Below, one piece after another: positions 1 to 64,000 of a DNA stretch of 64,000 nucleotides (the stretch's first letter is position 1; the number at the start of each line of letters is the position of its first letter). Below the pieces are notes generated by a model that was not told the origin of the DNA, searched no databases, and saw only the letters and a list, made by a program, of their open reading frames with translations. The stretch spans positions 2,015,821-2,079,820 of the forward strand of contig JAJEKV010000057.1 of NCBI GenBank assembly GCA_021234155.1, written 5' to 3'. The DNA is from Isoetes taiwanensis. Lineage: Eukaryota; Streptophyta; Lycopodiopsida; Isoetales; Isoetaceae. Made by a program: the position numbers and the translations under genes.

Positions 1-4
1 TCAG

Positions 5-1075
5 ATGGCTCAGCTTCAACAATATGTTTTGCAACAGCCAACAAGCCCCATGATGCAAGAAGATGGACTAGAAGTGCTCACAGTTGAGGTCCCTCAGGCA
101 CCGCCGCCACTAGCACTGGGCCGTGGTCCAGTTATGCTGACACATTCTAAACGTGCCCGCAGTTCTTCATCCTCAAATAACAGTTCGAATTTCTCAGAAT
201 CTTCTGATTCTTTGGATTCCACAGCCTCCAAACAAGACCATGCTAAATCCCGAAAGAAAGATTATCAGAAAACGGTGGATTCTGTCATAACCAGCATCTG
301 GAAAAACCATAAACTCTCCCAGTTTTCAGGCACTTCCCGCTCAAGCATAGATGCAGAGTCCTGGTTAGATGAAATGCGCGAGTTTGGTAAGTCCTATGGG
401 ATGACTGAAAGAGACATTGATAAAGTGGTTACCACAAATCTCACCAAATCCGTCCGGATATGGTGGAAGGGATATGTTAGATCCCATGGTTTGAACAGGG
501 GCAGATGTAAATTTAAAATCTTTGCTAAGGCCTTCAAGTCACATTATGTTCCCAGAGCCCACAAATATAAATAAATATAGACTTTTTACCATTTGGAGCA
601 ATGAGGCATGTCTGTGCAAGCTCACGCTAATGCGTTTATGCGTCTCCGGCTCTATGTTCCAGGGATCAACGAGCACCGCCCTATGGAAATCTATATTGAA
701 GGGTTGTTACCAACCCTAAGGAAGGTGGTATGCGCCATTGATCCCAAGGCCGTGGCAGAGGCAGAGGCAGAGGCAGAGGCAAAAGCTTTAAGTTTGGAAG
801 AAGATATACCCAAGTATTCCTATCAGCGTCCCTCCAATCTGAGTCAAGGCAAGGTTTATGTACTGTATAAGACCCGCTCTCCTAGTCCAGGACCTCTCCA
901 GCAGCCTCCTTACCAGAAGTCAGAGAAGAAAGTGAGCTTCAATGTCCCAGACAAATCAGGCAACACTGATGGAACAATGCAGCAGATCCTCCAATTTATC
1001 CCAAAGGCATGTTTCCAATGTTTTCGACTAGGGCACCGAATGCAAGACTGTCCATATGTCACCGAAGCAGCATAG
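5..1075 (+). pseudogene. Ty3 gag, frameshifted, with CCHC zinc knuckle
   Basis: Gag packages element RNA into virus-like particles. The first frame (5-574) holds a Ser-rich, Asn-rich segment, then a retrotransposon-gag-like stretch with IWKNHKLSQFSG and a WLDEMREFGKSYG segment. The frame breaks near 575 and continues from about 608 with EIYIEGLLPTLRKVV. A run of GCAGAG repeats codes an Ala-Glu tract near 755-780. A CCHC knuckle (CFQCFRLGHRMQDC) lies at about 1012-1053, followed by a stop at 1073. It continues into the protease region. The frameshift and the stop make it a pseudogene; the start Met at 5 may not be the true start because the window cuts the element. Confidence 0.85.
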
Positions 1076-1105
1076 GCAGCCCTGGCCGAGGTAGAATGGG
1101 AGGAA

Positions 1106-1609
1106 ATGACGTCTTTCTGTGACCTGCCACCCTTGGCTGATGAAGAGGTGCCCGACTATATACAAGGTGAGTCCCATTTTTTTGCTACCATTGAGACCGA
1201 TAATGCCGACAGTCAACCTACCGTCATATCCACTGTCACTCAAATTGATAGCAGACCTTTTATTATTCTAATGGATACCGGTAGTACGCATAACTTTGCG
1301 TCACCTAGATTGGCAGAAACCTTGTAGCTGGCACCCTTGAAATCCAAGCCACGACCAGTTATGTTGGCTAGTGGGGTTGTGCACCACACCCAGAGCTGTC
1401 GTATTAACTTGAATATTCAATTACTGGAAGCACCTGTTGCTCTGGGTGCAGAAATCATGAATATTGGCAAATATGACTTGATTGTGGGTATGGAGTTTCT
1501 AACAGCTGCAAAGGCCAATATTAATTGTGAAAAACGCGAGGTTACATGTAATGCAGCAAATGGGGCCTGTGTCACCATAGCAGATAACCCAGTTAACTCC
1601 ATCATGTAG
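1106..1609 (+). pseudogene. Ty3 aspartic protease remnant
   Basis: The catalytic motif ILMDTGSTHNFAS (D-T-G) at about 1264-1302 identifies the retropepsin-like protease that cleaves the polyprotein. A TAG stop at 1325 splits the domain. The same frame resumes at 1337 and contains the flap-side segment and the IGKYDLIVGMEFL stretch, typical of the C-terminal half of plant Ty3 proteases. The frame stops at 1607. It is followed about 90 bp later by the element inserted at 1700. One internal stop means no active enzyme unless read through. Confidence 0.85.
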
Positions 1610-1699
1610 TGTATGTCATTAAGACAATTGGGAAAAGCTATCCGACGTAGCCAGGTTGCTTGCATTAGTAGGCTTGCATCAGTAGAAGCTAATTCTTAA

Positions 1700-3195
1700 C
1701 ACTAGAGTTGTCCACTGGACCATCTGTGGTCCATGGACCAAAATTTGTCCATCGTACCTCTGCCACTTAAACCCATATATCTAGAGAGAAACTTCTCCAT
1801 TTTGCAATCTACCACCACTTTTTGAATCTTCACTTGATTCTTTATAATATAGAAGAATTTCATGACCAATGGATTCACCTATATCTTGTGGTAATTGTCC
1901 AAACCTCATACAATTTAGCAGTTTTTGTACTAGTCCGGAACTGCATTCTTCATATTTTCTAGCACAAAGGGGTCCAAGCCTTGCTAAAATCAAAAGCAAA
2001 TGATTTTGTATGATAAAACATGTTGATTTGTATGTTCCCAAGTTTTTTCACTGTTATAGGACATTAGATGAAGTCGCCATACCCAATTTTGCTCAAAAGA
2101 GCTGTTTGAGGGTATGAATTATTTCTCTCTTACTATTATAAGTTTTGGCCTAATTCTTGTGGTCATAAGTTGTTGACTCTATAAAATGATTTGATAAAAC
2201 TCGTATATCACATTTAAAAGGGTATTAAAAGATGCACGCTATGCACTACACTTATATCTACGTAGATTATAATTTTATCAACCTCTATGTAGTAGTTAAT
2301 CATGCATTCTCTACATTGGTTGTGTTTGTTACTACACCAATTGGAGTTTATGCTAATTATACATATAGTTCATCTTTTAGCGAATGCTATATTTTTTATG
2401 CATGCAAGACTTCATTGGCAACATAGATCTCTAATTTGATGTGAAAGTGACATAGTAGTTGCAAGATTTAAATATAAATATCCAGGAACCATTAATGGTC
2501 AATACTTAGACTTGTCAAAATTTGAATCATTTAATTAAGATAACACTCTTTTTCAACTCATATATAATAATACATGTGCGTAGAGGTTCTTGATGTCATA
2601 TATTGCAAAAAACACAAAGAAATCTACTTTTCTCTTGCTATCATAAACGTATTCTGTGTTTGCCGCCAGAAGTATTGTAGGTAAGCATGATAATAGTGCA
2701 TGTAGATCATTTTTCATGATGAGCTATATTTTTTTTATGGATGCAAGCCTTCCTTGGTAATATAGATCTCTAATTTCATGTTAAATTAATTATTGGTCCA
2801 CAAAAGACAGAAAATAGTTTTGACCCTGTCATATTCGATGAACCCTATCTTCCTTCTCATATCTTGGAATGAGGTGCAGTTTTTTGTGTTGTACTCTTAA
2901 CTTGCATAGAAAAATAAGAAAATACTGAAAAAAATCAAAAAAATCATTTCATTAAGACAGTTTTACTTTATATAAATATAAGACAGTCTTGGCATGACCC
3001 CCTTAGATTCACCTAAGCATAACTTCCAAGAATGGAGGTCGGTAGATTTTTAGATATTTTTCACATGGAATATGACTGCCATATATGAACTTCTAGGAAA
3101 GGTTTTATTGAATTTTGAGCCATTGATTTTATATGAATTTTAAAGTGAACAGTGCAAATGCACCATTTTTGGTCCATCGCCCGACAACTCTAGTG
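1700..3195. mobile_element. Non-autonomous TIR element flanked by TTAA
   Basis: The left end reads CACTAGAGTTGTC and the right end is its inverse GACAACTCTAGTG. Both are followed outward by TTAA (1696-1699 and 3196-3199), so a 4-bp TTAA target duplication fits exactly. Further in, GGTCCATGGACC-like motifs recur near both ends. The 1,496-bp interior is AT-rich with no recognisable coding sequence. TTAA targets are used by piggyBac and Kolobok elements; CACTA elements make 3-bp duplications, which do not match here (TAA on the left, TTA on the right). It interrupts the Ty3 polyprotein between protease and RT. Confidence 0.8.
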
Positions 3196-3199
3196 TTAA

Positions 3200-4560
3200 C
3201 AACAGGAGACTATTCAAGGCTTGCCTCCAGCTCTTGCCAGCTTCATTCACGAGTTTCAAAACCTTTTTCCTAATGAGATTCGGAAGTTGCCACCCTTCAG
3301 GGGGGTAGAGTGCGAGATTGCACTTCAACCTGGTACAAAGCCTACAAGTAAAGCTCTGTACCGCATGAGCACATCAGAACTAGTAGAGCTTAAGAAGCAG
3401 TTACAGGAACCTCTTAAGCTAGATTTCATTCGGCCGAGTGTTTCACCCTTTGGAGTGCCGTTGTTAAGAAAAAAGATGTCACATTGCACATGTGTATTGA
3501 TTATTGACGGTTGAACAAGTATACGATTAAGAACCGGTATGCATTGTCGTGAGCCAATGATCTTATGGACCAGTTGCAAGGAGCTAAGTACTTTTCCAAG
3601 ATAGATCTCTGATCTGAATATCACCAGATAAGAATCAAGGAGGAGGACATCTATAAGTTAGCTTTTCGGACTCGTTATAGGCATTACGAATTCACTGTTA
3701 TGCCATTTAGGCTAATAAATGCCCCAGCCACATTCATGTGTCTGATGAATGATGTCTTTTGTGAGTACCTACACGAATTTGTCATTATTTTCTTCGATGA
3801 CATTCTTATCTACAATAAGACTTTAGAGGACCATGAACGCCACCTTCGACTGGCTCTATAGAAGTTGCGGCGCCATCAACTCTTTGGCAGATTCTCCAAA
3901 TGTAAATTTGCAACCGATTCAGCTAAGATTGAGGCAGTCAAGGAATGGCCAGCTCCTTTTAATGTTTTTGAAGTCAAGAGTTTCTTAGGCTTGGCGGGAT
4001 ATTGTCGCAAGTTCATTAAAGATTTCGCTAAGATAGCAGCACCCCTCATCGAGCTCACAACGCATGAGAAGGTCAAGGATTGAGCAACCTATTGGAAGAA
4101 CAAATTCAAGTAGGATTCCAACAGTTAAAGCTTTGCCTACAAAGCGCCAGTCCTGACACTACCAAATCCTCAAAAGGACAAATTAGTTGCAACCCATGCC
4201 AGTAACACAGCTACTAGGGGTGTTTTGATGCAAATATGATGGGTTATCGCCTATGATTCTAAGAAGATGAATGATAAGGAATAGTAATACCCCACGCATG
4301 GCCAGAAGTTGCTTGCGGTCATGCGTGCTCTGCGTATATGAAGGCATTATCTTCTTGGGCAGCGTTTCCAACTAGACACAGATCATTAAAGTCTTTAGTA
4401 TATCTTCACACAGGGCAATCTAAATCTCTGGCAATGAAGATGGATAGAATTTTTGAAAGAGTATGACTTTGAGGTTATTTATAAACCGGGTAAGTATAAT
4501 GTCGTTGCCGATGCCCTTTCTCGGCATCCATTGGTGACACGTACACATTGTAATGCTATT
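3200..4560 (+). pseudogene. Ty3 reverse transcriptase and RNase H remnant
   Basis: The sequence opens with a PPALASFIHEFQNLFPNEI linker and a YRMSTSELVELKKQL segment, the usual entry to plant Ty3 RT. The catalytic box [10 protein letters not shown] is readable at about 3790-3820 and gives the two metal-binding aspartates. The thumb/connection follows (KSFLGLAGYCRKFIKDFAKIA at 3974-4033), then RNase H-region sequence and KYNVVADALSRHPL at about 4493-4534, the classic junction toward integrase. Stops at 3512, 3860 and 4081 and other lesions split it into several short frames. Copying of element RNA would not be possible from this locus. Confidence 0.88.
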
Positions 4561-4619
4561 GCCACTCTCATAATTTAGCAAAGTTTGCCAAAGCCCTTCC
4601 AAGGAAGCTAGGATGAACA

Positions 4620-5510
4620 AGGAGTGAGAAGCTTTCCATCTTTATAAGAAGGACGGTAATCTTCTGTATTACTGAGACAAATTATGTATGCCTGAATCGT
4701 CAAGCTTTCGGAGACTCATTTTCCATGACACACATAATAGTCCAATAGCTGGCCATGCTAGGTCCATGAGGATATATTTCAAGATAAGATCCAGCTACTT
4801 CTGGCCTGGCATGAAGAAGCATATTGCCAGCTACATTAAGCAATGCCAGCTTCTCTAGCAAACAAAAGCAGAGCAATTACACACTCCAGGTGAGCTAGAA
4901 TCTTTGGAGGTTCCCAATGCTAAATGGGAAAATCATTACTATGGACTTTATTGTGGGTCTTTCATGGACTCTTAGGAGGTTTGATGCCTTGATGGTGGTA
5001 GTCGACAAGCTTTCCAAAATGGCACATTTCTTGCCATATTGCACCATAGAGACTGCTTTGGACATGGCATTCTTATTCTCTAAAACGGTGCCATGGTATG
5101 CCATGTGCCATTATTTCAGATCGGGATCCTAAGTTTGTTAGTGCCTTTTGAAAAGATTTCTTTAGCACTATACAAACCAAGCTCACCATGAGTACCGCGT
5201 ACACCCTTAGACAGATGGTCAGATGGAGCATACCAACCACATCATTGATAATATGCTATGAAATTATATCTAGAATAAGCAATCACATTGGGCAGACTAC
5301 ATTCATTTGGTGGAATTTGCTTATAACAGTACCAAACAGGAGTCTTCAAGGATGTCTCCGTATATGATTAACTATGGCTACCAATGCCTCACTCCGGACA
5401 CGTGGCATAATCTGGTTTCCAAGGTGGAAGTCTCACAACAATTGCTTACAGCTATGCAAGCCTTGGTAGAGGAAGTCCATGGCTATCTGTTGGTAGCATG
5501 AAGTCGACAA
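4620..5510 (+). pseudogene. Ty3 integrase remnant
   Basis: Integrase inserts the cDNA into chromosomal DNA. A HDTHNSPIAGHA-like zinc-binding start is visible near 4727-4755. The core follows with ITMDFIVGLSWT at about 4931-4966, whose D is the first catalytic residue. An ISDRDPKFVSAF-like second catalytic stretch near 5110-5145 is split by a frameshift. MVEFAYNSTKQESSRMSPY at 5307-5363 matches the region around the third catalytic acid and the conserved SPYMINYG motif. Several stops and frame changes make it nonfunctional. It leads into the chromodomain. Confidence 0.82.
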
Positions 5511-5799
5511 AAGAGTATTGCAGACAAGCATCGAACGCCACACGAGTTTCAACTTGGTGATATGGTATGGTTGAAGATGAAGGTTAAGCAGGCCAAGCTC
5601 ATGATTGGCAATTACAAGAAACTGGCACCACGATGGGCGGGACTCTTCGAGATAATTCAATGAATAGGTCCTCAAGCTTATAAGTTGAATTTGCCCGCAT
5701 ATCTCAAAGTCCATAAAGTTTTTCATGTAAGCCTTTTGAAGAAGCATACCCCAGATCCTTATGAGATCCTTGATACATCGACACATCTGGAAATGACTG

Positions 5800-6010
5800 A
5801 TGAACAATTGGAGATCATTCTATAGAAGCTCTTCTCGATAGATCATATAAGCAAACGTGAAGAACCACAGATATTGCAGTATTTCGTCAAGTGGAAACAC
5901 TTGCTGACGGAGGATGCTACTTGGGTCCTTACCCAGACTTTATGCGACAATGCCAAGGTCACACCATCTGCGATGCTATCGAGTCCAACCCAATGGTACG
6001 CAGTTGAGTG
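5800..6010 (+). pseudogene. Chromodomain at integrase C terminus
   Basis: After the integrase GPY-like region (KLAPRWAGLFEIIQ, about 5619-5660) and a KVFHVSLLKK segment, the frame reads EPQILQYFVKWKHLL followed by TEDATWVL at about 5861-5931. The VKWK and DATWV motifs are the aromatic-rich core of a chromodomain, which in chromoviruses targets integration to marked heterochromatin. One internal stop at about 5823 precedes it. This places the element in the chromovirus branch of Ty3/gypsy. Confidence 0.8.
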
Positions 6011-6571
6011 CTAGATCTGGCAGGGGCCATGCAGGGGGCTGGGCTTAGATGCATCCTAGGATGGAAACGACCACATAGGCATATTAGGACGCGTTCGTCT
6101 ACGGCTATAATGGGAACATTGTCATTCCTTACGTCGAGACGAATTGCAAGCTTTAGGCATGATGGGATCCCCTCATTTTCATTCTTTGTTTAAAGGGGGT
6201 AGTCCCTCAAACCACAAAATTAAATAATTATATAAAGTACCGATGTACTGTGATTCTGCAGGTCAATAGCGCGTACTGTGGCATATGTAGTTCTCTGACG
6301 GCTCACTCAGGGGCCATGTTTGTTTTGTTATCTGTTTTGTTTTCCACGTATTATATGTACCCTTACGGTCCACTCAGGACCTTCTTTTTGTTCCCCATGT
6401 CTATGTATATTATGTGTGTAGTGTGGATGGACTACGGTCCATACCTTTGATCACCTACGATCTTTATGTAACTTTTTTTATTACATGATGAAATATGTTT
6501 TACCTTCTACTAAAGTAACAAATGTTTCCATAGATTAACCACCTTACCTTAACGCTGAGGACAACATTATT

Positions 6572-8608
6572 CCAAAAGAGGTAGAATGTGGCGTTCCAAC
6601 ATAATGTATATATATGCTATACGTATAAATACAATGACACGTCACTAGGTATATTTGGGTCATTAGGGGCTAATTTAAAAGGGTTTATGTTAGCTATACT
6701 AATTGTCATAAGTTAATTAAGTTAATTAACCTAATTAGGCTAATTAATATTATTAATTAGCATGTATAGGTTAATTAGGAGGAGGCACCTGGCCCAACTC
6801 GATTGGCCGGGGAGGCTTGCTAATCTGAGAAGGCAAGTTTGGAATCCACCCCCAATTCTGCCCCAAATCGATTTGGGAAGGATTGGAGAAGGGAGGAGTT
6901 GCTTGAATACTGTAACTAGACTTGATTCATGGATGTTCTTCGGGATAACGGATCTAGCCAAGAGACAGGTTAGTCTTTAGGTAGTTTGTGTTTCCATCTA
7001 ACCCTTGTATGATGGATGATTAGACTATTTTATGTTCTATTTGAGATTACGATGGATGTTTTGTATATGATAGCTCTCTCTTTCTATTCCTCATGTGTGT
7101 ATGGGTTAACAGGGGGTAGAGACCTAAAGGCCATCTAAGAATAGAGATGCTCCTAGTTAGAACCCCTTAAATCCCATTAAATGTGGCATGTGCACAAGAG
7201 CCCTCCTGGCTGTCGATGATATGGTGTGGTTGAATACCATATAAGGATCGTGGTGATAAAATGGAGGTGGAACCTTGCCTAACGTGGCTACAAGATTCCC
7301 TATAGTGTCTGGATCTATAGTTGGTCATTGCATATGGGCCAGGGACTTTAAGCAACCATGCCTAGGATGTGCCATCAACGATGCCATCAAATCCAATCCT
7401 AGGCATGTTAGGAATCCCTTTTTCAAGTTTAGTTCACAGGGGGTGGTCCCTTCAACGACAATATATTATTTATCAATTAGATACTAATGTTAAAATAACT
7501 TTGTAGGCCAATAGCAGTTGGCATCAGGCTTGCGGGTTTCACCACATTCCATGAAGGACCTATGAATTTTGTTTTAGATATGTTCTAAGTTTTGAATGTA
7601 TTGTTTTGGGTTGGATGACTATGGCAGAACAATAAATTATGCCAAAAGAGGTAGAATGTGGCGTTCCAATATAATGTATTTATATGCTATACGTATAAAT
7701 ACAATGACACATCACTAGGTATATTTGGGTCATTAGGGGCTAATTTAAAAGGGTTTATGTTAGCTATACTAATTGTCCTAAGTTAATTAAGTTAATTAAC
7801 CTAATTAGGCTAATTAATATTATTAATTAGCATGTATAGGTTAATTAGGAGGAGGCACCTGGCCTAACTCGATTGGCCAGGGGAGGCTTGCTAATCTGAG
7901 AAGGCAAGTTTGGACTCCACCCCCAATTCTGCCCCAAATCAGGTTAGTCTTTAGGTAGTTTGTGTTTCCATCTAACCCTTGTATGATGGATGATTAGACT
8001 ATTTTATGTTCTATTTGAGATTACGATGGATGTTTTGTATATGATAGCTCTCTCTTTCTATTCCTCATGTATGTATGGGTTAACAGGGGGTAGAGACCTA
8101 AAGGCAATCTACGATGCTCCTAGTTAGAACCCCTTAAATCCCATTAAATGTGGCATGTGCACAAGAGCCCTCCTGGCTGTCGATGATATGATGTGGTTGA
8201 ATACCATATAAGGATCGTGGTGATAAAATGGAGGTGGAACCTTGCCTAGCGTGGCTACAAGATTCCCTATAGTGTCTGGATCTATAGTTGGTCATTGCGT
8301 ATGGGCCAGGGACTTTAAGCGGCAATGCCTAGGATGTGCCATCAACGATGCCATCAAATCCAATCCTAGGCATGTTAGGAATCCCTTTTTCAAGTTCAGT
8401 TCACAGGGGGTGGTCCCTTCAACGACAATATATTATTTATCAATTAGATACTAATGTTAAAATAACTTTGTAGGCCAGTAGCAGTTGGCATCAGGCTTGC
8501 GGGTTTCACCACATTCCATGAAGGACCTATGAATTTTGTTTTAGATATGTTCTAAGTTTTGAATGTATTGTTTTGGGTTGGATGACTATGGCAGAACAAT
8601 AAATTATG
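6572..8608 (+). repeat. Tandem duplication of Ty3 LTR plus 3' tail
   Basis: Two head-to-tail units run 6572-7641 (1,070 bp) and 7642-8608 (967 bp). Both begin CCAAAAGAGGTAGAA and then TGTGGCGTTCC, the LTR start (6587 and 7657). Both end with TGGATGACTATGGCAGAAC and AATAAATTATG. The second lacks about 100 bp present at roughly 6868-6965. Each unit joins LTR sequence to a copy of the post-polyprotein tail: the GGGGGTGGTCCC stretch near 7439 and 8406 resembles GGGGGTAGTCCC at 6196. Sequence agreement outside the deletion is very high, so the duplication is recent. Confidence 0.85.
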
Positions 8609-9300
8609 AGATTTTTAGCTAACGAGAGAGACAAATAGCTATCATCTATTCTCTATATGGTTCAGTTAAAGTAGCATATGAGCATATGAATAGTGTGGAG
8701 TGATTCGGCTGTTTATTGTTGAGAAATTGTATTCCTTGAATACTACAGAAAGCATATGGGCATTATTTGCATGTGACATTTGAAGTTTATGCCAAGTCTT
8801 ATTAAACCTACTTCAGTAATCCTCCTTTTTATAATATAATCATTCCTTTGGTTTAGCCTACTACACTTCAATGTTGAGGACAACATTAAGCCAAGGGGCA
8901 GAGAATGTGACATTCCAAGTATTTTATACATTAAATGAACAAAATACATGACACGTCACCATGGGTATGTGATGGTATATTGACCATTCAAGTGATGAGT
9001 TAATGAGGCAAAGTTAGCTATGCTAAATTGACACTAATTAATTAAGTTAATTATGCAAGATTAGTTAATTAATAAATTAATTATGGTAATTAGCAAGTGC
9101 CACTTGGGCCAAATCAATCGGCCCTAATGAACATGCTAATCAAGGGCTAATCAAAATTGGGGCCTCACTGTCAATTTGCCCTAAATCAATTTGGAAAACT
9201 TTGGGGAGGAGGAGCAGCTTGTTCAACCCAGAGAGGATGGAAAATTTGAGAGACAATGGGTCCACATGACACCAGTTAGTATGAATAGATAGCTCGAATT
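8609..9300 (+). mobile_element. Third, diverged Ty3 tail and LTR start
   Basis: GTTGAGGACAACATTAAGCC with a purine-rich run precedes TGTGACATTCCAAG at 8906. This repeats, with substantial divergence, the tail/LTR junction seen at 6587 and 7657. The following ACATGACACGTCACC and the TTAATTAAGTTAATTA-rich stretch also correspond to the first two LTR copies. The outer LTR end was not found. It represents another, older member of the same family rather than the mate of the 6.6-kb LTR. Confidence 0.65.
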
Positions 9301-10490
9301 CTAGCTAGGACTTAATCCTTATGTGATTAGATGAATGTTAATCTTATATTGATGCTCAATTTGGGGTTATGGATGGATTTATGGTAGTTCAGACAATTCA
9401 TGGTCTTGAAATCTGTAATCCATCCAGAATTGCTACATAATTCACAATCAAACTGTTAGCAATGTGTCAAGCCTCGCTGCAACACGAGGAAAAGGTAGCG
9501 CTATGAAAGAGAACACCCAAGGGAACTAAAAGGAAGAATCAAACTTTATTGCTCGTCTTGGTTTATCTAGGTCGGAATAAACCCAACCATGATGTACATA
9601 TTTATAGTCTAACCTACCCCCTGCCATATCATCACGCCATGTCATCGCAACCCTTAGATTTCATACGCACCCTTTGATTTTCGTATTCACCACATGGGCA
9701 AATTGCCAACATGACATCTCCTGTATAACTTGGCTACCACATCATCAACTTGTGCCAACTAGACATGCCACATCACCCTTTCGAGCACGTTGCATTTTCC
9801 ATGATGACCCTTGTAGGTTTTTTTCTCCAACCTTTGTCCAAATTAGTGCAAACTAATCACGATTTTTCAAGAAACCTTAGGCAATAAGGGAGATTCTCAA
9901 TTCACTGTATCCCAAGACCCAATTCAAATGGTTTCGGCTTAGTCACATGCAAATTCGCAGCAAGGGGAATTATTCTAGGTTTATATTGGCTTGTCCAGGG
10001 CAATTCCAAAACCTGGATGGCCTGCCCATGCAAGAATCTCTTAGAATCGAGGCTTTCTAATGAAATCCAATTGGAATTTATGGCAAATCCGGTAATAACA
10101 CAGAGGGCTTTGGTGCTTTTCTGACTTGATCAATCCCTTGCAAATTTATCAATTTCGGCCTAACTGCTACCAATTCTTTATAATGTCCCATCCATGATGC
10201 CTCATGTGGCCAAATCAGTTCTTCAAGGCTGATGTACGACCACTTGAGCTGCAAATCTGCCCTTTTCAGAAGCTGTTACAACAGCCAGAGTTGTCGCAGA
10301 TCATCTCAGGAGCATTTCTTGCATTGGCAATCTAAATCTACCATTTACAAAGCTTTCTGCTCCATCAAAGCCTTCTATGGCATCCTACAACACAACCAAT
10401 TAAACTCTGGAAATTTTTTAAATCTAATCTTCCACAGCTTCTTTAAATCTGGGTAAAACCAATTCAAATTTAGTTGATGTTCAACAGATA
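9301..10490. other. AT-rich spacer, no gene seen
   Basis: Only short frames occur and none resembles a known protein. The Cys- and His-rich translation at 9674-9856 and the 74-residue frame at 10232-10456 show no domain motif and no codon pattern worth calling. Confidence 0.5.
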
Positions 10491-10491
10491 T

Positions 10492-10626
10492 GTGGTGAGT
10501 TGGTATAGACCTAGTGATGTCTAAGATTTTTGCACTTTGGTCAGGGGTTCAAACCTTGCCTTAGATATCATTTTGTTTGGCCTCCGCGGACGTTAAAATA
10601 TACTTCCTTCCTTCCTTCCTTCCTTC
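10492..10626 (+). mobile_element. tRNA-derived SINE with LINE-type 3' tail
   Basis: A pol III A box-like GTGGTGAGTTGG (10492-10503) and a B box GGGTTCAAACC (10545-10555) are 41 bp apart, as in a tRNA-related SINE head. The 3' part, GGCCTCCGCGGACGTTAAAA (from 10579), is the same terminal sequence that ends the LINE fragments in this window. It finishes in a (CTTC)n tract. No target duplication was established. Confidence 0.6.
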
Positions 10627-10879
10627 TTAAAATTAACCGACAATCCAAATTACATATATATTTATACATATTTCTTTATTTCTACAGCTCTTCATGAATT
10701 ACTTTTGGCTAAACTCAAAGCTATGGATCTGATGCTTCCAGTGTCACAAAGGATCTGTTGATTTATAGAATTGTTTGCTTCCACAAAGGATGCCTTTCCA
10801 CAACATATTTACATTATAGAAAAAATAAGATGATAAGCAAGAAACAAGTCGGCCCCTGTGCTACCTCTGCCTCTGTGAT

Positions 10880-12690
10880 TTCTAGCATTGGGCCCTGCTG
10901 TAGAGGTAATGCTGTCTGTGCACCCTCAAGATTCTAGAGCTACTGTAGGTATTGCCCCCACTGCTCGGGGGTGTTGTTGCCTGTGGGCAGCACCGACCTC
11001 CTGAGCACTCTTCGCCAGAAGATCCTGGGATGACGTTCCAGGAGGAAGAACATTTCCTGTTGATGGGCCGCAATGTACCTGGCCTTTCTAGCCTTAAGGA
11101 AAGTGCGGTATTCTCTGACCGCATCCGGGTATAAAGCAAGGTCTGTGACTTGGCAAAGCGAGCGTTTGTGTTCCTTGCACTCAGCATCAAACCACCGGTT
11201 ATGTAGGAAGGTCGTGGCTCCGAGGTTCGGCCAGGGGCAGCTTCTCCCAAAACATCTTTTTGCAGTAGCCCCGAGAATGTCAATGAGCCTGCCTGCCTAT
11301 TGCTCCAGCATAGAGCATTGTGGAATGCTTTGCAGATCCTCCGTGAACATCCGGAAGCAAGTATGAGCGTGTTCATAGTCCAATCGGAGCTGGGGCATGC
11401 GAGGAGGTGGTGTACAAGTGGTTGGAGCAACCTGCCAAACTAGTGACAAGTAGAGTGGTAGGTGGTCTAAGTCCACCTCCTCATCCCTACTATCCGTTCC
11501 CATTCGAAAGTGCTTAACGACATGCATGTCTTGCTCGGCCACCAATATATAGTCCACTACGCTAGACCCGCCTCCCTGGTTCTCCTGCCTACAAGTGTGC
11601 TGGCAAGAGGACGACCACTGTGCTAGTCCATTGCAAATCACCAGGTCAAAGATACTGCAAAGCAACAACAACTGCCTCCTATAGCGCAAGACCTGAGTGT
11701 CAGCTAATGCACATGGCCAAGCTCCTTCTGAAGGTCTCAGTTGCAACAGATCATCTGCCAAAGGGTCAAATCTCATGGGTTGTTATGTGCCAGTGCGTGC
11801 ATTGAAGTCTCCAACGAGCATGACACTACCCCAGTGCTTGTGTTGTTGTATGTCATCGTATAGATCGACATAAGGCTCCAACCTATCCACATCCAAGTGG
11901 GTGTGATAGAAGTTGCTCTTGGCATGTGGGAAGTAGCAGGCTACCACAAAGAGAGGGGTACCACTGCAATTCTGCACGTGCACCCATAGGTTGTCTATCT
12001 TGTACAAGGAGTCTGATAGTAGCAGGCAACCGCTCCATGTCCCTGTTTTCCTATGCATTCATTGAAGACAGAATAACGCTGATATCCTGGCAAGTCGGGT
12101 AGCCTATGTCTAGCACACTCCCATGTTTCCATGAGGAAGATGAGGTCCATATCGGCGGCAACCAAGTTGAGACTGTCTTCCTTCTGCCATGGGAGCCCTG
12201 ACAATTCCAAGAGACCATGTGCAGGCACAATTCCTATTTGCTGGCAGGAGCTGCAGCTGTAGGTTTGGTGGTGGCGGCACAAGGGGTGGTGGTAGAGGTG
12301 GGGGCAGCATGTGGCTCGCCAGTAGTGGCAAATGGGGCCATTGGAGCAGGATATGCGACTTGGGTCCCAGCAGAAGAGCCTCAAGGGTTCGAGGTGCCTG
12401 CATCAGCGTTTGGTGACGGAAGATCTGCATCCTTCCCTTGACCAGCCCTGCCGCTCCTCCTTGTTTACGAACACTCTTGACTTTCTCCAACTCGTGTCTC
12501 GGTCCTTTGTTGTGATGGAGTCAGATCCCGATCCACATAGAGAGCGATCCCCTTCCTTGCTTACCACTCGCACAGATAATCGCTTTGTTCCTTTGCAAGC
12601 CCCTCGACTATGAAAGTGACCACCGGAGGGGGGAGGGGTTGAGGGGGCGGGGGGGGGCAATGGGCTCCATGGCAACCCGTCCTAACAATG
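10880..12690 (-). pseudogene. LINE 5' half: endonuclease, frameshifted
   Basis: Read on the minus strand, this is the apurinic-type endonuclease part of a non-LTR retrotransposon. A basic N-terminal region (12675-12403) precedes a DLIFLMETWE segment (about 12150-12120) with the catalytic Glu. MLVGDFNARTG (near 11820-11788) gives the D-x-N motif, and SSVVDYILV with DLDHLPLYL (near 11570-11450) gives the final DH pair. Further on, a NRWFDAECKEHKRS-like linker (near 11200) matches the segment between endonuclease and RT in related LINEs. At least two frameshifts break it. Sequence stops matching a LINE near 10880, before the RT. Retaining the 5' part while losing the 3' part is unusual for a LINE insertion. 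A G-rich run at 12626-12658 marks the upstream end. Confidence 0.78.
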
Positions 12691-12699
12691 TGTAAGGGC

Positions 12700-13536
12700 G
12701 TATGGAATGTTTTACCAAACCCGCCCTAGAAAACAAAAGAAGAATATATTTGCTTCTAAAGCAAGACACCGAACATAGCCACATGACATATCTCTGCGAT
12801 TTATTGTGTGTTATCTGCTTCTAAAGGAAGGGGCCAGGCATATCCATAACACATACCTCAGCCTCCTTTGAGCACTATTTGCAGAGACCCAAAGCATGCC
12901 AGCTTCAATTCGACATGGCAGATCCGAGCAAGCAGATTTTAGCACAACACCTCTCCATCCATGTGCAAGGGAAATAAGTTGAAATTACAAGAAATTTATC
13001 GCGGCGGCCAAGGCTGCTGCGAGCATTTCTCTCTCCCCACTATATGTCTTTGTGGTAGTAATGGATGTGTGCTAGTATTGGAACACACAAGATTTGAACC
13101 TTTGCTATTGCCTTGTGCCTTGGCCACCTCGAACATATCACTAGAATATCACTAAAGGTTAGCTTTCGCGGAGAACCATATGCAGAAATAGGGGATAAAT
13201 TCATTACACATCCTCAAGGTTATAATGCCAAACTAAAAAGCTATTCCCAAAATGCCTCCATTATGATCCAAATTTTGTCACTAATTCTGGACCCAAATAA
13301 ATATAATTGGCAATGCTTGAGAGTAAAAACTATACAAACTGGTATTATATCTTATCTATTGTTTAAATTTGGTTTTCCAGGCAAGTGGATACTTTTTTTT
13401 TTTTTTTTTTCACGCTACTTTGGATAAGGTTTTGGGATTTTTCACTATGAGAAATATTTTCAATGGTCCAAATTAAACTTTTTTCTTCCATATGATTTCA
13501 AGAGGAGACTTTTCCCCTTTCTATGAAATTTTCCCG
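12700..13536. other. Noncoding spacer with a possible minus-strand SINE head
   Basis: No gene was recognised. On the minus strand at about 13089-13140, GGTGGCCAAGGCAC resembles a pol III A box and AGGTTCAAATC a B box, so a degenerate tRNA-derived SINE head is possible. A run of about 18 T follows at 13393-13410. Confidence 0.35.
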
Positions 13537-13587
13537 CCGATTGGCCTCCGCGGACGATAAAAGAACCTTCCTTCCTTCCTTCCTTTC
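13537..13587 (+). mobile_element. LINE 3' tail with (CTTC)n
   Basis: CCGATTGGCCTCCGCGGACG followed by ATAAAA is the terminal sequence shared by LINE fragments in this window. It leads straight into a (TTCC/CTTC)n microsatellite. Only the last few tens of bases are present, as expected for an extreme 5' truncation. Confidence 0.65.
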
Positions 13588-13589
13588 CA

Positions 13590-14595
13590 ATTTTCGGCAT
13601 GCATTCGACGATTCCATCAACAACTCGATCCAGGGCGGAGGTGAATTTAGGCTGAGGCAAATTTAGGGCTTCATAGTGGAGCAAGGATTTATTGCAATTT
13701 TGTTTGCACATCGATCCAAATGCTGTAGCTGGGCTACATCCATACTGCTTTTCATAGGGTTAACAAGCTTCGTCTTCAGCCGATTGATTAACTAGGTTTA
13801 AGACTAAGCTATTTTTACTTTCTATTGAGCAGGTCATTACGTTCCATTTTCGAAGCTTAGCTATCAGCAAAAAAGCCATTTCTTTGATTTTGCACACTGA
13901 ATTTATTGATGTATTTCTGATGAATTTATGGAAGCACAATGAACCAAGGAAGGTTTGGTTATTACATCTGTCCCTCAGCTCCAAGTTTTATTTGATACGT
14001 CAGTTCAAGATTTTGTGTCCCATGTGCTTATAGTTATTTTTTCTTCATTCAACTTTTTTAGCAGATCCCGACATCATTCGGGGAGTTCTGCAAATCAATA
14101 TCCTTGCCTCTTGAGCCACAACCCTCAGCATTTTTTTATTGTCTTTGTAAGATTTTGAATCAGGTATAAATTATTCCAGCTGTAGGGTTTTTGTGCAGGA
14201 TTTTTAAGGCAGTATGAAGGAATTCTGTTAGAATGGCCTATCTATTCAAGACAAACCCTAAAGGGAAACCCAAACCGTTACCATGCATACAATTTCTGGC
14301 TAGCAAAAAACAAAGCAAGTGAATGCAAGTACAAGTAGACAACAATGTATGGAAGATTGTTATAGACACAAATTCAGGTTCATATTTTCTATAGTTTTTG
14401 GCTATGCAACCGCGTTTCCAGCAGTTCGACCTACACATATGCCGACTAAAAGCCCAATAGAGGGAAGGCTTCCCGCCAAACCCTAAAGAAGGCCTTCTCG
14501 TTGGCTGCACGTGAAGCACAAAAGGAAATACCATAAAATATACCAAAAAAATATGTACATGTGTGAGACCATAGTGAAAAAAAAAATGCAAAAAA
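13590..14595. other. Spacer without recognised gene
   Basis: AT-rich DNA with short frames on both strands (for example 14238-14591 minus, rich in Phe and aromatic residues). None shows domain motifs, and codon use looks random. Confidence 0.45.
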
Positions 14596-14596
14596 A

Positions 14597-16030
14597 GAAT
14601 AGAATAGAATAGAATAGAATAGAATAGAATATATTTTTAGCGTCCACGGAGATCAATTGGCTTATGGGACCCAAACAAAAAAGAGAGCAGCAAGCGTATT
14701 ACTGACAGGATTAAAAAACCCCCGCCCCAAAGGGTTTTCGAGGGAAAAACCTTAGCAGTAATAAGTATGTTGGCACGCTGTACAATTGTATAGGACAGTT
14801 CAATACCGTCCCGTAGGACACAAATGAGTCCGTGCATCCATAACCTCCTGGAGGTATGACCCCAACAAACCCACTGATGCCGTAGCCAATAACTGATGCA
14901 ACGGCTGGCCAGGCACTATTAATCGAACATATCGCTCTCGGATATGGGCAAATGCTGGGCAGACCTGGAGGGCATGACATTCATCCTCAATGGGCCTGGC
15001 GGTGGCAACACCGCAAAGCCTTTGCTCGCGTTTCCGAGCCCAACGCCTCGCTTTCAATGCAGAGGCGATGTGCACCGCGCGAATGGAAGCTATAAGTCCG
15101 CTGGCTTCTTCATGGGCACCGTGTACAAAAGTATGGTGTGGGCCGCTTGTGAGCCTAGGATTGACTTGTGGCGATAGTGTGCCGCTTAATGTGTGTCGAA
15201 AGCATCGCATCCCGAGCTTCGCGAAGGAAAGTAGCATCTAGGTACAAATTTTAAGTGCCTTGCAATCTTTCTTTGTCCCGACTGACGCACTGCTTTGTCG
15301 CGACACCCCGCCGTGAGAACCATTGAGCTTGCTTGTCTTTCTTTCCAGGATTTCAGCGTTGGGGACCCATCACCGCGTGGCCAAAGCAAGGTGGGGCAAG
15401 CGTGTATCAGCCATAGCGACCACCTTTTGGAATTAAACGATATGGCGTTCCAATGTAGCCCGTTGAAGGGGTAGAAAGCCTGTCTCCTGGAGTAGGATCT
15501 GGTATGGAACTGTGGACCTCACCCCCAGGGCCCGTGCCAAGAAGGCCTTCTCGCGACCGCCGAGGTCATTCAGTGTGTTGAGGGATATCAGGGGACCCCC
15601 ACACTTCGGCCCCCATACAAAAGGACCGACTCGACCAAGGCCCAAACAAGTGTGATTGGTGGCCCCGTGCATACAACTCGCCTTTGTGGCTATTGTACGC
15701 ATGGCATATAGTGCTTTCCAACCCGGCGCGGACCCGAACCTGATGGCAGCATCCCAATGGGTGGTAGTTGAGAACTCGATCCCCAAGTACTTGTAGGTCG
15801 GAGCCACCTCTACCTCTTGTCCCTGGTAAGTGAATGAGGGAAGCCTTGGCTGACGGGATGATGAAACTAGCAGCGCCCTAGTTTTGGCCAAGTTAAGTCG
15901 CATGCCAGTGAATTGGCAAAAAGTGTCAAGAGCATCCAGGTGACGTTGCATGTCCTCTGGAGTATAGGCTAGGAGGTTGACATCGTCAGCATATATGAGT
16001 TGCCGGATTGAGAAAATGGTGCACACTCTT
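14597..16030 (-). mobile_element. 5'-truncated LINE: RT, Cys-His end, 3' UTR, (TATTC)n tail
   Basis: The minus-strand frame 16026-15433 begins in RT with QLIYADDVNLLAYT (catalytic Y-A-D-D), followed by TGMRLNLAKTRALLVSSS and YKYLGIEF, typical of RT fingers/palm and thumb in LINEs. The next minus frame (15237-14800) carries ALKARRWARKREQRLCGVA and EDECHALQVCPAF, a Cys-His motif usual at LINE C termini. The 3' UTR contains the CCCTCGAAAACCCTTTGGGG module (14719-14755) and ends GTGGACGCTAAAA. A (TATTC)n microsatellite follows (plus-strand GAATA repeats at 14597-14630). It is 5'-truncated inside RT and has one frameshift. Confidence 0.85.
15433..16026 (-). pseudogene. LINE reverse transcriptase fragment (YADD)
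   Basis: This 197-residue frame starts within the RT palm. The YADD box sits at about residues 12-15, and the adjacent LNLAKTR and SFTYQGQEVEVAPTYKYLG segments are those of LINE RT. It lacks the endonuclease and the N-terminal RT motifs, so it is a dead fragment of the element at 14597-16030. It would have performed target-primed reverse transcription. The C-terminal Cys-His segment continues in another frame. Confidence 0.82.
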
Positions 16031-18160
16031 TATAAATACATACCATATACCAAGAACTAAACACATACCCCAAACTATATAAGAACCATTATGAAAAAGC
16101 CGTATAAATATACGTTTTACATAACAAAACATTTTTTGTGATACTCTCTCGAAGAGAAGCAATTAGCATTATGTGTACGAGTTGTTCTACATCTACATTC
16201 AAACATCTTAAGGTCCATGCTAATTGAGGAAGACATGGACTTGACCATAAGTAGTTGCAATAGCAATAACAATGTTTAGTTGCTGACATATGCCAACGAA
16301 GTAATATCTTTGAACCTTTTTTTGTTTTACGACATACTATGCTGTTAAATGAACGTATAAAGTTGGAGCTATTGCATTCGCATCAGTAGAGATGTTGAAC
16401 ATGAGCATATGCCCTACTGTATTTTGTGGCACCATAAGAAGCATGTGATAGAAGCATTTTCTCCAAAACTTAAAAGAAATGTCCAGGCACCAATATTAGG
16501 CTCACTGCCTTTTTGAAGCAGTCCTTTTGCTTCTAACAGATTTTTTGAATGCCCAAGAAAATTGACAAAACATGGTGAGTAATACTTATTCGACTGATAG
16601 AGTACTTATTTCTCCATGGATTTCAAGTATTGGAACTTTCTTCAACCAGAGAAGTCCTCAACTTGAAGGATGAAGTCCATACCAGCAGTTTGCAACACCT
16701 TCTGTCTTTGTACAAGTAATTTGTTCATATGGTAACCATGAACTTTTAGTTAGTTCAACTAAGCGCGTTAAAAAATTATACAATAAGTTGTTTCAAGTGG
16801 TTTCATTTAGGCAGCAAGATTGTTTATTACCATGTGTTTTGTATTGAATTTAAATTGGGGGCTTCTTATGTCCAACCTATAATTGAGAGAGACGTCCTTT
16901 TTTGAATTTCATAAATGGAACTAGCTTGAAGGTTTAGTTCTTCAGATTTGTTTGTTCAAATTATAAGCATGGCAAGCTTCTACTTTTAAAAGTACCCTGC
17001 TTCTTTGTCTAATATGATAAAATAGAATTTGCACTATTGCCAAAGTAATACATTGTGATTTGAATATTTGTAATGGAGTTAGCATTCTGCAAGATTTATT
17101 TTTGTCATCTCTTAGAAGTTTACACATTTATGAAAGTAGCAAGCTTCAATGCTCACAATGGTCATTTATGCCCCGATGTTCCATGATTGAATGACACAAT
17201 TGCTAGATGTAATTATAATGTTCCTCCCTATTTTTTTTAGGTTTAGTGACCTGGGTCTTCAAAACTGTAGTATTCTATAGTTCTCCTGAGCAAACTTGAA
17301 TATAGCAATAACTAAAACAATGTCATGTTACTAACATAATTCTACATTGGTTAGAGTTTATCAATGTTTGAGGATTTCAATTTTAGAATCAAGACGATTT
17401 ATCCTTTCCATTTGATGCCTCCAAAATTGTCTACAAGCATGAGCAAGGAACTCGCTATAGGGACTTGCACTCTTCACTTTTCAAGTTAATGAAGTTAATC
17501 TAACTTGAATGTCTATAGCGCAAGCACTACTAGACAAGTAACACTCTCTCTTGAAGACCCTCACAAATATAGTCTGATAGAATAACACTCTCCTAAAACC
17601 CTCGCAAAGTACGCCCGAACAATGCTAGAATAGAATAGAATAGAACTGCAAACTATGCAACCTCTTTTATTTTGCCATAGATAATGAGAAGTTATAACAA
17701 ATTCAATTATCGTATTGGAGCAATATTCTTAAGTAAATGGATAGATAATGAAAATACAAAACAAACACAATTGCATTTTAGGATCTACAAATGGTTTCGT
17801 CCTGAGGTGGTATCTAATTTCATTATACGAGCCTACCTTCGGGATGAGTTGTCTCATGTGCTTAATAGTCGTGAGACATCGTGGGTAGTTCAAATCAATG
17901 ACTCACATGTCCATTTTACTTTTACCCTGGCTAAAATATTATCTGCTAGAGAAGTGAAGATATCACAGGAGCATCCAAAGAAAGACAATATTAGGCCCTT
18001 GGTGATGTGCGCCATGTAGAGATGCATATTTAAAGTTCCGTCAAAGTACGTCAATGAACCAGGACAAAATTTTGTATTTTGCATGTTTGTAAATATTTTT
18101 TGTTGACGTACTTAACTACTTTTAATAGTGACATTTTGAGTATAAGTTTTGGTTTGTCTT
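16031..18160. other. AT-rich spacer; one 111-residue unassigned frame
   Basis: No gene was recognised. The frame at 17684-18019 on the plus strand has no motif I can name and could be chance in AT-rich DNA. A short GAATA repeat occurs at about 17627-17645. Confidence 0.45.
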
Positions 18161-18464
<304 letters not shown>

Positions 18465-19270
18465 ATAAAACATTGTTTTTTTTTACTGAAATTCATAAAT
18501 CTAAAGTTAATGCATTGATAATACTGTGATTAGACAATTCTAATAACAAAAATAATTACAAAAACAAATAAAGTCCATTCTTGCTAATATCAACATGTGC
18601 TACTGTCGAAAATTGCACATATGGACGTTAAAGGCTGAGTAAACACACATGCCAGAAGACGGGTGAAAATAAATGTACCCAGGTTATTGAGATTCCTTCG
18701 CAAAAAATTCCATCCCGCGGAATCACCGAGCTCGCGACCCCATTATCCGTACAACGGACCCCGTTTTCCGTACCTGACAGGGTCGCTTTCAGGCGATATA
18801 TACCTTCCGGCGGAATCACAACTTTGCTATTCTGCCAGATGGAATCACCAATTTACGATTCTTCGAGATGGAATCACCGCTCATGTATTCCGCCGGGCTA
18901 ATCACAAATCAGATATTTATTCCGCGAGACGGAATCACAATCGATGTTATTCCGCCGCACGTAATCACAACCTTGCAATCACTTAACGCCCCGATTCCGC
19001 GGAGATGGAATCACCACCACGCATCCCCCCGCATGTAATCACAACATTGCTATTCCGCCAGATGGAATCACAACCATGCGATTCCTCCCGACGGAATCAC
19101 CTGGAGAAGCCCAATGTTTGCCATTTTCAATTTCTGCAGATGAGTGGCAGATTCTCAAAGTATAACTTACATTTGCTTGCTACATTTGCTTGCAAATGCA
19201 AGCAGGGTGGATTGAATTGGAAGAAAATATAAACTTGTGCTACTCCATTTTTTGTGTGCCTGTCCATTGT

Positions 19271-19372
19271 TATTCCATGCCTTTGCCGTAATTTTTATGG
19301 ATGGGGATTTGAACCCCTTGCCAATATTGGCAATGCCATGGCGAACTAAATCTTGCATGGATTTTTCACATT
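19271..19372 (-). mobile_element. Possible tRNA-derived SINE head
   Basis: On the minus strand a TTTAGTTCGCCATGG stretch (A box-like) is followed by GGGGTTCAAATCCCC, a strong B box with a palindromic T-stem. The unit lies in the Pack-type element beside the LRR fragment. No clear tail or target duplication was seen. Confidence 0.35.
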
Positions 19373-19384
19373 TTTCTTTGGAAA

Positions 19385-20393
19385 AGCTGATTGCCCAACA
19401 AGATCAAAATCTCTAACGTTCCTCCATGGCAAAGATCCGTGGTGAATAGTCCCATTTAGGTCATTGGAAGACATATCAACCTTTAGAAGCTTCTTTGTTT
19501 CTTCCTAGGTTTGCTTGGGAATAGGCCCCGTGAGATTATTAGCCCACATAAACAATACCGCAGATTAGGTGGGTCTCCAAAATACTTCGGGGAATCTTGC
19601 CATGCGGTTGGTTCTGAAAAACTTACTAGCTCCGGTGATGCAACGCATTAAAAAGTATTGTGCCACCGAGCTGATTATTAGAAAGATCCAAGGATTTGAG
19701 GTTTGTCAATAGCCCCCATTCTTCGGGAATAATGCCCACCAGAGAATTAATCTGCAGAAAAGAGCTAATCCAATTTCTTGAGATTCCCGGTTCGGTTGGA
19801 ATCGTGCCATTGAGGGTACAAGAAGAGAGGTCTAATCGTCGATTCGATAATCTGCCAAACTCCGGTGGAATCCCTCCTGAATACATGTTGTAGTAACCCA
19901 GATACAAATATTGGAGCTGAGAAAGGTTGCCAAGCTCCGGAGGTATCCTTCCTGATAAAGAGTTGCCTGCAAGAGCCATATATTTGAGATGCTTCATTTC
20001 TCCATATTCTGGAGGAATGGGTCCTTCGAAATAGCTCCCACCCAGATGAAGATGTTTCAGATTTTGAAGCTTCTCCAACTTCGGTGGCAGAGGACCCGAG
20101 AAATTATTGTTGTATGCATCAAGATTTTCCAGCCGCCCCTGTAATCTTGCCGCATTAATATGGACAGATCGCCCCTGTTTTCGCCCCTGTTTTGACCTAC
20201 GAGGCCCAAAAACACAGAGATTAGAACTCTTTTGGCTCTGTTTCATGCAAGGCCCGTTCCAGCGAGAAGGAAGAACGCCCCTGTTTTCGGCCATAGCCAT
20301 GCTGCCTGATCTGTAGAAGCAAAAATAAAACAAGAACAAGAAAAGAAGGAAACCCCAGCCGGAGCAAGCCGCCATAGCCGAAAAACCTTCCAC
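19385..20393 (-). pseudogene. Captured CLV1/BAM-like LRR receptor fragment
   Basis: The minus-strand frame 20393-19626 (255 residues) begins with a signal-peptide-like segment (GFLLFLFLFYFCFY, residues 14-27). After an unrelated 60-residue stretch it has about six leucine-rich repeats with LGGSYFEGPIPPEYGEM, GNSLSGRIPPELGNL and GYYNMYSGGIPPEFGRL. These are close to the CLAVATA1/BAM class of receptor kinases, which sense CLE peptides in meristems. Beyond 19626 further LRR text continues with stops and frameshifts to about 19390 (LLKVDMSSNDLNGTI). There is no transmembrane or kinase part. It lies inside a TIR element and opposite no other gene. Because introns are absent and the ends are ragged, I read it as a transduplicated, nonfunctional fragment, although the long open frame is notable. 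Confidence 0.82.
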
Positions 20394-20669
20394 AAGAACA
20401 GTACGTCAAAAAATTGAATTTTTAGTGAGATATTCCAGATGGTGATTCTGTGGCATGGAATAAAAGTGCGGTGATTCCGTCCCACGGTATTTTGCGGAGG
20501 TGATTCCGCCGGAAGGTATAAAATGGACGGTCAGGATGCACTCTTTAGATGGATGGCTGGGATCAATCAGAAGGTACACCTGACACGGTCTGTGATTCCG
20601 CGGGATGGAACCTGGGTACATTTATTTTCACCCGATGACTAGGCACACACATGCCAGAACACTAGGCAC

Positions 20670-20945
20670 ACACGCTTACTGGTTTGGAAATAAAAATCCT
20701 CGTGCAGACTTTTCTTTGCCTCGAGGAATTTGTTTTTTCGCCCTAAATTGTTCCTGGTACGATTCACGGAAGCCCTAAAATTTCTTAGGGTTTGGATTAG
20801 GGTTTGTCCGCCTATTCTTTATATTCGAGATTTTGTTTGTCTTGCCGGAGTGTCCATCTTCCATCTAGAAATTCTTTGGCACAGGCCAAATGGCATTAGG
20901 TTTGATTTGAGAAGCCAACTGAGCGCGCTAATCTGAATCCCAAAG
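20670..20945 (+). repeat. Segment duplicated at 23995-24255 (copy 1)
   Basis: From GGAAATAAAAATCC to GAAGCCAACTGAGCGCGCT this stretch has a diverged direct copy about 3.3 kb downstream. Shared blocks include GATTAGGGTTT (telobox-like) and CCATCTAGAAATTCTTTGGC with ACAGGCCAAATG. Teloboxes are common in plant promoters of ribosomal and growth genes, so this may be a former 5' gene region, but no linked coding sequence was found. Confidence 0.65.
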
Positions 20946-21820
20946 TTTCCAACGAAAATTTTTTGGGGCTTTTAAACATGATCAGGTAGCATTTTTTTTT
21001 TCTCCTGTATTTTGTGCTGTGTTGCAAAAGGAGCCAATGATGTAACTTATTTGGAATTACCGGCTGAAGAATTTTCTAATGCTGTGACCTTGCTGCAGAC
21101 TGAGGCTTTAAAATGTTAGTGGTCCTTCGTTGTTAATTTTTACCTTGTTTGCTTGATTCTAGTACGTTTTGTTTTGTCTTGTTTGGCCTTACAATTCTTC
21201 TTAGATGCTCGGCCAGTGATAATACTTGTTTTGGAATTACTAGCTGAATATGAATGCGGTCTTATTGCTGCAAACTGAGGTCTAGTTGTTGGTACTGGAT
21301 TCGCATGTATGTAATATATAGCCTATGATGCACAAATATTTCTACCTGACATATGAAACTAGTGATTCGATACTGTTGCTGAGGCTTATTATTCTCGAGT
21401 TTTAGATACTGGGCTTATTTATTGCTGGTAATTGTACCACTGTATTTTTTCTGTGGTCAACCTTATGCATCTTGTTTAATGAACTGGCGTTTTGCATTTG
21501 CTGGGATCTGTGTTTTCTTGAACGGGCTTCCTAAGAACTTGTCTGGGGTGTGATCAACCTAGTAAAATAACCCGGCAGTGTTGAAGTTTCAGATTGGAAT
21601 GGCAAGATCTAAAATGTTTACTAGATGCGATTATTCTTGTAATGGTGGGCCTAAACTTGTCTCCTCTCTTGGAAATGTCAATTTTGATTAGCAACTTCTG
21701 CAAACCAAGCATCCCGTTAAACAACCAAGCCACACATATTCCCATAAGCAAGCCAAAGCAATCTCACATATTCCCATCAATTTCACATATCTTACATAAA
21801 GCAATCTGGAAATGGAAATT
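20946..21820. other. Spacer without recognised gene
   Basis: T-rich DNA with a poly-T run at about 20991-21001. Short frames show no domain. Confidence 0.45.
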
Positions 21821-22049
21821 GGAGAATGAAAATTGTTGGAATCTTATTTTTATAGTTACGGGACTCCCTTACAGGTTGTATATTAGAGAATGAGAAATGT
21901 TGGAATTTTATTTTCATGGTTATGTATATTAGAGAATGAGAAATGTTGGAATTTTATTTTCATGGTTATAAGACTCCCTTACAGGTTCATGATCATATTG
22001 TATATTGGAGAATGAGAAATGTTGAAATCTTATTTTCATAGTCATAAGA
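21821..22049 (+). repeat. Three to four direct repeats, about 45-70 bp
   Basis: Units built on GAGAATGAGAAATGTTGGAA with TTTTATTTTCATGGTTAT recur at about 21826, 21885, 21931 and 22005. One unit at 21961-22001 (AAGACTCCCTTACAGG, then TTCATGATCATATTG) is a paralogous unoccupied copy of the site where the 22055-22608 element inserted. Confidence 0.7.
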
Positions 22050-22054
22050 CTCTT

Positions 22055-22237
22055 TGTTGGAATGCTCGAGTATGTGTAATGGGCACACATGAAGAATGAC
22101 TCAATGGAAGAGTGTCGAAAGCCCATCAAAGGGCTGGTAGCTCAGTGGTAGAGTACTTGGCTTGCAAGCAAGAGGTCCTGGGTTCGATCCCCATCCCCAG
22201 CCTGTCCACCCAATCATAGAAAGCTCATTTCTCAACA
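22055..22237 (+). repeat. TRIM 5' LTR
   Basis: TG...CA-bounded, 183 bp, directly followed by the primer-binding site. It contains a tRNA-like unit at 22131-22208 that has a 6-bp duplication in the T-arm/acceptor region. Confidence 0.9.
22131..22208 (+). tRNA. tRNA-Ala-like sequence in TRIM 5' LTR
   Basis: It shares the A box TAGCTCAGTGG and B box GGTTCGATCCC with the copy at 22508. A 6-bp duplication after the T loop (CCCATC before CCCAGCC) disturbs the T stem and acceptor. It is probably a pol III promoter carried by the retroelement rather than a decoding tRNA gene. Confidence 0.65.
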
Positions 22238-22254
22238 TGGTATCAGAGCCATGG
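22238..22254 (+). other. TRIM primer-binding site
   Basis: TGGTATCAGAGCCATGG directly abuts the 5' LTR. Its first 12 bases are the standard plant primer site complementary to initiator-Met tRNA. Confidence 0.9.
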
Positions 22255-22430
22255 TCCCAAGTAAAGGGTGCTTAACCGCACCGGGATAGTCCCCAGTGGT
22301 GTAGGGGTGAGAATGGGCAAATCTTGGCCAGTAGAAAGCCCAACTCCCGCAGTGGTGGAGTTGCCCGAGGAGGGGAGCATGTGGATTGTGGTGAAGGCTG
22401 GAATGGATTGGTGTGCCCATTAAGGGGGGA

Positions 22431-22608
22431 TGTTGGAATGCTGGAGTATGTGTAATGGGCACACAATGAAGAATGACTCAGTGGAAGAGTGTCGAAAGCC
22501 CATCAAAGGGCTGGTAGCTCAGTGGTAGAGTACTTGGCTTGCAAGCAAGAGGTCCTGGGTTCGATCCCCAGCCTGTCCACCCAATCATAGAAAGCTCATT
22601 TCTCAACA
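22431..22608 (+). repeat. TRIM 3' LTR
   Basis: TG...CA-bounded, 178 bp, preceded directly by the polypurine tract TAAGGGGGGA. It contains the better-folding tRNA-like unit at 22508-22579. Confidence 0.9.
22508..22579 (+). tRNA. tRNA-Ala(TGC)-like sequence in TRIM 3' LTR
   Basis: Seventy-two bases fold as a full cloverleaf. The acceptor GGGCTGG/CCTGTCC has six of seven pairs, including G3.U70. The D arm is GCTC-AGTGGTA-GAGT. The anticodon arm is CTTGG-CTTGCAA-GCAAG, with anticodon TGC and one G.G mismatch at the loop. The T arm is CTGGG-TTCGATC-CCCAG (perfect), and the last base is A73. G3.U70 is the universal alanine identity pair, which supports descent from tRNA-Ala. The A box TAGCTCAGTGG and B box GGTTCGATCCC are intact, so pol III transcription is plausible. 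No run of T terminator follows closely. It sits inside an LTR, so it is unlikely to be a host decoding tRNA. Confidence 0.75.
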
Positions 22609-22662
22609 CTCTCTTGAGGTTTCATGATCATATTATATATTGCAATGCCACTTTTGTTGAGG

Positions 22663-22718
22663 ATCACAATCGAATTTACCTGCATGGCATATCACAATCG
22701 AATTTACCTGCATGGCAT
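22663..22718 (+). repeat. 28-bp exact tandem duplication
   Basis: ATCACAATCGAATTTACCTG plus CATGGCAT occurs twice back to back. Confidence 0.9.
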
Positions 22719-22763
22719 ATCTCTCCTGGTGTGACTCACTTTTGCATTGCAGTTGATCTGTCA

Positions 22764-22969
22764 GTTTAATAGCTCTCGCTATTTGTGCGTGAAACAATGT
22801 GCATTTGCGTTTAAACCCACAATCAAAAGACTTCGTTCAAAAGATCTGGCTCAATTTTGGCTTTGTGTTTAATAGCTCTCGCTATTTGTGCGTGAAACAA
22901 TGTGCATTTGCGTTTAAACCCACAATCAAAAGACTTCGTTCAAAAGATCTGGCTCAATTTTGGCTTTGT
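22764..22969 (+). repeat. 103-bp exact tandem duplication
   Basis: The unit starting GTTTAATAGCTCTCGCTATT at 22764 repeats at 22867 with no visible change. The predicted frame 22799-23044 only reads through this repeat and is not a gene. Confidence 0.92.
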
Positions 22970-23555
22970 GCTAATGTCACAGGCATTTTCAAAGGATCTG
23001 GATTAATATATAAAGGATCTGGATTAATATATAGCAGATTATAGAAAGCAGATTGTGATGTAAAGGCATTGATACTGCATATACATAAGATACTACTTTA
23101 TTCATCCAAGCTAATTCATCTATTAATTCCCAGCATAGTTTTTCAAACTGTTCTATACCATGTTCGCTTGAGCATCTTTCCTCAGTTAATTTTCGTTTTA
23201 TGATGTTCATGCTATTTAAAAATCTTATAATTCTCCAAGTCTCACTTCTCAGGAGAGGTTACCTTTGCCTGCATTTTAAATATGATTTTTGGAAGATATA
23301 ATGATTTCAATTATGACTTGTAGTAACTTATACATTCTTTGACTTAAGAGCACATAAATGTCATGTTCTTATAACACAATCAATCAAGATTGTCTTAAAA
23401 TTTTGCTGCCCTTACCCTTGACATTAATATTAATGAAGCTCTCTATGTTTAGCATAGTTTAACACTTTTTATTTATAATCAGCTAAGGACTTTTCAGCAC
23501 AAGTTGTGGTATGGTGGCACCACTTGCTTGGTCCAAATAGAACATTTGGAACAAC

Positions 23556-23606
23556 AGTAGAATGGCAACCTTTAATGTTGTTCCAGTAGAATGGCAACCT
23601 TTAATG
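23556..23606 (+). repeat. 22-bp repeat, 29-bp period
   Basis: AGTAGAATGGCAACCTTTAA plus TG occurs at 23556 and 23585. Confidence 0.85.
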
Positions 23607-23640
23607 TGTCATCCGTATGGGGCTTCAAGGACTGAGAAAG

Positions 23641-23724
23641 ATAATTTTGGGAAGATTGCAAGTGAAGGACTCATCTTCGGAGATAATTTTGGGAAGATTG
23701 CAAGTGAAGGACTCATCTTCGGAG
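23641..23724 (+). repeat. 42-bp exact tandem duplication
   Basis: The unit beginning ATAATTTTGGGAAGATTGCA repeats at 23683 without change. Confidence 0.92.
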
Positions 23725-23909
23725 TCTCAAAGTGATGTTACAGATAAGATAAAAGTTACTGATAATCTGCAGAACACACAACTAAAGTTAGAACACACAA
23801 CTAAAGTTAGAAGATGGGGGAGATAAGGCTTTCTCAAAGTGAGGTTGTTCCTCCATGAACTAAGAATAAACTAAGAATGAAAAAATTTGTTGAGCCATTG
23901 ACAGAGGCA

Positions 23910-23973
23910 GCAAGATGAACAGTAATCGCAGCATCCAGGTCGCAAGATGAACAGTAGTCGCAGCATCCAGGTC
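23910..23973 (+). repeat. 32-bp tandem duplication
   Basis: GCAAGATGAACAGTA and the following CGCAGCATCCAGGTC repeat at 23942 with one substitution. Confidence 0.85.
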
Positions 23974-23994
23974 TCCAACTTCCGTTCCCACATA

Positions 23995-24255
23995 CATTTG
24001 GAAATTAAAACCCTTTTTCAAGCGATTCTATAATTCGTGCAAACTTTTTTTTTTTTGTTTCAAGGAATTTGTTTTTCGCCGTAAATCATCCCTTTCGTAC
24101 AATTAAGCCCTGAAATTTCCTAGGATTTGGATTAGGGTTTATCCGTGTGTTCCTTCTATTCGAGATTTTGTTAGTATCTATCTTCCATCTAGAAATTCTT
24201 TGGCACAGGCCAAATGCATGTCGATTTGATTTAAGAAGCCAATTGAGAGCGCTAT
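23995..24255 (+). repeat. Segment duplicated at 20670-20945 (copy 2)
   Basis: Same order of blocks as the first copy: GGAAATTAAAA, CGCCGTAAATCATCC, TTGGATTAGGGTTTATCCG, CCATCTAGAAATTCTTTGGC, then GCCAATTGAGAGCGCT. Point differences and small indels show it is an older duplication than the short tandem ones nearby. Confidence 0.65.
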
Positions 24256-24641
24256 GCAAGACAGAGCTTGAAATTGTGCAGACTTAAGTTGTCTTGTTTA
24301 AATCAAACACTTACCCTAATGGTCAAGTTGAACCTAAGGGAAATGTAAATATATCAATGGTTAATGGTTGGCATTATATTTTGGAGCCAACCGAACATTC
24401 AAATAGTAACATATACAGGTGGCCCGGATCTGACTGCTACACCGTCGAAGCTCGGTAATTAAATGCGGTGCTATGCAATGTGAAGCACATTGTACTTTGG
24501 ATGTGATCGGCAGGGAGCCTAATGATCTAATACATCAATTAGATCAGTTCGAGGTTACATGAAATTGCTACAGTGTTTTTATCAGTCCATATGAACAATA
24601 AAGTCAATATAAGTTTATCATCATTGAAATATGGTTGTTTT

Positions 24642-24941
24642 TGTTGGACTTATATATGAAGAAGAATGTTTCTAATGATTCAGAATTGTCTAGATTGCAA
24701 ATTGATCTAGTCAAACTTTGAGTGAGCACATGACAACATTCTTATTACTGCCACGATTTTTCCCTCGAAAATCCTTCGGGGCGGGGGTTTTTTAACCCGG
24801 ACAGTAATAAGTTTGCTGCGCTCCTTATGGGTCCCATAGGCCGATTGGCCTCAGTGGGCGATAAAAAAATCATTCTCATTCTCATTGTGTTAAATTGAAT
24901 AATTGCATAGATTATTATATATTAGTGGCTTGATTCTAACA
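24642..24941 (+). repeat. Copia 5' LTR (interrupted by a LINE tail)
   Basis: The likely LTR runs from TGTTGGACTTATATATGAAG to GATTCTAACA. Two bases later TGGTATCAGAGCC (24944-24956) forms the initiator-Met tRNA primer site. A LINE 3' fragment (about 24755-24887) sits inside. The Copia coding region resumes at 53457 after the 28.5-kb insertion. The left boundary is inferred from the TG start only, since the matching 3' LTR is absent. Confidence 0.65.
24755..24887 (+). mobile_element. LINE 3' UTR fragment with (ATTCTC)n tail
   Basis: It contains TTTTTCCCTCGAAAATCC, then GGGGCGGGGGTTTTTTAACC, then ATGGGTCCCATAGGCCGATT and GTGGGCGATAAAA. These are the same blocks, in the same order, as the 3' UTR of the LINE at 14.6 kb. 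It ends in a short ATTCTC repeat and is inserted in the Copia LTR. Confidence 0.75.
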
Positions 24942-24961
24942 TTTGGTATCAGAGCCATGTC

Positions 24962-26487
24962 TGTGACGTTCCATCATAACATACGGTATGAATACGTATA
25001 TTATACTGACACGTCACTAGTACATGTCGACTCAGACGACATGTACACGGCGATCGTAAAGGGTAGTACCCTAGGGTACGACCTTGTGAACCATTATATT
25101 GCACATGTTAAGGCCACATATGAATATAATATCTTTTGCCATGTGGCAATAGCCCATTGACCAAAAGTGTCCAGCCCTAAAATTCGTGGGGATAAAGGGG
25201 CATAAACCCTAAAAGGGAAACCCTTTCGGTTTCCAGCCCCTATAGGTCGGATTGGAGTAGCATTGGACGCCATTTCGCCTGAAGAGTAGCAGAGGAATCG
25301 GAATTCCTAGGTTGCAGCTCGATCCAAGACCAGCAGTCTCGAAATCCAGCGGCATGGACGCTTTCAGAGAAGTGGGAGCCAGCCAAGAAGCGGGTTAGTG
25401 GTTGATCCGATAGTTAGATCCGAGTTTTCAGCCCTCATTCCATAGGATTAATATCCATTCTTAGCTATAGGCGACCCCTACAGCCTAAGAATGATAAACA
25501 CTAACAAAGGAACCTAACCATGTATGATTAGGTAGATTAGAATAGATGTATTCTATTATTTCAGTTCTGTTGTGTTGATGTTTTGACATTCTATGCGCCA
25601 CTCTTGTGTATTGGGAAGGGGGGTAGAGACCCAGAGCCCAAGTAGATGGATGATCCTAGTTTTAGCCCATTAATTCCCAATTAATGCGGCCTGTGCATAA
25701 GAGCCCGCCTGGCTGTGGGTGGCGGAGCTAGACCGGCTGACAAGGAAGGGCTTGTCTGATTACAGTTGATCCCTCTGGTGCGTAGCGACGGCCGGGGAAC
25801 ATTGTGGGCTAGGCCTAATACCCTGGCACTGCGTGAGGGCAGGGTATGGGCTCGACACCTCTTGGATCTTCTAGGGGTTCAAGTCGTATACGAGCAGTGG
25901 CTCTCTAGCTCGCCTGTGATTGCATGAACCTTCTGGAGGGGAGTGATCTCCTCCTGCCTCATCGGGAGCTAGGGAGATGCAACCCAGTAATAGCCCCCTT
26001 GGCTATGAACCCGGCAGGCTACGGTCAAGCTCCAATACTTTTCAGCCTATCTGCAAAGTATGCACATGAGGGGCGGATGGAGTGGACTTACCCAACGGCC
26101 ATGTTCCTATGCCAGCCATTGTTATCCGGAGACCCAAGCCGTCAGTCTTTCCCCATGAGTTTGAGCCTGGGTAGGATCTTCCCCATGTTATGTTGATGTA
26201 CTGATGTGTTGTTGCAGCTACTGTGATATGGTGGACCACCCTTCGAGGTGGGTATGTTATTGTTGATTGATGTCATGTGCTCATGTTTGCTTACGCTTTC
26301 GCAGCTAGGACGATCCCGAGGGAGACGGGATGAATGACACGTCCATTCTTCCCTGTCGGGCTCTTGGCCACCATCAAGGGCCCGATGTTAGGTGGACGGC
26401 CTCATGTCAGCGAGCAGATGCTGGTTTGAGGGATGATCTCCAGTTTGTATACGATCGGGGCATCGTATATGAGCTGGGGCCGTCACA
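24962..26487 (+). repeat. LARD 5' LTR
   Basis: TGTGACGTTCC start and GGCCGTCACA end. It shares ATACGTATA, GACACGTCACTAG, GGGGGTAGAGACC and GCATAAGAGCCCGCCTGGCT with the right LTR, and in diverged form with the Ty3 LTR at 6587. Short frames within it (24903-25160, 25924-26196) are not genes. Confidence 0.92.
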
Positions 26488-26488
26488 A

Positions 26489-26505
26489 TGGTATCAGAGC
26501 TCTGA
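26489..26505 (+). other. LARD primer-binding site
   Basis: TGGTATCAGAGC, one base after the LTR, matches the initiator-Met tRNA 3' end. Confidence 0.9.
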
Positions 26506-26744
26506 TCTTGGCAGACCAGGATCGAGCACTGACCGTAATCCTATAGGAACTAACTAATCTAGACATTCAGTCTTGGAGATAAAAGCCCAAGCACGAACCT
26601 CGAGTAGTGGGAAATTTTTTTCTTTCCCAGGGTAGAGTTAGTAAGTATCTAGAATTAGGATAATTAGAGAACATAATTAAGATGAAATAGACAGGAGAAA
26701 AGTTTCCTAGGACAGCCTAATAAATTTTAGTCACTTTTTAGCCG

Positions 26745-26816
26745 ACACCTCCAAGGGTGCGCCAGGAGCATGTTAGGTCCATACCTAATTGGTCTCTCGC
26801 GCACTCTTAGAGGGGT
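26745..26816. repeat. 72-bp palindromic module 1
   Basis: It runs from ACACCTCCAAGGGTGCGCC to GCGCACTCTTAGAGGGGT, so the ends pair as an outer stem. An inner hairpin TTAGGT/ACCTAA lies in the middle. First of five equal-length copies in the LARD leader. Confidence 0.88.
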
Positions 26817-26957
26817 CACCCCATATGAGCCCTAGAACTTGGCCTTAGGAGCCCCAAATGGTAAAATAAAAGATGAAATCCCATTTAAAAAGCTCGAATT
26901 AGCTAAATTTGTATGTTAAAACACAGAAAAACATTAAGTAAAAGTCATTTTGGAGCA

Positions 26958-27029
26958 ACACCTCTAAGGGTGCGCCAGGGCATAGTTAGGTCATGACCTA
27001 ACACCCTCCTCACGCACTCTTGGAGGGGT
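26958..27029. repeat. 72-bp palindromic module 2
   Basis: Same length and architecture, 213 bp after module 1. The inner hairpin is GTTAGGTCATGACCTAAC; the outer arm reads CACGCACTCTTGGAGGGG. Confidence 0.9.
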
Positions 27030-27170
27030 CCCCTAAAAGCGACCTCGGAATTTGATTAAAACTTACTCAAATTGTAAAAGTAATAATAGAATCTTGTTTA
27101 AAATGATTAAATTAGTGGGAAACGCATGTTAAATTGTGTAAATTGGATAAGTTTAGAGCGGAAAGGGACA

Positions 27171-27242
27171 ACACCTCTAAGGGTGCGCCAGGGCATAGTT
27201 AGGTCTGGACCTAACACCCTCCTCGCGCATGCTTAGAGGGGT
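27171..27242. repeat. 72-bp palindromic module 3
   Basis: It starts 213 bp after module 2. The inner hairpin is GTTAGGTCTGGACCTAAC; the outer arm ends GCATGCTTAGAGGGGT. Confidence 0.9.
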
Positions 27243-27572
27243 TCGAGAGAAAATAGTTGAAGAAGACCTAGCTTCGATTCGAGATATGGAGGATTTCATC
27301 AACAAACCAAGAAATTAAGCAAGGCAGAGATGGAGGTCGTGCAACACTTTGAAGACTCATTGGCGTGCACGATCCACGCAAAAGACACCGAAAGACATGA
27401 GACTGGCGAAGTACATCAAGAGGACAGATAAATAGAACAGAAGCTGCTTTTTGTAACTAACATGCTTATATATAATGTATGAAAATTTTGAATAAAAAGG
27501 ATATGTAGTTGTTTAAATGTGCATTGGAATAAGTATAATAGTAGTTAAGGAGCAAATGTGAAATTTTGGCCA

Positions 27573-27644
27573 ACACCTCTAAGGGTGCGCCAGGGCACAG
27601 TTAGGTCTAGATCTAACACCCTCCTCGCGCACTCTTAGAGGGGT
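27573..27644. repeat. 72-bp palindromic module 4
   Basis: It starts 402 bp after module 3. The inner hairpin is GTTAGGTCTAGATCTAAC; the outer arm is GCGCACTCTTAGAGGGGT. Confidence 0.9.
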
Positions 27645-28099
27645 CCAGCCAACTGGGCCCTTGATCAACCACTTGCCTGCTCCAAATGAAGTAAATAAGC
27701 AAAGAACCCTGCAGTTAAGAAGAAAATAAATAGGAAACAAGGTTGCGTATTAAACGGGAGCAAATCATTGAAACGGGAGCAAAAGGAATATTCCTCAAAG
27801 ATTCCTTTTTTTTTTTCAAAAAAAGAGCGAAAATGAGGCAAAATTTTTATTTTGGTCATAAAATTGCATTTTGACCCCCCCAAAATCACTCATTTTTTTG
27901 TGCAAAGAGAAAATTGACTACATCAAAGTGACACTTTTCCTAACAATTAGAATTTATCGGAAGTGTGTTTTTAGAGAAAACCACTAATTTAAGTGTACGT
28001 CCTATACAATATTTTGTTAGCTTGGATTGTATTCTAGAAAAGGTGCTTTTAGGTTACAATAAGTCATTTTTGAATGATATAATATTTGAAAGTACCAAA

Positions 28100-28645
28100 A
28101 TTGTATTTTGGAATACACTTTTGCTATTCGAGGGTAACAAAAGTGTATTCCGGAATACACTTTTGCTTTTCTTAAAAGTCAAAGTGTATTCCAGAATACA
28201 CTTTTGGTTTTGCTCGAAAGCCAAAGTGTATTCTGGAATACACTTTTGTTGTACAAGTTTCTGAGAGTCAACAGTGACCTTGCAATTTTCTAGGTTTTCC
28301 GAGTTTTCGACATTTTCAATGACCTTACAATTTTTTTTTTGTTTCAGTTGATTTGAATGACCTCGCGATTTCATTTGTTTTTTTATGTGGGGATACAGAA
28401 ACATAGTTCTAAGTACCGAAGGGATTAGCGAAAGGAAAAACCAAACCAACAACAACTAGATTTTTTGGCTGGGATGACCTTTCAATTTTTTTTATTTGTT
28501 TTGTGTGGATACAAGGTCGTGGTTTTAAAAAATAACGGGATATTGATTTTTTTGTTGTTAAGATGGGGATACTGGATCTGGGTTCAAAATCATAAGTGGG
28601 AAATGTATTCCGGAATACACTTTGTATTCCGGAATACGTTTTGGT
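28100..28645. repeat. Left cluster of TGTATTCYRGAATACA palindromes
   Basis: Palindromes of the form AAGTGTATTCCGGAATACAC, mostly followed by TTTTG, occur at about 28146, 28183, 28225 and twice at 28605-28640, with a half unit at 28105. They act as subterminal repeats of the surrounding element. Confidence 0.8.
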
Positions 28646-30094
28646 GTTTTTTTTTTTCAAGCTTTGTTCATGGCGATCTCACTTTGTAGACCTCGGGCTA
28701 CTATTTCAGAATGGCGATGACCTTGGCATTGTTGCTGGCTACAAGATAAGCCATGACGCTGCCTATATCGTCTTCAAAGCCCGTTTTCAGTTTAGGGATT
28801 TGCCAGTTTAGTTTAGTTTAGGGTGGAAGCGCCAGGACAGTTTTGAAGAGGAAGAGACAATGGAGATGCACGGATTGCACTGGTACAATCCTCTGAAATC
28901 CTTTTCGGCTCCCCCTAAACTTTTCTATCAGGTTTCCTCCAATGCCAGACATTCTCCAGATGGTTCTGCCAGTGTTTCTGCCGCGAATCTGCAAAATGCG
29001 AGCCTCTATTTGTGTTTCTGAGTTACTCTAGCTCGGTTGATCATGACAAACAAACAGGCATGGAGGCCGTCCTATCCTATGGACGTTTGATAGATTAATT
29101 GATAGAACGATCAGTAGACTAAGGATTTGCTATCAACGAAATAGAGTTTTGGGAGGCTACCAAATGAAGTAGGGCTAGTTCTCGATTGAGAGTAGTGAAA
29201 GCATGTGATCTTGAGTAAACTGTGTGTTATTTGCACGATGCTGGATTTGTTAGTAGATTGTATCATCCTTTAGATTCGAGGAATACCCAGTTCATTTCTT
29301 GCATAGGCAGTGATTAAATCCAATAAGAGGTTGAACAGCTTGAAAAGTGGTTTACAGTGAAGCATTTTTTCTTGAGATTCGGGGCTTTCTTGTGATTTCC
29401 TTTATCTTGTCGAGTTAAAAAAAGGGCAGATTGAACAATCCGTTAATAGATTTGCTATTGCTGGTTGTATGATTCTTGCAGTCTGCTGATGGCATGTGAA
29501 GTCTGCTGATGGCATGTGAAGTTTGCAGAAGGTTGCTGGCTTTGCTGGACGTTTGCTGGTTTGTTACAAGAAGGACATATCTACAACAGTAAATCTACTA
29601 AAACAAGCTCTGAAATTTGCATTTATAGTTTTCTTTTAGCTGGTTGTCCATCATGGTAAGCCATTTCTCAAATATGTTCTCCAGACTTTGTATACTTGCA
29701 CTATTTTGTCTTATTGAAAAGCCTACAGCCGAACTAATGTTAATATGACAGTGAGTCCGTCCAGACAAAACTGATATTGCAGCAGCTTCATGACTTCGAA
29801 ATTTAGCATCAGATGTTTATCCAACCATCAAGTGTGAAAAGGAAAGCTCTTGTAGGTCAATCAAGTTAGTACCAGAGTCGAGGCAGTTACTTAAGCAGTT
29901 TGAAATTCAACGGTGTCAAATATGTTGGATTGATCTATTTTTTGCCATAATTAATCAGGTTGGTGGATGGCAACTCTTTATCTGGCAGAAATTGTCAACT
30001 TCTCTAAATTACTAATAATGTAATGCTTTGTGGATAATTTTCTTGACCGGCAAAGCCTCTAGTATGTTACTAATCTATGCCAGTCCTTTTCCAG
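28646..30094. other. Interior of captured segment, no gene recognised
   Basis: This may be introns and upstream exons of the captured LRR gene, but no exon could be supported. A 20-bp unit GTCTGCTGATGGCATGTGAA is exactly duplicated at 29481-29520. Confidence 0.4.
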
Positions 30095-30456
30095 GCGGCT
30101 GGACAACAATATGTTCAGTGGTTCCATTCCTTCGGCCATTAGCAAGCTCTCCCATCTCATAGAACTGTAAGGAGGGTTCATGCTATAGACTTGACCTCAC
30201 GTGGCTATGTTCATGTATATATGTTCTGTTTATGCAGCCACCTAAGGAATAACAGCTTTACTGGAACATTTGTGAACATTTCAAGTCTACAAAGTATTCA
30301 ATTATTGTAAGTGTTTGACTAAGTTTTTTTTAATAGAAACTCAAGGACAATTTATAAATTCATCACCTTTACACTTAACAGGGCCATAGGGATGAATAAA
30401 TTTGATAGAAATTGAATACCTGTTGCTATCACAAATTTGGCAACACTTCAGACATT
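30095..30456 (+). pseudogene. Captured LRR receptor exons (LRR-VIII/HPCA1-like)
   Basis: Three consecutive exon-like blocks are bounded by AG and GT: 30095-30166 (72 nt), 30238-30306 (69 nt) and 30382-30456 (75 nt). Each encodes one 23-25-residue LRR and all junctions fall in phase 2, the one-repeat-per-exon layout of many plant LRR receptor kinases. Readable text is RLDNNMFSGSIPSAISKL, HLRNNSFTGTFVNISSLQ and AIGMNKFDRN, then a stop, then IPVAITNLATLQTL. The repeat style resembles subfamily VIII (HPCA1/CARD1-type, hydrogen-peroxide and quinone sensing), but that is from memory. The stop in the third exon and the lack of other domains mark it as a pseudogene. The introns are kept, so it was captured as genomic DNA, not as cDNA. 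Confidence 0.72.
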
Positions 30457-32004
30457 GTAAGCTCTCTCTCTCTCTCTTCTGGTGCAGCTTAAGAATCTGG
30501 TTACAGGATGTTTCACAGAGGGTTGAACGTACTCTACATGGTTATTCAAAGTGTCCAGCAGTTGAACCAGCAGAAGACATGGTGATTTGCTTAGATTTGC
30601 TGAGATCAGATTACTTGATTGATTCTACGCCAGTAAAGCTTTTTGGATATCTTTGGCCTTGCAGCCCCATTTGTTAGTATAGAGATTAGATCTAGATGTT
30701 TGGCGTTTCTGCATATTTCATAGATATATTGATGCTGTGTGGCTTATAAATAATAGTGCAAGATGGCTGTTTGCTGTGTGCATTGAAGCTTGCTTTTGTA
30801 ACAGGGCTTAATTTATCATTGATAGTTAGAGGGACGTTGCAACTAGTTAGTACTCTTTGAGATCTCTCTAAAACGTGTGTATTCTCAGGTTTTTATTACT
30901 CCCATTTTTCATGAATGATGCTGGGTGCAATTAGAGAACATCCAGCAGGTTTGCTAATGAAATATATCACGGCTCTAGAATACTTTAACAATTGTTCACG
31001 TGAAAGTTAAAAAAGTTAAATCTTTAAATTGAAGCAATAGTAGCAAAGAATTTATCTAGCTCCAGCTCGCAGCCATCAGTCTGCGCCCGAGAAAGCCTCT
31101 TGTTCGCCAAACAAAAGCAACCTATAATTTCGGGTCCCAATTGGCATTGCATGTAACGCCCATATGTTTGCCAAAGAAGTGCCATAACAAACAAAAACAA
31201 AAAAAAAAAAAAAAAGCCAAAAAAAATATATAGCAAGCAACCCCACACCATTGAACTAACCCCAAAGGATCTTTTGGGGACCTTAATCGGCAGATGCTGA
31301 GTATTTGGGGTCTTCTATGACATGTACACACCACACTCTTAAGTCGGTACTATGACATGTACACACCACACTCTTAAGTCGGTACCATATTCTCAATCTG
31401 TAGGAAAAACACATGTCGATCATGGCTTGAGAATTTGGGATCTTCCAAACTAGATAAAACTCGTGACTGACAATATTATTTTTTCTCCTTGCAAAATATT
31501 AATCTACTACTTAGTGGAGACTACTTGTAAATGATCATGTGAGATGTACACTTCAACTACCATATAAAACTGTGTTTCTTGTCATTGCTTAATTGACAAC
31601 TACCATGTAAAATTGGGTTTTCTATCATTGCTTAATTGACCCAGTTAAATCCTTAAAATAACAACAATTACCCGAAGCCAAAGCTCGGTCAATGGCATCA
31701 AAGATATTAATCATCGAAGCAAAATGAAGGAACCTTCGTCCTTGGTTGAAGGCATTAATATGTATTGAAGAAATACTACCTTGGTGATTGCTTGTCAATG
31801 GCCACTAGGCTAGGCCACAGGTGATGGATAAATCATACTTCGTTTGCATCATGATTGTTTGCCAATGGCCACTACTTCAGGTTCACACTTTTGAATATCT
31901 CAGATTCACATCAAGTCTCCATCCATTCTTCAAAGATTTCAGAATGCAGGATGACAATTTTAACAGTTGTGGGGTGCTCTAAACCTTAACATATAGGTAA
32001 CATG
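30457..32004. other. Spacer inside the TIR element
   Basis: No exon was recognised; the 91-residue frame at 30402-30677 is a shadow of LRR exon and intron sequence. A 35-bp unit starting TATGACATGTACACACCACA is exactly duplicated at 31316-31385. The minus-strand frames near 31024-31334 read through poly-A and are not genes. Confidence 0.45.
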
Positions 32005-32185
32005 TTGTTCCAGAATACATATTTGATTTCTTAGAAAGCAAAGGTGCATTCCAGAATACGCATTTGCTTTCTTAGGAAATTAAAAGTGTATTCTGGAATA
32101 CACTTTTGCTTTCTTTGAAAATCCAAAGTGTATTCTGGAATACATGTGTCTTTTCTAGAAAAGCAAAAGTGTATCCTACACTTTT
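32005..32185. repeat. Right cluster of TGTATTCYRGAATACA palindromes
   Basis: Five similar but more variable units occur at about 32010, 32045, 32087, 32126 and 32168. They mirror the left cluster of the same element. Confidence 0.75.
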
Positions 32186-32473
32186 CTTTTTACATTTTTT
32201 GTTTTTTGTGCCCCAGTGTTCATTTGTTTACTTGATTATTTTCTTGTTTTTTATTCAGCCAATAGATCGTCAGAACATGTCAAACATGTTTGATGGGACA
32301 GCTAAACGTTGAGACTTAGGACAGATACCCAGTTGCAACGTCTGATAAGCGTATTGTTCAATATGCACCAAATTTGGAGGGTGCCAAATTAACGTACTGA
32401 AATGTTTTGAAAGAAATAATTATTATTTTTTCTTCTCTATTTTGATGCTTTTAATATCCCACTTTCAGAGATT

Positions 32474-33048
32474 ATGCCATTGATTCGCGTAGCGAATCGC
32501 CATTCTTGCACGAGACGGGAATGCATGCATTGCATGCGTCGCATGCATGCATCGCATGCATTTTTAGGCCGTTCATCAGGTTGGGGGATCGCTACTTATT
32601 GCAGAGTTTTTAATCAACGTTTCATCGGCGCTTTCGCATCTCTCAGCAGTATCCATGGCTTCTATTCTTGATCTCATGCGGAGGAGGGGCTTCTTCTTGC
32701 ATGAGCTACGCTTTCTTGGCCATTCCTATCCTTTCTAACCTCTTCTCTCTTTTCCCTTTTGTCCAGCCTAGGACAATCTTCAACCTTTTCTCCTCGGATC
32801 TAGTAGTTGAAGTTCTCTGGTATCGGGATGTTGTTGTGTTCATGCGAGTCGCAGTGCAAGAATGCCATCGATTCGCGTAGCGAATCGCCATTCTTGCACG
32901 AGACGAGAATGCATGCATTGCATGCGTCGCATGCATGCATCGCATGCATTTTTAGGTCGTTCATCAGGTTGGGGGATCGCTACTTATTGCAGAGTTCTTA
33001 ATCAACGTTTCATCGACGCTTTCTCATCTCTCAGCAGTATCCATGGCT
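32474..33048 (+). repeat. Two 187-bp direct repeats with palindromic, GCATGC-rich core
   Basis: Copies at 32474-32660 and 32862-33048 are about 96% alike. Each contains the palindrome GATTCGCGTAGCGAATC and a run of overlapping GCATGC/TGCATGCA motifs, then a shared flank ending CAGTATCCATGGCT. The second copy adds GTGCAAGAATG upstream, which pairs with CATTCTTGCAC to extend the hairpin to about 47 bp. The short translations are repeat shadows. Confidence 0.85.
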
Positions 33049-33329
33049 CCCACCCTTCCCCCCCTTAAAATTGTTATTTATATGTTCATATTTGTTATAA
33101 TTGTCGCCCGCACGCGGACCAGCCCCCTCGCTTTTTCGAGGTGTAAATGTTGTTTTTTGTCGCGTGGCACGGCGGCAACCCGGATCACTTTGAGTTTTTT
33201 TCTCTATTGGTTTTTCCGTTGGTGATGTGCGGTCCAGGGGTGATGCGCGACTTCGTATTCTCTCGTGGGCGTGGGTTTTTTGGGAACGTTTAGCAGCTGC
33301 GTTGTCCAAGCCCTTGCCGAGATTTTATC

Positions 33330-33400
33330 GCTAGGGTTTTTCCTCGAAAACCCGAAAGGGCGGGGTTTTTTAATCCCGGCGATAAACTCTCGGCAGGTAC
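33330..33400 (+). repeat. LINE 3' UTR-like module
   Basis: TTTTTCCTCGAAAACCC, then GGGCGGGGTTTTTTAATCCC repeats the conserved block found in LINE 3' UTRs at 14719-14755 (minus) and 24770-24802. No adjoining terminal LINE tail is recognised here. Confidence 0.5.
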
Positions 33401-33870
33401 ACTAGCCAACATCTATAGCACACAAATTTTTTTTTGGGGTCCAGGTGTTATAACTGGATATTCCCTATGTTTTTCATTTTTTGGGTAGCCTGCGATGTGC
33501 GGCTACCCACCGTATACCATTGTAGAAAAAACTGCTGAGATGAATGAAAAGCCTATCTATCGGGATGTTGTTGTGTATGCGAGTCGCAGTGCAAGAATGT
33601 ATACATGTCTACATTTTGCCATTTTCAAGGGTGTTTCTTTGCAAAAAAGAAACTTGTCACTTAATGAGGGGCCAAAATGAGGGGGAAAAAAAATTGAACC
33701 TTCTGAAATTTTCAAGTTTATCCAAAAAAGGCCAATTTTAAGACCATGGTGTGTTTTTAAAGGGAATCTTTGAAACGGGAGCGCTGCAACACTCCCGTTT
33801 AATTTGCAATCTTGTTAGGAATTCACGTCTTTGAACTTGTTCTTGGCACCCATTAGGCATAGATAGACCA

Positions 33871-33942
33871 ACACCTCCAAGGGTGCGCCAGAGGCCACTT
33901 AGGTCCCAACCTAACACCCTCCTCGCGCACTCTTAGAGGGGT
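33871..33942. repeat. 72-bp palindromic module 5
   Basis: Same structure with inner CTTAGGTCCCAACCTAAC. It is separated from module 4 by the inserted element at 27.78-33.77 kb; without that insertion the spacing would be about 296 bp. Confidence 0.88.
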
Positions 33943-35077
33943 CCGATTTTTCAAACCCCATAACTTGAGCTACAGAGCTCCAAAGCGTCTGAAATTTATT
34001 GCAATAGGACCGGTAGACAGCCTAGAATCCATTTATGACCTCAAATTAGACTAGAAATGTCAAACCCGAGCTCAAAATGACCAAAATTGCTCAAACCCTT
34101 GAATTGTTTTTTCAAATTGTGGTTTGTTAGTAAATAGAAACATACCCCATTAGTACCTCACAAGTATTGCTGTCGGCTCAAAGCTGATGCCTTACTCCTA
34201 GATAGAAGTGCCCAAGAACACCCCTTTGTTATAGTCATCTAGACCTCAAAGATAGCAACCCAAGTCCAACTGTTGGTACATCACCCTGCTCATGCCAAAG
34301 GCATAAACCTTGACCTAATTTTGTGTCCTTCTAATAGAGTTTGACCTATACAAATGCCACATTGACACTCCCTATTGCCGGGGATACCTAGAAAGGAGCT
34401 AGAGTCTAGAGCTGCCCAAGTCACTCCATGTGTAGAGATTGGACTCCCCCAAACCAACTTTGCTAGGACCTTAGAGTATGCCTCAAACATCGGGAGGTTT
34501 TGCAAAACAACCCTCATTTCATGCCATACCACACGCCCTAATGTCCATAGACTTGGAGATTATAGATATGTCTCCTGAATCTTTGCCGCCGAGCCATCTT
34601 GCTTGCTTATAGAGCCCAAAATGTTGTAGGAGAGCCCTTCAAGTGGACCCTTAGACTCTAGAATATACGAGCGTTGCTTTTCAAGTCTGAGGGCGAGCCA
34701 CGTAAGAGATAGAGGCGCAACTTCTTGAAGACATCAAGGTCCCAGCCGATGTACAGACAGATAAGGAGAGGAGACCATGAGGGGAAGGAGACACATATCA
34801 GGGAACGAACATCTCCAACTTGAAGGCCTATATCAGCATTAGGGGCAAGATCAAGGAGGAGAATATTCTGCTCGAACAAGAATTCGGGATCCAGAAACAC
34901 CTAGAAACCAAAGGAAGGACGACTTTACTACGTCAGCCAAGGAGTGCGAGACTCGAATGGATAGGACCCAAAGGACGGAGGAGACGACCTAGCCAGCAGG
35001 TACAAATCACGCAAAGGCAACCAGAAGGAGCTAGGGTAGGTGCAATGGAGATGACCACACTTACAAGCACAGGAGAG
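33943..35077 (+). other. LARD interior, mostly noncoding
   Basis: No retroviral-type domain. An open frame from 34820 (basic, Arg/Lys/Gln-rich) is cut by the transposon at 35078 and is described separately. Confidence 0.55.
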
Positions 35078-35482
35078 GGGTAAAAGCACGTTAGGGTGAT
35101 AAAATATTAGGTCATTTTAATACATATACATTTTTAGAAATGTATAATAATTACCGTGAATTTTGGTTTTTTTTTTCGACCAAAAATAGGCATATCGAAA
35201 ATTCCCTCCAATTCTTTCTTCCCCGTTCTTGTTTCTTTGTCCTTTGATCTCTCTGCTTTTACCCTGCGATCCGGCACCTCGATCTCTTGCAAGCGACTAA
35301 AGCACGCTCTTCCGAAGTCGCTTGGCCATTCTCAACAAATCAAAGGTACAATCGTCTTCTTCCCAAGTTTTTTTTTTTCGCTTTTAATTTATTACTTTAG
35401 GTTTTGTTTACATGTGCAAGCTCGATTGTTGCACCTTTAGGACAATTAAAAGATATTTCTTGTTGCATTGCAGGTATAGACA

Positions 35483-38400
35483 ATGGCAAAGACACCAAAG
35501 AAGAGTGCTGCCCTGCATCATTTCCAAAATCTCCTGTGGCTTCCAAAGCAGTGGACACATTTGAAGTCCGGAAGTCCCGGCCGCAAAGAAGGAGGACACA
35601 AGATTTTCTCGCAAGGGATCCGCTAATATGAAATTCAAGGAAAAATTTGCGAGTACAACTCTTTAGTGACGTAAGTTTGGGGATCTAAGGAACCTACCTG
35701 TGCACGGGTACAAGGATGAGCCGGGTGAAGTTGGAAGACCAAGGCAGAATTTTTTAAGTGGTATGAGTTTGCATTCGGTAGGAAAAGATGTACGTAATCA
35801 CTATGTTCCCCTCAGATTTTGCTAGAGCATTTGCCTTACACTTAAAAGGTGAATCAGCTTGATTGGGATGATGTTAAAAAACAGCCACCACAACTAAAAG
35901 CAAGGTCAAAGAACCGAGGTTTTGATCAAGTTGTAAATATCCAAGTCCAAAGAATGCCAAGGGCCACAAGTCCTATGATACTTTCTACAAAAAAAAGAGG
36001 ATCCGGACAGTTTGAATGTATTTCTTGAGAGCAGATCCTCTTTGAAGGAAAGCATATGTAAGGAGATGCGAATTTATGTGAGACGAGACCGCAGCCTATA
36101 TATACGAGACTTTGAAGCATAGGGAAGGGGAAAGGGCAGTATATTCTAAGCTAGTCCATGAGGCCGAGACTAATTACTTGAATCTGATGTCAGAGTTGGA
36201 GGCATTTCAACAGCAGATGGATGGAAGTGACGGTAGTGCTATGAAGTTTGAGCACATAAAATGGAAGGTGGAGGATGCAAATTGCTTGTAAGAGCAAGCG
36301 GGGGCAGGATCTAGCTGAGCTTAGCAAGGAAGTGGAAGCAAAAGCATCTGAGTTGAGGCAGCTAGATTCTGAACTCAATTTAAGGTCTTCAAAAAAGAGA
36401 GCAATTGAGGAGGGGGACACAAAGATTTTGGAGTTGAGGGAGTTCTTAGATCACTCCTCGGTCCTTAGCTTGCAGCCTCCTCCTCTTTCTTTGGTTTCAG
36501 CTTGCAGCAAAGCCCAAATGCTGATTTTTCCCCCCGCACAAATTGCGAAAGCAAAGTGTTTTGGTTCCTCCCCGCTGGTATTGGCATCTTGCGCATATCC
36601 CACGCCTATTATGTATCTCCTATCTTGCTAGCACAAGGAACAATCAGCATGGTACCAGTCTGCACATGGGATGTGAATCTACCGTGCATTGGGGCTGATT
36701 GGAAAAGGTAAGCATGCATAATCGATTTCTTTCATGTCTTTCTTTATTAGTTCAGGTGTAAGATTGGTAGATGGATATTAGTTAGAAGTTGTGCATTGGT
36801 TGTGCATTAATTGTTCTGTAGTATATTAATTACATTTGGGTTTTAAAATGTAGGTTGAAGTGAAGATTTGTAGGGTTGGATCGTTTTGCTTTTCTAGGTC
36901 GGGTGTAAACATCATGTTAGTACATGCATATTATTAATGTGCATGATGTAAAGTGTTGCCGATATTATTGAGGAGTTACTTTTATGTACTAAGAAAATAG
37001 GATAAGTAGGTAACTGCCTGTGTGTACATTTGTGACATTTTGATACATGCTGTACTCTATGATACATTTTAATGCAATTACAATTTTCCAGTAAGCTTTT
37101 CTACACTTGGCTCCAAATACATATATCTAATATATCTAATTTTCTACATGGAATGCATTTATGAATTTTTTCTAGGAAGCTTTTACATTTGGATGTGGGT
37201 ACATAAACTGCATATAGTTCTCGCAATACGTATACATGGAATACATTTGGAATTGGATTGTACATTGCTTTTCCGATTGTACATTTCTTTTCAACCATCT
37301 AGTTATTATTGGTAATGCTTTCATTCTTGCAGTGACATGGGTAGTATAAAGAAGCCGAGAAAGGTATGTGATATGTGGTTATGGTATTTTCATATGTATT
37401 TCAATTTCACCTCGTATGCAGATGCCAAGCAAGAACAGAGTAGATCCTCCCCGCAAAGACACTTGATTTTTCAAGTTGTGTAGATGATTATTATGGAGGG
37501 AAGCATGATAAGTCAACCCCGCCCACATCTAGGTCACCTCCAACACATTGAACACATTTGTAGCAAGAGAGCATGAGAGAGGAGGAAAAGGAACATCAAG
37601 TAAGTAATTAGTTTTAAATGAATTTGTCGGATTTTATAAGGAAGCAAATTGAGCTCATTTTTTAATAATAGATACAGCTTGTCACAAGCAAAGTTACAAT
37701 TGTAGCTTCATATGCACAACAAATTGAGCTCCCCCAAGCAAAAGGGTCGAATGTGGCAACACATGTGTGTGTGTCCATATTAGTTTAATTTCTACATTTT
37801 CTTGATGTTTATGCTGTTGTTGACAATGAGTTATCTTGTAGTACTGGAACCAGTGAGCGAGGAGAACAATGAAGCCGTCTCTGACACTCTAAAGAAAAAA
37901 GATATTATTGTAGAGGTCTTCGACACTCCAAAGAAAAAACAGCTTGCGCATAAGGTGCGAAGGTACCAATTCTAAAGCCAATGCCACATCATCAGACCGA
38001 ACTTGAAATGTTGTTTTCAAGTGGCAAGTCAAAAACTACTTATTGCATTTAGTTATTGCATGTTCATACATTTTATTATTCGCAGAAACAGAGGAAACTA
38101 GTGGATCTATGGCCTTAGTTGGAACTACAATCGAAAAAGATTGAAGAATCATGTAAGACAGAACATATACAACCGGGTAATCAAGAAATTTTAGTGGAGA
38201 ATGTGGCTACGTGATATGAAGGTGTGGTTGTGGTGAAGCAAGAGAAGGAGGAAACTGAGGATAGAAAGATATACGATAGTGGTGTGAACGAGAAAGAGTC
38301 AAGAAAAAGAAAAGATACAAAGGTGTCGCGCTGCCTAAGAGAACTAGAAGCCGCACATCGCTTGAGCAACCTGTAAGTGTAATTGGATTAGTAAATATGT
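35483..38400 (+). pseudogene. Transposon plus-strand gene, 5' exons, unrecognised
   Basis: Near the left end a frame opens at 35483 with MAKTPKKSAALHHFQNL and stops within 155 bp. Further coding-like patches occur at about 36124-36450 (EAKASELRQLDSELNLRSSKK, Glu/Lys/Leu-rich, coiled-coil-like), 37338 (MGSIKKPRK) and 38225-38345 (Lys/Glu-rich). Intervening AT-rich stretches with GT...AG borders could be introns. Together they look like the low-complexity N-terminal part of the protein whose C-terminal part is the ULP1-like segment at 38.7-39.2 kb. Stops and uncertain splicing prevent a gene model. Confidence 0.4.
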
Positions 38401-38684
38401 GTTTTATGCTAGTTACCATTGATGTTTGGTTTGCAAAATGACATGGATAACCTTCGCATAATGGTTCCATTCTATCCGCTCCAAGCTGAACCTCTCGATT
38501 AAGGTCACGTAAATATTGTGTGGAGACATTGTTTAAAGATAGGCACATGTCTAAATGACATTTAGACATATTCGAAGGTATGTGAGCAAAGCACATTGAC
38601 ATCCAAATGGCTTAGATGTCTTCTTTTTCTTCCCTTCGTAAAACTTTTTGACTTATCGGGCAGCATTTAAAAGATTAGCCCCGG

Positions 38685-39200
38685 ATGCTAATAGTATGGG
38701 ACATTCAAAGTGTAGTGCAGCTTGAGAAAGGGCTACAAGGCATTGTTGTTAGTAAATGCCAAGATATTATGGTTCCAGTTCAAGTTGAGGACCCCGCCCA
38801 TCATGTTTTGGTGATTTTTGTTTTAGAGTTCAAAAATTGCAAGCATTCACCTCAATGGCTTCTCCCGCAATTATTGTGTTGAACTCCATGACCGGTATAA
38901 CAAAGGACAAAGCAAACTCCTAAATATGTGAGCATTTTCTTTCAAGATATGTACCATCGCCGCTTGCTTAAATCTTAGTTGCATGTTCTCATTTGTGTGT
39001 GTGCTTTATAGGATGTCATCACATATCTAACCAACTCTAGCTCACGAGAGTTGAATTATATGTGAAGAATGCGTTGAAGAAGGAAACTATTCCGCAGGTT
39101 CCACAACAACCCGATAATGTAAGTCTGGGTCTTTATGTGATGGCCTTTATGCAAGCTTTTGTGGATGCCCAAGTGAATTCTAAAAGCATGGTGAGTTGTT
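38685..39200 (+). pseudogene. ULP1/C48-type SUMO protease remnant
   Basis: ULP1 proteases cleave SUMO using a His-Asp-Cys triad. Here QDIMVPVQVEDPAHHVLVIF (about 38760-38820) corresponds to the strand holding the catalytic His, with HH in place of the usual HW. LEFKNCK and a frameshifted VLNSMTGITKD-like stretch follow. After an apparent intron, VPQQPDNVSLGLYVMAF and MQAFVDA (39098-39165) match the family block normally read as P-Q-Q-x-D-N-x-D-C-G. The catalytic Asp-Cys is replaced by Ser-Leu, so the enzyme would be dead. It is part of the 9.7-kb transposon, where such proteases are common passengers. Confidence 0.65.
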
Positions 39201-39660
39201 CTTATATTTCACATAAATCTTTTGGGATGTTTTATTATAGCGGATCTTAATTTTGTGTTTGTTGCGTTTTCATCAACATGGTTCGACAAGGATTTTGCAC
39301 TTGGCGTAAGAAATGTATTAATAAAAGCCATGATTGAATATGGTTTGAGAAGAAGAGATGAGACAAAACAAGTTGTCACCGGGCCTCGGGCGTAAGAGTG
39401 GTAGTTAAACTCATTCCAACTTATGGAATTTAAAGCTAATTGACTATTGTACTTTGAAATTTATTTGAATAAGAAATTGTTTGCAACCCTTTAATTTCTA
39501 TCAAGGGTTAAAAACTAGAATTAGTTTAGACTTTCTCGCCTTATCCTTAGGCTTGGTGGTCGTTAGATGTATGGCTAACCTAATCGCCCGGATTACTTAT
39601 GTGGCTTATTATATTTGATCTCCAAGGCATTTTGGGTTACTATTGTAAATCAGCACCCAA

Positions 39661-40409
39661 GTGACTATAATGGCACTCAAGTGCCAATCCAATTACCCGA
39701 TGGAGTCTTCTTTTGTCGCCCATTGTCGAAATCATTGTTGTAACCGGTGTTCCAACCATTGGGATTTATCGCTTGGTCGATCTTCCCTTGGATGTTTTCG
39801 GCAAACCATTGTAGACAAGTTGTATGAGCAAGGCATACCAAGATTTAAATTCATTTATGGTGGCAATAGATGTTGGACCCTCTTCTTAGAGGTCAATGAT
39901 GGGATGTACATATTTCTTTTTCCCTTTGATATTCCACTCCTCAAGTATCCGTACACGGAAATAGATGTGTTATGATTATCGACCTTCCTTTCAAATGTAT
40001 CTTCAATGAGGGTTGCTCTTGCCGTGATACCAAGATGGCATCCGTGCTAACCGGTGAAGACAAAGATTTGTGTTGGCTATTTGACCGGTTTGTAGGCTTG
40101 AAGAATGCAAATGACTTTACCACTTATGTCCAAGAGCATCAATTTGATACTTCTCGTGCATACAATGACACAAGAGTGAAATGCATAAAATCTCAATATG
40201 GTGAAGACATTGATAGTTTATGGAGCTTTTGCAATAGAGGTTGCTTGCAAATTAAGAAGCCTAGCATCACAAAGTTGAAGAGATTCACAATAATAGAAGA
40301 ATCTAGTGAAGATGATGAAGGTGGGGTACAAGATGAGTGTCTTTGGTACATCGATAGAAAAACAAGTCGAGGACACGGGCACATCTTCGTATGTATGTAT
40401 CTAACTTAG
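39661..40409 (+). pseudogene. Unrecognised transposon ORFs
   Basis: Two overlapping frames, 39661-39975 (Cys-rich N terminus, FKFIYGGNRCWTLFLEVNDG) and 39972-40409 (DLPFKCIFNEGCSCRDTKMA, then an acidic EESSEDDEGG), look like one frameshifted protein. Codon use is coding-like and the composition is not random. A further piece lies at 40661-40882. I do not recognise the family. It lies downstream of the ULP1-like segment and may belong to the same gene or be a separate transposon protein. Confidence 0.45.
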
Positions 40410-40999
40410 GTAATACAATTATGCTTAGATGTTGTATGTTGTAGAGCTTTTGCAATACAAAATGTATGTACATAACTTAGGTAATATAGAGTTAAGCTTT
40501 CACATGATATACTAATAATTTTGTATGCATTGTAGGTGTAAGGAATGATCTACAAAACAAGTGTCAAATTCTTCAACCACCTGAAGTAGATCTTCAACCA
40601 ACCGATATAGAAGAAACAAATCTAAGTTCCCAATATGTCTGGCCGGGGACTAATCCAAGGTTGAATACCATGCTTCCCGAGCTTTGGGAAATGGTTGAGA
40701 GAATCGCTGATTCGAGATACTCAAGCAATTTGCTAAATCTATTTGCAAAGCCCAAGGTTTACTACATAATCCTTGGGGAGACCATCCTTTGCGAAGTAGT
40801 TGATCAGCCAATAGGGTGGACCGCCTTCCCAATAGCCGAGAATGCCCAACAAAGAAGTGCTACCGCCAGAAAGCACATGTAAATCCCTCAAAACCGTTGG
40901 AAGAAAGGCTTTGCATGATGCAATAGTACCGAGATATTATGTTCCAAATGACATAGTGATTAGGCCCGCTTCTTAAGTTATTAAGTGTGTACATTGTAC

Positions 41000-41930
41000 T
41001 ATTTGCTCCGTAAATATAATTATGTGTACCTTTTGCACTTGTCTACAATTTGAACTTCAACATGTTCCATGCTATATTTTACAAAACCGTAGTTCACAAA
41101 AGACAAAACCACCGCAAATTCAATTCAATTCAAAAAGTAACACAATACAAAGCATCGCAAATTCAAAGCCTTCACCTAATCCAAGGCATCCACCATTTCG
41201 GGAAGACTTCCTAGCAACATCTCATGCACATCATCGACAATGCAAAAGCTGCACTAGCACCTTTAACCCCGTGGATTTATCTTCTTCATGGGAAATTTAG
41301 CTCCAATAACAGACTCTACCGGCACCAATACTTTCTATCATCCAACAAATTTTATATTTGTTATGGCAACTTGGCAATTTCTCGATAATAGTAAGTTGAT
41401 ATGATCAAGGTCACCGCATGATGCTCATTCTTGTAATCATCAATGACCTGCTTGATCCAATACATGCTTTTCTCTAGTGCAAGCAAGAACATAGTATGGC
41501 ACATCTTCCTCATTACCTGTGAAGAGCAAAAGAAGCAAAATTATCACCAAACCAGATCACATCATGTAACTCCTCTACCTCATTTGCAAACATTGCGTTT
41601 CGATTCCAATTTCAGACCTTCAAAGATGTGCACATGGGACTAGTTTCTTCAATGTCCACTTTCCACAAAGTTGTTGAATAGACTCACATGCTCGCCATTC
41701 AAAGTTTATGTGCACCGCAAAAACAAGATAGTGGTCTAACCATCAAGAAGGTTGGGTCCTCCGGACTTATGGAAGATACACAAAGGCCGCCTTTGGACAC
41801 TGTGAAGGGGTTGCACATCAAATGGCTTTGACCTCGTCAATCTCAGCCTCCTTCACTTCCCAATACACTCTACTTAACTTGAGATTTCTTTGTTTCTCAA
41901 AACAACATGTGCATCATGAGCACCCTTTAT
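41000..41930. other. Convergent 3' region inside the transposon
   Basis: The plus-strand and minus-strand genes end toward each other here. Short frames show no domain. Confidence 0.4.
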
Positions 41931-43210
41931 TTCAATCCCATGCTCTCTTTTTGCTCATCGGCCAAGAGTTGCTTGGCCTTGGCAGCCTCTCCATCATGTT
42001 CCCCTTCCCATGCCCCGATCCCAAGAAATTCCATTGTACACTAATGCCATGCCGACAATGGTACCGTGATATGAAGTAGAATGATCTTCCTCGATTTGAA
42101 CCGAAAAAAGACAACCATCCGATCACACGAGATGATACCGCATGTGAGATCCTCCATTCTCTTTCAACCATCAAGATGAAGTTGAAATGCATGTTGTACA
42201 AAATGTGTGTCATGACTTCTATCATCGTAAAACATATAAGTGAACAAATCTTTCGCAGAACTTACCATTTACCTTGAAGAGAGTGATGTGTACCAAAATA
42301 GTGATCGGGTCTCAGATTCCAATGTTCGGGACCGCACTTCTTTGAAGGGTCGCAATGTGTAATTTTTTGCAAAGTCTACTACCGATATCACGTAATCATC
42401 TCTTAGACTCAATGCTTCTCCTAAATTCCTTGCTCGCCAATGAGCTGCAAAGTTGTGATGCACAAACTTTTTCATGTGATCAAACATGGCGAGATAGCAT
42501 GAAAGGAGCATCCGCTTGCTTCTCCACCAATCTTAGTCTTCTAGAAGTGCCCTTCCTTGACTTCTCGCCCATATAACAAGAAGCCCGCCATTTAACATCA
42601 TCTTCATTATTCTCGACGGTCTCTTTTGGACATAAGGGAATCTTTTGCTTACCACATTTTTCACAATCCCCCCTTATGCACTTCAGATTGTGCCACTCTT
42701 CCCTTTCCTCTTTTGGCAAACCATTTTCTCCAAAGAGTGCTAACATTACAAAATGTAAGCTTTTTTGTGCCCGACAAACCCCATCATGTGTACCAACATC
42801 ACATACATCACAATTGCAACGCAATTTATGTGAAACTTCTGCCGCCATAGAGTTGAAAGCTTTTTTCTGAAATTCTCTCGCTTGTTCATGCTTGACACAA
42901 CAAGCAAGTGTTTCTCTCCTTCAATTTCCTTATGCAACTTGGTTTCGTGTATTCAACATTCTAATACCAACATCTCAGATCTGGATTCTCCTCCACAAAC
43001 CGCTTCATACAAAATTTCAAACCGCACATTGCAAAAGAAAATAGGTAAGTTGAGAGAAGACGTGCATTGAATACCTTACATATCCAAGACATAAGTAAGA
43101 AATACTATGTATACCAAGACATATCAGCTTGTACATGTAAAAAGATTTGATTGAATCTGCATATATTCAGTACATATATACAATAGATTATGTATAGTAT
43201 CAATTTATAG

Positions 43211-43572
43211 CACATTTAATCCTACATCCTTACACTATGTACATATATATCACATATTATACATGAAATACTTCCAAGAGCAAGTAGATGACCCCATAAA
43301 CCTCATTTACATGTATAATACATTAAGAAAAACAGACCGAAAAGGCTACATCAAAGCAAGTAAACTAAGATTAGAAAAGGAGTTCACTTCGCACATTTAA
43401 TCTTACATCCTTACACTATGTACATATATATCACATAATATACATGAAATACTTCCAAGAGCAAGTAGATGACCCCATAAACCTCATTTACATGTATAAT
43501 ACAGTAAGCAAAACAGACCAAAAAGGCTACATCAAAGCAAGTAAACTAAGATTAGTAGAGGAGTTCACATAT
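43211..43572. repeat. 181-bp tandem duplication
   Basis: The unit starting CACATTTAATCCTACATCCT repeats at 43392 with about ten differences. It lies in the presumed intron of the minus-strand transposase-like gene. Confidence 0.88.
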
Positions 43573-44360
43573 GTGCATGAAAATGTACATGAAAACAACA
43601 AAGAAACTGAAATGTAATAGTTTCTTTGACAAAAGCTTTAATACCTGAGGAATGTCAAGATACTGGATTGCCTCGCTTCTTTTTTTCCTCACATCCCTGT
43701 ACTTTGGTGAAACCTTGGTGTTGTTAAGCCAGAACTAGATGATTTTTAGCTTGGTTTCTTCATCCAAACGATCGATCTAGCCTTCCCCGCCGCTAATGCC
43801 CAAATGTTTGAACCAAGAATCCATTCTCTTTCTTCTGCTAGTAGCATATGAAAGATTTCGGGGATGGCATTTGAGCATCTTGCAAGCAATTCCCTTTTGC
43901 TTCAAATCACCATTTTTCCCCACAACCATTGATAAAACTGAGTGCTTGGCAGCCAATTTATCACCACTATTAGAGCATTTTACCTCTTCCAATCCATCTT
44001 TAAGGTTTTCTAAAATTGCATGCTTGACCACTGCTTGTGAAGGCAACCCAATCACATGTTCAAAAAGCTCCAATAGCCTGTGATCTTGCAAGAATCTAGA
44101 AGCAAATAAGTACCTTTGATTAGGAACCGAGATTCAAATTTTCTTTTTCTCATAACAAGAATAAAGATTTTGCACACCGGTCCTTATTTTTTGGTAACAT
44201 ACCTTGAGGATGTACTACCCTTTTCAATTTCGCTATCATGCTCGCCATCTTCTTTTTCCCTTTCTCATCTCTCCCACTTTCGAAATTATCAGATGCCACC
44301 TATTGTTTACTCTTCACAATTTTGAATTCACCAGATGCCATCTGATGTTTGCCACATTCG

Positions 44361-44480
44361 GTTTCAAAATCACCAGATTGCATGTTCTCCTGATCGCCAC
44401 ATTCAGTTTCAAAATCACCAGATTGCATGTTTTCCTGATCGCCACATTCAGTTTCAAAATCACCAGATTGCATGTTTCCT
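44361..44480 (-). repeat. 45-bp coding repeat, three copies
   Basis: GTTTCAAAATCACCAGATTG begins units at 44361, 44406 and 44451. On the minus strand each encodes NMQSGDFETECGDQE, so the repeat preserves the reading frame. Confidence 0.85.
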
Positions 44481-44983
44481 GATCCTGGAAAAAAATTCAA
44501 ATTGTGTTCTACTTTCTTGGTTCGATCTGGGAATTTTCTTGGAAGGAAATTTTTCTGGAGGGAATTTTCCTGGAGGAAATTGGAGGGAGGAATTTCCTCC
44601 AGGAGTTTCACATCAACCGGCCTCTACTCGTCATAATTACAAACAAACGGGAATTTTGCCCCTTTTTAAATATATAAGACAAAATTTATACATGAAATAA
44701 GTACATTTAAAATTCAGCAACCCGTTCAAAAGTTTACATGAATTGCCCCCTAATGTATGACACCCTAATGTGCTTTTACCCAGAGGCACCTCGGAATGAA
44801 GCAAAGCCCAATCAACAGGGGCGCACTCAGAAATTCAACCTACGGAGGAATGACAATGCCTGCCTACCGACCATGATCTCAGAGCTTCGAAGACGTTCAA
44901 GAACGCCCGACTGCAATAGCCAGGTGATCAACCGATCAATGGCACCGAACATCGGCAACCTTGCAATGACACACTGCATATAG

Positions 44984-46833
44984 GGACGTTGAGCAGTCAC
45001 CACATTCCTTACGAGGGACATACACATTAGGGAGGAGCATCTTTTTCAAGGGATCACATCAACGAACACTCTTCGCAACTTGGGGTGACGAGCTCGGATC
45101 AGACATGAAGCTCAACAATAGTAGCAGCATCTCAAGGAATCCCGGAGTCAACCAGAACGAAGAAGATGTAGCAAAACCGAAGGATCAAACGCGATAGGAG
45201 GAGGGGAAACCCTAAAAAAGTGTAAACATTTAAGTAGATCTTCGTAGTTGTCTTGAAAAAGTGGATGAATTAAAATCCCAATGTAAATGCATATATGTCT
45301 ATTGTATATCTCGGGTGCTCACAGATATAGTGGAGAAACATGAGTTTAAAGTCATGTTTTACGGATTTAGCGCGTAGATCAGGAAGCTCCTTCACTTCGA
45401 CTACCAAATGAGGAAGCAAGGAAGCACAACTATAGCCCAAGATCAAAATGGAAGAGCAAGTACGAGGGAGAAACGACCAGAGGCCAAGACACTTCCGGAA
45501 GTGCCCTCAAGTAGAAGACCTCTCGTCCACCCAATGTCAGAACAAGAGACAACACCGGTCATGTCAAGATCATCAGCGCTGCACCAGGACATCGTCAGGA
45601 CGCAACACTACCTCTTGTGGCAGCGGCAACACTTGATGAACTTACGACACAACAATCGAAGGAGGAACGACCTGACATCAACGAGCCAACTAAGAAGGCA
45701 TCATCTCGACGACCATAATTCTACCTTGTGGTAATATAGGGTGATGCGCTATGACACGTGTATTAGATGGAGAGGCACTTACGAAAGGCACTGCGACGAG
45801 GAGATATGCCTTCAACAACTAGGTGATGGCTTCACAGTACTCCTACCAAAGAATTAGAAGAAAAGAAGCCATCGTATCTCCGGAGCACATGAGGGACATC
45901 AAACGCCCAAGGTAGAAGCACTCGACACCTTAACGACAAGGATAGCAAATCAAGCACCTTCGCAAAAAGAGAGTTCAAGATAATAGCCGGGCTATTCAAC
46001 GACAAGAGTATATCTAAGGCATGTACTTCTTCAACTCAAGGGTCAAGTGCGCCAAATATAAGGATCCATCACCCGACAATATATAGCCAGGAGGAGGAGA
46101 GCCATGAAGCTTTACTTGACAGAGAGACCGACATGCATAGAGGGACAAAGGTCGAACTGAAAGCTGGAGAAGTGTTAGCAACCGACGCCTTCCAAGAGCT
46201 TCCTAGAGGCAATGTGGAGGATCAAAACCGACGGGCACAATCAAAACCACCGGAGGGTACCTCAAGACAAGAAGACTAAGATAGTTAATCGAGGAACGTG
46301 ACAACGCCCAAGCGGTGATCGAGGGGATCAGCAAGGAAGATTGGAAGCTCGATGGAGAACCAACTAGGTGAGGCAAGGCGAGGCGAGCCGATGACTTGCA
46401 CGCGGACTTGCATGCAACTTGGTGAACCCAAGGATCGACGATTCAAAGAACAACTGCAGAAGAGAACAACTCCAGAGGAGTATAGCCAAAGGAAGCACGC
46501 ACAGCCTCAAGAGACGCCTCCAAATAGCTTCAACTATCATGAAGGGGAGAACAATTACAGCCCGAGAACAGAATCAGGAGGCAGACCAAAATGTCGAAGC
46601 ATCAACGACCAGCACACCTTTAGTTAGAATGTGATGCAAAGTGTGTTGTGCCATAGCCGACAAACATCGGAGGGCCCAAGTATATCAACAAGTTACCCCG
46701 GAGTACGAGCTGACATACAAATAGGAGGATATAGATCGTCAACACCATGGCACCGGGAGGAACACCGATGACATTACCAAGGAGTAGGTGTGCAACTCGA
46801 AGGGAGGCACAAGGGGGACTTAATAGCTCTATT
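44984..46833 (+). other. LARD interior, low-T, no retroviral domains
   Basis: Purine- and C-rich sequence that gives several open frames (45408-45734, 46352-46627) rich in Arg, Gln, Thr and Ser. None shows an RT, protease or integrase motif. The frames may reflect base composition. A more AT-rich stretch with TATATGTCTATTGTATATC occurs at about 45230-45370. Confidence 0.5.
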
Positions 46834-49300
46834 AGTAATAATAATAATAATATATTAACGTCCTCTGAAGCCCGAGGGCTATGGGACAAGGAAAATACAT
46901 ATCTAGTACACTCAATGAAGTAGTGGAGTCTCTAATCATGTAGAGATATATCTCTAGCCATGTTCAACATTATTCAAAAGCTCTCTAAGAAAGTTTCCCA
47001 AGTGAGGGAGTGAGGGAGTGTGTTGAAACAACTCATTCATGGGTAGCTTCAAATCAATCATAGAATATTTGGCTTGAAGTGTGTCATGTCTATGACAAGA
47101 ATATATAGCATGTTTTCCGTTTCTATGTCCTCCCGACAGCACAAATCCTCCGACTCTCCTCAAGTTTCAACCATCTCCCTTTTTCAATCATTAAGCAATG
47201 AGAACCCATGCGAAAGTCGCGTGCAATCGCCCGATTTGCCCCCGAAACATGCCGTGAAGGCACAAATACGGCTGTATGGCATGGCTATGCTCTGGATTAA
47301 AATCTCTAATATAGTATTGGAGCTTCTTTTTAGGAGGCGCCTCACAGTATGCAAGAAAGGCTTGGGCCTTAAATTTGCTTGTAAAGGGTATCATATCTAG
47401 TCCCCACCGGGAGAACCAGCCATGTACATCCTTGAACCAACAATTATGCCCATCCGCTTTGAGTGTCTCTGAGGCTTTAAGAGCAAGTCGAATTAAGGAG
47501 TCGCCCCTTGCATCTCGCTTTCGATCAAGATATCTAAGAGTATTGCACATGGAATGTACTTCTAAAGGATATGATCCACAATCGTAAAGCAAAGCAATTC
47601 ATAAGGAACAGCCCTTTTTCACTTTAAAGCCATATGCAACTGTGTCTTTCAATTGCTTCAATTTCTTGCCACTTAGAGCGGCAAAGTGATGGGCCCCAGA
47701 TTTCATCGGCATACGTGATTACCGGCATGACTAATGTTTCAAAAAGTCTCTTCCGGCGGCCGGTAAGTGATATGAGAGTGACGGCACATGTTTGCCATAG
47801 CGTAAAATGCTTTCAAAGTCGCATCAATTTCGAGATCAACACACTTTGTCCGTGGTCTACGTCCCGTAAATATTTCATGGCCTAAATATTTATAGGATTG
47901 GGCATGTTCTATTGTGTTCCCCTGGTACATTAGAGTAGCATTCTGAATCTCAAAACCTAGAATCTTAGTCTTACTCAAATTGATCGCCGACCAAATTGTG
48001 AGCGTAATTCGCTTAACACCTCTAGCCGCTTTTGTAAATCTTCTACTTTGTGGGAGCAGAGGAGTAAATCATCAGCAAATAAAAGGAGAATTACCAATTC
48101 ATGGAACAAGCGAGGAAAACAGGGAACCAAATTTTGTTTGAGAAACTCTTCCAATTGATCTATATAGAGCCCGAATAAAGTTGGAGAAAGCGTACACCCT
48201 TGTTTAACACCCACATCACTAATGATCGATCGGTCATACCAGACGGAGTGATTACCTTGCCACGGACTGATTCATATAACCCGCCAATAGCAAGGACCCA
48301 TTCACTTGGTACACCAAGTCTGGATTAGCCATTTAACAATTTCGTCACAAGACCGTGTGTCAAATGCTTTGGCAAAATCAATGAAGCAAAGAGAGCAATG
48401 GTTTTCCTTGTGATCTGGCCTCTTCTATCATAGTACGCAGGCAGTAATCAAATGATCTATAGTGGAGGAGCCACCGAAATCCAGCTTGACCTCGTGCTCT
48501 TACTCCATAAGCCTCGCCCAAGCGGTAAGTTTTTTTGTATCAAAACCTTGCCAAAAGCTTGGCAAGTATTGGACTAATCATGATAGTCCCAGAATTATTG
48601 GGCAGCAAAGATATCACCTTGTTTATAAATGGGATGGATCAAGCCGGTGGTCCAGGCTTCAGGAAATCCCTCAATAATAGCTTGGTTAAAAATTTCAGAA
48701 ATGAAGGTAGCCAATTCCACGCCACCATCCTTGAGATGCTCACGCAAGTCCATCAATATCCCGGGCTTTGCCACAGGCCAGCCCATCAATAGCATTCTTA
48801 ACATCATCAAGAGAAACAACAAAGCTAGAAGAAGCTTCTGCGGGTAAGCGTAACTTGTCTTCTCCTTTAAAGTATAAGTGTATGGCATATGTCTGCCACA
48901 CATGCAGATCTGTCAAAGCTAGTTCCTTAGAAGGAGGAGATAATTTTTCCGAAACCATTTCCCATTTGTTGGCTTCGTTATCTAGTTTCCTCTGTTGCGC
49001 GCAGGTCCATGCTTGTTTCTTCTTTTGGACTAGCCTTTTGTAGGCTTGCAATGAGTGAGGATCAACTATTTGTCTCTTGGCATCTTTCAATTCCGCATCA
49101 TACCATTCATTTTGTGGCTGTACACTTGTTCTCAGACGGTATTCACCATAAGCCTTTATTGCAGATTTTGATAAAAGAGTGTTAAGAGCAGTAGCCCGAG
49201 CGTGGATATTGCATAATGCTCTTACCCGAGGCAGGCCCATAAGGACCTCCTCATGAAAAACTTGTTTCCGGGATGCGTCATATTTAACACCTGTATTATG
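46834..49300 (-). mobile_element. 5'-truncated LINE in the LARD
   Basis: The minus-strand order is: NEWYDAELKDAKRQIVD (about 49115) from the endonuclease-RT linker; AIDGLACGKARDIDGLA (48795-48742) and TTGLIHPIYKQGD (about 48650) from RT fingers; GVKQGCTLSPTLFGLYID (about 48210-48155); LLLFADDLLL (about 48085) with catalytic F-A-D-D; YKYLGHEIF (near 47890); then a Cys/His-poor C-terminal region to about 47190. The 3' end reads GCTTCAGAGGACGTTAATAT followed by (TTA)n (plus-strand 46834-46851). It is frameshifted and truncated near 49300. It is inserted in minus orientation in the LARD. Confidence 0.85.
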
Positions 49301-51887
49301 AGGCCTTGTAAGAGGGGGCCTTAATAATGTAATTAGTAATTGTAATTATGTAAGCTATATGCTTTGCATATATAGTTCCCTTGTTATTTCTTCCCTCCCA
49401 TAGCGTAACAAATCAAACGAAGAGATGTCAGGCAATTTGCAGGAGTGAAGCAATCAACATCTTCAACACTCTTCGGGCAAAGCGATAACGACAAGAGGAC
49501 TTGATGTATGAGACGTCGATGGAGTCGAGGAAACAATATCGGATATAGAGTCATGCTTTAGCTGCCAAGACAAAGAGTTCAAGACGAAAGATCTTTTTCA
49601 ACGGCGCCACCTTCAGGCTTTTGAAAAGCGGCATGGAAGATTTCAAGTGACCAACTACACCATCAAAGACCAGCAAGGAGAGGCTTCTAACAAACAAATT
49701 CAACCTCTACATCAAGAGGAGCCACCGTCAAGGAGACCGAGGTATCGAGCAACTCGAAAGAACGTTACCTTGCTACTTCAAGCAGGCAACGAGTGGATGA
49801 GCTTCTAGCAGGCTCAAGGATCCAAGGACATGGGGCCTAATAGGTTAAATGTATGGATGGTAACATCCACATTGGGATTAGAAGGCATTTTTTTTTTTTT
49901 TTTAGATATTCTCGCCGAAAGGATTGCCCAATATTGAGCTAAGCGTCAAGTAAGAGTAACTAAAATTATACAAGATTGTTAACAGACATCCAACATATTG
50001 AAACCACTTGGTGAGATTGATCACCTCGCTAAGAAGGAATCATTACTAGGATAATTGTTGACCATGTATAAATTTAGTACCTCCAAAGAATAATCCAACC
50101 AAAAGAAAAGAAGTAATCTAACAAGTCCGGCCAACTTGTTACGATGACATCAATTCGATTGATAGGAATATTTCAAGAGTTTAAATAACTAAGAAAGGGG
50201 GAATCTCTAGTCTAGAATATAAAAGAATAGTACATGCAAAGTACATCTAAAATAAAAATTAGAGTAATCAAACAGTCTTTTGAGACAAAAGGAATTGTCA
50301 TGATGACAAAACCTTGTGGTTTAGAATCGTTCTAACTAAGTAGGTAACCCATAACTATATTGAAATAAATGATAACATAATATGTGCATCCATCTTAGAT
50401 GGTTATATATGTTATCTAAGGATAGTAAATTAATGCGCTAAGTAAGAAGCATATAACCTCTTAAGGGGAGAGAATAGATATGACGTTGTGTACAACGTCA
50501 TTGAAGGGGTGCAGGACCATTTTCTTTTCGAAGAAAGTGGGAGGGCTCAATCTTATTATTGAACATACTTGTATCGAATTGACCGACCCGTAGAATAGAG
50601 TTCACTCCGACAATGGCCGAAGCGAATAGAGCGTAAGATAGATAAATACCTTAGTGCTCAGGAGGCCTTCAACGTGCGAGACTGACGTAGTAGCTAACTA
50701 CACCAAGGAAGTGGAGCAAAAATATGAGAGCAATGCAACGACCAAGTCATCTCCAAATTACTCCACGCCGGCTCAATGGGCGGGATGCGCCCTAGCCTTA
50801 GGAAAGGTTTGCCCATGTATAATAAGCTTTAATGTGTCTTATTGACAAGTTAAATATAGATCCTAATAACCACATAGAATTTGTTGTACATATATGTATC
50901 ATAGGGAAATAAGTTAAATAACAACGGTAATGTGAGGTAGCATGTTAATTAATCCTTCGCAAGGATGCAATTCCTTCCAAGGATAGCTATATAACCTTGG
51001 GTCCTTATAAATATAAATAGAAAATAGAATTCAGATATACTTAAAGTGCATCTTAGGGATATACTTCCAAGGGTAATGCAGGACCCAAGGAAGAGAATAA
51101 GAAGCACATCTAATTCTTGTGTATGATAATTAAAACCTTGTCTATGTAACAATAGGTCTAAATCAGGGTTATTGTTTAAATAATTGCGACCTAAAAGTTG
51201 TTAAGTATTGCAAAGCTAGAGTAAATATAATTGTACGATCGAAAGTAATGTATCCGATACTATGATAATGTTAATTCATAAATATTATCTTAGAGTAAGT
51301 ATGTTAATCGCATGCATTAAGGGAAGTCCAAATAGATCGTCAAAAGGCCCAAGACTGTCATGTTTACTTAAAGACGTTAACGGATGCTAGCCGACATGCA
51401 ACGGTTGGTGTGTGAAGAAACGAAGATATCCTCGTAGCAAGAGTTCTAGAATAGTTGTGATTTCTACCATTTAAACTAATCGCTTAAATTTTGTGTGAGA
51501 TAGTAAGTATGTAATTATAGATATTGTAAAATTAATGCAGGATTTCAAGGTGCAAAGACTTGCAACACAAATTTTGTTATAACGTGTTGCAAGGGATGAA
51601 GAGTACCTTGGAAGTGTAAATTTTGTATGAACTTGATAAACATTGATAAACTTAAATGTTGTATTAAGTAAGCTTAGCAATTACCTTGCGTTGATTAAGT
51701 TATGAAGCGATAAGTTAATTGGATAATGAAATAATACAGTAATGTCTTAAACATTACCTTAGAGTAATTCTAATAATTATGTAACTATAATAATAATTGC
51801 ATGCATCAAGTTGGTTGCAGGACAGGAAGATCCCAAGGTGGGGAGAACCTCGATGCTGCGGACAACATCATTTTAAGGTGGGGAGAA
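49301..51887 (+). other. LARD interior toward the 3' LTR, noncoding
   Basis: AT-rich sequence with a T run at about 49890-49903 and no domain on either strand. It ends in the polypurine tract AAGGTGGGGAGAA (51875-51887) that abuts the 3' LTR. The preceding CTGCGGACAACATCATTTTA matches the end of the Ty3 tails near 6555 and 8880. Confidence 0.65.
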
Positions 51888-53451
51888 TGTGACATTCCAG
51901 CATAACATACGGTATGAATACGTATATTATACTGACACGTCACTAGTACATGTCGACTCAGACGACATGTACACGGCGATCGTAAAGGGTAGTACCCTAG
52001 GGTACGACCTTGTGAACCATTATATTGCACATGTTAAGGCCACATGTGAATATAATATCTTTTGCCATGTGGCAATAGCCCATTGACCAAAAGGGCCCAG
52101 CCCTAAAATTCGTGGGGATAAAAAGGCATAAACCCTAAAAGGGAAACCCTTTCGGTTTCCAGCCCCTATAGGTCAGATTGGAGCAGCATTGGACGCCATT
52201 TCGCCTGAAGAGTAGCAGAGGAATCGGAATTCCTAGGTTGCAGCTCGATCCAAGACCAGCAGTCTCGAAATCCAGCGGCATGGACGCTTTCAGAGGAGTG
52301 GGAGCCAGCCAAGAAGCGGGTTAGTGGTTGATCCGATAGTTAGATCCGAGTTTTCAGCCCTCATTCCATAGGATTAGTATCCATTCTTAGCTATAGACGA
52401 CCCCTACAGCCTAAGAATGATAAACACTAACAAAGGAACCTAACCATGTATGATTAGGTAGATTAGAATAGATGTATTCTATTATTTCAGTTCTGTTGTG
52501 TTGATGTTTTGACATTCTATGCGCCACTCTTGTGTATTGGGAAGGGGGGTAGAGACCCAGAGCCCAAGTAGATGGATGATCCTAGTTTTAGCCCATTATT
52601 TCCCAATTGATGCGGCCTGTGCATAAGAGCCCGCCTGGCTGTGGGTGGCGGAGCTAGACCGGCTGACAAGGAAGGGCTTGTCTGATCACAGTTGATCCCT
52701 CTGGTGCGTAGCGACGGCCGGGGAACATTGTGGGCTAGGCTTAATACCCTGGCACTGCATGAGGGCAGGGTATGGGCTCGACACCTCTTGGGTGATGCGT
52801 CATCTTCTAGGGGTTCAAGTCGTATATGAGCAGTGGCTCTCTAGCTCGCCTGTGATTGGCATGAACCTTCTGGAGGGGAGTGATCTCCTCCTGCCTCATC
52901 GGAAGCTGGGGAGATGCAACCCAGTAATAGCCCCCTTGGCTATGAACCCGGCAGGTTACGGTCAGGCTCCAATACTTTTCAGCCTATCTGCAAAGTATGC
53001 ACAGGAGGGGCGGATGGAGTGGACTACCCAACGGCCATGTTCCTATGCCAGCCAAATCCATTTGCCATGAATTTTGTCTGCATTGTTATCCGGAGACCCA
53101 AGCCGTCAGTCTTTCCCCATGAGTCTGAGCCTGGGTAGGATCTTCCCCATGTTATGTTGATGTACTGATGTGTTGTTGCAGCTACTGTGATATGGTGGAC
53201 CACCCTTCGAGGTGGGTATGTTATTGTTGATTGATGTCATGTGCTCATGTTTGCTTACGCTTTCGCAGCTAGGACGATCCCGAGGGAGACGGGATGAATG
53301 ACACGTCCATTCTTCCCCGTCGGGCTCTTGGCCACCATCAAGGGCCCGATGTTAGGTGGACGACCTCATGTCAGCGAGCAGATGCTGGTTTGAGGGATGA
53401 TCTCCAGTTTGTATACGATCGGGGCATCGTATATGTGTTGGGGCCGTCACA
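51888..53451 (+). repeat. LARD 3' LTR
   Basis: It matches the 5' LTR throughout, with two small extra segments (near 52791 and 53055). It ends GGGGCCGTCACA and is followed by the target duplicate ATGTC. Confidence 0.92.
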
Positions 53452-54454
53452 ATGTCCAGAGATTTGATGCAAGATTGTTAAGCTCAGTAGAGGTATACAA
53501 AGGTGGTTCAGGCTTCCAAGTTTGGAAGGATGCCATAAAGCACATCTTAGAGGTGGAAGATGTTTGGGATCTTGTTAACCCCTCTGGAGAATTTGATGGT
53601 CAAGATAGTTCTGCTACAAGTGCAAATGTAAGAGTTGAAACAGGAGGTAACTCTAATACTAATATTGCAGCTATAAGTACAGGAGATGCAAGTTCAGGAC
53701 AAACCTCTGCCACTGTAGCTGCTCGAGTTGAACAAGGAAGGAGTCTGTTTGCAAGTTCAAAGGAGGCACAAGGTATTATTACCTCAAAGGTCAGTCCAAC
53801 TATAAGACAGAAATTGAGAAACATGACTGCGAAAGAAATGAGAAGTTACTTGTTAAAACATTATGACGAGAAAACATCCTCTCAGATAGATCTTCTTGAA
53901 AGGGAATTGAGAAAGCTAAAACTAAAAGATGAAGATGATGTTTCAGAGTTATTTAACAATTTTGACAATCTTGTGGCAGACTTAAGTGGGGCAGGTGTGA
54001 ACTTAACTGAGAGATATCAGGTACTTGCCATAGCCAGAGCTGTTTCTGATAATGAGAACCTCTCACTATTGCTAAATCTCGAGAGGATGCTGAAGGAATT
54101 TTGAGAACTGAAATTGAGCAAAAAAGGGTAATGAGAGAAGATGAGGATGAATCAGCTGAAATACTCTATACAGGAAGAAAAGGGAAGGGTAAGACTGACA
54201 AGGGCACATGTTTTTATTGCCATGAGCAAGGGCATTTTAAAAACAACTGTCCTAAACTAAATAAAGAATTTAATTGCTACACATGTGGTGGAAGGGGGCA
54301 TTTAGCAGCAAAGTGTCCAACACTAAAGGATTTCTCAAAGGGGTCGAGTGGCAGATCTACAGGAGCATATTTGGCCAAAGAACGAGTGAATGAAAAGGAA
54401 GAAACTGAGGAGGAAGATGAGGTATCTAGAATTTGTGCGTTCATTGATAAATAA
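53452..54454 (+). pseudogene. Copia gag with two CCHC knuckles
   Basis: Copia coding sequence resumes right after the LARD target duplicate. The first frame reads RFDARLLSSVEVYKGGSGFQ, then VWKDAIKHILEVEDVWDLV, a UBN2-type gag start; the start codon lies in the ATGTC at the insertion point. The gag body includes SQIDLLERELRKLKLKDEDD and SELFNNFDNLVADLSGAGV. A frameshift at about 54100 leads to the second frame (54101-54454) with zinc knuckles CFYCHEQGHFKNNC and CYTCGGRGHLAAKC. Gag binds RNA and forms particles. The LARD insertion separates it from its 5' LTR, so it is inactive. Confidence 0.88.
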
Positions 54455-54840
54455 AAAATTAATAAGTCCCGTGCTCTTGTAGTTGACAGTGGAGCTGAAA
54501 GATCATTAGTTCACACCACTGAAAATGCTAGATCAACTCACTCAAGGAGTGTTCAAGTTGGAAATGGGGCTTTACAAATGATTGACAAATAATTGAAGGC
54601 AAAGGGTTACTGCAGTTGTTTGATTTGAAGGAAAATGTAATTGACATTGAGAATGTACTTTATGTACCAACTCTTGTCAAAAATCTCATCTCAGTGAGTC
54701 AACTAGTTGATTTAGGTTATAAAGTCACTTTTGACTCTGATGCATGTAACATTTCAGTTGGAAATGAAATTAAGTTTCTTGCCAAAAGGATTAGAAACCT
54801 TTTTCAGTTGGATGATGTGGTTGTTGACAGTATAAATTGA
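54455..54840 (+). pseudogene. Copia protease and pre-integrase remnant, truncated
   Basis: VVDSGAERSLVHT (about 54478-54516) is the aspartic protease active site (D-S-G). A stop at 54590 and a frame change follow. 54616-54840 reads VIDIENVLYVPTLVKNLISV and QLVDLGYKVTFDSDACNISV, the conserved Copia segment before the pre-integrase domain. The element ends abruptly at 54840, where unrelated GC-rich sequence begins. Integrase, RT, RNase H and the 3' LTR are missing. Confidence 0.85.
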
Positions 54841-56280
54841 GGCGGCCGACGAGCGGCGAAGCTGCGAGTCGCCGCCGAGGCTAGGGGGGCGCTGAGAAAA
54901 TTATGGCCGGAACTCTTTCGGCCGTGCATTATGGAACGTAAACAATTACGTTCAAAATGCTGCCATAACTGATGCTTAGGAGTTTATAGCTTGGGGATAA
55001 GGGGTTTGTGGGTTCAGGAGCTCTGGCAAAGCAGCAGGAGCTTCGGAGCTGATGATCTTTTGCTCTGAGAAAGAAGCAACTCAAGACTCTGCTTAAAACT
55101 CTGAGAAAGAATGCTCGAGACTAACTGAGATTAATCAAATACAAATAACTGAGATACAAAGAAGCAGCTGCAAACCTTCGGTGAAGCTTTGCGTGCTTAT
55201 GAAGATGATGCAGATGAAGCCCTGCTGGCTTATGAAGATGAAGCTCTCGCGAGTTCGACAAATCAAAGCTGTTAAAAAGTGTGATTGCGAGCTCAAAATA
55301 TACTGAAGAAGCGATGCTAGAACATAAGCAATGCGACAGAATGATGTGTGGCCATGGGGACGCGAGAATAGGGTTTGAACATATGTTCTTGCCAACAGCG
55401 GCGCCGCTCCATAAAACGCGGAAGTAATTACGGCTGAGAAAATACGCCATAATTTCCAGTAATTTAAGGCAACCATTGTTTACAGGAAGAGAAAAAGCCC
55501 TTTGATTTGGGAACAAGAAAAGGCAGTTGAAGACCAAATTTCCAGATTTCCAGCTTCAAATGGCTCGGCTTCAAATGCTTCAAAGTTCTTCTCATTCCGG
55601 GTGTGTCGCTTGCATTTTGGACTCTGTTTTTTAGACTTGGTTTGTTGGGGATTTAGCAGCGGATTTAGCTGAGGAAGAGGTTGGGCAGAAGCATAGGAGC
55701 AGGATCGGGAGTGGTTGTGTTTTTGCATTTCGTCAAAAAATAAAAAAAGCAAAAACAAAGGGAAAATCATGGCTTGCTTCTGCGACAGGGGAAATCATGG
55801 CTTGCTTCTGGAGTTTTTTGTTGGCTTTTTAGTGCAGGTGAAACCAGGGTATTGTTGCATTTTGACACAATGAGGCTACAAAGGAAACAAGCGCTAAAGG
55901 CGAGGAGATGGATTCGGCAGCGGGCAGCCCCGTTACATAGATGGCCTTCTAATTCTCTGCATCTCCTTTGCTTCGGCATGGATCTCCGATGCCATCTTAT
56001 GGCTTCTTATATACTGAACTTCCTCTTAAAGCAAGAATCTGAAGGATAATAGCGGCTTGATTGAAGGCTTGAAAAAGACAGAGATGCCCAGTTCAATTGA
56101 GGCTAGTCTGAATGGAAAAAAAAATGACATTTTTTTTTTGTTTTGGTGTGTTATGGGCCCCTTTTTGCTTTTCTTTTATCTTTTTTTCCAACCAAAATAA
56201 CGAGATCTTTCATAACACGCCAAAACAAAACAAGGTGCTGCACACGAAGGGTTGCCCTCCATGGCCGGAGTGTGAAGTGG
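54841..56280. other. Unclassified GC-rich block at the Copia breakpoint
   Basis: It starts GGCGGCCGACGAGCGGC and folds back on CTGCGAGTCGCCGCC within 40 bp. Further in are GAAGCTTTGCGTGCTTATGA-like repeats (55175-55250) and a poly-T run (56130-56140). Overlapping minus-strand frames (55121-55770) are inconsistent with each other and show no domain. It may be another, unidentified mobile element that replaced the rest of the Copia. Confidence 0.4.
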
Positions 56281-57930
56281 CTTGAATCATAGTTCAAAGT
56301 TTTTGACAATCAATTCAATCCTTGACATTTGGAACAAAATCTATTTATATTTGCTTAATATTCGATCACGTTACAGAAAAATTCCATTTGCAAGTCTTCT
56401 CTGGCTATATCTGTTCTGTCTATACATAAAGAACTTGGGGACTCATTTTCTGGCTATACAGATAGAAATTGTAAATGCTTATGTTACAAGTAATAACAAA
56501 GAACCTCAGCTCAAAGTTGTATTAATATGCCTTACTTCATGCTTTTTCCTTTAATAAATAGAATGTGCAATTTTAAAAACTTTTTGACATGGTACATAGC
56601 AAACTACGAAAGTGCATGCTCCTCTTGAGAAGAACGTAAGGAAGATATAGACTCACCCATGTAGTTAGCTTCAACATCGATAATAGCCAATAGAACAAAA
56701 CTATACCAAGGCACCTGCGCTTTGAGTTAAGCTGATGTTATTTTACCATACGGCATGAATGCTCAGAGTGCAACAATGAAGATTGTGTATTTTGGCTTCT
56801 CAATAATAAAAGTTTCAACCACTATGACATGCAAGGAAGAAAAATCCCAGGGCATGATCAGTTTTGTTATGAACCACATTGAAAATCCTGATCAGTGATA
56901 TTATAATAATAATAATAATATAATAATATGTGTCTAGCTCACGTAGGGCCTCGAGAGAAGAAAGAGCATGAACAAAATGAAATAAACAACCAAGGTTTGT
57001 GTGGAGCTTATTTTGTCTGTAGAGCGCTATGGATCCACAAATAATAGCCATCAATAAATAATTGAACCAGGATTGAGCCGTAGGTGCATTTATTCCTGCA
57101 TTACACATATCCATAACCCAGATCACAAACTCAAGGACTCGAAGGGGAAAGCCATGAATGGGAGGAAAATATAATATACAAGAATTTAGCGCTGGCGGAG
57201 CCAGCGCCTTTTGCACCCCTGGGAGTTTCAATAATTGTGGTTTGTCAAGTGCATAAATGAGCTCTATTGCAAAATAAAATAACGTAAAAACCAGAGTTGT
57301 AGATATGGGTGATACCTTGCTAAATTGGAGAGGGACTCAATAGAGAAAAGAGAGGAGGAGAAGATGGTTGAGGATCTGGCATATTATTGGAATATGATGA
57401 AGTGAATGATTGTCAACAAATGTTTATCTTGGCTTTCAATGAAAAAATGGCAAATTGTGTTGTTTGAAAATAGGATCAATAATTTTAATCTATTTCTAGA
57501 GCCGTGATGCAAAGTTGCTATTAGTTTTCTTTTAACTTATAGATTTCATACATCTACATATGATTTGTTCGCAATCTGGGTTGCAAGAAATAAACATCTG
57601 GATTTCAAAATGGCGATTGCATATACGTGCCCTTGGTCATAGCCCATGGTTCCCCCTTGAGACTAGGACACTTCCACTTTTTTCGTGGACTTCCTCACAC
57701 TATCTTCTTGCTATTACAACTATTTGAAATGGTTGATGAGAGGGAGGTCGAAACTTTTAAGATTAAATTGCAAGTGTGAAAATGCAAGTTGTTATGTAGC
57801 AATTCAAAAGGTTCTAAAATTGCCCATATATGAAAAGAAAGACAGAACGTTTTAATACAATAAGCATTGGGTATCACCACACATCCTATAATGACTTGCA
57901 AAAATAACCAATTGATGCAAAAATAACCAA
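56281..57930. other. Spacer; (TAA)n at 56902-56930
   Basis: No gene was recognised. The 138-residue minus frame 57231-56815 runs into an Ile tract encoded by the AAT microsatellite. It could be the end of a decayed LINE, but no RT motif supports that. Confidence 0.4.
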
Positions 57931-58203
57931 TTGATGCCTATTGCAAAAGCTTTGGGCAGCAAATGGAGTATTTCTAGATTTGCCAATCTTAGTCTACTTA
58001 AGTGGACTGCAATTATCTCAGTAAAAGAAAACCTCACAGATGGCAGGGGAGCCCCTGACTTATTTGACAGAATGCAACCATCATTTATGAACTGCAATAA
58101 AAATGTTTACATTGCTATTCTTAAAGCATGTGCCATGAGAGAAGCTATTGCGCAAGGCAGGTTGCTCCATTACCATTACCAAATTGTAAGAAGGGACACT
58201 TGA
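57931..58203 (+). pseudogene. Pentatricopeptide repeat (PPR) gene fragment
   Basis: PPR proteins bind organellar RNA and direct editing, splicing or stability. The 90-residue frame reads LLKWTAIISV, APDLFDRMQ, NVYIAILKACAMREAIAQGR and LLHYHYQIVRRDT. This is a PLS-type repeat unit, corresponding to WTAIISGY, ALDLFxxMQ, ILKACAxxxALxxGRxxH in intact proteins. The spacing between helices is altered and there is a stop after residue 90, with no further repeats on either side. It is therefore an isolated fragment, perhaps a retrocopy or a TE-captured piece. The Met at 57931 is not meaningful. Confidence 0.7.
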
Positions 58204-60454
58204 GAATGACATATCCCATCTATTTCATCTGCTAAATTGCATAGCCATTATTTGTTTCATTCCAGCCATGAACCATCTCATTAAAATGCATATCAATATG
58301 GCTCATCATATATATTAATTTGCATTTGAACTGCAATTCCTTAATGCAATAAATTATGTCTTTATCTAGTTTTCAATTCATTTTTAGTTGCTTTTGGTAC
58401 ATCCGCAGAGGAATTTTCATTGAGATTGGAGAAAGCAGAGAGAACTAAAGACTTTCAACAAAAAAATACCTTTGAAAAGCTCAGCATCATTTCCCTATGC
58501 CATGTACAGTTCCATAGCAATTGCAGATTCTATTCTGCCTGACATGAATTTTGCACACAATATTGCTTGCATGAATGTAAGTCTGCTGCTGCTGTGGAAT
58601 AGGTGCATATTTGCTCAAAAGCAAATTTTCCAATGCAATGTTTATACAACGCTCTTAAAGCACAAAAACTTCTCCAAAATCATGAGTTCCTAAGCAAAGA
58701 CAATCGGTTTCTCATATATGAAACTTAAGCCAATTGATGGGTTTCTCAGAAATAAGCTTTCGGGTCCCTTGTTCAGCCTTGAGGCACATCTCTTAAATTA
58801 ACTAATAACGTGTCATCATACTCCTGCCTCATATGTCATCCCTCCAGCATGTAATCAGGAAAATTGGGCAAGCAAGAGTTGGTTGAAAATCCTTCACGTC
58901 TGCTCGTGCCAAAGTTCAATTTTGTGGTAATATGCTGACCAAACATGTTAATCCATCGAAGACAAAAAATGGTGACAAATACTATTTGAGCAACACTGTT
59001 GGCATTTTTCGGGCACTCAATATTTTCCACGAATGTTGAGATCAAAAACATATATTATAGTATCCTGGGCGGAATCCTATAGTCGAGTTCTTGGCAACAG
59101 AGTGGCATCTGTTTGCAGAACAGACTAATTTTGGGGAACTATAGATCAAAAGAACTATGGCAGATCCGTTATTTGTGAATGCAGAGTGATGGCCCTTGTC
59201 ATCAAACAGGACACGTTGCCTAGTTTCTACTAGTAAAAGGCATCAGCTTCCGGTCAAGAGCATAGATCTGGGACAGCCCATTCCGCTGTCGTCTTTGTAA
59301 TGTATCAAAAGGGCATGGTTGCCCTACTGGTCTTATACGCAGAGGGAAGACCATCTGATCCTCATATATGCCAAAACAAATCTGATTTTTGTGCTATCTC
59401 TTGCCATATTCTCTAGAATCAGATTCAAAGTGACCCAGAATTACTTGGCTTCATCCTTGCTAAAGACAGAGAGCAAAGGTTGGGGCAAACTAAGTTTTAG
59501 CACCACAGAATTAATTCGATGTCAGGCCTTATTGCCTTAGATATTACAGAGATAGCAACTCACCAGGGTCTTTTCTAGCTCAGTCTGGCCGTTTGGTGCT
59601 AGGCGATGTAGAGCTTCTGCAAGGAGTACAACAAATACAGCTAAATGGCAGTTTATTTTGTGCAAATGAACTGGAGTAGGATACGTCTCTACTCGTGTTA
59701 CATAGGATCAGCTGGACCAGGCCTTGGGAGGCTTCTAAACAATGTTCCAATGTGAATTATGTCTTAGAAAGCTTTCCTGTGCAGAACAAAGGTACTTATA
59801 AGAAGCTAGACAAACTTTTGATCAGAAGGAATTTGAATGTTTGAAAGCAAATCCTTTCATAAGCATTACTGGTGCATTTTCAAGCATGCTGCTCTTGACG
59901 AAGGTGAAAGACTTTGGCTGCAATCACAATCCAAATGTTCAGTATTCCCTACACGTAAGTATAACATGTAACCTTCTTTCTAGACTAGAAATGAAGAAAG
60001 GAAGTTTTAAGGTACTTGACTAACCTCCTTGCACTTCGAAAGATTCTGTTAAGGGATTAAGACCCAAAATAAATTCAGAATCTTGCTTTTGCTTTTTGCA
60101 GACAATGAAGGCTGCTTGGACAAACAAATAGTATGTTATAAATCAAAAAACATAAGAAGTCACCATGAGAATTACAACAATATTGCTAAGATACCTTTGT
60201 GGATTACACAATGCAAGTAGAAATCAAGCTTCAAGCATCTTCCTAAGGAAACATCAATATGTGTGTGAGCTTTCTGCAAATTATAGATCTGCTCGCCATT
60301 ACTTTGCTTACCTTAATCCTCCAGCACGATTATCCTAAAGATCAAAATCTCATAGCATGCAAAATGTAGAAGCATTTGGGATTCTCAAATAGAGAGTACA
60401 AATAATCCCCAAGAAAACTTATTCAGCACAACCCTTAAATTCCTTGACCAACCT
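58204..60454. other. Spacer without recognised gene
   Basis: Several short frames (58472-58693, 58836-59051 minus, 59319-59540, 59841-60023) show no domain and no consistent splice pattern. Exons of an unrecognised gene cannot be excluded. Confidence 0.4.
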
Positions 60455-61083
60455 TTGCGAAATTACAGCCTCTGTGCAGGGAATGTAGAACCACAGGAAT
60501 GCAATAATTTCCGAGTCGAATTTTCCATCTATTTCGACTTACAGCCGAAAGCAAAGAGCTGGGTTGCCAAAATTATGATATATCCAGAAGGACATAGACT
60601 CTGCGAAATATTCGAGCGGAAAGCGGAAGCAGATTTTCCACCACAGCCTCCGTCAGAAAAGGCTCTGCGAAGATTGGTCTTGGCAGGGACCGGAAGCAAT
60701 TGGTATCGGAAAAACACCGATAATTTTTTTCCTGCTAATTTCTGCCGGTAGATTGCAAGGGCGGGGGCACTAGATTTGTAGTCAATCCAGGAGTATTACT
60801 TAGCGGGCAAATAAAAGGGATGGAGGAGTATTAGTGGGCAACTTGCCCAGAGGAGCTGTGAGATCTCTAACCTGTATCTTTGTGCCCAAATCAAGCTTCC
60901 GATCATGCTCCCACGACTTTCTGCTGCTTCGTACCCAAATCGAAATTCACTAGGAAACAATTAAACTTTAAATTGATGCTTGAAATCATAGAACCCTACC
61001 TGATTCAGGCGCAGGGCGAATTCAAGAGCAGGGGCTTCAAACGCTCCGAAATGGCCACGCCGGAAACGTTCGCCGGAAAATGA
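60455..61083. other. Region with two unassigned ORFs
   Basis: The plus frames 60455-60751 (98 residues) and 60880-61083 (67 residues) have mixed composition and no recognised domain. On the minus strand, GT sites at about 61000 and 60870 could delimit exons reading ALEFALRLNQ and HDRKLDLGTKIQ, so a minus-strand gene start is an alternative. GC content is higher than in the neighbours. Confidence 0.3.
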
Positions 61084-61149
61084 TGATAATTCCAAAAACA
61101 ACTCCGGTTCGAATAATTTTATATTTAGTCAGATAAGAGGTGAATCCAA

Positions 61150-61920
61150 TGGCCAAACATTCATGAGGGGGCTCGTACCTCCACCATGAAAAATATAAAT
61201 CTCAAACTTGAACTATACATAGCACTACAAGACCATAGTACTTGGGGGGCTCTTACCTCCATAACCGCAATCACAACCACAAGATATTAAAGAACAATCC
61301 ATAGGTAGCCAAACATTCATGAGGGCCCTCGTACCTTCACCTAAAAAAATATAAATCTCAAACTTGAACTATACATGGGGGGACTGACACCACCACCAAG
61401 CATGTTAGTACATGTCAAGGGATTGAACCCTTGACCACTAGCCTTGGGGCTTGCCTCTTTGCCATGCATCACAACCAAGTAGGTTGAGCATTACAAGTAT
61501 AATAAAGCCTAAGCAAGACCCTCAAGGGGGAAGTGAACCTCCACCATAAAACAAAGCCTGCAAACATAAAACTAACATAACCATAGCACTTGGGGGGGAC
61601 TCTTACCTCCACCAAGTGTATCATACATACTAAGGGTTTGAACCCATGATCACTAGCCTTGGGGCATGCCCCTTAGCTAAGCACCATAGCACTAGGGCTA
61701 GGCAATAAGATATAGAACAAAAAAGAACAACTCATTGGTAGCCAAGGTAGAGGGGCACTGAAAACATACAATTAGAACATACCACCACCACCAAGGAGGG
61801 GGCCAAATACCACATACGAAATTGAACCCACAAACTGATGCCCCAAGATATTGGGACTAGACCCCTTAACCCATTAAGGCAAGGAGGATATGTAGAAAAA
61901 AACACCAACCACTAGGGGAT
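61150..61920. repeat. Degenerate repeats with three tRNA-like boxes (minus)
   Basis: A roughly 60-bp unit, CCAAACATTCATGAGG then TCTCAAACTTGAACTATACA, occurs at 61153 and 61309. Phrases like GGGGGCTCTTACCTCC recur at about 61245 and 61590. On the minus strand three modules pair an A box (TGGCAAAGAGG, TAGCTAAGGGG, TGGGTTAAGGGG) with a B box (GGTTCAATCCC, GGTTCAAACCC, GGTTCAATTTC). The gap is about 25 bp in the first two and somewhat longer in the third. Approximate spans are 61419-61464, 61634-61679 and 61820-61875. They look like relics of one tRNA-derived repeat. Confidence 0.5.
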
Positions 61921-61998
61921 ATAAAAAGGAAAAAACATTGTAACTTCCAATGGAAACCTAACCTTGTTTAAATAGGAAACCTTACCTTAAAAAGTTAT

Positions 61999-62240
61999 CA
62001 CTACAATAAACGGGGGAGATAATGCTTCAACGGGAAAATTATGGTGTAGATAACGTCCTGGCCCGAGGACGTTACCTACAAAAAAATTTGAGGGCCAACG
62101 AAAATGCCGAGGGAGTGCGCGCAGCGCACGCCCGAGGCATTTTCGTTGGCCCGAAAATTTTTTTGTAGGTAACGTCTGAGGGCCAATGCTATCGCCTTAA
62201 CCCTCGGTTCGAGGGTTTGCTCGGGGCGAGCGAGAGGAGG
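61999..62240 (+). mobile_element. CACTA-like end with large hairpin
   Basis: CACTACAATAAACGGGGGAG at 61999 resembles the CACTACAA termini of plant CACTA transposons. Close inside is AACGTCCTGGCCCGAGGACGTT (a short palindrome) and then a 109-bp inverted repeat (62068-62176). The opposite terminus (TTGTAGTG) was not found in the window, so the element either extends past the right edge or is a relic. Confidence 0.5.
62068..62176. repeat. 109-bp hairpin, 46-bp arms
   Basis: The arm from GACGTTACCTACAAAAAAAT matches the inverse of the arm ending GTAGGTAACGTC, with about four mismatches over 46 bp. The loop region is AGTGCGCGCAGCGCACG, itself palindromic. The whole could extrude as a cruciform or be transcribed into a hairpin RNA. 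Confidence 0.85.
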
Positions 62241-62244
62241 AGGT

Positions 62245-62520
62245 GTGTTCACGGATCTTTAGGAGCAGGCGTGAGAGGAAGCAAAAGGAAGCGTGTTTTC
62301 ACGGATCTTAGGAGCGAGGCGAGAAAGCGTAAGGAAAGTGTTCACGGATCTTAGGAAGCAGAAGGAAGCAGGTTCGCCGGATCTTAGGAGCAGAAGGAAG
62401 CAGGTTCGCAGGATCTTAGGAGCAGGTTCGCAGATCTTAGAAGAAAACCACAGGAGCAGGGCCGGATCTTAGGAGCAGGGGGCTGGAAGCAATGTTTCTT
62501 AGGATCTTAGGGCAGCTTCT
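62245..62520 (+). repeat. Minisatellite with GGATCTTAGGAGC core
   Basis: GGATCTTAGGAGC (or GGATCTTAGG) recurs about eight to nine times at irregular 30-60-bp spacing, alternating with AGAAGGAAGCAGGTTCGC. Confidence 0.75.
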
Positions 62521-64000
62521 GCTCTGTTTCTAACTTAGAAACTTCGGATTTTCAGCAAACTGTCGGATTTTTAGCAAACTCTGGATCAGTTCGGGCCTGC
62601 CCAAGAGATAAACGCTGTTCTTGATATTATCCTAGGGTGTTATGAGGATTTCATGCGTAACAGTCTAGGATGTTATAGAAACAGCATAAAATGTCTGCCG
62701 GTGAAGCTGTTACTAGCAAATAACATCACTGTATCACTGTAATCAACGGCTGAGATTGCATCTCAGCCTGTAAACCTGAGAACCAGGGCGTTAAGGAGAT
62801 AGTAAACACATGTGGCACGTGTATCAGGCTTCACCTGCCTCTGAACTGCCCATACGAAAAATGATGGCGGGAGGACTAGCTGGCAGTACGACACTTACTG
62901 AGCTGTCTTTTTCTGAGTCTTCTTACCTGAAACGCCATGGGCCCACTCCGGTGATCCAGAACAGAGGCTTCAGCTACGGCGCTACTTCCAATCCCCAATC
63001 TGCTCTATGCAAGCTGCATGCCTTCAATCTTTGCATGCCTATTCCGGCCTTTTGCATGTCATGCATGTCTGCTTTCCTATAAATCAGAGATTTCAAATCC
63101 GGTCAGGATTTCCAAAAGAGAGAGATCTAGTTGGCATAGAACGCCGTTCTGTGCCATTAGAACGGCAGAACGCCGTGTTCAGGAAGCATCCGTGCCTCCG
63201 TGCCGTTGAAAACCCTAAAACATGGGAAACTTTGGTGTTGGCAAGAACGCCGTGCAGAACGGCGTTCTGCCCCAAAATCATCCGTTCTGAATGCAAAGCA
63301 CGCCAAACTAAATTTTTACCGCCAAAAACTTGCAGAAGAAAGTTTATTTCCTCCCGATTCTTGGGGAGGCATATCCGCATTCTATAATCAGCAGCAAAAC
63401 TCCCGCATCTGCTGTTGCTGCTCGAAATTCAGCGGCTGAAGGCGTTTTCACATGGAAGGAAGACTTTGAGGTAAGAATCTTACAGTAATTCATTCGAAGT
63501 TTATACACATTGAACAAGGTTTATGCCCTTTCCCATAAGCTCCTGCATCATTCCCTCTTCAATCTTCTCTTCAATCTTCTGAAGAAGCACACTTGTTATT
63601 GTGTATATATTTCAACTCCAGAGAAATCAAATCCACAACCCTCTTGAGCAATATTTTCCATTTCAGCTCCCAAATCCGTTTTGTAAAGACCTATTTTAAG
63701 TTGTCTGTGGAGAATATTTACATCGGATCTTGAGCATCATGCTGTAACGTTGTCACCAGCTTACTGATGCCTTCAAGCATTTCAACATATCAATGTTGTA
63801 GGTCAATAGAAATGCCTTTTCTCTTTTCAGTATTTTCTGCACAAACTACTCACTCTTTGACTGCAAGGAGCTTATGATTTTGCTGGAAACATGCTTATAC
63901 ATGTTGTGCAGCTTTGGACAAACTTTTACAAATCTTTCCAGTAGGTCAAGAACAGTTCTCTGTGCATATTCATGTGCAGCAACTATAACGCTTGCATGCT
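62521..64000. other. No recognised gene; GAACGCCGTTCTG motif cluster
   Basis: AGAACGCCGTTCTG-type motifs in both orientations occur at 63139-63152, 63157-63178 and 63246-63275. GCATGC/CATGCA motifs cluster at 63008-63070. Overlapping plus and minus frames at 63007-63439 reflect this repeat structure and do not resemble a protein family. The last 500 bp is AT-rich without features. Confidence 0.45.

Follow-up and report, generated by a model that had tools for sequence, protein, structure and literature searches.

Helenus elements are TRIMs that carry tRNA-derived sequence in their LTRs, and their described hosts are fungi, animals, and, among plants, Selaginella moellendorffii alone (Kojima 2024, PMC10886601). 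Together with Cassandra and Ajax they are grouped as TRIMp3, and the screen in which they were recognised dealt with two-LTR TRIMs under 1000 bp (PMC10886601). Helenus-1_SMo, the sole plant family reported in the available part of that description, has an LTR of 120 bp, an internal region of 85 bp, and a 5-bp target-site duplication (TSD) (PMC10886601). Transcription of Helenus by pol III is expected by the same source but stated there as not validated (PMC10886601). The Helenus type is also named in a 2026 meeting report citing Kojima, as far as its accessible text goes (PMC12859917). Within the open-licence PMC literature searched, represented in part by excerpts, no report of the Helenus type in Isoetes was found.

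The window, a stretch of 64,000 nucleotides from Isoetes taiwanensis, harbours a 554-bp LTR element at 22055-22608, the features of which are collected in Table 1. The original prediction, made from the letters of this stretch, described a TRIM-type LTR element with TG...CA LTRs, a primer site, and a purine tract, and its coordinates hold. The near-perfect 5-bp target duplication was likewise recovered, with four of five positions in agreement (CTCTT/CTCTC), and the nearby repeat proposed as an empty site does align across the joined flanks. Between the left and right LTRs there are two substitutions and one 1-bp indel, and the T arm of the left block additionally carries a 6-bp tandem duplication; the longest ATG ORF in the element extends over 62 codons on the minus strand. 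We take the primer-binding site (PBS), TGGTATCAGAGCC, to match initiator tRNA-Met. Adjoining the element upstream, a 46-nt unit is repeated four times (window 21813-22044), and downstream of it there are exact tandem duplications of 28 bp (22663-22718) and 103 bp (22764-22969).

Other repeats and coding remnants are also present in the window. A repeat of ~1.5 kb occurs in two near-identical copies, at ~24962-26487 and ~51888-53450 (97-99% identity in the listed blocks, with ends set by eye). The former copy is followed by TGGTATCAGAGCT at 26489 and the latter by an ORF (53394-54104) encoding a Copia-type gag domain; judged from their sequence, the two copies look like large LTRs. Furthermore, an ORF with leucine-rich repeats lies on the minus strand at 19626-20405 and presumably resembles part of a plant receptor kinase gene. 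A fern host is not supported: two protein searches bearing on it gave no match, and a leucine-rich repeat search gave 269 matches, the 120 listed being a mixture of plant, bacterial, and unnamed metagenome proteins.

Table 1. Features of the tRNA-bearing LTR element and its immediate surroundings (positions in the window)
Feature	Position	Strand	Basis
Left target-site duplication, CTCTT	22050-22054		4/5 match to right copy; empty-site alignment
Left LTR, 183 bp, TGTTG...CAACA	22055-22237	+	LTR alignment
Left tRNA-like block, T arm broken by 6-bp tandem duplication	22131-22208	+	Rfam tRNA 43.6 bits at 22131-22199; LTR alignment
Primer-binding site (PBS), TGGTATCAGAGCC	22238-22250	+	Directly after left LTR; exact in 23/28 complete copies
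Internal region, 193 bp, without long ORF	22238-22430	+	Alignment; ORF scan
12-bp hairpin, 5' arm	22411-22422	+	Inverted repeat, kept in family
Polypurine tract, TAAGGGGGGA	22421-22430	+	Directly before right LTR
Right LTR, 178 bp, TGTTG...CAACA	22431-22608	+	LTR alignment
12-bp hairpin, 3' arm	22453-22464	+	Same sequence in left LTR at 22077-22088
Right tRNA-like block, anticodon TGC by position, A-box/B-box type motifs; 5:68 and 31:39 non-standard	22508-22579	+	Rfam, ARAGORN
Right target-site duplication, CTCTC	22609-22613		4/5 match to left copy
Paralogous repeat with empty site matching joined flanks	21932-22014		Alignment

The element agrees with Helenus in four structural features, namely its size and LTRs, the tRNA block, the PBS and polypurine tract (PPT), and the 5-bp TSD. 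In common with the described members, it is a short non-coding LTR element with a tRNA-like block and box A/B in both LTRs, an internal part bounded by a PBS and a PPT, a doubtful tRNA function, and 5-bp TSDs as in the fungal and plant members (PMC10886601). The block motifs, TAGCT..TGG and GGTTC, also fit the Helenus box description (PMC10886601). Compared by description only, the element differs from Helenus-1_SMo (120/85 bp) in having LTRs of 178-183 bp and an internal region of 193 bp, and it resides in another genome (PMC10886601). With Cassandra it shares the plan of a TRIM whose LTR holds a small-RNA promoter, the formation of tandem LTR-internal-LTR arrays, and the sequence TGGTATCAGAGC, which is part of the Cassandra search pattern (PMC7215508). 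Cassandra, however, carries 5S in its LTRs, whereas a tRNA-like block without a 5S match is found here (PMC7215508); across 22000-22700, 5S rRNA is absent and RF00005 is the sole Rfam match at E up to 1. A Cassandra-like layout with a tRNA replacing the 5S had been proposed, and the family-wide presence of the block in the LTRs bears this out; the suggested novelty of such a TRIM is lost, as the kind already carries the name Helenus (PMC10886601). The tRNA-derived SINE2 elements share a tRNA-like pol III head (PMC10886601). Unlike in SINE2, the block lies inside LTRs accompanied by a PBS, a PPT, and 5-bp TSDs, and the mobility is therefore of the LTR type.

The genome of the host (1,658,258,908 bases in 1110 contigs) was searched with the element, and the best 40 of 378 candidates were scored. 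These loci showed 89-100% identity across most of the element, and 28 of the 40 contained a complete LTR-internal-LTR triplet under limits set in this analysis. The remaining 12 were truncated, arrayed, or had an LTR 8 nt shorter near the start; L025, L031, and L035 are variants whose LTR is without these 8 nt. Tandem LTR-internal-LTR arrays were present at several loci, for instance L011, L034, L037, and L044. A perfect 5-bp TSD flanked 23 of the 28 complete copies, to be set beside the four of five positions of the window copy. In four copies the duplications do not match; GGGAA stands before three of these (L011, L020, and L044), as it does within tandem arrays, and the fourth (L046) is diverged. 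An offset control matched in only 1 of 560 comparisons; set against the 23/28 perfect duplications, and together with the 40 scored loci, this places the element beyond chance. Substitution divergence between the LTRs of a copy ranged from 0 to 6.4% (median 1.7%), and seven of the 28 copies had identical LTRs. Moreover, L009 and L010 are identical 547-bp copies with different TSDs, so the movement is recent. Flanks were otherwise distinct, with the exception of copies within arrays, two matches of short length, and a single locus with mutually similar flanks. The element is thus a member of a real, recently active TRIM family with a tRNA-like block in both LTRs. Exact element patterns gave 0 matches in viral_contigs and genome_contigs; as both collections consist of viral, bacterial, and archaeal DNA, this result says little on relatives elsewhere.

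The block is a family-wide component of the LTR. In all 39 fetched relatives the Rfam tRNA model scored above its gathering threshold (80 matches), and hence the block belongs to the family. ARAGORN returned 71 predictions in 39 of 40 loci (none in L047), comprising 69 Ala TGC, one GGC, and one undetermined. When the genome was searched with the block only, the best 40 of 440 candidates fell in loci already known (24) or were new (16). All 16 new matches lay inside family LTRs, a count which covers the best 40 candidates, so that a diverged block outside an LTR may be missed. Three of the 16 (L059, L068, and L069) are solo LTRs with a perfect 5-bp TSD. A further search with the tRNA family model, unbiased to the block, was scored for the best 63 of 99,846 candidates; among the matches fetched, the blocks most like that of the element were L134 and L138, both within family LTRs. 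L138 has the anticodon TGT and was considered as a possible second family; this was rejected, since the sequence is a degraded 3' LTR belonging to an old copy that carries TGC in its other LTR. The counts of 39/39 relatives and 16/16 further matches in family LTRs also refute, for the scored copies, the idea that a tRNA or SINE had inserted into the window copy alone and spread to its second LTR by gene conversion. A private block, or copies devoid of LTR, PBS, and PPT structure, had been named in advance as fatal to the original prediction; neither was encountered, with 28/40 loci complete, the PBS TGGTATCAGAGCC exact in 23/28, and 16/16 blocks in LTRs.

The tRNA-like unit predicted for each LTR was detected by Rfam, with 63.6 bits in the right block (22508-22579) and 43.6 bits in the left block (22131-22199), and ARAGORN called tRNA-Ala(TGC) in the window element from the right copy only. 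The anticodon TGC and the two alanine identity features, G3.U70 and A73, are present in the right block as claimed, and both features are kept in the commonest block of the family. The claim of a full cloverleaf did not survive: pairs 5:68 (T-T) and 31:39 (G-G) are not standard, and the fold of lowest energy differs from a cloverleaf and has a stability no greater than that of shuffles. The cloverleaf minus the two non-pairs takes up less than 0.1% of the ensemble, a value from a plain energy model without modified bases that serves as a hint only. The same two non-pairs recur in every one of the 25 right blocks that are 72 nt long, the 3 of 28 blocks with other lengths having been left unscored. 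Hence, the fully paired acceptor and anticodon stems of an intact tRNA-Ala gene, as it had been called, are lacking family-wide. The closest host tRNAs outside family LTRs, among the best matches to an Ala query and to the tRNA family model (a partial set), comprise Ala (AGC, with a single TGC variant) and Ile(TAT), each sharing 78% identity with the block in a gapped comparison. The block is therefore no recent copy of those genes, and recent capture of a host tRNA-Ala was rejected for the matches listed. The host tRNA-Ala sequences (L080-L109) contain ATCGATAC in the T arm, as against TTCGATCC in the TRIM block. Numerous closely spaced tRNA matches, apparent as arrays apart from the TRIM family, were noticed on contigs C926, C232, C1101, C1079, and C1018; those of C926 and C232 are Ala, with Trp called in their vicinity, and Ile(TAT) and others occur elsewhere.

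Sequence variation adds to this picture. Across 27 copies, the diversity of the right block is 0.021 per site, compared with 0.069 and 0.080 in the LTR stretches on either side, and the contrast is weaker for the left block (0.037 versus 0.056 and 0.072 beside it). The lower variation of the right block is suggestive and not decisive, because circular shifting of the right-LTR profile equals or surpasses its low diversity in 11 of 177 cases. Within the right block, the 5' acceptor strand (0.070) is as variable as the LTR flanks, followed by the A-box region (0.031), the B box (0.0135), and the 3' acceptor strand (0.0106), with the anticodon arm (0.0087) as the least variable long part. An anticodon arm below both the B box and the A-box region speaks against a pure promoter pattern, which does not predict so quiet an arm; a recent origin of many copies from few sources may explain it. 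Among the 28 right blocks, 17 are identical.

In our judgement, with a probability of roughly 0.8, this is a Helenus-type TRIM whose RNA is most likely made by pol III from the block in the 5' LTR, the block being retained chiefly for promoter function rather than as a tRNA gene. That the block instead acts as a tRNA-Ala(TGC) gene, spread by the element and adding functional tRNA genes to the host, is very improbable. This reading draws on the 69 of 71 ARAGORN predictions (40 loci) for Ala TGC, on the retained G3.U70 and A73, and on the quiet anticodon arm, and it is opposed by the two fixed non-pairs, by a cloverleaf that is not the preferred fold, by the mere 78% identity to the closest host tRNAs among the matches listed, and by the drift of one LTR of an old copy to anticodon TGT. 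Among described Helenus families, seven from bivalves and 15 from fungi are reported as potentially able to encode a tRNA, and 133 predicted tRNA-Ala-TGC of Puccinia triticina stem from one Helenus family, yet Kojima judges Helenus a less likely source of functional tRNAs in the part of the description available (PMC10886601). It is also rather improbable that the element is an ordinary pol II TRIM with the block as an LTR passenger devoid of promoter function. The circular shifts and the unexceptional A-box region and 5' acceptor strand would suit a passenger, whereas a right-block diversity of about a third of that in the flanks and the low values of the B-box region and 3' acceptor strand would not.

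For the preferred reading, a Helenus-type TRIM transcribed by pol III, the life cycle may be envisaged as follows. Pol III would start near the 5' end of the block (~LTR position 77), making positions 1-76 of the LTR U3 and the rest R and U5, and transcription would proceed through the internal part into the 3' LTR, to or past its end. A tRNA would then prime the minus strand at TGGTATCAGAGCC, and the plus strand would start at the purine tract. Integrase from a putative autonomous element, probably of the Copia type, would insert the copy with 5-bp TSDs, the presumed helper being an autonomous LTR element that supplies the enzymes. The two fixed non-pairs may spare the RNA from tRNA processing. 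No terminator was identified within the LTR; by reasoning, read-through past the 3' LTR would be compatible with strand transfer and need not block it, because strong-stop DNA could pair with the internal R copy. TTTT is missing from 27 of 28 elements, and its absence was rejected as a sign of pol III, as shuffles of one copy lack TTTT in 63% of cases.

Additionally, the stretches 22411-22422 and 22453-22464 form a perfect inverted repeat of 12 bp that encloses the purine tract together with the beginning of the 3' LTR. A 12-bp stem of the same size range arose in 0 of 2000 shuffles of the region, and across 28 aligned copies 334 of 336 pair cells are standard, with two broken. The changes among the 336 cells amount to three from G-C to G-T and one from C-G to T-G, with no double-sided change, and covariation was dismissed as having too few changes to support it. 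The arms are not the most conserved part of the element, 35 and 152 of 543 alignment windows being less variable than they are. Any conserved function of the hairpin is a guess, because its arms are not the most conserved and double-sided changes are absent. No mention of a hairpin around the purine tract was found in the available portion of the Helenus description (PMC10886601). The hairpin enters into an extended proposal, in which promoter and product would be split: pol III would start on the block, the broken pairs would stop RNase P and tRNase Z from cutting the genomic RNA, and the hairpin, holding the purine tract and the first bases of the 3' LTR in its loop, would act as a further cis signal in plus-strand priming or packaging. 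Built on sequence features, this proposal is tentative and on balance unlikely, though worth keeping in view.

What is perhaps new here is the host, the recent activity, and the conserved 12-bp hairpin around the purine tract and the beginning of the 3' LTR. The family also carries a warning for annotation, as gene finders call its LTR blocks as tRNA-Ala; a paper on I. sinensis gives 8,975 tRNA genes in the text available (PMC10541799). Copies with identical LTRs offer a good system for testing pol III transcription of a tRNA-bearing TRIM. The I. taiwanensis family would be a second plant Helenus, both hosts being lycophytes. With two lycophyte hosts, the question arises whether the Helenus type is old in the lycophyte lineage.
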